Shown here: positions 1 to 41,810 of the stretch, piece by piece
Layout: each line of letters begins with the position of its first letter
How positions within the stretch are numbered: the first letter of the stretch is position 1
Assembly (NCBI GenBank): GCA_007125005.1
Contig: SLDY01000021.1
Location: 1 to 41,810, forward strand
Length of the DNA stretch: 41,810 nt
Source: Natronohydrobacter sp.
Lineage (GTDB): Bacteria; Pseudomonadota; Alphaproteobacteria; Rhodobacterales; Rhodobacteraceae
Direction: 5' to 3'
Translations under genes and position numbers: made by a program
Notes under the pieces: model-generated
Told to the model about the DNA's origin: nothing
The model's database searches: none
Seen by the model: the letters and a program-made list of their open reading frames with translations, nothing else

Positions 1-199
1 AATGGGTCATGCTGGACGAGATCAACACCGATATTCTGGAGCGGTCCTATGTCTGGGAGGACCGCACGCCCATCGGCACGTTCAGTTCCGTCTTCACATC
101 CAGGATCCAGTCCAGCCTGATTGCGCTTGCCAGATCCGGCCGGGGCATCGGTTGTCGATCGGCTGAAGTGAACTCGGTCACCGCAGGGTCCGCCCACGC

Positions 200-496
200 T
201 CACCTGTTCCCGTCGATCCACTTCGACATCAGCCCCTTGTCGCGGAAGCATTCTTCCGGCACGGCGCGCCTCTTGATCCGCGCGAGTCTCTCCGCGAATG
301 CCACCTGCTTTGAGGTCGGCAGCCGGTCCATGTCTGATGCTGGTTTCATTCTCGGCTGCGCCTCGATCCAGGCACTGAGCGCGCGCCGGTCTTGCTGGAC
401 CTCCCAGGGCAGAAGCGTCTGGTTGCGCAGGGCGAGCGACCGCGCATAGGCGATCTGCTTTGGCGTCGCGGGCAGGGCGAATGTGGTCTCTTCCAT
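200..496 (-). CDS. 98-aa tandem-duplicated mini-domain protein, probably SOS-induced
   Basis: The function is not known. The protein is two copies of one ~40-residue module: residues 11-47 (TPKQIAYARSLALRNQ..., ending LSAWIEAQ) and 60-97 (TSKQVAFAERLARIK..., ending MSKWIDGN). Each copy has a T-x-KQ-x-A-x-A helix, a basic middle, a proline, and a final S-x-W-I acidic helix. I recall similar modules at the ends of plasmid topoisomerase or primase-like proteins in alphaproteobacteria, which is a weak hint of a nucleic-acid role. I chose the ATG at 496 because an AGGGAG ribosome site lies just upstream and a strong promoter with a LexA box lies upstream of that. The same frame stays open upstream to 853, but that part is non-coding leader plus transposase debris. 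DNA-damage induction is inferred from the LexA box. Confidence 0.75.
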   Translation of the reverse strand: MEETTFALPATPKQIAYARSLALRNQTLLPWEVQQDRRALSAWIEAQPRMKPASDMDRLPTSKQVAFAERLARIKRRAVPEECFRDKGLMSKWIDGNR

Positions 497-527
497 CGGG
501 GCAGTCTCCCTCTCTCGCATATTCTGT

Positions 528-556
528 ATTATAGAACATAAAGCGAACAAATACAA
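528..556 (-). promoter_or_regulatory. sigma70-type promoter of the 98-aa gene
   Basis: Read on the minus strand, a -35 element TTGTAT (551-556) is followed by a 17-bp spacer and a perfect -10 element TATAAT (528-533). The -10 lies about 30 bp upstream of the ATG at 496. This is the cleanest promoter by eye in the window. Confidence 0.7.
534..548 (-). promoter_or_regulatory. LexA (SOS) box
   Basis: The minus strand reads GTTC-GCTTTAT-GTTC, an exact match to the alphaproteobacterial LexA direct repeat GTTC-N7-GTTC. It lies wholly within the spacer between the -35 and -10 elements, where a bound repressor would exclude RNA polymerase. Confidence 0.75.
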
Positions 557-606
557 GTCAGATGTCACAACCACAGGGGTTTGAGAGCTTGAGGAGGGCT
601 GGGGAA

Positions 607-650
607 GATCAGGCCTGAGGGCGCCCGAGAGAGGGTGTCCGGGCCTGATC
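607..650. repeat. Inverted repeat, 9-bp arms
   Basis: GATCAGGCC at 607-615 is repeated in inverted orientation (GGCCTGATC) at 642-650, with 26 bp between. It lies between the SOS-type promoter and the transposase remnant. It could be a stem-loop or a trace of the insertion event. No T-run follows, so it is not a typical terminator. Confidence 0.4.
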
Positions 651-699
651 CTGTTCCTCATTCCGGAGTTTCCCGATGACCCATCTCGCCCCTGTTGTT

Positions 700-946
700 C
701 AGACGCGCGCGCTTGCGCCTGTTGTCCCCATCCCGCCGCTCGATACCGCTCCTCCCAGCGCCAGACCGTCGGCTTCGACATGCCAGTCCGCCGCATGATC
801 GCGAATGTGCCATGACCGTCAGCCGTAGCCAGCACGATCCCGGCTCGCCACACCAGCTTACGCGGCGTGTTGCGGTTGGTAATCAGCGCTTGAAGCTAAG
901 CACGGTCGGCAGGGCCAAGGTTAAGGCAGATGTCATCACGGCTCAT
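700..946 (-). pseudogene. Remnant of IS630-family transposase N-terminus
   Basis: An ATG at 944-946 opens MSRDDICLNLGPADRA, then an in-frame TAG, then LQALITNRNTPRKLVWRAG and a helix-turn-helix segment (IMRRTGMSKPTVWRWEERY). This is the typical start of IS630-type transposases, whose N-terminal HTH binds the element ends. Similarity stops soon after the WRWEERY motif, and no DDE catalytic domain follows. The gene is therefore both interrupted by a stop and truncated, and cannot encode an active enzyme. It marks an old insertion next to the 98-aa gene. Confidence 0.75.
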
Positions 947-1287
947 ATCCCGAATATCGCACGGCAGAGCGCCCTTGGGAATCCTATGTCAGGCGTGGAA
1001 CACTAGCAATCGCAACAATTGTTGCTTGCGAGCCCCCGCAATCAAAATATCTCAAATATATCAGAGAACTGCGGCCCAAAATATTCCGTCGCACTTTTGA
1101 TTATCGAAAACGATTCAACGCCAACTCAACGAATTAGGGAGGCCCCCTGTTGCCAAGAGGGCGTTCTGCGTTAAGGGGCGCTGTTGCGCTTGCGGCTAAG
1201 TGCCCTGATCTGTTTATCGAGGCGATTGTGGTATGGAAGATGAGCGGGGCGAAGGGCGCCTGCTCTGCTCCAAGGCCGGGACATCCT
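947..1287. other. Intergenic stretch between transposase remnant and modC
   Basis: No gene is supported here. The first half is AT-rich and contains a perfect 14-bp palindrome, GCAACAATTGTTGC, at 1012-1025. The rest (about 1134-1287) is GC-rich, with short open frames on both strands but no recognisable protein and no clear modC terminator. Confidence 0.5.
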
Positions 1288-2388
1288 TCAATCTCTTGGC
1301 GATTCTGGCGCTGCGGCACGTGTGACGTGATCACGGGCAACCGACATGGATTTCAGGATCGCGTGCACATTGTCGCCCGGGTGCAATCGCATCTGCTCGG
1401 CAGCGCGGCGGGTGATGCGGGCGAGGATCTCCTGATCGCCGACAGCAACATGCACGATCATTCCGGGCCCCGAACCGGGCACGATCCGCGCCACGGTGCC
1501 TGCAAGGATATTCTGCGCTGAAAGCCCCTCAGGGCGTACGCGCGAGAGGATGACCTCATGCGCCAAGATACGCAGACGAATGCGCGTGCCCGGAGCGCCT
1601 TCGACCGTGGGCACAAATATCGGCCCGCTCGGTGTGTCGAGGCGGCTCAGGCCATCGGGCAGATGTTCGGACAATCTGGCGGGCAGCATAACGGCCAGTT
1701 CGCGGATGCCCATTGCGTGCAATGCGGCGGCGTCAGCCATCACGTCTGCTGTTGTTCCCTCTCGCACAAGCTGCCCTTTCTCGATCACCGCCATGCGATC
1801 GGCCAGAAGCTGAGCCTCGTTTACATCATGCGTTACCAGCACCACTGGCATCTTCAGATGGCGGCGCAGGGCAATGATTTCGGTATATAGTTTTTCGCGT
1901 GTGGCGCGGTCCACGGCAGAGAATGGCTCGTCTAGCAGCAGTGCTTGTGGCTTTCGCGCGAGCGCGCGGGCCACGGCCACGCGCTGTTGTTGGCCGCCAG
2001 AGAGTTGCGCGGGTTTGCGGTGCGCCATGCCCTGCAGGTTCACAAGGTCAAGAAGGCGCTCGGCTTCTGCTGCATCGCTATGCTCCATTGCCGCCATGAC
2101 ATTCTGCGCGGCACTCATATGTGGAAACAAGGCGTAATTCTGGAATACCAGTCCGGCGCGTCGTTTATATGGCGGCAAGTTCACCTTTATACTGGTGTCG
2201 ATCCAGGGTGTGCCCTCCACCGTGACACGCGCGCGTGGCGGTGTCCACAGCCCGGCGATGCAGCGCAGGAGCGTTGTTTTGCCAGATCCGGAATGCCCGA
2301 CCAGCGCCAGAAGCTCGCCCGGCTCGACCCGAAAACTCACATTGAGTGGTATTGGTGTTTCACCCTGTGCCATTACCTCCAGCGCCAT
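1288..2388 (-). CDS. modC: Molybdate ABC transporter ATP-binding protein ModC
   Basis: Cytoplasmic ATPase that powers molybdate import through ModB. The 366 residues carry Walker A GHSGSGKTT at 31-39, the ABC signature LSGGQQQR at 130-137, Walker B ALLLDEP at 150-156, and a C-terminal TOBE/Mop-like domain from about residue 290, as expected for ModC, which binds oxyanion there. The length fits the family (about 350-370). Its ATG overlaps the modB stop in an ATGA arrangement, so translation is coupled. It is the last gene of the modABC operon. Confidence 0.95.
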   Translation of the reverse strand: MALEVMAQGETPIPLNVSFRVEPGELLALVGHSGSGKTTLLRCIAGLWTPPRARVTVEGTPWIDTSIKVNLPPYKRRAGLVFQNYALFPHMSAAQNVMAAMEHSDAAEAERLLDLVNLQGMAHRKPAQLSGGQQQRVAVARALARKPQALLLDEPFSAVDRATREKLYTEIIALRRHLKMPVVLVTHDVNEAQLLADRMAVIEKGQLVREGTTADVMADAAALHAMGIRELAVMLPARLSEHLPDGLSRLDTPSGPIFVPTVEGAPGTRIRLRILAHEVILSRVRPEGLSAQNILAGTVARIVPGSGPGMIVHVAVGDQEILARITRRAAEQMRLHPGDNVHAILKSMSVARDHVTRAAAPESPRD

Positions 2389-3056
2389 CAGCCGAGCCTC
2401 CGCCCGATGCGTGAGGAAAGTGCAAATGTCACTGCGATCGTAAAAAGCGAGATCGCCACCAGCACTGCCGACATGGTAGCCGCTGACCTGCTGTCAAATG
2501 CCTGAACCCGATCGTAGATCGCAATCGCGATTGTTTTGGTCTCTCCCGGTATCGAGCCGCCGACCATCAGCACAATTCCAAACTCGCCAAGCGTATGAGC
2601 AAAGGTCAGCACCATGGCTGTCACCACGCCCGGCCAGGCAAGAGGAAGTTCAACTTTCCACAATGCGCGCCACGGAGGCATCCCGCAGCAGGCAGCCGCC
2701 TCGCGCACCTCTGCCGGGATAGCCTGAAAGCCACGCTGCGCGGGCTGCACTGCGAAAGGCAGGTTGAAGAGCAGCGAAGCGATCACCAGCCCCTCGAAGC
2801 TGAAAACAAGCTGTTGCCCGAAGATACTGGCCCAAGTCTGCCCGATGGGAGAATTGCGCCCAAACGAGACAAGCAGATAAAAGCCCAGCACTGTTGGTGG
2901 AAGCACCAGCGGCAGCATTACGAGCGCCTCGATCAGCGCCTTGCCGCGGAACTGCCGGAAGGCGAGGAAGCGTCCGAGTAAGATCGACACTGGAAGCAGA
3001 ATCGCAACTGTCCATGCAGCAAGGCGCAACGACAGCTCTAGAGCGGTCCAGTCCAT
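2388..3056 (-). CDS. modB: Molybdate ABC transporter permease ModB
   Basis: Inner-membrane permease of the molybdate importer, 222 residues, with several hydrophobic membrane segments. A segment around residues 45-60 (MLPLVLPPTVLGFYLL) is the usual ModB signature. The EAA-type cytoplasmic loop that contacts ModC is visible near residues 138-160 (EVREAAACCGMPPWRALWKVELP). It starts 3 bp after the modA stop and overlaps the modC start. Function is clear from sequence and operon position. Confidence 0.95.
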   Translation of the reverse strand: MDWTALELSLRLAAWTVAILLPVSILLGRFLAFRQFRGKALIEALVMLPLVLPPTVLGFYLLVSFGRNSPIGQTWASIFGQQLVFSFEGLVIASLLFNLPFAVQPAQRGFQAIPAEVREAAACCGMPPWRALWKVELPLAWPGVVTAMVLTFAHTLGEFGIVLMVGGSIPGETKTIAIAIYDRVQAFDSRSAATMSAVLVAISLFTIAVTFALSSRIGRRLG

Positions 3057-3059
3057 ACC

Positions 3060-3848
3060 TTAGCCCTCCGGCAGCATGAAGCCATACCGCTCCATGATCT
3101 CGCGTGCTGAAGGAGACATCACGAAGTTGTAAAACGCCTCGGCCACCTCGCCAGCGCCCTGCAGGAGCACCATTCGCTGGCGCAGCGGTTCATGCCAATC
3201 CGCGGGGATGAGCGCATGGATGCCTCGTTCGGCAAGCTCTGGTGCCAATGCCAGTGAATCAGCGATGATCCCGCCCTCGGCATTGCCAGAAAGCGCAAAG
3301 GCCGCCGCCTGACTCACATTCTCGCCTATTACCAGATAGGGCTGCAAATCCGCCCAGATCCCTCGTGTTATCAATGCTTCGCGTGCACGCATTCCGTAAG
3401 GGGCATGCTGAGGGCTTGCGATTGCAAAACGGCTGATCTGACCAGCTTCCAGCATCTCGGCAAGATGATTAAGCTCCGGGTCTGGGAGCAGGCTGGAGCC
3501 ATGTGGCACGACGATGGCGAGACGACCAATGGCATAGAGATCGCCTTCATCACGGGTAAATCCGTCAGCGTGCAGATCTGCGATAAACTGTTCATCGGAG
3601 GCCATGAAGATCTCGAATGGTGCGCCTTCGCGTATCTGGCGCGCAAAATTCCCGCTAGATCCCATTGAGATCCTGACCCGCATCCCTGTATCGGCTTCAA
3701 AAACCGCCGCGATCTCCTCCAACGCAAATTGCAATCCCGAGGCGGCCGCAACGACAGGGGCATCCTGCCGCGCCATCGCTGGCGTTATGGCGAAGCTAAG
3801 AGCTGAAATCGCAGCAAAAAAACATCTACGGGTCAATATGTTCGGCAT
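3060..3848 (-). CDS. modA: Molybdate-binding periplasmic protein ModA
   Basis: Periplasmic receptor that captures molybdate (or tungstate) and passes it to ModBC. The 262-residue form starts at the ATG at 3848, preceded by a GAGGGAG ribosome site. An upstream in-frame start at 3899 would add 17 residues ahead of the signal peptide and is unlikely. Residues 1-27 form a Sec signal peptide (basic MPNILTRR, then a hydrophobic core, cleavage near AMA-RQ). The mature part has the AASGLQFALEEI and SMGSSGNFARQI...FEIFMASDEQ segments typical of ModA. Molybdenum repression is likely but no confident ModE-type site was found. Confidence 0.92.
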   Translation of the reverse strand: MPNILTRRCFFAAISALSFAITPAMARQDAPVVAAASGLQFALEEIAAVFEADTGMRVRISMGSSGNFARQIREGAPFEIFMASDEQFIADLHADGFTRDEGDLYAIGRLAIVVPHGSSLLPDPELNHLAEMLEAGQISRFAIASPQHAPYGMRAREALITRGIWADLQPYLVIGENVSQAAAFALSGNAEGGIIADSLALAPELAERGIHALIPADWHEPLRQRMVLLQGAGEVAEAFYNFVMSPSAREIMERYGFMLPEG

Positions 3849-4477
3849 CTGCGACTCCCTCTTGTGGTGGTGTTGCGGAAGTATCGCAGGAAGATCCACC
3901 GATATACAAGTGCGCGCAGACAGCAGGCGGCCTTACGCACTCTATTTGTCATGGGCGCCAAACCGGGCGTGCTTCACCGGCCCAGTGTCAGAATGTGCAA
4001 TCAGCCCGAAAGCAACGACTGATCCCTTGGTTGCATCGTTCCGGATCGTTTAATTCGGATCTATACAATACTACCAAAACGTGTATTCATGTTTATCGCC
4101 GAATGATCTGCGGGCTACAACTCAAAGGGCGAAATTGGGATGGCTCATGTTGGGAACTCCATATTGTCCGCGATCGGTTGCTCACGCGATAAGTACAAAA
4201 TACACATAAAAAACATATTTCTAATAATCCGCAAAGAGATTTTGATTGTTCTCTCAGCTTTGCCGCCGCGCCAGATGAACCGACCGAGCCTTACTGGTGT
4301 CACGAGTATGATATACAATCAATGGCAGAGTGGTGATGTGGCTCATACTCCGGCTTTGCATAAGCTCACGAAGAAAACCTGCTGCGCTATGCGCATCATC
4401 GTCGTGGTTGAAAGGGCTGGCAGCTTAATATTCGGCAAGGTGGGTGATCGTCGGTTACAGCAGCGCAGGCAGTGTTC
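3849..4477. other. AT-rich divergent intergenic region between modA and the polysaccharide operon
   Basis: About 630 bp with no supported gene. Roughly 4030-4260 is visibly richer in A and T than the flanking coding DNA. The region must hold the promoters of modABC (leftward) and the polysaccharide operon (rightward). No confident -35/-10 pair, ModE box or terminator could be assigned by eye. Short open frames here lack ribosome sites and recognisable products. Confidence 0.5.
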
Positions 4478-5497
4478 ATGAGAACCGCATTCATCACTGG
4501 AAGCGCTGGTTTTATCGGATTTCATCTTGCCGAATTGCTGCTGGAGGAGGGTTGGGCCATCGCAGGTTTCGATGGCATGACCGATTATTACGATGTCCGG
4601 CTCAAAGAGCGGCGTCTTGAGATGCTCAAACGTCATCAACGCTTCAGCTTTACCCGTGCGATGCTTGAAGATGCAGACCAACTTTCTGCCGCGATCACGG
4701 AGGCCGCGCCCGATACCATCATCCATTTGGCCGCTCAGGCAGGGGTGCGCTACAGTCTGGAAAACCCCCGCGCCTATATCGATGCCAATATCATCGGCAC
4801 ATTCAATGTGCTGGAGGCTGCGCGAATTCAGTGCGTGCAGCATGTTCTCATGGCTTCGACCAGCTCTGTCTATGGGGCGAATGATGCGATGCCCTTTGAT
4901 GAAAACCAGAAAACCGACACACCGCTCACCATCTATGCGGCAACAAAAAAGGCCAATGAGGCGATGGCACATTCCTACGCCCATCTCCACGGCCTGCCCA
5001 CAACGATGTTTCGGTTCTTCTCGGTTTATGGCCCGTGGGGGCGGCCTGATATGGCGCTGTTCAAATTCACCAAGGGCATCATTGAGGGCACGCCCATCGA
5101 TATCTACAACAATGGCGCAATGTGGCGCGACTTCACCTATGTCAGTGATCTTGTGCACAGCATCCGCGCGTTGATCGATGCAGTGCCGGGCGGAGCAGAT
5201 ACTGCCGTTGATGGTGACAGCCTTTCCCCTGCGGCGCCGTTCCGGGTGGTCAATATCGGCAATGCCAGCACGGTAAGACTTCTGGATTTCATCACCGCAA
5301 TAGAGGCCGAGTTGGGGCGGGAGGCAATCCGCAACCATCTGCCAATGCAAACCGGCGATGTGCCCGCAACTTGCGCAAATGCCGACCTGCTGCAGCGTCT
5401 GACCGGATACCGACCGCAGACGTCTTTCACGCAAGGCGTTGCAAAATTTGTGCGGTGGTATCGCGATTATTACAATATTCGAGGTGCGGATGTTTGA
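4478..5497 (+). CDS. NAD-dependent sugar-nucleotide epimerase, UDP-glucuronate 4-epimerase type
   Basis: Probable UDP-glucuronate/UDP-galacturonate 4-epimerase supplying acidic sugars for the polysaccharide made by the following genes. The 339 residues form an extended SDR: NAD-binding GSAGFIG at 8-14, catalytic Ser in the STSSVYG segment (about 127-133), and Y-x3-K at Y153/K157 (YAATKK). The opening [26 protein letters not shown] with [12 protein letters not shown] is typical of the GAE/CapI group. An in-frame GTG at 4472 is an alternative start two codons upstream. The gene overlaps the next by 8 bp. Substrate choice (UDP-GlcA versus UDP-GlcNAc series) cannot be fixed from sequence alone. 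Confidence 0.85.
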
Positions 5498-6773
5498 GCA
5501 GACACTCGAAAACACCCGCATCGCTGTAATCGGTCTGGGATATGTCGGCTTGCCGCTTGCGGTCGAATTCGGAAAATTCCTGCCAGTCACAGGCTATGAT
5601 ATCGATCCAGAGCGAATTGCTGCGCTGCAGTCTGGCCATGATGCCACGCTTGAAGTCAGCGATGCAGAGCTCTCCGATGCCCGATATCTGCGCTTGGTCT
5701 GTGATCTTGCCGAAATCGCCGAGTGCAATGTTTTCATCGTCACTGTCCCCACACCGATTGATGCGCATAAACGCCCGGATCTGAGCCTGTTGCTCAAGGC
5801 GACAGAGGCAATCGGCAGGGTTCTCAAGCGCGGCGATCTGGTGATCTATGAATCCACAGTCTATCCCGGTGCCACTGAAGAAGACTGCGTCCCTGTGCTG
5901 GAGCGCGTCTCGGGGCTGACATTCAATGCCGATTTCTTTGCAGGATACAGCCCCGAGCGGATCAATCCCGGTGACAAGCAGCATCGGCTTTCAATGATTA
6001 CGAAGGTGACATCCGGCTCAACTCCGGATGTGGCGGAGTTTGTGGATGCGCTTTACGGGCTGATCGTCACCGCAGGGACTTATAAGGCCCCCTCGATCCG
6101 CGTTGCAGAAGCCGCAAAGGTTATCGAGAACACGCAGCGTGATCTCAATATCGCGCTCGTCAATGAGCTTGCAGTGATCTTCAACAAGATGGGCATCGAT
6201 ACCGAAGCCGTCTTGCGGGCTGCCGGCACAAAGTGGAATTTCCTGCACTTTCGCCCCGGACTGGTTGGTGGGCACTGCATCGGCGTGGACCCCTATTACC
6301 TCACACATAAGGCAGAGGCGATCGGATATCACCCGCAGATCATTCTGGCAGGGCGGCGTATCAATGATGGGATGGGCGCGCATGTTGCCGCGCAACTGGT
6401 CAAGGCCATGATGCGCCGACGGATCCATGTTCGCGGGGCGCGCGTGCTGGTCATGGGGCTGGCCTTCAAGGAAAACTGCCCCGATCTGCGCAACACCCGC
6501 GTGATCGATGTGATAACCGAACTGCGCGATTACGGTGTCGCGGTTGATGTTCATGACCCTTGGGTCAATCCGAGCGAAGCCGAACAGGAATACGGCCTCG
6601 AAATCGCCAGCGAGCCCGACCATCAGGCCTATGACGGGATCATCCTTGCCGTGGCGCATCAGCAATTTCGCGACATCGGCGCATCAGGTCTGCGCCGTTT
6701 CGGCAAGCCCGAGCATGTTTTCTATGATCTCAAATATGTGCTGCCTGTCGAGGAAAGCGATTTGCGGTTGTGA
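5490..6773 (+). CDS. Nucleotide-sugar dehydrogenase (TviB/WbpA type, UDP-HexNAc 6-dehydrogenase)
   Basis: Cytoplasmic NAD-dependent enzyme oxidising C6 of a UDP-sugar to a uronic acid. The 427 residues have the NAD-binding GLGYVG at 15-20, the central segment [20 protein letters not shown], and the catalytic cysteine C262 in [12 protein letters not shown]. The N[13 protein letters not shown] form and the moderate length fit the TviB/VipA/WbpA branch (UDP-GlcNAc or UDP-GalNAc substrates) better than plain UDP-glucose dehydrogenase. Start at ATG 5490 puts the Rossmann motif near the N-terminus and overlaps the epimerase stop. With the epimerase it would make an acidic (amino)sugar precursor. 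Confidence 0.87.
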
Positions 6774-6855
6774 TGGCAGCATGGCTTGACAGACAAATCC
6801 CTCTGCGCAGCAAAGCGGATTGTTCTCAGGCAAACTCTGAAAAAGAAAGGCGCGC

Positions 6856-8220
6856 GTGGTGACGTTTCGCGCTGATATAGATCGTGGCGGCTTCTTTCGG
6901 GCCTCGACGGTTCTGGTTTCAGGCACTGCCGTCGGGCAAGCGCTGGTGCTTCTGGCGTTGCCAGTGCTTACGCGGCTTTACTCGCCCGAGGATTTCAGCG
7001 TCCTTGCAGTTTTCGTCGCATTTCTGGCGATGTTCTCGGTCATTTCCTGTTTGCGCCTGGAAGTTGCAATCCCGATCTCGGAGACTGATCTTGAGGCCGC
7101 AAATCTGTTGGCCCTTGCATTATGTCTCGCATTGATATCGGCACTGTTGGTTGGGATCGGCGTATATTGCTTCGGGCCTTGGTTGTTTCAGACCTTTGGT
7201 CAGCCGCAGCTCACGGCCTTCGGCTGGTTGTTGCCTCTCGGGGTCTGGCTTGCAGGGAGCTATGCAGCCTTTCTCTTCTGGGGAACTCGCAAGAAGCGTT
7301 TTGCAACCATCGCCCGCACCCGTGTTTTACAGGCCGGGAGCGGCGTGGGCACGATGCTTGGGCTGGGATTTCTGGGTGCAGGGCCTATCGGTTTGTTTCT
7401 GGGCCATATGCTGCTTTCAGGGGCTGGGGCAATGACCCTTGGATGGAAGCTGCTGCGCGCAGAACGAGATGCGCTCAAGGGGATCTCGCTCCGCCGCATG
7501 GGCGCGGCATTGCAAAAATACAGGCGCTTTCCGCAATATGCCACTCTCGAGACCTTTTCCGAGCATGCCGCGACCCATCTTGCCATTGTCCTGATTGCCG
7601 CGCTCGCGCTGGGGCCAGAGGCCGGATTTGTGCTTCTCGCCATGCGTGCGCTCGGCGCGCCGGTCAACATGATTGCAAACGCTCTGCGACAGGTCTTCAT
7701 CTCGCAAGCTGCTGACGAAGCGCGCGCTGGTCGATTGCCGGATTTCACAGCACATATCCTGAAAATCGCAGCCCTCGTCACCATTGGCCCGCTGGTCTTT
7801 GTGGCGATGATCGCCCCCGATGCCTTTGCTGTCATCTTCGGCGAGCAATGGCGCCGAGCAGGAGAGCTTGTGCTGTGGATGATGCCATGGTTCGTGCTCA
7901 AGCTCCTGTCCGCGCCTGTCGCGATGGTGATGCATGTCTTGCGGATGCAACGGGCGATGCTCGTCTTGATGCTCTCGGGCCTCTGTCTGCGGATCGCCAT
8001 GACACTTGGCGCATATGCGATAGATGCCGCCTATATCGCCGAGGGCTACGCCATCTCTGGGATGGTGGTCTATCTTCTGGCACTGAGTGTCTATCTGCGC
8101 GTTGCACGAGCCCCTGTTGCCCAATTGCTGCTCATCGCCAGATCGGCAGCGCTCTCCCTCCTTATCGGCCTGATCGCGGGGGTGGTGGCGCTCTCGATCA
8201 TAGCGAGGATTGGCCTGTGA
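6856..8220 (+). CDS. Polysaccharide flippase, Wzx-like
   Basis: Integral membrane protein, 454 residues, with about 12 hydrophobic segments alternating with short loops, matching the MATE/MVF-type oligosaccharide flippases that move lipid-linked repeat units across the inner membrane. The N-terminal TVLVSGTAVGQALVLLALPVLTRLYSPEDFSVLAVF is typical of the family. It begins with GTG at 6856 after an AAAGAAAGG ribosome site, 82 bp after the dehydrogenase. Its stop overlaps the next start (TGATG), so the two membrane proteins are translationally coupled. The substrate is inferred from context. Confidence 0.85.
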   Translation: MVTFRADIDRGGFFRASTVLVSGTAVGQALVLLALPVLTRLYSPEDFSVLAVFVAFLAMFSVISCLRLEVAIPISETDLEAANLLALALCLALISALLVGIGVYCFGPWLFQTFGQPQLTAFGWLLPLGVWLAGSYAAFLFWGTRKKRFATIARTRVLQAGSGVGTMLGLGFLGAGPIGLFLGHMLLSGAGAMTLGWKLLRAERDALKGISLRRMGAALQKYRRFPQYATLETFSEHAATHLAIVLIAALALGPEAGFVLLAMRALGAPVNMIANALRQVFISQAADEARAGRLPDFTAHILKIAALVTIGPLVFVAMIAPDAFAVIFGEQWRRAGELVLWMMPWFVLKLLSAPVAMVMHVLRMQRAMLVLMLSGLCLRIAMTLGAYAIDAAYIAEGYAISGMVVYLLALSVYLRVARAPVAQLLLIARSAALSLLIGLIAGVVALSIIARIGL

Positions 8221-9509
8221 TGTCGCGCCCTCTCGCATATCGCACCAGCAAGAGCGCCCGCCTTGCCCCGATCCAGATCGTATTCTTTGCCTTCACTGCG
8301 CTGGCTGGCTGGACATGGGTTGAAGGCGATGTCGGTGCGGGTATTGCCGGGCGGGTAACTTGGGGAGAGGTGATGGGCATAGCCATCATCATGGCAGCGC
8401 TGCTCAAGCTTTTTCTCGCGCAAGCGCGTCCGGTGATCGCCTTGCCCATGCAATACAAGGCTGCGCTGCTGCTTTATCTTGTTTTCCTGATATCGGCGGC
8501 GCAGGGTTACAACCCTTCTGCCTCGTTATTCGAGCTTCTTGTTCATGTGTTCATTTTCACGGTGTCGCTTGCGCTGCTTGTCTTGGCAGGGCAGGTAACT
8601 GATGCAGTCCTGAGGGGCTGCCTTCTGGGCACGCTTTACGGTTCCGGTCTGATCGCAGCAATCGGCATCGCCCAATTCCTCTTCTTTCCGCATTGGTTTT
8701 CCGGCGCACAGGGGGGGCTGTCCGGGACATTCCGGAATACAGGTCAGGCGGGCGCTTATTTCGGTATGTTTCTGGCGCTCTTCATTCCGGCCTTCATGAG
8801 CGGCTATCTTCGGCTAAACGCACTCCGCATGGTCGCTCTTCTCTTGCTGCTCGTCGCCCTTGTGCTGACGCTGAAGCGCTCTTTCCTTATCGGAACACTC
8901 GCGGGCTTCAGTTTTGCGCTGCTCGGCTGCCTCTTTACGGGGCGCGTATCGATGGTCAAGCGCATGGGAAAGGCCATCGTCGCCGCCCTGATCGGTGCAG
9001 CGGTGCTTCACGCGGCCTTCAGTTTTGCCTCTGGTGCTGTTGCCGGGTTTGACGACCGTGTGGGGCGGAAACTGCGCGTGACCGATCTCGAAAGCCTTAC
9101 CGAGGGGTTTTTCGAGGCCAATCTCGGCTACGCAATTGCCGCTTTCTCGGATGCACCGCTTCTTGGTATCGGCTGGGCGAACCTGCGTGAAATGACGGGC
9201 TTTCAGTATGAGATCCACGGCACATGGCTGGCGCTGGCCGGGTATGTCGGTTTGATCGGTGTCCTCGCTGGCTTCATATTTTTCGCGGTGATCGGCAGGG
9301 CGTTGTTCCGCGCAAGCGCGCGCTCGGCTGATCCGGCGCTCTCAGCCTTTCTGATCCTGCTGTTCTTCTTCTATCTCGGGCTCTTGATTGGCTGGCTCTA
9401 TACATACCCTCTCCGCAAGCGCGAATTCTGGATATTCATGAGCCTCGTATCCATGGCCATCATGCTCGCGCAGCGCCGGAATACCGTCTCGCCATCAGGG
9501 GGCGCATGA
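8220..9509 (+). CDS. O-antigen polymerase/ligase-like membrane protein (Wzy/WaaL type)
   Basis: Likely polymerises or ligates repeat units on the periplasmic face of the inner membrane. The 429 residues are mostly hydrophobic helices with a larger loop in the second half. The segments FRNTGQAGAYFGMFLALFIPAF and the later EIHGTWLALAGYVGLIGVLAGF are characteristic of the Wzy_C/O-antigen ligase family (conserved N and H residues in these contexts). The frame stays open upstream to 7848, but the ATG at 8220 overlaps the flippase stop and begins before the first membrane segment. Polymerase versus ligase cannot be decided by sequence. Confidence 0.8.
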   Translation: MSRPLAYRTSKSARLAPIQIVFFAFTALAGWTWVEGDVGAGIAGRVTWGEVMGIAIIMAALLKLFLAQARPVIALPMQYKAALLLYLVFLISAAQGYNPSASLFELLVHVFIFTVSLALLVLAGQVTDAVLRGCLLGTLYGSGLIAAIGIAQFLFFPHWFSGAQGGLSGTFRNTGQAGAYFGMFLALFIPAFMSGYLRLNALRMVALLLLLVALVLTLKRSFLIGTLAGFSFALLGCLFTGRVSMVKRMGKAIVAALIGAAVLHAAFSFASGAVAGFDDRVGRKLRVTDLESLTEGFFEANLGYAIAAFSDAPLLGIGWANLREMTGFQYEIHGTWLALAGYVGLIGVLAGFIFFAVIGRALFRASARSADPALSAFLILLFFFYLGLLIGWLYTYPLRKREFWIFMSLVSMAIMLAQRRNTVSPSGGA

Positions 9510-9510
9510 C

Positions 9511-10938
9511 ATGGGCACGGGCTTTCTGCTTGGTCTTTATTCTGCCTCGCCTGTGATTTTGCAAAATGTTGCTGTCTCCTGCAAAGGTGTGCTCAATCGG
9601 CGCGCACGTTTTGGTGGCAGCTTTGCGACTGAACTGGCCGCGGCCAATGCGCGGCTGCACCAATCCCCCACGGCCTTGTTGCATCATCAGACAGGGCAGC
9701 TTGCCCATTTTCTGTTATTCGCGAAGCAAAACGCACCGTTTCATGCCCAGCGGTTGCGCGCCTTCAGCCTGCAGGATTTGCAGCATGATCCTTTTGGCGT
9801 TCTCGCCAGTCTTCCGGTTCTGGAAAAGGATGAATTTCGCGACAGCTACAACAACGACCAGCTGCGCGCCGTGCCGCAGGCGCAGATCGTCCATAAAACC
9901 CTCACAAGCGGCACAACAGGCACCCCGCTCAAGGCGGGGTTCACCAAGCATGACCTGCAAAAGCGCTTTGCCTTTCTGTATCGCATGCTGGGTTGCTACG
10001 GGCTGTCACCCCATAGCCGCACGGCCCGTTTTAACGGGGGTACGTACTTCCCGCGTGCCAACAAGACCAAGGTTTTCTGGCGGATCAACCATGCGCAGCG
10101 GCAGGCATTGCTCTCCTCTTACCATCTGCACCAGGATAATGCCGGTTATTACATTGATTTCATGAAAAAATTACAGCCTGAAGTGATAGACGGCTATCCA
10201 TCGGCGCTGTACTTGCTGGCCAAATATCTGATCAGGGCAGGGTTGCAAGGTGCGATCAAGGCGAGGGTCTTCATGTCTACTGGAGAGACATTGGAAGATT
10301 TCCAAAAAGCGGCGATCCGCGAGGCGTTTCCGCAAATGACCCTGCTCAATCAATACGCATCCTCAGAGGGAGCACCGTTCATTACACAGAACATGGCGGG
10401 CGAACTGGTAGTGAACACCGATTCCGGCGTGTTTGAGTTTGTAAAACCCGGCACAATAACGCCCGCCGCGCCCGGCGAGATCGGAGAGATGATCGTGACG
10501 AGTTTCACGACCCATGCCTATCCGCTCATCCGTTACCGGATCGGCGATACAGCGCTGGTATCCGACCGGATATCAAAAACATGGAACATGCCCGTGGTCG
10601 ATGCGATTTACGGGCGACGGGACGATCTGATCTGGACGCCCTATCGCGGGTGGGTGGGCCGGCTCAGCCCCGCAATCAAACTCGCGCCTGCGCGCATTCG
10701 CGAGACCCAGATCGTCCAGATTGCCCCGGATGCGTTCGAGCTGCATGTATCTTGCGCGGATGCAGGTGATCTTGCGCGTGATTTCGCTCCGGTTATTGCT
10801 GCGCTGCAACAGCGGCTGGGCCCTGTTTCCATCACGCTGCGCCATCATGCCGACCCGCTTCCGCGCGGGGCAAATGGCAAGCTGCGCGCAGTGATTGCCC
10901 TCCCGAGCGCGCGGCTTGCGGCGCAGGCGAGGCTTTGA
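9511..10938 (+). CDS. CapK-like adenylate-forming enzyme (phenylacetate-CoA ligase family)
   Basis: A 475-residue member of the phenylacetate-CoA ligase/coenzyme F390 synthetase-like group. Members often occur in capsule and O-antigen clusters as CapK, with an unknown acyl substrate. The ATP/AMP-binding loop TSGTTGTPLK lies at 132-141, an acidic YASSEGAPF region is central, IRYRIGDTALV is the late adenylate motif, and a terminal PRGANGKLRAV supplies the catalytic lysine. It presumably activates a carboxylate to decorate the glycan or a precursor sugar. The gene starts 1 bp after the polymerase stop and its stop abuts the glycosyltransferase start. No transmembrane segment is evident. Confidence 0.8.
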   Translation: MGTGFLLGLYSASPVILQNVAVSCKGVLNRRARFGGSFATELAAANARLHQSPTALLHHQTGQLAHFLLFAKQNAPFHAQRLRAFSLQDLQHDPFGVLASLPVLEKDEFRDSYNNDQLRAVPQAQIVHKTLTSGTTGTPLKAGFTKHDLQKRFAFLYRMLGCYGLSPHSRTARFNGGTYFPRANKTKVFWRINHAQRQALLSSYHLHQDNAGYYIDFMKKLQPEVIDGYPSALYLLAKYLIRAGLQGAIKARVFMSTGETLEDFQKAAIREAFPQMTLLNQYASSEGAPFITQNMAGELVVNTDSGVFEFVKPGTITPAAPGEIGEMIVTSFTTHAYPLIRYRIGDTALVSDRISKTWNMPVVDAIYGRRDDLIWTPYRGWVGRLSPAIKLAPARIRETQIVQIAPDAFELHVSCADAGDLARDFAPVIAALQQRLGPVSITLRHHADPLPRGANGKLRAVIALPSARLAAQARL

Positions 10939-12078
10939 ATGCATGTCCTGATCATAGCCTCCTATGCGCCCTCATTGCTTATTTTTCGGGGCCGGCTGAT
11001 CGCGGATATTCTGGCGCGCGGCCACTCCGTCAGTGTGTGCGCGCCGCAGATTGCAGCGGATTTGCGGCTTGGGCTCACTGCGATGGGCGCGGATGTGCAT
11101 GAACTGTCGATGGCGCGCAACACAATCGGCATCAGCAGTGATCTGAGCTATCTGCGCAATCTTCGTCATCTGATGGTGCAGATACGCCCCGATATCGTGC
11201 TGACATACACTGCCAAGCCAAATATCTGGGGCACGCTTGCAGCGCGTTCTGCAAGCGTGCCCTCTGTGGCGATGATAACAGGGCTCGGCTATGCCTTTGC
11301 AGCAGGTGGCAGCGGGCTGAAGATAGCGCTTGTGCGCGCGCTCGTGCGCAGGCTTTACGGGCTTGCGACGAGGTTCAATCGCAAGGTCATTTTCCAGAAC
11401 CCCGATGATAGGGATGATTTCATCGCCGCCGGATGCCTGCGGGACCATGCAAAGGTCGCCATGATTGATGGTTCGGGGGTAGATCTGGCGCATTACAATC
11501 GCACAGCTGTGGTCAGTGCGCCCGTCTTCCTGATGATCGCACGTTTGTTGCGTGGCAAGGGTGTGCGCGAATACGCACTGGCCGCGCGCAGCATCCGTGC
11601 AGACTACAAGCAGGCGCGCTTTCTGCTTGTCGGCCCGCATGATGGCGGGCCTGATGCAATCGCACCTTCCGAGCTCGACCACTGGGTCGCGGATGGCATC
11701 CTTGAGTGGCGCGGCGCGTTGGAGGATGTGCGGCCTGCGCTTGCCGAAGCGGCGGTCTATGTCCTGCCATCCTATCGCGAGGGAACACCGCGCTCGGTTC
11801 TGGAAGCGATGGCGATGGGGCGGCCTATCATCACATCCGATGCGCCGGGCTGTCGCGAGACCATCCGCGACGGGATCGAGGGTTTTCTTGTACCCGCGCG
11901 CGATGCCAACGCATTGGCGCGGGCCATGAAGAGATTCATCGAAGATCCGGGACTTATTGCCACAATGGGAGATGCAGCCCATCACCGTGCGGTCACAAAA
12001 TATGACGTGCGCTGCATTAACCAGCAAATGATGATGCATCTCGGATTGTGCGATCAATCGAGGTCGATGACTTGCTGA
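10939..12078 (+). CDS. Glycosyltransferase family 4
   Basis: A 379-residue GT-B retaining glycosyltransferase that adds a sugar to the growing lipid-linked repeat unit. The N-terminal acceptor domain (MHVLIIASYAPSLLIFRGRLI) and C-terminal GT4 donor domain are complete. The E-x7-E motif is present at E281 and E289 within YREGTPRSVLEAMAMGRP, followed by GCRETI...GFLVP. The TAKPNIWG...ITGLGYAF segments resemble galacturonosyl/N-acetylgalactosaminyl transferases of bacterial surface glycans. The ATG follows the CapK-like stop directly. The last 25 bp are overlapped by the convergent gene at 12054-12455. Confidence 0.88.
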   Translation: MHVLIIASYAPSLLIFRGRLIADILARGHSVSVCAPQIAADLRLGLTAMGADVHELSMARNTIGISSDLSYLRNLRHLMVQIRPDIVLTYTAKPNIWGTLAARSASVPSVAMITGLGYAFAAGGSGLKIALVRALVRRLYGLATRFNRKVIFQNPDDRDDFIAAGCLRDHAKVAMIDGSGVDLAHYNRTAVVSAPVFLMIARLLRGKGVREYALAARSIRADYKQARFLLVGPHDGGPDAIAPSELDHWVADGILEWRGALEDVRPALAEAAVYVLPSYREGTPRSVLEAMAMGRPIITSDAPGCRETIRDGIEGFLVPARDANALARAMKRFIEDPGLIATMGDAAHHRAVTKYDVRCINQQMMMHLGLCDQSRSMTC

Positions 12079-12455
12079 ACACCAAGTGCAGTCAACACCT
12101 CTCTGCCAGAAGCGCCCGCAACGATCGTGATCTTGCCGGTATCGGCCAATGCCTCTGGCGAGGCATCCTGCAACGCCAGCATGCGCATTGCCGCGCGGGC
12201 ACGCTCTGCCCCGGTGAGGTTCAGCTTATAGGGCGCGGCTTCATCCCAATCCGGCCTTTGCAGCGGCTTCGCGAGGCGCGCGATCCATTCGGAACCTGTC
12301 AGGATAGATGCGGCAGCAAACCGGGCATCTTGTGCGGATCTCCAGGTCGCGGCGATGAAACTGCGCCTGTCGTCAGGGCCGGCACCGAGGGCCATCATCA
12401 GATGGTTGGCGTCGTTCATAAGCCGCTCGGGGCAAAGCAGGGTCAGGCGGATCAT
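12054..12455 (-). CDS. Unknown 133-aa protein coupled to the spike genes
   Basis: I do not recognise this family. The protein is soluble-looking and mixed alpha/beta, with no signal peptide, no cysteine motif beyond one Cys at residue 8, and a run of Ala/Arg-rich helices (about 36-60 and 80-105) before a short beta-like tail (KITIVAGASGREVLTALGV). It starts in an ATGA overlap with the spike-fibre stop, so it is almost certainly co-translated with the fibre and base genes. It could be a fibre chaperone, a tip protein or an assembly factor. Its 3' end overlaps the glycosyltransferase 3' end by 25 bp on the opposite strand. Confidence 0.7.
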   Translation of the reverse strand: MIRLTLLCPERLMNDANHLMMALGAGPDDRRSFIAATWRSAQDARFAAASILTGSEWIARLAKPLQRPDWDEAAPYKLNLTGAERARAAMRMLALQDASPEALADTGKITIVAGASGREVLTALGVQQVIDLD

Positions 12456-13234
12456 GGCAGGACAACTCCCAGTTTATGGGCCAGAAAGGCCTCTGTCTGT
12501 TCAAGTGCGGCGTCACTGAGGGCCTGCATGAGATAGAGCCCGGCATAGAAGCGCATGGCGCTATGGCCACTTCCGGGCAAGCGGGCCCCGATCTGGATAT
12601 GACGCCCTGCAAGGCTCATTTGCTGTGCATTGCTCCCGGCCCAGTCAATTGCGGCACCGTTGGAGCGCGCCAGAAAGCCATCGGGGCCGGGGCCGATGCG
12701 TGCCAATGCCACCTGCCGGATATCTGCCGGCGTGCCAAAGACGGATAAGCTTGCGCCATTTTGCGGTTGTCGCAGAAACCGCGTGTTTCCGAAGGAAGTT
12801 TGTAAATAGAAACGCCCCGTTGAATGTGTCCCAACCCCGAACGGCACGCCGCCATTTTCATCACTCACCGTAGTCAGAAAACCCAGCGCGAGTGTGGCGT
12901 CACGATGATCGAGGGCAAACGGGGCTTGCAGCAAGTCATCAACGCCATCGAACTCCAGACAGGGGCGGCCTTGCGGGTCAATGACGAATGTGGGTCTGGC
13001 TGCAAGCGTTGGCTGGATACAGTGATACCCGTTGCCGCTAAGATCATCGATGCGCGCCACAGGCGTGCCCTCAGTTGCGGGAACCGTGCCAGCCACATCC
13101 TGCCAGAGGCACCCCGTAACACTGGCATCATACCAACCGCCCACGCCCCCTTGGGCAAACAGCTGCAGCGGGCTCCACTCTGATACCGCGCGCCTGCGCC
13201 GCGATGTGATCGAGATATCCGTGGTGATCTTCAT
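12452..13234 (-). CDS. ghsB: LamG-like spike/fibre protein, GTA head-spike fibre type
   Basis: A 260-residue protein dominated by a concanavalin/LamG-like beta-sandwich. Residues 33-105 carry the pattern common in phage fibre proteins: WYDAS...WQDVAGT-P...DLSGNGYHCIQPT-ARPTF...CLEFDGVDD. There is no signal peptide, consistent with a virion component released by lysis. It lies in an ATGA overlap directly after the spike-base gene. By position and domain it matches the R. capsulatus GTA head-spike fibre (GhsB, rcc01080), which helps particles bind capsule. A prophage tail-fibre origin is the main alternative. The symbol is assigned by analogy. Confidence 0.7.
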   Translation of the reverse strand: MKITTDISITSRRRRAVSEWSPLQLFAQGGVGGWYDASVTGCLWQDVAGTVPATEGTPVARIDDLSGNGYHCIQPTLAARPTFVIDPQGRPCLEFDGVDDLLQAPFALDHRDATLALGFLTTVSDENGGVPFGVGTHSTGRFYLQTSFGNTRFLRQPQNGASLSVFGTPADIRQVALARIGPGPDGFLARSNGAAIDWAGSNAQQMSLAGRHIQIGARLPGSGHSAMRFYAGLYLMQALSDAALEQTEAFLAHKLGVVLP

Positions 13235-13494
13235 GAAAGCACCAGCGCATGAATGCCACTGGCGGTAGTGCCGGTGGCGCGCACGCGGCGCACCCCGACC
13301 GGCAGGATTGAAAAATCGGCGACAAGCACAGTGCGCGTCGCGCCGCTGACTGTATCTATAACGATAGCGCCGCCGGTTTCCACATAAAGCCCGACCGAGA
13401 CATGGGGCAGATCACTGCTGTCATTGGGGATTACGGGAAGAGCATCATGGGCTGGCCCGGAAAGTGATGCGGCACGATTTGCAAAAGGGTTCAT
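13231..13494 (-). CDS. ghsA: Spike base protein, RcGTA head-spike (Rcc01079) family
   Basis: An 87-residue protein beginning NPFANR-x3-LSGPA and ending ATGTTASGIHALVL. I recognise this as the spike-base family of the Rhodobacter gene transfer agent, which anchors the head spike to the capsid. The ATG at 13494 has a GAGGAG ribosome site; an upstream in-frame start at 13647 would add 51 non-homologous residues. Its stop overlaps the fibre start (ATGA). A homologous solitary gene lies at 34122-34388, and the two share the N-terminal NPFANR and the C-terminal 15 residues almost perfectly. No capsid or tail genes are nearby, as expected, since GTA spike genes lie outside the main GTA cluster. Confidence 0.8.
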   Translation of the reverse strand: MNPFANRAASLSGPAHDALPVIPNDSSDLPHVSVGLYVETGGAIVIDTVSGATRTVLVADFSILPVGVRRVRATGTTASGIHALVLS

Positions 13495-13568
13495 TGCGGC
13501 TCCTCGGGATTGGCACATGCGCAAGAGCTGTGCGGTTTTGGATTTCCCGGCACTATCCACCATCTGCG

Positions 13569-13618
13569 TTAAGAAATGCCGGCCTCTGCGCGCGCACGGC
13601 CAACAGCTTGTTAACCAT
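13569..13618. promoter_or_regulatory. Possible CtrA half-sites upstream of the spike operon
   Basis: TTAACCAT at 13611-13618 matches a known CtrA half-site, and a second TTAAG core lies at 13569-13573. They fall about 75-125 bp upstream of the spike-base ATG. No full TTAA-N7-TTAA site is present. CtrA controls GTA functions in Rhodobacter, so the site is plausible but weak. Confidence 0.3.
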
Positions 13619-13715
13619 AAGCACGTGCTACGAGAAAACTCGTTCAATCAGCAGGTTGCGAGGTTTCTCATCCTGGCTGCGATGCGCGTTCGAGTTGGGC
13701 GGCAAACCGCGCGCG

Positions 13716-14444
13716 CTAGCGCAACTGCAGGGCGGCGAGCAAGAGCAACAGCCCAAGCGCGCATGCCGCGAAATCGAGATGAGTCATGCGCGGTTGTGGC
13801 AATTGACTGCGCGGGCTGCCGGGGCGCAGGCCGCGCGCCTCCATTGCAATTGCCGCGCGTGTTGCGCGGCGGATGGCGAAGGCCAGCAGCGGAATGAGCA
13901 GAGCCATTACCTCCCCCGGCCCCGGGATGCGGCGCATGGCCCGGCCTTCGCGCATCGCGCGTGCCATGCGCAGGGTTTGCATCTCGCGGGCCAGATCGGG
14001 AACCAGATGCATTGCCTGAAGGATTGAAAACCCGACTGATGCTGGCAGCCGCAGATGCAACATCAGCGCTCGCACAAGGCGCCCCGCATCGGTTGTAAGT
14101 GCAAAGAGTGCGGAAATCATGCCGCAAGCAAGCACGCGCGTAAACAGCACAAGGCCCGGCGCAAGGTCGGGTTGCGCAGCGCCTTGTTCTCGCGCCATCT
14201 GAACAGCAAAGCCCGATTCGCGCTGAAACAGGACCGAAGTCGTGAGAAAGCCGAAGCCGAACAATGCGAATGGCACAAGCAAGGCAAGCAGCTTCCAGAG
14301 CGCCACCCGCTCCAGCCCCCAAAGCAGGAAAAAGGCCAGCCCAAGCGCTGCGAGCTGAAAATGCAGATCGAAGACAATCAGCGAAGCTGCGATCCAGATC
14401 AGGCAGAGGGCAAGTTTTGGCAAGGGGTGCAGGCGGCTCAACAT
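13716..14444 (-). CDS. ykoC: ECF transporter transmembrane T component (YkoC-like)
   Basis: Membrane scaffold of an energy-coupling-factor importer, linking the ATPase to the substrate-binding S component. The 242 residues contain several hydrophobic helices and the two cytoplasmic Ala-Arg-Gly-type coupling motifs seen in EcfT: ARAMREGRAMRR (about 161-172) and AIAMEARGLRPGSPR (about 197-211). It overlaps the 3' end of the double-ATPase gene by 7 bp and is the last gene of the TPP-riboswitch operon. The role in thiamine/HMP uptake follows from the YkoF and YkoE partners. Confidence 0.85.
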   Translation of the reverse strand: MLSRLHPLPKLALCLIWIAASLIVFDLHFQLAALGLAFFLLWGLERVALWKLLALLVPFALFGFGFLTTSVLFQRESGFAVQMAREQGAAQPDLAPGLVLFTRVLACGMISALFALTTDAGRLVRALMLHLRLPASVGFSILQAMHLVPDLAREMQTLRMARAMREGRAMRRIPGPGEVMALLIPLLAFAIRRATRAAIAMEARGLRPGSPRSQLPQPRMTHLDFAACALGLLLLLAALQLR

Positions 14445-16030
14445 GGGATTGGAACCATATTGGCAAGGAGCGGGGCCATTTCGGGCGGTTCAAGGCCAAC
14501 CCCCTGCAGCAGCGCCATGTCGCAAAGGATGTCGGGAGCCGGGCCTTCTGCAGCGATCCTGCCCTCGGCCAGAATTACAATCCGGTCGCAGACTGAAAGC
14601 GCAAAATCGGCATCATGCGTAATCACCGCCATAGCACGCCCGGCCTGCGCGAGGGCGCGGATGCGCCTTGCCACCTGTGCGGCGCCGCGATGATCTAGCC
14701 CTGTTGTCGGCTCATCAAGGATCAGGATGGGCCAGCGGTCAGTTTCTGTCATCAGGGCAAGCGCAAGGCGGCGTTTCTGCCCCATCGAAAGTGTGAAAGG
14801 GTGTTGATCGGCTTGCTCTGATAATCCCCAATCCCTCAGCGCAGTTTCCACCTGCTCTGGCGTCAGACCAAGGGCTGCGAACTCCGCGCGCGGGCTTTCA
14901 GTGCTGAAATGCGCTTCGGGGTTCTGAAAGACTATTGCGCCGCGTGGGCCGTGCCTCCGGCCAGCCTTTGGCGGTGCAAGACCGGACAGGCAGGCGGCCA
15001 GCGTAGATTTGCCGGCTCCATTTGGCCCGAGAATACCCAGAACCTGCCCGCCATGAAGGCCAAGCGAGATCCCTTGCAGCACGACAGGCCCGAACGGGGG
15101 CGCGCAATCTGCGCGCTCCAGTCGCACCTGTTCTGGCCCCGGCGCAACGGATGGCCGCAACAAGAAAGGCGCAAGTTCAGGACCGGGTGATATATGGCTG
15201 AGCAACTCCTCCACACGCCAAAGCGGAGGGATCTTATAGCCTGCAGCATTGAGCTTCAGTCGCAATCGCACGGCGGGGGGTGTCCATATTCCGGCCTCCA
15301 CAAGCGCAGCACCATGATGCGAAAACACCCAATCAGTGCTGCCCGCAACAAGAAGCTGCCCCGAAGCCGACAGCACGATGACCCGGTCAATCCGGTCTAG
15401 CAATGGCCCGAGCCTGTGATCAACGATAAGCGTTGTCCGGCCTGGCGCAAGAATCCGCTCTGCCAATAATTGCGCGGCTTGCGGCGCGAGGTTTGCCGTG
15501 GGCTCATCAGCAATAGTCAGGGCGCCGCCCTGCGCCAGCGACGCCGCCAGAGCAACGAGTTGCTTCTGCCCGCCCGAGAGTGTGGCGATCCGCCTGTCGC
15601 GCCAAGCCATGTTCAGACCTGCCGCGTGCATGGCCTCTACAACAGCGGCGGCCATGCTGGCGGCAGGATAAGCGCGGTTTTCCAGAGAGAATGCGATCTC
15701 ATCAGCAACAGTGAAGCCCGCTAGCGTCTGCTCTACATCCTGAAAGAGAATGGCAACCTGCTCTGCCCATTCAGCCGGGCTGCGGTCTGCCACGGCGTCG
15801 CCAAACAGCTGCAAGATGCCATTCCGTTGCGCCGGGATCGCGCTTGGTAAAAGCCCGGTCAGCGCATGGAGGACGGTCGACTTGCCGCATCCCGATGGCC
15901 CGAGAAGCAACACCCGTTCTCCTTCTGCAACAGCGAAATCCAGCGGGCCGACCGCATTTGTCTGCGCATAGGGATAGCGGATGGTCAGCTCTGCAGCTGT
16001 TATGGCATCAGGCGGGTGCGCGCATGTCAC
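14438..16030 (-). CDS. ykoD: Duplicated ABC ATPase of ECF transporter (YkoD-like)
   Basis: A single 530-residue chain with two ABC ATPase domains, as in YkoD, powering thiamine-precursor uptake. Domain 1 has Walker A GPSGCGKST (44-52), signature LSGGQKQ (151-157) and Walker B LTIADEPT (171-178). Domain 2 has Walker A GPNGAGKST (335-343), a degenerate signature LSMGQKRR (414-421) and Walker B ILILDEPTTGLD (about 435-446). Domain 2 is compact, with a short stretch between Walker A and the Q-loop. The gene overlaps ykoE by 23 bp upstream and ykoC by 7 bp downstream. Confidence 0.9.
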   Translation of the reverse strand: MTCAHPPDAITAAELTIRYPYAQTNAVGPLDFAVAEGERVLLLGPSGCGKSTVLHALTGLLPSAIPAQRNGILQLFGDAVADRSPAEWAEQVAILFQDVEQTLAGFTVADEIAFSLENRAYPAASMAAAVVEAMHAAGLNMAWRDRRIATLSGGQKQLVALAASLAQGGALTIADEPTANLAPQAAQLLAERILAPGRTTLIVDHRLGPLLDRIDRVIVLSASGQLLVAGSTDWVFSHHGAALVEAGIWTPPAVRLRLKLNAAGYKIPPLWRVEELLSHISPGPELAPFLLRPSVAPGPEQVRLERADCAPPFGPVVLQGISLGLHGGQVLGILGPNGAGKSTLAACLSGLAPPKAGRRHGPRGAIVFQNPEAHFSTESPRAEFAALGLTPEQVETALRDWGLSEQADQHPFTLSMGQKRRLALALMTETDRWPILILDEPTTGLDHRGAAQVARRIRALAQAGRAMAVITHDADFALSVCDRIVILAEGRIAAEGPAPDILCDMALLQGVGLEPPEMAPLLANMVPIPC

Positions 16031-16589
16031 GGTCTATTCTCAGCCCTGCCAAAACGCCTGTGCGATAGAGTGCGCGCATGATCAGATAACCCAGAAGCCC
16101 GCCAAGCAGCGCCCCGGAGGTGCAACGCAGCACATACATGAGCATGAGCAGGGCTGGTTCTAGGCTGCCGTAATCGAAGCGTATCCATGTCCAGATGAAG
16201 GACGTTGTTGCCGCGCCGATGCCTGCCGCCATCATTACAGGCAGTGTCCAGCGCCGATAACGTGTTGCCGCAAAGACAAGTTCTGCGCCCAATCCCTGCA
16301 CGAAACCCGTTACCAGCAACAAAAGCCCCGCGGGGCTGCCCAGCATGATCTGCACGGCTGCTGCCAGCATGTTGGATACCAATGCTACCCCGGGTTTGCG
16401 GATTATCGCTGCCGCAATGATGGAATTGATAAACCAGAACCCCATGACCATATCCATGGTAATCGGGCCGAAAGCGGCTTGCAGGATCAACCATACCTGA
16501 ACCCAGCCCAGATAAAGCACACCAAAGACAGCGCCCAGCACTGCGATGATGAGGGTTTCACGTAATGTCCATAGCGATGACTCGGGCAT
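16008..16589 (-). CDS. ykoE: ECF transporter S component, thiamine/HMP type (YkoE-like)
   Basis: Substrate-specific membrane subunit of the importer. From the ATG at 16589 it is 193 residues with about five to six hydrophobic helices. It has the YkoE-like opening LWTLRETLIIAVLGAVFGVLYLGWVQVW and a conserved PAGLLLLVTGFVQGLGAELVFA helix pair. I prefer the ATG at 16589 because GGAG lies 6 bp upstream. The ATG four codons earlier (16601) has no visible ribosome site, and the longer frame to 16757 lies inside ykoF. It follows the YkoF gene by about 50 bp in the riboswitch operon. Confidence 0.85.
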   Translation of the reverse strand: MPESSLWTLRETLIIAVLGAVFGVLYLGWVQVWLILQAAFGPITMDMVMGFWFINSIIAAAIIRKPGVALVSNMLAAAVQIMLGSPAGLLLLVTGFVQGLGAELVFAATRYRRWTLPVMMAAGIGAATTSFIWTWIRFDYGSLEPALLMLMYVLRCTSGALLGGLLGYLIMRALYRTGVLAGLRIDRDMRAPA

Positions 16590-16638
16590 CGAAGGCTCCA
16601 TTGTTGATAACGGGGAAAGGCTGCGGAACAGCCGCAGA

Positions 16639-17247
16639 TCAGATTTTGCTGGGGCTGTTTGCAGAGACAGTGACATCCAGTGCCACGTGTCCCGCTTGCG
16701 CCCCGAAGCTGGTGAAGGCCTGCGAGAGGGTTTCAAAAACCGCCCCTGCATCGCCACGCAGCTTGGTGCAGAAGTTCTTGGATTTCTCGAATGTTCCTGA
16801 AGATTTCAAGAAATCGATGCAGCCGTAAATCTCGTCCATATGGTGGCCAAGCCCCAGAGGATAAAGCGAGAATTGTGCGGCGATGGTTTGCCCGGTGTCA
16901 GCGGCGTCACCCACGCGCGCCTGCGCCTGGGCTATGCGCTGCTCCAGAGCTGTGCCGGGGGGCAATGTGTCTGTAGGGGTGCAGATCGGATCATCCGGCT
17001 CACCCGGACACCCGCGCGACGCCGTGATATGCATGGTGCAATGCACGCCTGTGCGCGCTGCGGCGACAAAGAGATCACGCATAGCGGGGAACAGGATTTC
17101 TGGCGGGCCGACGATAAGTGTAGAGATATCATCTGTCTCCACACGCAACTGCCCGCGCCACGGCTCAAGGGCCTTGATTGATTCAAGGATGATGTCGACG
17201 AAATTGTCCGACATCGGATAAAGAGAGATTTGTGCGCCAGAAAACAT
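16639..17247 (-). CDS. ykoF: YkoF-like thiamine/HMP-binding protein
   Basis: A 202-residue protein with two repeated ferredoxin-like halves. Each begins with a related ISLYP/FSLYPLG strand: QISLYPMSDNFVDII near the start and QFSLYPLGLGHHMDEIYGCIDFLKSSG in the second half. In Bacillus YkoF this duplicated fold binds thiamine or its HMP moiety in the cytoplasm. The ATG at 17247 is chosen because GCGAGG lies 5 bp upstream; the GTG at 17253 falls next to that site. It is the first gene after the TPP riboswitch, which supports a thiamine role for the operon. Confidence 0.88.
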   Translation of the reverse strand: MFSGAQISLYPMSDNFVDIILESIKALEPWRGQLRVETDDISTLIVGPPEILFPAMRDLFVAAARTGVHCTMHITASRGCPGEPDDPICTPTDTLPPGTALEQRIAQAQARVGDAADTGQTIAAQFSLYPLGLGHHMDEIYGCIDFLKSSGTFEKSKNFCTKLRGDAGAVFETLSQAFTSFGAQAGHVALDVTVSANSPSKI

Positions 17248-17254
17248 GTTCACC

Positions 17255-17345
17255 TCGCTCCGCTGGCATTACCCAGATCAGCTAAAGGGTCCGCAGGCTT
17301 GCGCCCGACATCTCAGCCTCGGCATTACGAAGCACCCCTGTCGTG
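17255..17345 (-). promoter_or_regulatory. TPP riboswitch (thi box)
   Basis: Read on the minus strand, the conserved thi-box pieces appear in order: GGGGTGCTT, then GGCTGAGAT, an intervening stem, ACCCTT, CTGATCTGGGTAATGCCAGCGGAG. The 3' end of the element (AGCGGAGCGAGG) contains the ribosome site of ykoF. Thiamine pyrophosphate binding would hide the ribosome site directly, so control is probably at translation. The downstream ykoFEDC genes are the expected regulon. Confidence 0.95.
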
Positions 17346-17420
17346 GCAGTGAACATATCAAGAGCTTGAGGCTATGCAACCCTCAAGACGCGATTTTTCC
17401 CGCGCCGATCCTCAATTTTG

Positions 17421-17446
17421 ACCGGCGCGCCAATCTGCGCGCCGGT
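17421..17446 (-). terminator. Hairpin after dctM
   Basis: A perfect 10-bp stem (ACCGGCGCGC at 17421-17430 paired with 17437-17446, 6-nt loop) lies about 55 bp downstream of the dctM stop and before the ykoF riboswitch. The flanking T-run is weak in the minus direction, so termination may be partial or the hairpin may protect the mRNA end. Confidence 0.55.
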
Positions 17447-17499
17447 GGCTTTTGCAGCATGCTGGCACTTGCTTGGCGGCAGCGTAGCCGCCCCCCGCA

Positions 17500-18888
17500 T
17501 CAGAACAGCACTGAGGGTAACCAGAGGACCAGCGCGGGGAAGACAAACAGCAGGGCTATGGCAAATATCTGCAAGGCCACAAAAGGGATCGCGCCGCGAT
17601 AGATCGTGCCGGTGCTGACCGAGTTCGGCGCTACGCCACGCAGATAGAACAGCGAGAAGCCGAAAGGCGGGGTCAGGAAACTGGTTTGCAGGTTCACCCC
17701 GATCATCACCCCCAGCCAGATCGGATCGACGCCCAGAAGCAACAGCGTGGGTGCCGTGATTGGCAGAACGATGAAGATGATCTCGAACGTATCCAGAATG
17801 AAGCCGAGGATGAACATGATCAGCATGACCACGATCATGGCACCCATCGCACCGCCGGGCATCGAGGTCAGGAATTCGCGCACCAGATTGTCGCCGCCCA
17901 TCTGGCGGAAGACGATGGCAAAGACCGATGCACCAAAGAGGATGATGAAGATCATCGAGGTGATAACCGCTGTGCGCCGAGCGACTTCCGTAAAGACTGA
18001 AAACGACAGCCGCCAACGCAGCGCTGCAAGCAATGTAGCGCCCACAGCGCCCACAGAAGCGGCCTCGGTTGGTGTGGCGATGCCCCCGAGGATCGAACCC
18101 AGCACTGCCGCGATCAGCAAGAGCGGCGGGACCAGTGCAAAGACGATTTCCTTCCATAGTCCCTGTTTCTCTTCGGGCGGGACAGGCGTTGCCGGGCAGC
18201 TTTCAGGATCGAAAATCGCCTTGTAGATGATGTAAAGGATATAGAGCGTTACCAGCAGAAGCCCCGGAATGATCGCACCGGCGAAGAGATCACCCACAGA
18301 GACTGTCTTGGGGGCGAAATTTCCAAGGCTCATCTGCACCTGAGAGTTCATGCCCGCGATCATATCGCCCATGAAGATCAGCACGGTCGAAGGCGGAATG
18401 ATCTGCCCGAGCGTGCCGCTGGCGCAAATCGCACCCGAGGCGAGTTTCGGATCATACCCGGCGCGCAGCATCGCAGGCAGAGAGATCAGGCCCATGGTAA
18501 CGACAGTCGCACCCACAACCCCGGTCGAGGCTGCCAGAAGCGCCCCCACGAGGATTACGGAAATCCCCAAGCCACCGCGCATGTTGCCAAAAAGCTTGCC
18601 CATCGTTGTCAGCAATTGTTCGGCGATATTGCTGCGCTCCAGCATCACCCCCATGAAGATGAACAAGGGCACCGCGACCAGCACTTCATTGATCATGTAG
18701 CCTGTATAGCGACCGGCCAGCGCGCGCAGGTTCGACAGATCGAACACGCCGAAATAAAGGCCCAGATAGGCGAAAAGCACTGATGTGCCCGCCAGTGTGA
18801 AGGCCACAGGGAAGCCAATCAGCAGAAAGCCGATCACGGCAAAAAACATCAACCCGGCAAGGATCTCGCCGATCAGAACTGGATCCAT
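17500..18888 (-). CDS. dctM: TRAP transporter large permease, DctM type
   Basis: Large membrane subunit of a tripartite ATP-independent periplasmic importer, using a sodium or proton gradient to take up an organic acid delivered by DctP. The 462 residues form a dozen or more hydrophobic helices. They include the family segments GFPVAFTLAGTSVLFAYLG near the N-terminus, VGATVVTMGLISLPAMLRAGYDPKLASGAICASGTLGQIIPPSTVLI in the first half, and the matching GVNLQTSFLTPPFGFSLFYLRGV late in the protein. It starts 1 bp after the dctQ stop. It is longer than the shortest DctM proteins owing to a central cytoplasmic loop with charged residues around 225-245. Confidence 0.93.
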   Translation of the reverse strand: MDPVLIGEILAGLMFFAVIGFLLIGFPVAFTLAGTSVLFAYLGLYFGVFDLSNLRALAGRYTGYMINEVLVAVPLFIFMGVMLERSNIAEQLLTTMGKLFGNMRGGLGISVILVGALLAASTGVVGATVVTMGLISLPAMLRAGYDPKLASGAICASGTLGQIIPPSTVLIFMGDMIAGMNSQVQMSLGNFAPKTVSVGDLFAGAIIPGLLLVTLYILYIIYKAIFDPESCPATPVPPEEKQGLWKEIVFALVPPLLLIAAVLGSILGGIATPTEAASVGAVGATLLAALRWRLSFSVFTEVARRTAVITSMIFIILFGASVFAIVFRQMGGDNLVREFLTSMPGGAMGAMIVVMLIMFILGFILDTFEIIFIVLPITAPTLLLLGVDPIWLGVMIGVNLQTSFLTPPFGFSLFYLRGVAPNSVSTGTIYRGAIPFVALQIFAIALLFVFPALVLWLPSVLF

Positions 18889-18889
18889 G

Positions 18890-19447
18890 TCAGGCGTGCT
18901 CCGTGTCGTATTGGTATCGGTAGTCGTCAGGCACCAGATCCTCGCGCCCGGCGATGATCAGGATCGATCTGATCGCCATGGCCAACCCCTGAAGTGCGAT
19001 CACCACGGCCAGCACCAGAATGAAGGTCTTGAGCACCCAAAGCCCCGGCATCCCGCCGGGATTGGCTGAAGCCTCGCCCAACCGCCAGGAGCGGGCGACG
19101 AAAGTGAAACAGTAGGACCAGACCACCCACGCAAAGGGCATCAGGAATATGCACACCCCCAGCAAATCCAGCCAAGCCTTGCGCAGCGTCGAGGCCGGAC
19201 GATAGAAGATATCAACCCGCACATGGTCATTGCGATACAGCGCATAGCCCGCCACAGCGGTGAACATCACCCCGTTCATCCAGGGATAGAGATCCTGCAT
19301 CCACAGCCGGGTATTGAGGAACACGTAGCGTTCCACCACCACCCAGAAACAGACCAGCACGATCCCCACCGACAACCACATGAAGGTGTTGCCGATGATC
19401 CGGTTGATAAGGTTGATCAGGCGCATCAGGTAGGAAAGCGCAGTCAT
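18890..19447 (-). CDS. dctQ: TRAP transporter small permease, DctQ type
   Basis: The 185-residue small membrane subunit with four predicted helices. Typical DctQ features are visible: the W-M-Q-D-L-Y-P-W-M-N-G segment, the following RNDHVRVDIFY motif that marks the family, and a long helix pair after it. It lies between dctP and dctM in the usual P-Q-M order. A strong hairpin in the 90-bp gap from dctP probably lowers its expression relative to the binding protein. Confidence 0.92.
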   Translation of the reverse strand: MTALSYLMRLINLINRIIGNTFMWLSVGIVLVCFWVVVERYVFLNTRLWMQDLYPWMNGVMFTAVAGYALYRNDHVRVDIFYRPASTLRKAWLDLLGVCIFLMPFAWVVWSYCFTFVARSWRLGEASANPGGMPGLWVLKTFILVLAVVIALQGLAMAIRSILIIAGREDLVPDDYRYQYDTEHA

Positions 19448-19484
19448 GCCAGCCTCGTCTGTCAGGGGGCGTGAGTGTGAAATT

Positions 19485-19511
19485 GCGGCCCCGGATCAGA
19501 TCCGGGGCCGC
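19485..19511 (-). terminator. Intercistronic hairpin between dctP and dctQ
   Basis: A perfect 11-bp GC-rich stem (GCGGCCCCGGA at 19485-19495 paired with 19501-19511, 5-nt loop) lies just after the dctP stop. No T-run follows, so it more likely stabilises the 3' end of dctP mRNA or partly attenuates transcription than fully terminates it. Confidence 0.6.
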
Positions 19512-19536
19512 CGAAATCAAGGCAAAGCGCTCAGGC

Positions 19537-20646
19537 TCAGCCCAGATCCGAGATGTCGAAATACTTCTCGCGCGCAAGCGCGAAGGTCAGGTCGGTGTTC
19601 TCGGTGCGGGTGCGCAGCAGGTTGAGGTTCTTCACGAAGCTCTCTGCCGTTGCCTTGGTCTTGGCGTCGCCACTGTCGAGGATTTCGACCAGCAATTCCT
19701 TTGACGCCGCAGCACCTGCTTCCAGAACGCTCTCGGGCCAGTCCTTGTGTACGATCACACCATGGTTCTCGACCATGTCTGCCAGCGCGATGGGGTCATT
19801 GGCGTAGAATTCCGACGGCACCTGATCGTATTCGGCCTGACAGACGTCGCGCACGATGCCCTGAAGATTGGCAGGCAGCGCCATGAACTTTTCCTTGTCG
19901 ACGGCCACTTCGGTAGCCAGACCCGGCTCGATGAACGAGCTGGTGTAGTAGTGCTTGCGCACCTGATGGAAGCCCAGCGCCCGGTCATTGTAGGGGCCGA
20001 CGAATTCAGCCGCATCCAGCGCGCCGGATTGCAGCGCAGCGAAGATCTCGCCACCGGCCATGTTGGTAACCGATGCCCCCATTTTCTGCCAGACCTGACC
20101 ACCCAGACCCGGTGTGCGGAAGCGCATGCCCTGAACGTCCTCGATCCCGCTCAGTTCATTCTGGAACCAGCCACCGGCCTGCGTGCCCGTGTCGCCCGAC
20201 AGGAAGCCGACAAGGCCGAAATCGTCATAGATATCGTCCCAGAGCTCCTGACCACCCAGATAACGCACCCATGCCGCCAGCTCGCGTGAAGTCATCCCGA
20301 AGGGAACCCCGGTGAAAAAGCCCAGACCCTGTGACTTGTTCAGCCAGTAATAGGCAGCGCCATGGCTCATCTCGGCCGAGCCGTCGATAACGGCATCGAG
20401 CGATTGCAGAGCAGGCACCATCTCGCCCGCAGCGAAAACCTCGACTGTCAGCGCACCATCGGATGCCGCAGTGATACGATCCGCCACGCGCTGTGCGCCG
20501 GTTCCCAGACCGGGGAAGTTGCGCGGCCAAGTGGTCACCATGCGCCATGTGATGCGGCCCTGAGCTACAGCCGGTGCTGCCAGCGTCGAGGCCGCGGCGG
20601 CACCGCCACCAAGTGCCGATGTCTTCAGGAATGAACGACGATCCAT
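19537..20646 (-). CDS. dctP: TRAP transporter substrate-binding protein, DctP family (TakP-like)
   Basis: Periplasmic receptor of the TRAP system, 369 residues. It begins with a twin-arginine signal (DRRSFLKTSALGGGAAAA...PAVAQG), so it may be folded before export. The mature start ITWRMVTTWPRNFPGLGTGAQRVADRI and the GAAYYWLNKSQGLGFFTGVPFGM segment resemble the TakP/FcbT1 branch that binds 2-oxo acids or other monocarboxylates, not C4-dicarboxylates. The central QGMRFRTPGLGGQVWQKMGAS contains the arginine that usually grips the carboxylate. The exact ligand is not determinable here. Confidence 0.9.
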   Translation of the reverse strand: MDRRSFLKTSALGGGAAAASTLAAPAVAQGRITWRMVTTWPRNFPGLGTGAQRVADRITAASDGALTVEVFAAGEMVPALQSLDAVIDGSAEMSHGAAYYWLNKSQGLGFFTGVPFGMTSRELAAWVRYLGGQELWDDIYDDFGLVGFLSGDTGTQAGGWFQNELSGIEDVQGMRFRTPGLGGQVWQKMGASVTNMAGGEIFAALQSGALDAAEFVGPYNDRALGFHQVRKHYYTSSFIEPGLATEVAVDKEKFMALPANLQGIVRDVCQAEYDQVPSEFYANDPIALADMVENHGVIVHKDWPESVLEAGAAASKELLVEILDSGDAKTKATAESFVKNLNLLRTRTENTDLTFALAREKYFDISDLG

Positions 20647-20706
20647 TTAGTCCTCCCAGATATGGATTTGTTGATCCGTCACCTCCGACAGATGGCGGTA
20701 ATAATG

Positions 20707-20726
20707 CACATAAGGCGGGTTATGTG
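20707..20726. promoter_or_regulatory. Inverted repeat upstream of dctP, possible operator
   Basis: CACATAA at 20707-20713 and TTATGTG at 20720-20726 form a 7-bp inverted repeat with a 6-bp centre, about 60 bp upstream of the dctP start. The size and placement suit a dimeric repressor site. No regulator gene is adjacent. Confidence 0.4.
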
Positions 20727-20854
20727 AACCCTGTATCGGTGCTCAAAATAAAGGCAGAAACGAAGCTGTGTCTTGACCAGGCGAACAGTTCCCCTCGATA
20801 TGGCCGGTTGCACAGATGCGCGGGCATACAAGAATACTGCCGCTTCCTATTTGC

Positions 20855-20882
20855 TTGACATGCCAGGGACGTGACCTACGCT
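20855..20882 (+). promoter_or_regulatory. Possible promoter of the short-chain dehydrogenase
   Basis: TTGACA (20855-20860) and TACGCT (20877-20882) are separated by 16 bp, about 55 bp upstream of the ATG at 20936. The -35 is a perfect consensus; the -10 is moderate. Confidence 0.4.
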
Positions 20883-20935
20883 GGCCGCGAACGAGTTCCT
20901 GTTTCAATCCCCACAAAGAAAAGGGCCGCGAGCCG

Positions 20936-21682
20936 ATGGCAGAGCCCAGAACTGTCTTGATTACCGGAGCGAGCCAAGGGATCGGGCGCGCCTGCGCTCT
21001 GGCCTTTCTGGATGCTGGGCATCATGTCGTACTTGCAGCGCGTTCTGCTCAAAGACTTGCAGAAATTGCAGCGACGGCCCCCGAACGGGCGCTTGTACAT
21101 GCCTGTGATGTCTCTGATCCCGCGCAAGTGGAGGCGCTTTTCGCGGCCATATCCGAGCGGTTCGGACGGCTTGATGTTGTTTTCAACAACGCTGGTGTCG
21201 GTCTGCCTCCGGCAGAGATCGCTGATATCTCCTGGGAAGACTGGCGGCGCGTTGTCGCGGTAAATCTGGATGGCGCCTTCCTGATTGCGCGCGCCAGCTT
21301 TGCCATGATGCGGGCGCAATCCCCCAAAGGTGGGCGCATCATCAATAACGGCTCGATTTCGGCGCATGTCCCGCGCGTTGGCTCCGTGCCATATACAGTC
21401 ACCAAAACTGCAATCACCGGATTGACACGCGCGCTCTCTCTGGATGGTCGCAAACACGATATTGCCTGTGGGCAGATCGATATCGGCAACGCGGCGTCTG
21501 CTATGACAGAGGTCATGACCCGAGGTGTCCCGCAGGCTGATGGCAGCATGCGCGCAGAGCCTGTGATGGATGTCGGGCATGTTGCAGATGCTGTGTTGCA
21601 CATGGCAAACCTGCCCCTGAGCGCCAATGTGCAGTTCATGACGCTGATGGCCACAAAAATGCCCTTCATAGGGCGCGGCTAA
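20936..21682 (+). CDS. Short-chain dehydrogenase/reductase
   Basis: A 248-residue classical SDR using NAD(P). The cofactor motif TGASQGIG lies near residues 10-17, NNAGVG near 86-91, the catalytic serine in NGSISAH, and Y-x3-K as YTVTK. The arginine in LAARSAQR after the second strand mildly suggests NADP. I chose the ATG at 20936 because AGAAAAGGG lies upstream and the Rossmann motif then begins at the N-terminus; the open frame extends 40 residues further upstream without homology. It is divergent from the TRAP operon and convergent with the DUF1028 gene. The substrate is unknown. Confidence 0.88.
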   Translation: MAEPRTVLITGASQGIGRACALAFLDAGHHVVLAARSAQRLAEIAATAPERALVHACDVSDPAQVEALFAAISERFGRLDVVFNNAGVGLPPAEIADISWEDWRRVVAVNLDGAFLIARASFAMMRAQSPKGGRIINNGSISAHVPRVGSVPYTVTKTAITGLTRALSLDGRKHDIACGQIDIGNAASAMTEVMTRGVPQADGSMRAEPVMDVGHVADAVLHMANLPLSANVQFMTLMATKMPFIGRG

Positions 21683-21718
21683 ACGACGTGCGCGCAGCCC
21701 AAGGGGGCAGTAAGGCAG

Positions 21719-22387
21719 TTAATCTGTATCGTGCCCGCGCTGTGGGTCAGTGCGCGTCGGGACTGTACGCGCCCAGGATGCGTAGTCACCGGTTTGCGAG
21801 CGCCGATACAGATCCTTCAGGGCAGGTATGGGAGCCTCAGCCCAGTCTATTCGCAAGGTGAGGGGCGGGGCATCGGGCGCAACGATAAGCAGGGCGGCCG
21901 ATTGCAGCCCGCGTGTATCGCCGCCCGCTACTTCTGCTGCACTCAACGCCGCGAGCAAGCGATCAGCGAACGTGCCCTGCGCATCAAGAAAAGCATCGCG
22001 CGCTGCGTCCAGAACCTCGGGCCCAGAAAGAAGGTTGCCCGATACAACCAGCCCCGGCGCGTCTATTGCGCCCTTCCAGTCAGTGTTTTTCTGGCCTGTG
22101 TGGCTGGCCGTTCCGCCATGCTTGTCAAGAACTGCCAGTTGCCGCCAGTCGCGCCCCTGATCCGGGTGTGCCAACGCCGTGACGGTCTGTGCAGCGTTCT
22201 TTCCTGTGCGCATCAACTCCAGTGCATCCTCGCCCCAGAGCGTGGACGGAGCCGCCCCTTGCGAGGCAGACATTCCAGCACGCGAATCGCCGCGTAATAC
22301 CCAGCCGCCAACGCACAGAGACCCTGTCGCGGCGGCGCCACCCATGGCGCCGGTGCTCAAATCTTGCGCAAGAATCGAATATGTCAT
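21719..22387 (-). CDS. DUF1028 family protein (Ntn-hydrolase-like)
   Basis: A 222-residue DUF1028 protein. It has the opening MTYSILAQDLSTGAMGGAAATGS, the central SASQGAAPSTLWGEDALELMRTG, and the RQLAVLDKHGGTASHTG...GAIDAPGLVVSGNLLSGPEVLDA segment that defines the family. The fold is Ntn-hydrolase-like and the members often sit with peptide or amino-acid transport genes, where an amidohydrolase-like role is suspected. Here it diverges from a peptide ABC operon and shares its promoter region with two palindromic sites, suggesting joint control by the GntR regulator at the end of that operon. Confidence 0.85.
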   Translation of the reverse strand: MTYSILAQDLSTGAMGGAAATGSLCVGGWVLRGDSRAGMSASQGAAPSTLWGEDALELMRTGKNAAQTVTALAHPDQGRDWRQLAVLDKHGGTASHTGQKNTDWKGAIDAPGLVVSGNLLSGPEVLDAARDAFLDAQGTFADRLLAALSAAEVAGGDTRGLQSAALLIVAPDAPPLTLRIDWAEAPIPALKDLYRRSQTGDYASWARTVPTRTDPQRGHDTD

Positions 22388-22415
22388 CAGTTTATTTCCT
22401 TCTCCTGCCCAAAAC

Positions 22416-22453
22416 TATCATGATAATTTTGACCAATGCAAATTATCATGATA
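22416..22453. promoter_or_regulatory. Paired palindromic operators TATCATGATA
   Basis: Two identical 10-bp palindromes, TATCATGATA at 22416-22425 and 22444-22453, have centres 28 bp apart in the divergent promoter region of the DUF1028 gene and the peptide transporter. The second overlaps the likely -10 of the rightward promoter (TTGACC at 22429-22434 as -35). The FadR-type regulator at 27875-28648 is the obvious candidate to bind them. Confidence 0.65.
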
Positions 22454-22492
22454 AATATGGTGAAATAAGCATAACAACAGGGAGTGCCTCAC

Positions 22493-24070
22493 ATGGCCAT
22501 TTCAGCACTGACCCGCCGCGGCTTCGGGGTCTTGACAGCCGCGCTTCTCGCCTCTTCGGCACTCGTTGCGCCAGCGCAGGCACAGACGCCACCTGGCGTT
22601 CTGGTTGTTGGTCAGATCGCCGAGCCTCAGGCGCTCGATCCGCATGCTGTCACGGCTGTCAATGATTTCCGGATCCTGATGAATATCTATGACGGGCTGG
22701 TGCGCTATGCGTCTGGCACGCTTGAGGTGGAGCCCGCGCTGGCAGAGGGCTGGGAGATCTCGGAGGATGGCACGGTTTATACTTTCAGCCTGCGCGGGGG
22801 CATCAACTTTCATGATGGCAGCGCCTTTGATGCCGAGGCTGTGGTGTGGAATTTTGAGCGGATGCTGAACGAGGACCATCCCTATTACGACACAGGCCCC
22901 TTCCCGCTGTCTTTCTTCTTCTCTGCGATCGAGTCGGTCGAGGCCGTGGATGATCTGACGGTGCGTTTTTCACTCAATGAGCCCTATGCACCGTTCCTGT
23001 CGAACCTTGCCTATCCGACCGGGCTGATCGTCTCGCCCGCCGCCGTGATGGAACATGGCAGCGATTTCGGGCGCAACCCGTCGGGCACGGGGCCGTTCCG
23101 CTTTGCTGAATGGCGCTCGAATGAGCGGGTGGTTGTGACCCGTAACGAGGATTACTGGGATGGCGCCGCAGGCACGGAAGCAGTGATCTTCCGCCCGATC
23201 ACCGATGCCAATACCCGCGTAGCCGAGATGCTCTCCGGCGGAATAGATGTGATGGTAGAGGTGCCGCCGGTGGCGATCTCGCAATTCCAGACCGACGCGC
23301 ATACGATCCACGAGCAGGCTGGCCCGCATCTGTGGTTCCTGATCCTGAATATGAAGGAAGGCCCTTTCACTGATCAACGCGTGCGGCAGGCCGCGAATTA
23401 CGCGATCAACAAGGAAGCGCTTGTCAATGATGTGCTTGAGGGGACAGCGACTGTCGCCGCAGGGCCGATCCCGCCCGCCTTTGGCTGGGCCTATAACGAG
23501 GATCTGGAGCCCTATCCCTATGACCCTGACCGCGCCCGCGAGCTGCTGGCCGAGGCCGGGGCCGAGGGTGCAAGCCTGACCTTCTATGTGACCGAGGGCG
23601 GCTCGGGCATGCTGGACCCGATCCCGATGGGCACAGCGATTCAGGCCGATCTGGCGGCAGTTGGTTTCGATGTGACCATCGAAACTTATGAATGGAACAC
23701 CTTCCTGGGTCGCGTGAATCCGGGCCTTGAGGGGCGTGCCGATGCCGCGCAGATGGCATGGATGACCAATGACCCGGACACGCTGCCGTTCCTTGCTCTG
23801 CGCACGGATGCATGGCCCGATGCGGGTGGGTTCAACTCGGGTTACTATTCCAACCCCGAGGTGGATGCGCTGCTGGAGGCTGCTCGCGTCGAGACCGACC
23901 AGGACGAGCGCGCGCGGCTTTATCGCGAGATGCAGGTGATTGTGCAGGAAGATGCGCCCTGGGTTTTCGTGGCGAACTGGATGCAGAATGCCGTGACGTC
24001 GGATGCTGTGGAGAATTTCCAGCTTGAGCCCTCGTTCTTCCTACTGCTCAAGGATGTGGTGAAGAACTGA
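22493..24070 (+). CDS. Peptide/oligopeptide ABC transporter substrate-binding protein (SBP_bac_5)
   Basis: Periplasmic receptor of 525 residues in the DppA/OppA family. A Sec signal (about residues 1-31, cleavage near AQA-QT) precedes the family segments VVGQIAEPQALDPHAVTAVNDFRIL, LAEGWEISEDGTVYTFSLRGGINFHDGSAFDAEAVVWNFERM and NPSGTGPFRFAEW. The ATG at 22493 is preceded by GGGAG at proper distance; the GTG at 22484 overlaps that site. Its ligand may be a peptide, an opine or another amide. A strong terminator-like hairpin follows it, which would let the receptor be made in excess over the membrane parts. Confidence 0.92.
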   Translation: MAISALTRRGFGVLTAALLASSALVAPAQAQTPPGVLVVGQIAEPQALDPHAVTAVNDFRILMNIYDGLVRYASGTLEVEPALAEGWEISEDGTVYTFSLRGGINFHDGSAFDAEAVVWNFERMLNEDHPYYDTGPFPLSFFFSAIESVEAVDDLTVRFSLNEPYAPFLSNLAYPTGLIVSPAAVMEHGSDFGRNPSGTGPFRFAEWRSNERVVVTRNEDYWDGAAGTEAVIFRPITDANTRVAEMLSGGIDVMVEVPPVAISQFQTDAHTIHEQAGPHLWFLILNMKEGPFTDQRVRQAANYAINKEALVNDVLEGTATVAAGPIPPAFGWAYNEDLEPYPYDPDRARELLAEAGAEGASLTFYVTEGGSGMLDPIPMGTAIQADLAAVGFDVTIETYEWNTFLGRVNPGLEGRADAAQMAWMTNDPDTLPFLALRTDAWPDAGGFNSGYYSNPEVDALLEAARVETDQDERARLYREMQVIVQEDAPWVFVANWMQNAVTSDAVENFQLEPSFFLLLKDVVKN

Positions 24071-24082
24071 AGCATCTCTCGG

Positions 24083-24108
24083 GGGCGCGCTGACGCGCGC
24101 CCTTTTTT
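24083..24108 (+). terminator. Terminator-like hairpin between SBP and permease genes
   Basis: A perfect 8-bp stem (GGGCGCGC at 24083-24090 paired with 24095-24102, 4-nt loop) is followed by six T at 24103-24108, 12 bp after the SBP stop. The structure is a classic intrinsic terminator. The permease gene 40 bp further on has no evident separate promoter, so read-through is expected. Confidence 0.8.
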
Positions 24109-24149
24109 AAGTATTTTTGGCAAGATGAAGTGGCAGGAGGAACGGGGTT

Positions 24150-25097
24150 TTGGGTGGCTATATCCTGAAGCGGTTGCTGTCGGCCATTCCGGTGCTGCTG
24201 GGGATCACGGTCATCGTCTTTCTGATTATGGCTATGATCCCCGGCGATCCGGCAACTGCGATTCTGGGCAGCTATGCCACGCCCGAGAACGTGGCGCGGC
24301 TGAACCGGTTCCTCGGCCTCGACGAGCCCTTGTGGCGGCAATATTTCATATGGCTGGGCAACATGCTGCAGGGCGATTTCGGGCGCTCTTTCGCGCTGAA
24401 TCGGCCTGTTCTGGATGAAATCCTTGACCGGTTCTCGGCCACGCTGATTCTGGCCGGGACGGCCTTTGTGCTTTGCGCTTTACTGGGCGTGATCGCCGGG
24501 ACGATCTCGGCGGCGCGGCAATATGGCTTTGCTGACAAGGCGATCACCTTTGTCGTGATCCTCGGGATTTCAGTGCCCTCCTTCTTTCTGGGCATGATGA
24601 TGATCCTGATCTTTGCCGTGCAGTTGCGCTGGTTCCCGGTCTCGGGGATGTATTCGATCTGGGGCGGAGGTGATCTGCCCGATCTGATCCGGCACCTGAC
24701 CATGCCTGCGATTGCGCTTTCGGTGGTCGCTACAGGCGTGGTGGCGCGGCTCTCGCGCGGGGCCATGCTGGAAGTGCTGCGGCAGGATTTCATCCGCACG
24801 GCGCGTGCCAAGGGCGTGCATGAGCGGCGCGTGATCTGGGGCCATGCGCTGCGCGCGGCAATGGTGAGCATCATCCCGGTGCTTGGGATTCAGGCGGGGT
24901 TCGTGCTCTCGGGTGCGGTCTATATCGAGATGGTGTTCCAGTGGCCCGGTGTGGGGCGGATGCTGGTTGATGCCATCCTGAAGCGCGATATCCTGCTGGT
25001 TCAGGGCGGTGTCGTGTTTATCGCGGCCTGCTATGTTGGCTTTAACATCGTGGTGGATGTGGCGCAGGCCTGGCTTGATCCGAGGATCAAGACATGA
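24150..25097 (+). CDS. Peptide ABC transporter permease (DppB/OppB type)
   Basis: Inner-membrane permease of 315 residues with six hydrophobic helices. It has the DppB-type opening YILKRLLSAIPVLLGITVIVFLIMAMIPGDPA and the EAA loop (DFIRTARAKGVHERRVIWGHALR, about residues 214-236) that contacts the ATPase. The start is TTG at 24150, preceded by a perfect AGGAGG. The rare start together with the upstream hairpin suggests low expression relative to the SBP. Its stop overlaps the next start (ATGA). Confidence 0.92.
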   Translation: MGGYILKRLLSAIPVLLGITVIVFLIMAMIPGDPATAILGSYATPENVARLNRFLGLDEPLWRQYFIWLGNMLQGDFGRSFALNRPVLDEILDRFSATLILAGTAFVLCALLGVIAGTISAARQYGFADKAITFVVILGISVPSFFLGMMMILIFAVQLRWFPVSGMYSIWGGGDLPDLIRHLTMPAIALSVVATGVVARLSRGAMLEVLRQDFIRTARAKGVHERRVIWGHALRAAMVSIIPVLGIQAGFVLSGAVYIEMVFQWPGVGRMLVDAILKRDILLVQGGVVFIAACYVGFNIVVDVAQAWLDPRIKT

Positions 25098-26956
25098 GCC
25101 TTTTCCTGAAGTTGCTGTTCCGCAACCGGCTGGCGGGGTTCGGCGCGGTGGTGCTGGGAGTGATCGTGCTGCTGGCATTGCTGACACCGATCCTGCCGCT
25201 GCACCCGCCGAATGAAACCAATACCGCAAATCGCTATCTGCGGCCTCTGTCTGATGGGCATTTGCTGGGCACGGATCATCTTGGGCGCGACCTGCTGTCG
25301 CGGCTCTTGTGGGGGACGCGGCTTTCGCTGGCGGTAGGCTTTGCGGCGGCACTGATCGCGGGGCTTGCGGGGGCGGCCATCGGGGTGATTGCGGGATATT
25401 TCGGGGGGCGCACCGACAATGTCACCATGCGCGGCATCGATATGCTGATGGCCTTTCCCTATATCCTGCTCGCGCTTGCCATTGTCGCCGTGCTGGGACC
25501 GGGGCTGCTGAACGCGCTGATCGCCGTGGCGGTGGTTAATATCCCCTTCTTCGCGCGGAATATTCGCGGCGTGACCGTGGGCATCGCGCATCGCGAATTC
25601 ATCGATGCCGCCCGGCTGGCGGGGATGGGGCATACGCGCATTCTACTGACCGAGGTCGTGCCCAATATCGTGCCGGTGGTAGTGATCGCCATGTCCACCA
25701 CTATCGGCTGGATGATCCTCGAAACTGCGGGGCTCTCCTTTCTCGGGCTTGGCAGCCAGCCACCGCAGGCCGATCTGGGCTCGATGCTGGGCGAGGCGCG
25801 CTCGGCGCTGATCACTGCGCCGCATACATCGATCGTGCCGGGGGTGATGATCCTGCTGATCGTGATGTCGGTCAATCTGCTGGGCGATGGTATCCGCGAT
25901 GCGCTGGACCCCCGGCTGCGCTCGGGCGCGCTGGCGCGGCCCATGGCGGCGACGCGGGTGGAGCGCCGCGAGGTGCCCGCAGCGCAGGGCGAGGGGTTCT
26001 TGCGGATCGACGCGCTGGAGACGCAATTTCAGGTGGGCCGTCGCATCTACAAGGCGGTGAACAAGGTCTCGCTGGACCTGCAACCGGGGGAATGTCTGGG
26101 GCTTATCGGCGAAAGCGGCTCGGGCAAATCGGTCACGGCGTTGTCTGTGATGGGGCTGGTGGCCTCGCCGCCGGGGGTGATCACCGGGGGGGCTGTGCGG
26201 CTGGAAGGCAAGGATCTGATCGGCGCGCCCTATGAGTTGCTGCGCTCGCTCAGGGGCCGCAAGGTCGCCTATATCTTTCAGGATCCGCTCTCGACCCTGC
26301 ACCCGCTCTATCGGATCGGCGATCAGTTGATCGAGGCGATCCGCGTGCATGAACCTGTCAGCCATGGGGAGGCGCATAAACGCGCGGTCAAGCTGCTGGA
26401 GGATGTGCGCATTCCCAATGCCGCCGCACGAGTCCGCGCCTATCCGCATGAGCTTTCGGGCGGGATGCGACAGCGGGTTGGTATCGCCATGGCGCTGGCA
26501 AATGATCCTGATATCATCATCGCCGATGAGCCGACCACAGCGCTGGATGTGACCGTGCAGGCGCAGATCCTCGCGCTGCTGGACGAATTGCGCCAGCGTC
26601 GGGGGCTGGCGATCCTGTTCATCACGCATGATTTCGGCGTCGTGGGCCAGCTATGTGATCGGGTGGCGGTGATGTATGGCGGGCGGATCGTCGAGACCGG
26701 GCCGACGCAGGATGTGCTGGAGGGCCCGGCGCATCCCTATACCAAGCGCCTGATCGCCTGCGTGCCGGAACTGGGGGGCGGGCGGCGCATTCTCGCAGCG
26801 ATACCGGGCCTGCCGCCTGCGGTCGATCAACTGCCCGAGGGCTGCGCCTTCGCGCCCCGTTGTGACAAGGCGCAGGATGCCTGCCGGCGCGGTGAAATCG
26901 AGCTTAAGGGCGAGACCCGCAAAGTGCGTTGCCTCTACCCGGAGGTGGCCCCATGA
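25094..26956 (+). CDS. Fused permease-ATPase of peptide ABC transporter (DppC-DppD)
   Basis: One 620-residue chain joins a DppC permease (about residues 1-275) to a DppD ATPase (about 300-620). The permease part has six helices and the EAA loop EFIDAARLAGMGHTRILLTEV (168-188). The ATPase part has Walker A GESGSGKS (339-346), signature LSGGMRQR (454-461), Walker B IIIADEPTTALD (474-485) and the C-terminal oligopeptide-type cysteine segment CAFAPRCDKAQDAC. The linker around 278-300 is Ala/Arg-rich. Such fusions are known in this family and the frame is uninterrupted. It overlaps both neighbours by 4 bp. Confidence 0.93.
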   Translation: MSLFLKLLFRNRLAGFGAVVLGVIVLLALLTPILPLHPPNETNTANRYLRPLSDGHLLGTDHLGRDLLSRLLWGTRLSLAVGFAAALIAGLAGAAIGVIAGYFGGRTDNVTMRGIDMLMAFPYILLALAIVAVLGPGLLNALIAVAVVNIPFFARNIRGVTVGIAHREFIDAARLAGMGHTRILLTEVVPNIVPVVVIAMSTTIGWMILETAGLSFLGLGSQPPQADLGSMLGEARSALITAPHTSIVPGVMILLIVMSVNLLGDGIRDALDPRLRSGALARPMAATRVERREVPAAQGEGFLRIDALETQFQVGRRIYKAVNKVSLDLQPGECLGLIGESGSGKSVTALSVMGLVASPPGVITGGAVRLEGKDLIGAPYELLRSLRGRKVAYIFQDPLSTLHPLYRIGDQLIEAIRVHEPVSHGEAHKRAVKLLEDVRIPNAAARVRAYPHELSGGMRQRVGIAMALANDPDIIIADEPTTALDVTVQAQILALLDELRQRRGLAILFITHDFGVVGQLCDRVAVMYGGRIVETGPTQDVLEGPAHPYTKRLIACVPELGGGRRILAAIPGLPPAVDQLPEGCAFAPRCDKAQDACRRGEIELKGETRKVRCLYPEVAP

Positions 26957-27906
26957 CGCTGGCGCTGAAAACCACGGATCTAGCCAAGACATTCGATATC
27001 GGCAAGCGCCTGATCGGCCCGCCGCGCGCGCAGGTCCATGCTGTGCATCCTGTGTCTCTCGATGTGCAGACGGGCGAGACGCTGGGCATCGTGGGCGAAT
27101 CGGGCTGCGGGAAATCCACGCTGGCCCGGATGCTTGTGGGGCTGGAACCGCCTACATCGGGCAGCATTGAAATCGAAGGCCGCGCGCTGGATCGTGCCGA
27201 TCCGGCAGCCTTCGGGCGGCTGATCCAGTATGTGTTCCAAGACCCGGTTTCCAGCCTGAACCCGCGCAAGACGATCCGGCAGATCATGGAAGTGCCGCTG
27301 CGCCTGTTGCATGGGATGCGCGGTCAGGCTCTGGACGATCGCATAGCGGAGCTTTTCGAGGCGGTTAATCTGCGCCCCGAATTCCTGACCCGTTATCCGC
27401 ATGAATTCTCGGGGGGGCAGGCGCAGCGCATAGGGATTGCCCGCGCACTGGCTGCGAGCCCGCGTATCCTGATCCTTGACGAGCCGGTCTCGGCGCTGGA
27501 TGTCTCGGTGCAGGCGCAGGTTCTGAACTTGCTGGCGGACCTCAAGGCCGAGTTCAACCTGACCTATCTCTTCATCAGCCATGATCTGGCCGTGGTCGAG
27601 GCAGTGAGCGACCGCATTGCCGTGCTCTATTTCGGCTCGGTGGTGGAAACCGGGCCTGCGGAAAAGGTCTTTGCAGCGCCGCGCCATCCCTATACGAGGC
27701 TTTTGGCGGAGTCTGCGCCGGTCGTGGGCCGTCCACTAGGCGGGGCGCAGTCGGGCGAGTTGCCCGACCCGCTGAACCCGCCTCCGGGCTGCGCCTTTGC
27801 CGGGCGCTGCCCGCGTGCCTCGGACCTGTGTCGGCGCGAGGTGCCTGCATTGCGCAAGATCGAGGGAGACCAGTTTGCCGCCTGCCACCATCCGCTCGAG
27901 CCCTGA
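26953..27906 (+). CDS. Peptide ABC transporter ATP-binding protein (DppF/OppF type)
   Basis: Second ATPase subunit of the importer, 317 residues. Walker A GESGCGKST is near residue 50, the signature is FSGGQAQR, and Walker B is ILILDEPVSALD. The C-terminal oligopeptide-type cysteine segment PPGCAFAGRCPRASDLC is present. The ATG at 26953 overlaps the fusion gene's stop; the open frame extends eight codons upstream without support. It pairs with the DppD half of the fusion to make the ATPase heterodimer. Its 3' end overlaps the regulator gene by 32 bp. Confidence 0.93.
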   Translation: MTLALKTTDLAKTFDIGKRLIGPPRAQVHAVHPVSLDVQTGETLGIVGESGCGKSTLARMLVGLEPPTSGSIEIEGRALDRADPAAFGRLIQYVFQDPVSSLNPRKTIRQIMEVPLRLLHGMRGQALDDRIAELFEAVNLRPEFLTRYPHEFSGGQAQRIGIARALAASPRILILDEPVSALDVSVQAQVLNLLADLKAEFNLTYLFISHDLAVVEAVSDRIAVLYFGSVVETGPAEKVFAAPRHPYTRLLAESAPVVGRPLGGAQSGELPDPLNPPPGCAFAGRCPRASDLCRREVPALRKIEGDQFAACHHPLEP

Positions 27907-28648
27907 TCGCCTGTCACGTCCGCAACAGGTGGCCGAAGCGATCAAATCATGGGTCATGGCCAATGGCTGGCGGCCCGGAGATCGCTTGCCATCGGAGACG
28001 GAATTGATCGAACGCTTCGGCATGGCCAAGGGCACTATCCGCGAGGCGATCCGGATTCTGGAGGCGCAAGGTCTGGTGAAATCCCGCACCGGGCCAGGGG
28101 GTGGGGTTTTCGTGCATCAGGTCTCGGAAGAGCGTGCAACTGCACTTCTGGGCAATTACTTCTACTTTCAGCATCTTACCATCGACGATATCTATCAGAT
28201 TCGCATCGTGCTGGAGCCAGAACTGGCAGCTTCGCTGGCCGGGACGCTCAGCGAGGCACAGCTCGCCGCGCTGGAAGCGGTGATGACCTGTTATGCAGAG
28301 CCCGCGCGCACAGTAGAAGAAGAGCGCGAGCAGCACATCGCCTCGCTGCGCTTTCACGCGTTGCTAGCCGAGATGTCAGGTAATCCGCTCCTGCGCTTCC
28401 TGATCCGCTTCACTGCGAATATGCTTTCCGATATCACAGTGTCGCGCGGTCTCTATAGCCTGCCAAATCGCGAATTATGGGCTTCGGGGCTCGATTATCA
28501 GGCGCGTCTGCTACAGGCTTTGCGTGAGGGCGATCCAGTTGCCGCGCGACGCATTCTGCACGAGCACATGAAGAACGCGCATCGCTTGATGCGCTTGCAG
28601 GAAACTGTGCTTACACAGCGCTTTCTGCCCGAGGGCGGGATTATCTGA
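27875..28648 (+). CDS. GntR-family (FadR subgroup) transcriptional regulator
   Basis: A 257-residue regulator with an N-terminal winged helix (about residues 14-80, RPGDRLPSETELIERFGMAKGTIREAIRILEAQGLV then the GGGVFV wing) and a C-terminal FCD effector domain. In FCD proteins a Asp and three His usually bind metal. Here one His is in RFHALL and another in LHEHM, but the Asp before FH is Ser and the expected middle His is not evident, so the site may be altered. I place the start at TTG 27875, preceded by GAGGGAG; longer in-frame starts lie inside dppF. It probably represses the operon and the divergent DUF1028 gene through the TATCATGATA sites. Confidence 0.88.
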   Translation: MPPATIRSSPDRLSRPQQVAEAIKSWVMANGWRPGDRLPSETELIERFGMAKGTIREAIRILEAQGLVKSRTGPGGGVFVHQVSEERATALLGNYFYFQHLTIDDIYQIRIVLEPELAASLAGTLSEAQLAALEAVMTCYAEPARTVEEEREQHIASLRFHALLAEMSGNPLLRFLIRFTANMLSDITVSRGLYSLPNRELWASGLDYQARLLQALREGDPVAARRILHEHMKNAHRLMRLQETVLTQRFLPEGGII

Positions 28649-28708
28649 GCGCATTGCGCCGCGCAGGATCGACTGGCGGCAACTGCCTTCCCGCGATGTG
28701 GTTGCGCT

Positions 28709-29686
28709 TTATCGCTGCATCTCCACGAGTTCGACCCGGCGGTTCAGTGTGCGGCCCTGATCGGTGCGGTTCGTGGCGATCGGGGCCATCATCCCCGCGC
28801 CCGCCGCCTGCAAGCGCTCTGAGGTTACATCATGCTGCTGTGTCAGATAATCCACCACAGCTTCTGCGCGGGCCATCGAGAGGCTCAGGTTATAATCATA
28901 GCCCCCGGAATTATCAGTATGGCCCACAACCAGTAGCGCGATATCGGGTGCATCGCCCATCAACTGGGCCACCGTCGCGAGCGCTTCGGAGGATTCAGGC
29001 AGGATACGCGCAGAATCAAACTCGAACAGGATATCCTGCACTGCCACGCGCCCGTCATCAATCAACCCCGCTTCCATTTCGCCAGCGGTCAAGGGCTGAT
29101 GGTCCATCTCGGTATCCATTTCAGCAGAGGTCACGACAGCGATTTCCACCGCAGGGCCGGGATCGCGCCGTTCGTTGAAGGTGGCAATGCCAGCCAGAAC
29201 GCTTCCATCCGCCGAACGCGCAGCGATATAGCGCAGATCCCGGTTTGAGGACCGCGTGGCCAGACGGCAGCAATCGCGGGCGCTGCGGCTGAAGATACCT
29301 GCAGCGTTGTAAAAACCGCGCCCGGCCCCACTGCCCAAAGCGTCATGCGACTCCGCATAGAGGATCTCGAAGCCCCGTGTCTCGAGTGCATCCATATAGT
29401 TGCGTTTGATCTGTAGGGTCGAGATATCAGGGTTTTCAAACAGATAACTCAGCTTGATCACTTCGCCTTCCAAAGTCTCCGCCGTCTCGAACTCATCGCC
29501 CGCATAGGGGCCGACGGGAATCGTGATCCGGTCAAATTCAGTGCGGTCGAAATAGACGATATGCGATCCTGCAACGCGTTCGATATCGGGGTGATCGTAA
29601 GCGCCATCGATATCCGCCATGACAGGCGTTGACAGTGCTAATGTGCCGATCAGTGCCCCCGCGCGACATGCTGCCATCTGTGACAT
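28709..29686 (-). CDS. OmpA-family outer-membrane-associated protein with DUF4892-like N-terminus
   Basis: A 325-residue exported protein. A signal peptide spans about residues 1-25 (cleavage near VMA-DI). The N-terminal half (DHPDIERVAGSHIVYFDRTEFD...LSYLFENPDISTLQIKRNYMDALETRGFEILYA) resembles DUF4892. The C-terminal half is an OmpA-like peptidoglycan-binding domain: ILFEFDSARILPES, then VVGHTDNSGGYDYNLSLSMARAEAVVDYL, then NRRVEL. It probably ties the outer membrane or periplasm to peptidoglycan. The ATG at 29686 has AAAGGAGG upstream. It lies 126 bp after the LOV gene on the same strand. Confidence 0.85.
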   Translation of the reverse strand: MSQMAACRAGALIGTLALSTPVMADIDGAYDHPDIERVAGSHIVYFDRTEFDRITIPVGPYAGDEFETAETLEGEVIKLSYLFENPDISTLQIKRNYMDALETRGFEILYAESHDALGSGAGRGFYNAAGIFSRSARDCCRLATRSSNRDLRYIAARSADGSVLAGIATFNERRDPGPAVEIAVVTSAEMDTEMDHQPLTAGEMEAGLIDDGRVAVQDILFEFDSARILPESSEALATVAQLMGDAPDIALLVVGHTDNSGGYDYNLSLSMARAEAVVDYLTQQHDVTSERLQAAGAGMMAPIATNRTDQGRTLNRRVELVEMQR

Positions 29687-29812
29687 GTAGCCTCCTTTCC
29701 CTGTTTTCGGGAGGTAGCCTACTTGAAAACACATGATTTTTCCATGATCAGATCGAATCCGGCAAAATTCCCCTCGATGGCAAGGCAGATCATGCGCCTG
29801 CAGACGATCCGT

Positions 29813-30196
29813 TCAGACAGGGTTTTGCGCGCCGGCGAAAAACAGCAAACGGCCTTCGGCGTCATAGATCGGGCGTATCCGCAGCCGGTTCACAAAAGCC
29901 GTGCCATCCTTGCGATAATTCAGGATATCAATGGTAAAACGGGTCTGTGCACGCAAGGCAAGGCTGATGGCCTTGATCGCGCTGGGGCTGGTATCCGGGC
30001 CTTGCAAAAACCGGCAATTGCGCCCGATTGCTTCGTCCGGGCTATAGCCCGTCTGCCTCTCAAATTCGTCGCTGACATAGATCATCGGATTGTCAGGTCG
30101 GTACGGATCTGAGAAAACCACGCTCATCTCCGCCTCGTCTTCCTCCAGCAGCCCGCGAAAGGCGTCCTGATCCATGTTTGTCTTGGCTAGGGGCAT
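29813..30196 (-). CDS. Short LOV-domain blue-light photoreceptor
   Basis: A 127-residue protein that is little more than one LOV domain. The flavin-adduct cysteine C61 lies in GRNCRFLQG (58-66). The flavin-contact residues follow in the expected places: NYRKDGTAFVNRL (about 93-105) and the late Gln Q124 in FFAGAQ. There is no kinase, HTH or GGDEF output domain, so it belongs to the short-LOV type known from Dinoroseobacter and Pseudomonas, which signal by dimer rearrangement. The ATG at 30196 is preceded by GGAG; the upstream open frame to 30514 overlaps the neighbouring gene. The partner or output is unknown. Confidence 0.9.
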   Translation of the reverse strand: MPLAKTNMDQDAFRGLLEEDEAEMSVVFSDPYRPDNPMIYVSDEFERQTGYSPDEAIGRNCRFLQGPDTSPSAIKAISLALRAQTRFTIDILNYRKDGTAFVNRLRIRPIYDAEGRLLFFAGAQNPV

Positions 30197-30293
30197 GCAA
30201 TTCTCCGGCTGATGTGCTGTAAGGAGCAAGCTGTAAGGCCAGCTTAACAGAAGCAGGCAACCCGAGACAATCTTCCAGATGAGCGCGGCGGGT

Positions 30294-31547
30294 TCAGGAT
30301 AGTTCCACACCTGTTTTGGCAGAGACTTGTGACAAACGGCGCAACTCGCGGGCGTGAAAATCCTTTGCGCTTTCTGCTGGTTCCGGGCCTCGCGAGAGGG
30401 TGCGGGCCAACGCAAAGAATCCTTCGGCGGGTAGCCCGGCTTGCCGTTTGCTGACGGCGCGGGCCGCAATGAAGGGGCGTTGTGCCTCTGCATCCTCCCG
30501 CATGGTGACCTCAAGCGCGCGCGTCACTTTGCGGATCGAGCCCGGCACCCAGAGCCCGAGTGCGCGTGCGATTGCGCCATAGGTAACTGTTGGTGAATTT
30601 TCGGGCAGGGCCTGCAGATGAGCGCGCACACGCGCGGCCAGCGCGCGCTCGTTCGCAGAAGCATCTTGAGTGACGCGCGGCGGGGGCACCTCGCGCGCGC
30701 GCCCATCGGCGTCAATTTCTGCCGCCCATGCGCGCGTCGGGCTGCGCAGGATGATCCGGGTCTTGCCAGCATCCGCGCCCGCACCGCTTTCGGTAACGCT
30801 GACAATATCGCCAGTGTGCAAGCCTGCACGAAGGGTCTGTGCAGTGAGCCCCAGTCGCGGCGCGAGATATTCGGGATCGACGAGTATTTGTCCTCCCTGC
30901 CACGTCACTGCGCCGGGGGGAAGCGGTCGGTCAAGCAGCGGAGAGGTGCCTTCGCGTGCACTGAAATAAGGGCGCGTCCCCGCTGCGTGATCGGTCACGT
31001 CGCGGATTTGGCTGATCTGCGGCAACGCCGCGCGCAGCATCCGCTCAACGCCTTGGCGCAAGGTAGCCGCAGACGCAGCGCAGCCCTGACAGCCGCCAGA
31101 CATGCGTAGAAAGACGATCCCCTCCGAGACTTTCTCTGCTGCGATATGACCGCCATGTGCGGCAACAGTCGGGTTCACCTCACGTTCCAGCAATTCGCCA
31201 ACCTTGCGCAGAAGAACCACATCAGGATCAGCGTCTTGCGCGTTGCCCATCTGGCCGAGAGGGGTGGCGGTTTCGGCGAGTACCGCCCGGATCGAAGCCG
31301 CTATGGCGGGTTTCAGGGCCGTCCAGTCGCTTTCGGGGGTCTTGACGATCCAGATGGTCGCATCCGCCACTTCGACCCGTGCGACCCCCTCGATAGCGAA
31401 CAACGCTTGCGCCAGCGGCGCGCGGTCGCTGCGCTCCAGCTTTGCACTGGCTTTGTCCTGCACAGGCGCATCCAGGATGAAGGCCATTGCATTCCTGTCC
31501 TGCCCGGATGGCTGCGCGCGAATGCGCCTGCGCTGTTGCTCAGACAT
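30294..31547 (-). CDS. Multi-domain NifU-type Fe-S protein with DUF6522-like and winged-helix-like domains
   Basis: A 417-residue protein with four parts. Residues 22-92 match the Nfu N-terminal domain (LAQALFAIEGVARVEV...DWTALKPAIAASI). Residues 108-190 match the NifU C-terminal Fe-S carrier domain with C153-x2-C156 in SGGCQGCAAS. Residues 219-285 resemble DUF6522 (ILVDPEYLAPRLGLTAQTLRAGLHTGDI...GADAGKTRI). Residues 298-387 carry a TVTYGAIARALGL...RPFIAARAVSKRQAGLPAEGFF module like a TYGELA-type winged helix. It would carry or transfer Fe-S clusters, possibly with a nucleic-acid or protein target. Its start overlaps the Mrp-DUF971 stop by 8 bp. An internal start at residue 21 is possible. 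Confidence 0.8.
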   Translation of the reverse strand: MSEQQRRRIRAQPSGQDRNAMAFILDAPVQDKASAKLERSDRAPLAQALFAIEGVARVEVADATIWIVKTPESDWTALKPAIAASIRAVLAETATPLGQMGNAQDADPDVVLLRKVGELLEREVNPTVAAHGGHIAAEKVSEGIVFLRMSGGCQGCAASAATLRQGVERMLRAALPQISQIRDVTDHAAGTRPYFSAREGTSPLLDRPLPPGAVTWQGGQILVDPEYLAPRLGLTAQTLRAGLHTGDIVSVTESGAGADAGKTRIILRSPTRAWAAEIDADGRAREVPPPRVTQDASANERALAARVRAHLQALPENSPTVTYGAIARALGLWVPGSIRKVTRALEVTMREDAEAQRPFIAARAVSKRQAGLPAEGFFALARTLSRGPEPAESAKDFHARELRRLSQVSAKTGVELS

Positions 31548-32718
31548 CTTCGATCTCTGTGCTGTTCATTGTGCGCAACGATGTGAAGGTGTAAATCCCG
31601 GTGTCATGCCCATCGCTGAACGCAAGGCCCAAGGCGTAATTCCCGACGCTCCAGATGCGCGTGAGGTCGATATCGAGGGGCACGCTGTCAGGATCGAGCA
31701 GCCGCGCCCCTGTCACCTCATCGCGACATTTGGCGCAGCGGCAGAGGATACGGAGATCTCGTGCTCCGAGGATCTGCGCCATGCCATCGGCCCATGTCAG
31801 ATGCAGATTGCCCATGTTGTGATCCAGCGCAACGAGCCGCTCTGCCGCGCCGCCGTTTTGCACCGCGCCCGATCGCGGTTTGCTGGCATGATCAGACACT
31901 GTCCAGCTAAAGGGCACAGAGATGCCAACTGCACCCGAATCGACCCCCGAAAGCATGGCTGCGATCTGGCGATAGGCCGCAGCAGCAGGGCTTGAGGGCG
32001 CAGCCTTGATCAGGGGCACACCACTATCGCCCGCATCCACGACCGCCGGATCAAGTGGCACCTTGCCAAGAAAGGAAACGCCAAGCTCGCGTGCAATCGC
32101 CTCCCCCCCGCCTTGATCGAAGATATGGGTTACCGTGCCGCATGAGGGGCAGGTAAACCCGCTCATATTCTCCACCACACCCAGAATCGGGACTTTTACC
32201 TGCTCCATCATCCGAAGCCCGCGCCGCGCAATCTTAAGGCTTACGTCCTGTGGCGTGCTGACAACAACCGCGCCGCTCAGCGGGAAAGCCTGCGCAAGTG
32301 TAAGCTGGATATCCCCGGTTCCGGGGGGGAGATCCAGCAGCAACACATCAAGCGCGCCCCAATCCACTTGGCGAACGAAGGATTGCAGGTATTTGGTTAC
32401 CATCGGCCCGCGCAGAATCGCGGGGCTGTCATCGTCGGTCAGCATCGCCATGGAGATGACCTTGATCCCGTGCGCTTCTGCGGGAATGATCATGCCTTCT
32501 GGGGTCATGGAGGGCTTTTTTGCGGCAACGCCCAGAATGCCGGGAATGGAGGGGCCGTAGATATCGGCATCGACAATGCCGACTTTCAACCCGGCCTCGA
32601 CCATGGCAACCCCGATATTGGCTGTTACGGATGATTTGCCCACGCCCCCTTTGCCACTGCTGATGGCAATCATGCGTGGAGCAGGTATTTGTTCTCTCAT
32701 CTCGAAAATGCCTTTCAT
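31540..32718 (-). CDS. Mrp/ApbC-type Fe-S carrier ATPase fused to DUF971
   Basis: A 392-residue cytoplasmic protein. The Mrp/NBP35 P-loop ATPase has the deviant Walker A SGKGGVGKSS (21-30), VDADIYGPS (49-57), and the cluster-binding C190-x2-C193 in GFTCPSCG. It lacks the MIP18-like N-terminal domain of longer Mrp proteins. Residues about 293-383 form a DUF971 (GBBH-like N) domain with a Cys cluster, LCRCAKCRDE. It presumably loads or delivers Fe-S clusters with the co-translated NifU protein. The start is uncertain: ATG 32718 is used, ATG 32700 has a GAAAGG upstream, and a GTG at 32763 opens the same frame. Confidence 0.87.
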   Translation of the reverse strand: MKGIFEMREQIPAPRMIAISSGKGGVGKSSVTANIGVAMVEAGLKVGIVDADIYGPSIPGILGVAAKKPSMTPEGMIIPAEAHGIKVISMAMLTDDDSPAILRGPMVTKYLQSFVRQVDWGALDVLLLDLPPGTGDIQLTLAQAFPLSGAVVVSTPQDVSLKIARRGLRMMEQVKVPILGVVENMSGFTCPSCGTVTHIFDQGGGEAIARELGVSFLGKVPLDPAVVDAGDSGVPLIKAAPSSPAAAAYRQIAAMLSGVDSGAVGISVPFSWTVSDHASKPRSGAVQNGGAAERLVALDHNMGNLHLTWADGMAQILGARDLRILCRCAKCRDEVTGARLLDPDSVPLDIDLTRIWSVGNYALGLAFSDGHDTGIYTFTSLRTMNSTEIEDV

Positions 32719-32949
32719 GGTCTCTGTACCGGGCTCATGTCTTCCAGCTTTAGGTAGCGACACGACACTAACGCGGCAAGGGCAGGGGCCTTAAGATCAT
32801 GCCCTTAAGGGTGCGAAAACAAGCATGGAACTGGACAGGAATTACAACCAAGAGTAGAAGCATTTGATCTGTATAGCGGAAGGGTAGAGAATCTCATCTC
32901 TGAACCTTGCCGCTGATTTTTTGCGTATACGAGCGATTATGAAACAGAT

Positions 32950-34143
32950 ATGTCGGATAGTCTGCATGCGCCTTTTCTCTACCCGCGCGTGAGTTTATTG
33001 CGGAAATACATTGGCTTGTCGCGGCACAGCCAGACTGGCTGTTACGCGCGGCGCAAACTTGTGGTTATCGAGAGCGATGGCTGGGGCAGTATCCGAATGC
33101 CGTCGCGCGCCGTTTATGAGCGTTGCCTTAAAGCAGGCTACGAAGTTGATCAGCAGATTTTCGAGCGCTACGACTCGCTGCTGAGCGAAGACGATCTTGA
33201 GTTGCTTTTCGGGCTTCTGGGCGCGTTTCGTGACAGGAGGGGACGAGCACCCGTGATCACTGTCAACACTGTTACCGGCAACCCCAATTTCGATGCAATC
33301 GCGGCAGATCGCTGCGCCAAGTATCATTGGGAGCCGTTGTCACAAACATTCGCGCGCTATCCGCGCCATGGCCGCGCGCTGGAACTTTGGCAGCGGGCGA
33401 TGCAAGAGCGCCTGATTTATCCGCAATTTCATGGCCGTGAGCATCTCAATGTGGCGCTGTTCATGAACAGGTTGCAGGCGCTCGATCCGGATGTGAAATT
33501 CGCCTTTGGCAACCGGATGCCCGGCTGTATCCCGAAAGGGCCGCGCGCAGGGCCGAATGCCTATCTTCGCGCAACATATTTTTGTACCGAGGAAGAGAAG
33601 CGGGCGGTTTTGCAGCATGTGCTTGAAGGGTTGGAAGCATTCGAAGCGCAGTTTGGATTTCGCGCGCGCTGTCTTGCGCCGCCACACGGCATCTGGAGCG
33701 AAGATTTCAACAAGCCGGTTGCGCGAGCGGGGATTGAAGCTTTTCAGGGAGCTGCCAGTCTGCAAGAGCCGGGATCTGACGGCACGCTGAAGCTTCTTCA
33801 GCGTCAGATGGGCGCGCGCAACCAATTCGGGCAAAGAGAACTTGTGCGCAATGTTGCATTCGAACCGGCTTTCAGCCCGAACGCTGCGCAGGAAAGCGCA
33901 GTCCAGGCACTCGCACAGATTCGCGCTGCCTTTCGCAAGCGCCATCCGGCCATCATCGCGTGCCATCGCGTGAATTTTTGCGGCTTCATTGATCCCGCAA
34001 ACCGGGATCGCAACCTCAAGGCGCTGGAATTCCTGCTGCGGGCTATTCTTGCGCGATGGCCGGATGTCGAATTCATCCATAGCGTTGAATTGCTGGATCT
34101 GATGCAGAACGCCGATAAATCTCATGCAAGCACCAAGGCGTGA
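32950..34143 (+). CDS. Polysaccharide (de)acetylase-like protein
   Basis: A 397-residue protein I place, with moderate confidence, in the polysaccharide deacetylase (NodB-like barrel) superfamily. The early strand VVIESDGWGSIRMPSRAVYERCLKAG holds the first acidic residues. PVITVNTVTGNPNFDAI and a later APPHGIWSED fit the barrel, and the end FIHSVELLDLM is typical of sugar-deacetylase-like proteins. There is no signal peptide or membrane helix, so it may act in the cytoplasm on a precursor. No clear ribosome site precedes ATG 32950. The last 22 bp overlap the convergent solitary spike-base gene. Confidence 0.7.
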   Translation: MSDSLHAPFLYPRVSLLRKYIGLSRHSQTGCYARRKLVVIESDGWGSIRMPSRAVYERCLKAGYEVDQQIFERYDSLLSEDDLELLFGLLGAFRDRRGRAPVITVNTVTGNPNFDAIAADRCAKYHWEPLSQTFARYPRHGRALELWQRAMQERLIYPQFHGREHLNVALFMNRLQALDPDVKFAFGNRMPGCIPKGPRAGPNAYLRATYFCTEEEKRAVLQHVLEGLEAFEAQFGFRARCLAPPHGIWSEDFNKPVARAGIEAFQGAASLQEPGSDGTLKLLQRQMGARNQFGQRELVRNVAFEPAFSPNAAQESAVQALAQIRAAFRKRHPAIIACHRVNFCGFIDPANRDRNLKALEFLLRAILARWPDVEFIHSVELLDLMQNADKSHASTKA

Positions 34144-34388
34144 ATGCCGCTTGCAGTGGTGCCGGTCGCGTTCACGCTGCGACAGGCGAGGGGCAGGAGC
34201 ATGTTGTCTGGCACTTGCAGGTGCCGTGTCTGCCCCTGCAGTGTGACGAGCGAGAGGCTGCCCCCATGTTCGACATAGATGCCGAGCGCGACATGTGCCA
34301 ATGCTGCGCTGTCAGCGGGTGTTATGGGCATGATATCAGTGGCTGGCCCGCTGAGTGCCGGGGTGCGATTGGCGAAGGGATTGGTCAT
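34122..34388 (-). CDS. Second, solitary spike base protein (Rcc01079 family)
   Basis: An 88-residue paralogue of the protein at 13231-13494. Shared blocks are NPFANR, LSGPA-x-D, HV-x-(L/G)-x-YVE-x-GG, and the near-identical C-terminus ATGTTASGIHALVL; the middle differs. An AAGGAC ribosome site precedes the ATG. No fibre gene follows, so it may supply an alternative base, or serve a fibre encoded elsewhere. It overlaps the end of the deacetylase-like gene by 22 bp on the opposite strand and is about 120 bp from the BMP operon terminator. Confidence 0.8.
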   Translation of the reverse strand: MTNPFANRTPALSGPATDIMPITPADSAALAHVALGIYVEHGGSLSLVTLQGQTRHLQVPDNMLLPLACRSVNATGTTASGIHALVLA

Positions 34389-34514
34389 CTGGCCTGTCCT
34401 TTGTTGTTCGGCGACGTACTCTCGCCCTTAAGCGCGGTTCGGGGGCAAGGGTGCGGGAAACATAGCTCTATGGCCTGAAGATTGCGCTAAGCCAGCGCAC
34501 GCTGCAAAAGAAAA

Positions 34515-34551
34515 CCCCCCCGGCAGAGTTTGCCGGGGGGGGGCAGAGCGC
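34515..34551 (-). terminator. Rho-independent terminator of the BMP operon
   Basis: On the minus strand a strong hairpin (CCCCCCCGGCA paired with TGCCGGGGGGG, short loop) is followed by TTTTCTTTT, starting about 20 bp after the BMP stop at 34568. It ends the leftward transporter operon before the spike-base gene. Confidence 0.85.
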
Positions 34552-34567
34552 GGAAGCCTGTTCTGGA

Positions 34568-35632
34568 TCAGTTGGGCAATTCTGCCGTGATCCCCTCCAC
34601 ATAGAAATTCATCGTGGCCAGATCACCATCTGGTGCGATTTCGCCTTCAGCGAGCCAAGGCGTGCCATCCTGACGGTTGATAGGCCCAGTGAAGGGATGA
34701 TACTCGCCCGCAGCTATGGCGGCGACCAGCGCATCGGCCTCTTCCTGAAGCTCAGCGGGCATACGATCATTCCACGGTGCCATTTCGATGATGCCATCTG
34801 CAAAGCCCAGCCATGAATTCTGCGCCTCCCAAGTGCCATCCTTTACTGCCTGAACGCGGGAAATATAGTAGGGTGCCCAGTTATCGACGATGGCGGTGAG
34901 ATGCGCATTCGGTCCGAATTGCGTCATGTCGCTGGCCTGGCCAAAAGCCATCACGCCTGCATCCTCCGCCACGCGGATTGCCGCTGTGGAATCCGTGTGC
35001 TGCATGATGACATCCGCGCCCTGTTCGATCAGCGTTTCAGCTGCATCAGCCTCGAGCGCGGGATCAAACCAGCTATAGGTCCAGATGATCCGGAACTGGA
35101 TATCAGGATTTACAGCCTTGGCGTGCAGATAGGCAGAATTGATCCCAGCGATCACGGCCGGGATCGGATATGAGGCGATGTATCCGACTGTGTTCGTCTC
35201 GGTCATCTTGCCCGCGATATGGCCCAGAACGGCGCGGCCTTCATAGAACCGCGCGTCATAGAGCGAGATATTCGGATGATCCTGAATATAGCCGGTGGCG
35301 TGCTGGAAGGCGACATCGGGGAAACGACCGGCAACAGAGTTCACATCCGGGCCATAGCCAAAAGAGGCCGCAAAGATCATATCGGTACCGGAAATCGCCA
35401 TCTGCGTCATGACGCGCTCGGCATCTGCACCGTAATCGACATTCTCGACAATGGTGGTCTCGACGGCATCACCGAAATGCTCGGCCATTTCGCGCCGCGC
35501 GCGGTCATGTCCGGCGGTCCAGCCGAAATCACCGACCGGGCCGATATAGATGAAGCCGACCTTGGTTGTGTCGGCCAGCGCCGGTGTGGCGAGTGCAGCA
35601 CTCAGCACAGCGGCTGTCAGCAGTTTTTTCAT
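34568..35632 (-). CDS. BMP-family (PnrA-like) substrate-binding protein
   Basis: Periplasmic receptor of 354 residues in the basic-membrane-protein family, whose members mostly bind purine nucleosides. The signal peptide MKKLLTAAVLSAALATPALA is followed by KVGFIYIGPVGDFGWTAGHDRARREM, the typical first strand and helix. Later come FAASFGYGPDVNSVA and GINSAYLHAKAVNPDIQFRIIWTYSWFDP. The ATG at 35632 has GGGAG upstream; the long open frame to 35878 lies mostly in the permease gene. It is the last gene of its operon, whereas receptors often come first. Confidence 0.92.
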   Translation of the reverse strand: MKKLLTAAVLSAALATPALADTTKVGFIYIGPVGDFGWTAGHDRARREMAEHFGDAVETTIVENVDYGADAERVMTQMAISGTDMIFAASFGYGPDVNSVAGRFPDVAFQHATGYIQDHPNISLYDARFYEGRAVLGHIAGKMTETNTVGYIASYPIPAVIAGINSAYLHAKAVNPDIQFRIIWTYSWFDPALEADAAETLIEQGADVIMQHTDSTAAIRVAEDAGVMAFGQASDMTQFGPNAHLTAIVDNWAPYYISRVQAVKDGTWEAQNSWLGFADGIIEMAPWNDRMPAELQEEADALVAAIAAGEYHPFTGPINRQDGTPWLAEGEIAPDGDLATMNFYVEGITAELPN

Positions 35633-35664
35633 TTGGGGTATCTCCCTGTTGGCAGCGTGAAGCC

Positions 35665-36597
35665 TCAGCTTGAGGCGTGGAAAGGCCGGTTGAGCGACCC
35701 GGGCGCATTGAGCGACCCGCGCGCCTTGCCCGACGAGATTATGACAAGCACGAGAATGGTTATCAGGTAGGGCGACATTGACAAGTACTCGACCGGGATC
35801 TTGACGCCCACCGCCTGCAGATTCAGTTGCAGCACAACAACCCCGCCGAAGAGATAAGCACCCGCAAGCGCGCGCCATGGCCGCCAGCTTGCAAAAACAA
35901 CCAGCGCCAGCGCGATCCAGCCCGCCCCTACTGTCATACCTTCAGTCCATTGCGGTACGCGGATGAGCGAGAGATAGGCCCCGCCCAAGCCCGCACAGGC
36001 GCCGCCAAATAGGATCGCCAGTGTACGCACGCGCTTGACATGATAGCCAAGGGCATGGGCCGCATCATGGTTTTCACCCACGGCACGCAGGATCATGCCC
36101 GCGCGTGAATATTTCAGAAACCACCAGACAGCGCCCACAAGTGCGATGCTCAGGTAAACCACGATATCATGGGTGAAGAGCGCCCGCCCCAGAAACGGGA
36201 TCTCGGACAGAGGGCCAAGATCCAGTTTGGGGGTGCGCGGCGGGGTGACCCCAACATATCTCTGGCCCAGAAGTGCTGTCAGCCCAAGGCCGAACAATGT
36301 CAGCGCAAGCCCGGAGGCAACCTGATTGGTCATCAATGCTTGCGTGAGCAGCGCAAAGAGCAGCGCCAGCGCCATGCCCCCCAGCGCGGCCCCGGCAAAG
36401 CCGATCAGGGGGCTGCCGGTATTCACGGCCACGATAAAGCCGATGCAAGCGCCCATGATCATCATGCCCTCGACACCGAGATTGAGCACGCCTGCCTTTT
36501 CGACAACCAGTTCACCAATTGCAGCCAGCAGGATCGGCGTTGCCGCCACCATCAGCGCGGCCATAAGGACGGCTGGATTGATCGAGCCCAGGATCAT
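35665..36597 (-). CDS. BMP-type ABC transporter permease (second)
   Basis: A 310-residue membrane permease of the RbsC-like/NupQ (YufQ) type with about eight or more hydrophobic segments. The GELVVEKAGVLNLGVEGMMIMGA segment near the N-terminus is the family hallmark. Its start overlaps the upstream permease stop (ATGA), so the pair is co-translated and forms the heterodimeric channel for the BMP receptor. Confidence 0.93.
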   Translation of the reverse strand: MILGSINPAVLMAALMVAATPILLAAIGELVVEKAGVLNLGVEGMMIMGACIGFIVAVNTGSPLIGFAGAALGGMALALLFALLTQALMTNQVASGLALTLFGLGLTALLGQRYVGVTPPRTPKLDLGPLSEIPFLGRALFTHDIVVYLSIALVGAVWWFLKYSRAGMILRAVGENHDAAHALGYHVKRVRTLAILFGGACAGLGGAYLSLIRVPQWTEGMTVGAGWIALALVVFASWRPWRALAGAYLFGGVVVLQLNLQAVGVKIPVEYLSMSPYLITILVLVIISSGKARGSLNAPGSLNRPFHASS

Positions 36598-37679
36598 GCG
36601 CGTGCTCCCTGTGTCAGGCGAATGCGGTAATTGGTCTGGAAATCAAGCGCGAGCAGGAAGAACAGGAGCATTCCCTGAAAGACCTGAATCGCTGCGCCGG
36701 GGATTTGCAGCATCATCTGGCTGAGTTCTCCCCCGATATATGTCAGCCCCAACAACAGCCCCGCGAGGAGAATTCCGATGGGATTGAGCCGTCCGAGAAA
36801 GGCCACGATGATCGCCGTGAAGCCATAGCCCGAGGCGAATTCGATGCGCACCTGCCCACCTGGGCCAGAGACCTCGAACAGTCCTGCAAGCCCGGCCAGA
36901 GCGCCCGAGATGCCGAGGCAGATCACGACAAGCCGCGTAGGTGATACGCCCCCGAAACGGGCTGCGCGCGGCGCCTGACCGGCAAGCTGAACATGAAAGC
37001 CCAGCATGTGCCGTGTCATCATCACATATGCGAAGATCACAGCAATCAGAGCCGCGACAACGCCCCAGTGAATCCCTGTGTTCGCAAAGAGTTCGGCGTT
37101 ATGCGCGGCCTCGTAGCGGCGCAGATCGCGGGAGCCGGGAAAACCCGGTTGATCTGGATTTCGCATCAACCCCAGTGCCATCGCCGCCAGCAGACGTTCG
37201 GCAACATAGACAAGCAGAAGCGAGACAAGGATCTCGTTGGTGTTGAAGCGCGTCTTGAGGATGGCCGGGATCATGGCCCAGAGAAACCCGCCAAATGCCC
37301 CGGCAAGGATCATGAGCGGGAAAATATACCACCCCGGTTGCGGGAAAAAGGCAAGCGCCACGCCTGCGCCAAACAATGCGCCGATGATATACTGCCCCTC
37401 GGCCCCGATATTCCAGATATTTGCCTTGAACCCGACCGCAAGACCAACAGCAATCAGGATCAGCGGTGCGGATTTGATCAGAAGCTGTGGGCGCGAATAG
37501 CTGGCGAAGGTCTCTGAAAAGATCGGATCGAAAAAGATCAGCCGGATTGCCGCAACCGGATCCTTGCCCAGTGCTGCAAACATGATGCCGCCTGCGATCA
37601 TGGTCAGAATTACCGCCAGAAACGGATTGGCGATGCGCCAGAATTTCGAGGGCTCCTTGCGTTTTTCAAGCCGGATCAT
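36594..37679 (-). CDS. BMP-type ABC transporter permease (first)
   Basis: A 361-residue permease of the NupP (YufP) type. The hallmark GLAVGFKANIWNIGAEGQYIIGALFG lies around residues 78-103, matching the NLGVEG motif of its partner. It overlaps the ATPase stop and the partner permease start by 4 bp each. The longer N-terminal extension before the first conserved helix pair is usual for this subunit. Confidence 0.93.
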   Translation of the reverse strand: MIRLEKRKEPSKFWRIANPFLAVILTMIAGGIMFAALGKDPVAAIRLIFFDPIFSETFASYSRPQLLIKSAPLILIAVGLAVGFKANIWNIGAEGQYIIGALFGAGVALAFFPQPGWYIFPLMILAGAFGGFLWAMIPAILKTRFNTNEILVSLLLVYVAERLLAAMALGLMRNPDQPGFPGSRDLRRYEAAHNAELFANTGIHWGVVAALIAVIFAYVMMTRHMLGFHVQLAGQAPRAARFGGVSPTRLVVICLGISGALAGLAGLFEVSGPGGQVRIEFASGYGFTAIIVAFLGRLNPIGILLAGLLLGLTYIGGELSQMMLQIPGAAIQVFQGMLLFFLLALDFQTNYRIRLTQGARA

Positions 37680-39202
37680 TCTGCTGCCTCATGCGCCGGA
37701 TGCATGTCATGCGCCCCTCCCATCATCAGACCGATCTCTTCCACGGTCAGGCCCTTCGCGGGCCGAACTTTGGTCAGTCGCCCCTCATTGAGTGCTGCAA
37801 AACTGTCGGCCACTTCCAGCAATTCATCGAGATCCTGACTGATTACAAGCACGCCCGCGCCCTTATCGGCCAGATCGAGCAGCGCCTGCCGGATGAAGGC
37901 CGCGGCAGACGCATCAACACCCCATGTCGGCTGGTTGACGATAATCACATCGGGGTTGAGTTCGATCTCGCGCCCGATGACGAATTTCTGCAGATTGCCG
38001 CCCGAAAGCGCGCGCGCCAGCACATGTGGCCCCGGTGTTCGTACATCGAAGCGTTCGATGATTTCACGCGCGAAGGCTTCGGTTGTCGGCCAGTCAATAA
38101 AGCCAGAGCGCGCAAGCCGCTTGCGGCCCACGGCCGAGAGAAGGGCGTTTGAGGTCAGGCTCATATCCGGTGCGGCAGCATGGCCCAGACGTTCCTCCGG
38201 GGCCGCGACCAGCCCAAGCTTGCGCCTTGCATTAGGTCCGAGATGGCCAATAGGCTGGCCTTTGAGCTGGACCCGGTCGCGTGGAGACACCAACTCGCCC
38301 GAAAGCATGAGCAGGAGTTCATCCTGTCCATTACCTGCCACGCCCGCGATTCCCATAACCTCGCCCGCATGCAGCTGAAAACTGATATCCTTCAGCGATG
38401 TGCCAAACGGGTGGTTGGATTTAAGCGAGAGATTCTCGACCGAAAGCACAACTGTGCCTGTATCCTTCGCGGGCCTCTCTGGCGGGGTCAGGACTTGCCC
38501 GACCATCAACTCGGCCAATTCGCGCGCAGTCTTTTCGCGCGGATCGCATGTCGCCACTTTTTTACCGCCACGCAGGATCGTCGCTTCATCGCAAAGCGCG
38601 CGGATTTCTTCGAGCTTATGCGAGATATAGAGGATCGCAGTGCCTTCTCTGGAAAGCTGGCGCAGGGTGCGAAAGAGAATCTCCACTTCTTGCGGGGTCA
38701 GCACCGAAGTGGGCTCGTCCATGATCAGAAGCTTGGGATCTTGCAACAGACAGCGCACGATCTCGACACGTTGGCGCTCCCCCGCAGAGAGATCTCCCAC
38801 CAGCCGACCTGGATCGAGCGGCAGCCCGTATTCTTCCGAGACATCGCGAATACGCTTTGCGAGATCGCGCAGGGGCGGGGGGTTTTCCATGCCCAACGCA
38901 ACATTCTCGGCCACGTCGAGCGCGTCGAACAGGCTGAAATGCTGAAATACCATCGCGACGCCCTTCTGCCGCGCCTCCGAGGGTTGGGATGGCGCGAAAG
39001 GCTGGCCGTGCAGGGTCATCTGCCCGTTGTCGGGCTTGACCAGGCCATAGATCATCTTGACCAGCGTGGATTTCCCGGCACCATTCTCGCCCAGAAGCGC
39101 ATGGACCTGCCCCTCGCCGATCTCGAACGAGATATCGTCATTGGCCAGAACGCCGGGATAGGCTTTGGTCAGCCCTTCAAGGCGCAGCAATGGCTGGCGC
39201 AT
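37676..39202 (-). CDS. BMP-type ABC transporter duplicated ATPase
   Basis: A 508-residue protein with two ABC domains, as in RbsA and NupO (YufO), powering the nucleoside-type importer. Domain 1 has Walker A GENGAGKST (near residue 40), signature LSAGERQR and Walker B LLIMDEPTSVL. Domain 2 has a degenerate Walker A-like GVAGNGQDE and signature LSGGNLQK, the usual asymmetry in this class. An AGGGGGAT ribosome site precedes ATG 39202. It is the first gene of the leftward operon, divergent from dnaE across 173 bp. Confidence 0.94.
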   Translation of the reverse strand: MRQPLLRLEGLTKAYPGVLANDDISFEIGEGQVHALLGENGAGKSTLVKMIYGLVKPDNGQMTLHGQPFAPSQPSEARQKGVAMVFQHFSLFDALDVAENVALGMENPPPLRDLAKRIRDVSEEYGLPLDPGRLVGDLSAGERQRVEIVRCLLQDPKLLIMDEPTSVLTPQEVEILFRTLRQLSREGTAILYISHKLEEIRALCDEATILRGGKKVATCDPREKTARELAELMVGQVLTPPERPAKDTGTVVLSVENLSLKSNHPFGTSLKDISFQLHAGEVMGIAGVAGNGQDELLLMLSGELVSPRDRVQLKGQPIGHLGPNARRKLGLVAAPEERLGHAAAPDMSLTSNALLSAVGRKRLARSGFIDWPTTEAFAREIIERFDVRTPGPHVLARALSGGNLQKFVIGREIELNPDVIIVNQPTWGVDASAAAFIRQALLDLADKGAGVLVISQDLDELLEVADSFAALNEGRLTKVRPAKGLTVEEIGLMMGGAHDMHPAHEAAE

Positions 39203-39375
39203 CGTTTATCCCCCTGTAAGCCGCCCTCATGAGCGTTGTCAGATTTGTTACAGCAAAGACATCTGCAGCGGATTTAACAAGTAAAAACTATTTCCATGGC
39301 GGCGAGAATGCTTCGCTGCCTGATTGATAATCACGCCCTCTTCCTTCTGCACGCAGGCGGCACTATGGTCGGATT

Positions 39376-41810
39376 ATGACAGATCTCCCCCGTTTCATCC
39401 ATCTGCGCGCGCATACGGAATATTCCCTGCTAGAAGGGGCGATTCCCCTCAAGAAACTGGTCAAGGCCTGCGTGGCCAAAGGCTATCCCGCGATTGCCGT
39501 GACCGATAGCGACAACATGTTTGCGGCGTTGGAATTTTCGGTGCTGGCGGCAAGCTCTGGCGTGCAGCCGATCCTTGGCTGTCAGATCTCGGTTGCCTAT
39601 GATCCGCCTGCGCCGGGCGAGAAACTGCGAATGCCCGCGCCGGTCGTGCTGCTCGCACAATCCGAGCGCGGCTACATGAACCTCATGAAGCTCAATTCCT
39701 GCCTCTATCTGCCGAGGGACAGGCCCGTGCCGCAGGTCACGCTTGAAGAACTCGCGGCGCATTCCGAAGGGCTGATCTGCCTCTCGGGCGGGGCCGAGGG
39801 CGCGGTCGGCAAGCTGATCCAGACCAACCAGAAGCCCAAGGCCCGCGCGCTTATGGATCAGCTCGCAGCGATCTACCCTGACCGGCTCTATGTCGAGTTG
39901 CAGCGCCATGCGGGCGAGGATGGGCAGATGATGGAGGCCGAGCGCGCGACCGAACGCGCCTTTGTTCAGCTGGCGCATGCGCTGCGCTTGCCGCTGGTGG
40001 CCACGAACGACGCCTATTTCCCCGCGCCTGAGATGTATGAGGCTCATGATGCGCTCTTGTGCATCAAGGACGGCGCCTATGTCGATCAATCCGCCCCGCG
40101 CCGCAGGCTTACCCCGCAGCATTACCTGAAATCGCCTGAGGAAATGGCCGCCCTTTTTGCCGATCTGCCCGAGGCTTTGGAAAACACGGTCGAGATCGCG
40201 CAACGCTGCGCCTACAAGGCCGAGAAGCGCCCCCCGATCCTGCCGCGATTTGCCGAGGATGAGGTGCAGGAATTGCGCCGTCAGGCGAAGGCGGGGCTGC
40301 AAGAGCGCCTTGCCGTGATCCCGCATGCGGCCTCGGTCGAAGACTATGAGAAGCGGCTCGAGTTCGAGCTTGGCATCATCGAGGGGATGGGCTTTCCCGG
40401 CTATTTTCTGATCGTTGCCGATTTCATCAAATGGGCCAAGGAGAATGACATCCCCGTCGGCCCCGGTCGCGGCTCTGGTGCGGGCTCGCTGGTGGCCTAT
40501 GCGCTCACGATCACCGACCTGGACCCCTTGCGCTACAACCTGCTTTTCGAGCGGTTCCTGAACCCCGAGCGCGTCTCGATGCCCGATTTCGATATCGATT
40601 TCTGCATGGACCGGCGCGAAGAGGTGATCCGCTATACACAGAATAAATATGGCCATGACAAGGTGGGGCAGATCATCACTTTCGGCGCACTTCTCTCCAA
40701 GGCCGCTGTGCGCGATGTGGGCCGTGTTTTGCAATTGCCTTACGGGCAGGTGGACAAGCTCTCCAAGCTGATCCCGGTGGAAGGTGTGAAACCTGTCAGT
40801 ATCGAAAAGGCGCTGGCCGATGAGCCGCGCCTGCGCGAGGCCGCGAAATCCGAGGAAGTCGTGGACCGGCTGCTGACCCATGCGCAAAAGCTCGAAGGCT
40901 TGCTGCGCAATGCCTCCACCCATGCTGCCGGTGTCGTGATCGGCGACCGCCCGCTGGATGAATTGGTGCCCCTCTATCGCGACCCGCGCTCGGATATGCC
41001 CGCGACGCAGTTCAACATGAAATGGGTGGAAGCAGCGGGGCTGGTGAAATTCGACTTTCTGGGGCTCAAGACCCTGACCGTTATCCAGAATGCGGTCGAT
41101 CTTCTGAAGCGGCGCGGTGTCGATCTCGATATCAACTTGATCCCGCTTGAGGATGAAAAGACCTATCAGCTCTACGCCTCCGCGCGCACTGTGGCTGTGT
41201 TTCAGGTGGAGAGCTCGGGCATGATGGATGCGCTCAGGCGCATGAAGCCGACCTGTATCGAGGATATCGTGGCGCTTGTGGCGCTCTACCGCCCCGGCCC
41301 CATGGAGAATATCCCGACCTATTGCGAGGTGAAGAACGGGCTCAGGCCGCTCGAATCCATCCATCCCTCGATCGACCATATCCTTGAAGAGACGCAGGGC
41401 ATCATCGTCTATCAGGAGCAGGTGATGCAGATCGCGCAGGTCATGGCGGGCTACAGCCTCGGCCAAGCAGATCTCTTGCGCCGCGCGATGGGTAAGAAGA
41501 TCGCCGAGGAGATGGCCAAGGAGCGACCCAAATTCGTGCAAGGGGCCGTTGCCAATGGCGTCGATCAGAAGAAGGCGGGCGAGGTGTTCGACCTGCTCGA
41601 AAAATTCGCCAATTACGGCTTCAACAAATCGCACGCCGCCGCCTATGCCGTGGTCAGCTATCAGACGGCCTATCTGAAGGCGAATTACCCGGTCGAATTC
41701 ATGGCCGGGGTGATGAATTGCGATATCCACCTCACAGAGAAGCTCGCGATCTACAAGCGCGAGGTGGACCGGATGGAGATTGCCGTCATCCCGCCCTGCG
41801 TCAACCGCTC
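39376..41810 (+). CDS. dnaE: DNA polymerase III alpha subunit DnaE, 5' part (window edge)
   Basis: The first 811 residues of the replicative polymerase; the gene runs off the window. An N-terminal PHP domain opens FIHLRAHTEYSLLEGAIPLKKLVKACVAKG, followed by AVTDSDNMF. The C-family palm carries the catalytic aspartates D404 and D406 in PDFDIDFCMDRREEV and D560 in KFDFLGLKTLT, which line up with E. coli D401, D403 and D555. The numbering and the full PHP domain fit DnaE1, not the shorter mutagenic DnaE2/ImuC. A very long antisense open frame (39430-41730) is only a shadow of its codon bias. Confidence 0.95.
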   Translation, partial: MTDLPRFIHLRAHTEYSLLEGAIPLKKLVKACVAKGYPAIAVTDSDNMFAALEFSVLAASSGVQPILGCQISVAYDPPAPGEKLRMPAPVVLLAQSERGYMNLMKLNSCLYLPRDRPVPQVTLEELAAHSEGLICLSGGAEGAVGKLIQTNQKPKARALMDQLAAIYPDRLYVELQRHAGEDGQMMEAERATERAFVQLAHALRLPLVATNDAYFPAPEMYEAHDALLCIKDGAYVDQSAPRRRLTPQHYLKSPEEMAALFADLPEALENTVEIAQRCAYKAEKRPPILPRFAEDEVQELRRQAKAGLQERLAVIPHAASVEDYEKRLEFELGIIEGMGFPGYFLIVADFIKWAKENDIPVGPGRGSGAGSLVAYALTITDLDPLRYNLLFERFLNPERVSMPDFDIDFCMDRREEVIRYTQNKYGHDKVGQIITFGALLSKAAVRDVGRVLQLPYGQVDKLSKLIPVEGVKPVSIEKALADEPRLREAAKSEEVVDRLLTHAQKLEGLLRNASTHAAGVVIGDRPLDELVPLYRDPRSDMPATQFNMKWVEAAGLVKFDFLGLKTLTVIQNAVDLLKRRGVDLDINLIPLEDEKTYQLYASARTVAVFQVESSGMMDALRRMKPTCIEDIVALVALYRPGPMENIPTYCEVKNGLRPLESIHPSIDHILEETQGIIVYQEQVMQIAQVMAGYSLGQADLLRRAMGKKIAEEMAKERPKFVQGAVANGVDQKKAGEVFDLLEKFANYGFNKSHAAAYAVVSYQTAYLKANYPVEFMAGVMNCDIHLTEKLAIYKREVDRMEIAVIPPCVNR

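Follow-up and report, generated by a model that had tools for sequence, protein, structure and literature searches.

Why should a small operon that resembles the head-spike genes of a gene transfer agent (GTA) end tail to tail with a surface-polysaccharide operon, and is this arrangement peculiar to one genome? The question is raised by a stretch of DNA from Natronohydrobacter sp., analysed here over its full length of 41.8 kb and referred to as the window. Three of its genes are transcribed in the same direction:

13231..13494, minus strand: head-spike base gene (RcGTA GhsA/Rcc01079 family), 87 aa, ATG start; NCBIfam NF048002, PDB 6tb9, PHROG 12296
12452..13234, minus strand: head-spike fibre gene, 260 aa, ATG start; AlphaFold, Foldseek, PHROG 10356
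12054..12455, minus strand: third operon gene, of an uncharacterised family, 133 aa, ATG start; kept behind the fibre in several genera

Each successive pair overlaps by 4 bp (ATGA), and a base–fibre overlap of -4 or -1 was found in 63 of the 67 related loci where a fibre gene adjoins the base, consistent with the proposal of a preliminary description that the three genes form a coupled operon. That description also called the first product a spike base, which is borne out by a score of 108.5 bits against NF048002 (spike_base, a curated NCBIfam equivalog; cut-off 28), by similarity to the solved RcGTA base Rcc01079 (PDB 6tb9, E 3.3e-11) and by a match to PHROG 12296. The window base also matches, weakly (E 0.03), the chain 8cjz_h, which is designated Spike Base Protein in its PDB entry.

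For the fibre, an AlphaFold model (pLDDT 83, pTM 0.82) predicts a concanavalin/LamG-like jelly roll over about residues 30–260. Foldseek searches with this model recovered GH54, a trans-sialidase lectin and further jelly rolls that bind carbohydrate, at E 3e-7 or weaker. Among the best PDB matches are many proteins that bind or act on carbohydrates; with TM-scores of ~0.5, the likeness to concanavalin and LamG holds at the level of the fold only, and at that level the earlier designation of a LamG-like fibre was right. The protein also matches PHROG 10356, a virion structural protein (5e-6), while profile searches gave no Pfam or NCBIfam match. Since the window fibre does not match NF048003, the GhsB domain family that is present at other loci of the set, the operon is read as a spike module whose binding domain differs from that of GhsB, and its fibre as no GhsB orthologue.

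The first ten residues of the fibre (MKITTDISIT) form a putative docking peptide, with a hydrophobic alternation at M1, I3, (T5), I7 and I9 that is read from the sequence pattern only. The RcGTA counterpart is a five-point star, IALGLGLGL (PMC7296036). Hydrophobic residues alternate with small or polar ones in the first ten residues of 51 of 67 fibres, compared with 8% of the 10-mers taken from other parts of these proteins, a difference for which a p-value is only indicative because the fibre sequences are related. Two forms of the peptide are common, MK-x-x-x-D-x-S-x-T and M-L-G-F-G, and the domains that follow are LamG-like, GhsB-type (NF048003) and others. Judged by its sequence, the window fibre has the alternating-hydrophobic docking pattern of the RcGTA head-spike module. 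At one locus of a Roseovarius MAG (L071, about 10261–10480), the fibre gene seems to be frameshifted after the docking peptide, by sequencing error or decay.

The third protein gave no Pfam, PHROG or NCBIfam match, and its very confident model (pLDDT 94) had no PDB match below E 0.4. Its family comprises 16 members behind fibres, the window's included; besides 12054–12455 in the window, it was seen at L074, L079, L080, L082, L098, L105 and L109, and likewise at L114, L117, L131, L134, L139 and L145. A different small gene family (MAHFA-ID...) takes its place after the fibre at L046, L053 and L129.

On the opposite strand, six tightly packed genes make up a Wzx/Wzy-type glycan operon:

4472..5497, plus strand: NAD-dependent nucleotide-sugar epimerase (PF01370 1.9e-51, PF16363 2.3e-51)
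about 5484..6773, plus strand: UDP-glucose/GDP-mannose dehydrogenase, UGDH (PF03721, PF00984, PF03720)
6856..8220, plus strand: Wzx-type polysaccharide flippase (PF13440 1.8e-19)
8199..9509, plus strand: Wzy/O-antigen-ligase-like membrane protein (PF04932 1.2e-4; 22.3 bits, below the curated cut-off of 31.7)
9511..10938, plus strand: AMP-dependent ligase-like protein, PaaK/CapK-like (PF00501 3e-4, NF045666 3.6e-25, both below cut-off)
10939..12078, plus strand: GT4 glycosyltransferase, last gene of the operon (PF13692 4.6e-31)

The GT4 gene and the third spike gene converge and overlap by 25 bp (12054–12078), as had been described. Like other Wzx/Wzy-dependent polysaccharide clusters, the operon combines an epimerase, UGDH, flippase, Wzy-like protein and GT4, including the flippase (PF13440) and glycosyltransferase (PF13692) expected of such a cluster. 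Unlike them, it is accompanied by no recognised initiating sugar transferase, Wza or Wzc within the 41.8-kb window. The window also holds a second spike-base gene that the preliminary description had missed (34122..34388, minus strand; NF048002, 97.5 bits), whose product is 58% identical to the first base. It stands solo, without a recognised fibre, and converges with an ORF of unknown family (32950–34143), the two overlapping by 22 bp. The base tree places it with G004 of the same genus.

The absence of a GTA cluster from the genome had been named as an outcome that would refute the preliminary description. An RcGTA-type core cluster was found in the same genome on contig C104, the window being contig C157. 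It contains a portal, prohead protease, HK97 capsid, connector, tail tube, tape measure and TIGR02217; the tape measure is that of RcGTA according to NF058675 (311.7 bits, cut-off 220). Among the spike-bearing genomes examined, 32 of 36 have a GTA marker. Only five of these carry spike and marker on one contig, 45 kb to 1.4 Mb apart, as is expected for an ectopic GTA locus. A comparison of base with GTA-marker presence over 147 relatives was uninformative, because GTAs are widespread in the family and a base search with a single sequence has low sensitivity.

Half-sites in the upstream region would also fit GTA regulation. A putative CtrA half-site, GGTTAAC (13610..13616, minus strand), lies about 120 bp upstream of the base start, and CtrA half-sites have been reported in the ghsAB promoter (PMC9638019). 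Of 92 spike bases, 32 have TTAAC upstream, compared with 13% of other genes taken as controls (p 1e-7). The enrichment does not extend to full CtrA sites (TTAA-N7-TTAA), none of which lies upstream of the window's base.

The closest known system is the GhsA/GhsB spike of RcGTA (Rcc01079/Rcc01080), with which the window shares the base family, the two-part design of base and fibre and the N-terminal docking pattern. In R. capsulatus, ghsAB likewise lies apart from the GTA core, beside capsule genes (rcc01081-86) with which it is co-regulated (PMC10218006, PMC7296036, PMC9638019). The window differs from RcGTA in its LamG/concanavalin-like fibre in place of NF048003, in the uncharacterised gene behind it, in the gene content of its glycan cluster and in the second, solo base. 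This adjacency and co-regulation in R. capsulatus are a precedent for the linkage of spike and glycan genes as such.

What is new, going by the open-licence literature, is its breadth across the family, the linkage having been known before from one species. A base scan yielded 80 named loci in many genera; it used the narrower base alignment A2, the broader A1 being too divergent, and loci were picked by base similarity, not by their neighbours, with ORF-based gene calls. Epimerases, GT4, UGDH, sugar transferases, Wzc, Wza, ManC, sulfotransferases, YjbH and Wzx recur as neighbours. Of 36 genomes, 21 have a Wza or UGDH gene no more than 10 kb from the base (0.87 expected, p 3e-25), as do 13 of 24 when genera are counted (0.85 expected, p 4e-14), bearing in mind that genomes are not independent and that the genus-level count corrects for this only partly. 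The GTA core, used as a control, was within the same distance of Wza or UGDH in 0 of 32. Glycan genes within 5 kb are confined to the fibre (downstream) side in 26 loci and to the base (upstream) side in 4. The neighbourhood is thus conserved far beyond chance; with this and the presence of a GTA core, two of the three outcomes by which the preliminary description was to be refuted fail to refute it.

Two further arrangements were seen among these loci. Seven fibres of ~355 aa (L090, L093, L097, L120, L124, L127 and L137) are followed directly by a nucleotide-sugar epimerase gene in the same direction, so that fibre and epimerase may be co-transcribed. In Ruegeria (L072, L073, L075, L078, L084, L087 and L144), a solo base without an adjacent fibre converges directly with a UGDH gene.

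Comparison of close relatives revealed a conserved base with rapid turnover of the fibre domain. In two nearly identical species (L044/L047, rpoB 0.999), the parts in common are only the base, the first about 115 residues of the fibre and part of one upstream gene, and the loci differ in their fibre ends and glycan flanks. A second pair (L082/L105, rpoB 0.971) has only 585 bp in common, ending inside the fibre gene. The bases of the window's genus do not form one clade (AU p 0.009), while by rpoB the genus does; the bases nearest to the window's come from other genera (L067, L069). L067, L068 and L071 each have, in the corresponding convergent place, a GT4 51–52% identical to that of the window. 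Since rpoB rejects these four loci as a clade (p 3e-6), the spike–GT4 arrangement does not follow the species tree; the base tree is compatible with, but does not establish, a wider group of these four plus L069, L070 and L076 (p 0.39).

The preliminary interpretation holds in part, but its central suggestion, that spike and glycan variants co-vary so that particles match self glycan, is weakly supported. In 46 loci, similarity of the fibre domains goes with the sharing of glycan genes once rpoB is controlled (partial Mantel rank r 0.145, p 0.02), and the p-value becomes 0.054 when base distance is also controlled and 0.07 when other neighbours are; overall, with species and base distance controlled, r is about 0.1 and p 0.02–0.08. 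Against this weak correlation stands the pair L067/L068, in which collinear glycan genes are retained at 70–76% DNA identity and the fibre end no longer aligns as DNA. Aliiroseovarius species have fibres 60% identical over their whole length with different glycan genes alongside.

We consider it probable that the three genes are a head-spike operon of a Rhodobacterales (RcGTA-type) GTA, set apart from the core at the end of a surface-glycan cluster; the linkage may be kept because adjacent alleles of adhesin and receptor are inherited together. Alternatively, the linkage could be a by-product: being recombination-prone islands that change fast, glycan clusters might take in a fast-evolving gene such as the spike fibre with no adhesin–receptor matching involved. 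This is possible, if on the doubtful side. It would account for the divergence of the fibre between glycan genes that are retained at L067/L068, for a fibre similarity that follows glycan neighbours no better than it follows non-glycan ones, and for spike neighbourhoods that are completely different between close species (L081/L083, rpoB 0.991, and L082/L105). It does not readily explain why glycan genes lie so predominantly on the fibre side or why spike and glycan genes recur together at unrelated genome sites; together, these two observations require more than one shared hotspot. Binding of the R. capsulatus spike fibre, moreover, depends on the adjacent capsule genes (PMC10218006).

That the operon is instead a prophage remnant or cargo and no part of a GTA is suggested by its matches to PHROG families and by base homologues of about 40% identity in R. 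capsulatus phages such as RcMaeve and its relatives, which belong to the same base family. Those copies are in phage genomes and not beside host glycan genes, unlike the window's, and the annotated genes of the 41.8-kb window (transporters, a thiamine-type ECF module, DnaE and glycan genes) include no further one recognised as phage: the nearest genes belong to host families (Pfam), and the remainder reads, by eye, as host transport and metabolism genes. As the operon also recurs beside glycan genes in many genera, with a GTA core elsewhere in the same genome and upstream TTAAC half-sites that fit GTA regulation, we set this explanation aside as very improbable. Chance adjacency, which a single locus taken alone could reflect but which no result favours, is refuted by the counts per genome and per genus and by the GTA core control, and hardly merits any credence.

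By analogy with RcGTA, the base of the window's head-spike operon would form pentamers on capsid vertices, into which the first ten residues of the fibre would thread, and the concanavalin-like domain would grip cell-surface polysaccharide in a first, reversible attachment. The adjacent glycan cluster is a candidate source of the ligand. That head spikes aid binding to capsule, as the preliminary description had assumed for RcGTA, agrees with the capsule-dependent binding of the head-spike fibre published for R. capsulatus (PMC10218006, PMC7296036). As to why the genes stay together, adjacent alleles of adhesin and receptor would be inherited and transferred as one. A single RcGTA fragment is ~4.5 kb. 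Such co-transfer would tend to keep particles able to bind kin, and receptor matching is a plausible reason for the linkage. In its strongest form, the spike–glycan locus would be a recognition locus akin to a mating type, with linked adhesin and receptor genes replaced as a unit, so that GTAs deliver DNA mainly to cells with the same locus and exchange is self-targeted across the Rhodobacteraceae; we regard this extension as unlikely.

Why GTAs persist and to whom they deliver DNA are open questions in the field. The recurrence of the linkage throughout the family, together with a fast-changing gripping part on a conserved base, makes it directly testable whether particles are kept matched to their own kind. 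If the link between head spikes and receptor biosynthesis is systematic, with binding domains swapped as modules, the host range of a GTA would be predictable from one locus, and kin-directed gene exchange could be tested directly in many cultured marine and freshwater Rhodobacteraceae, and not in one model species.
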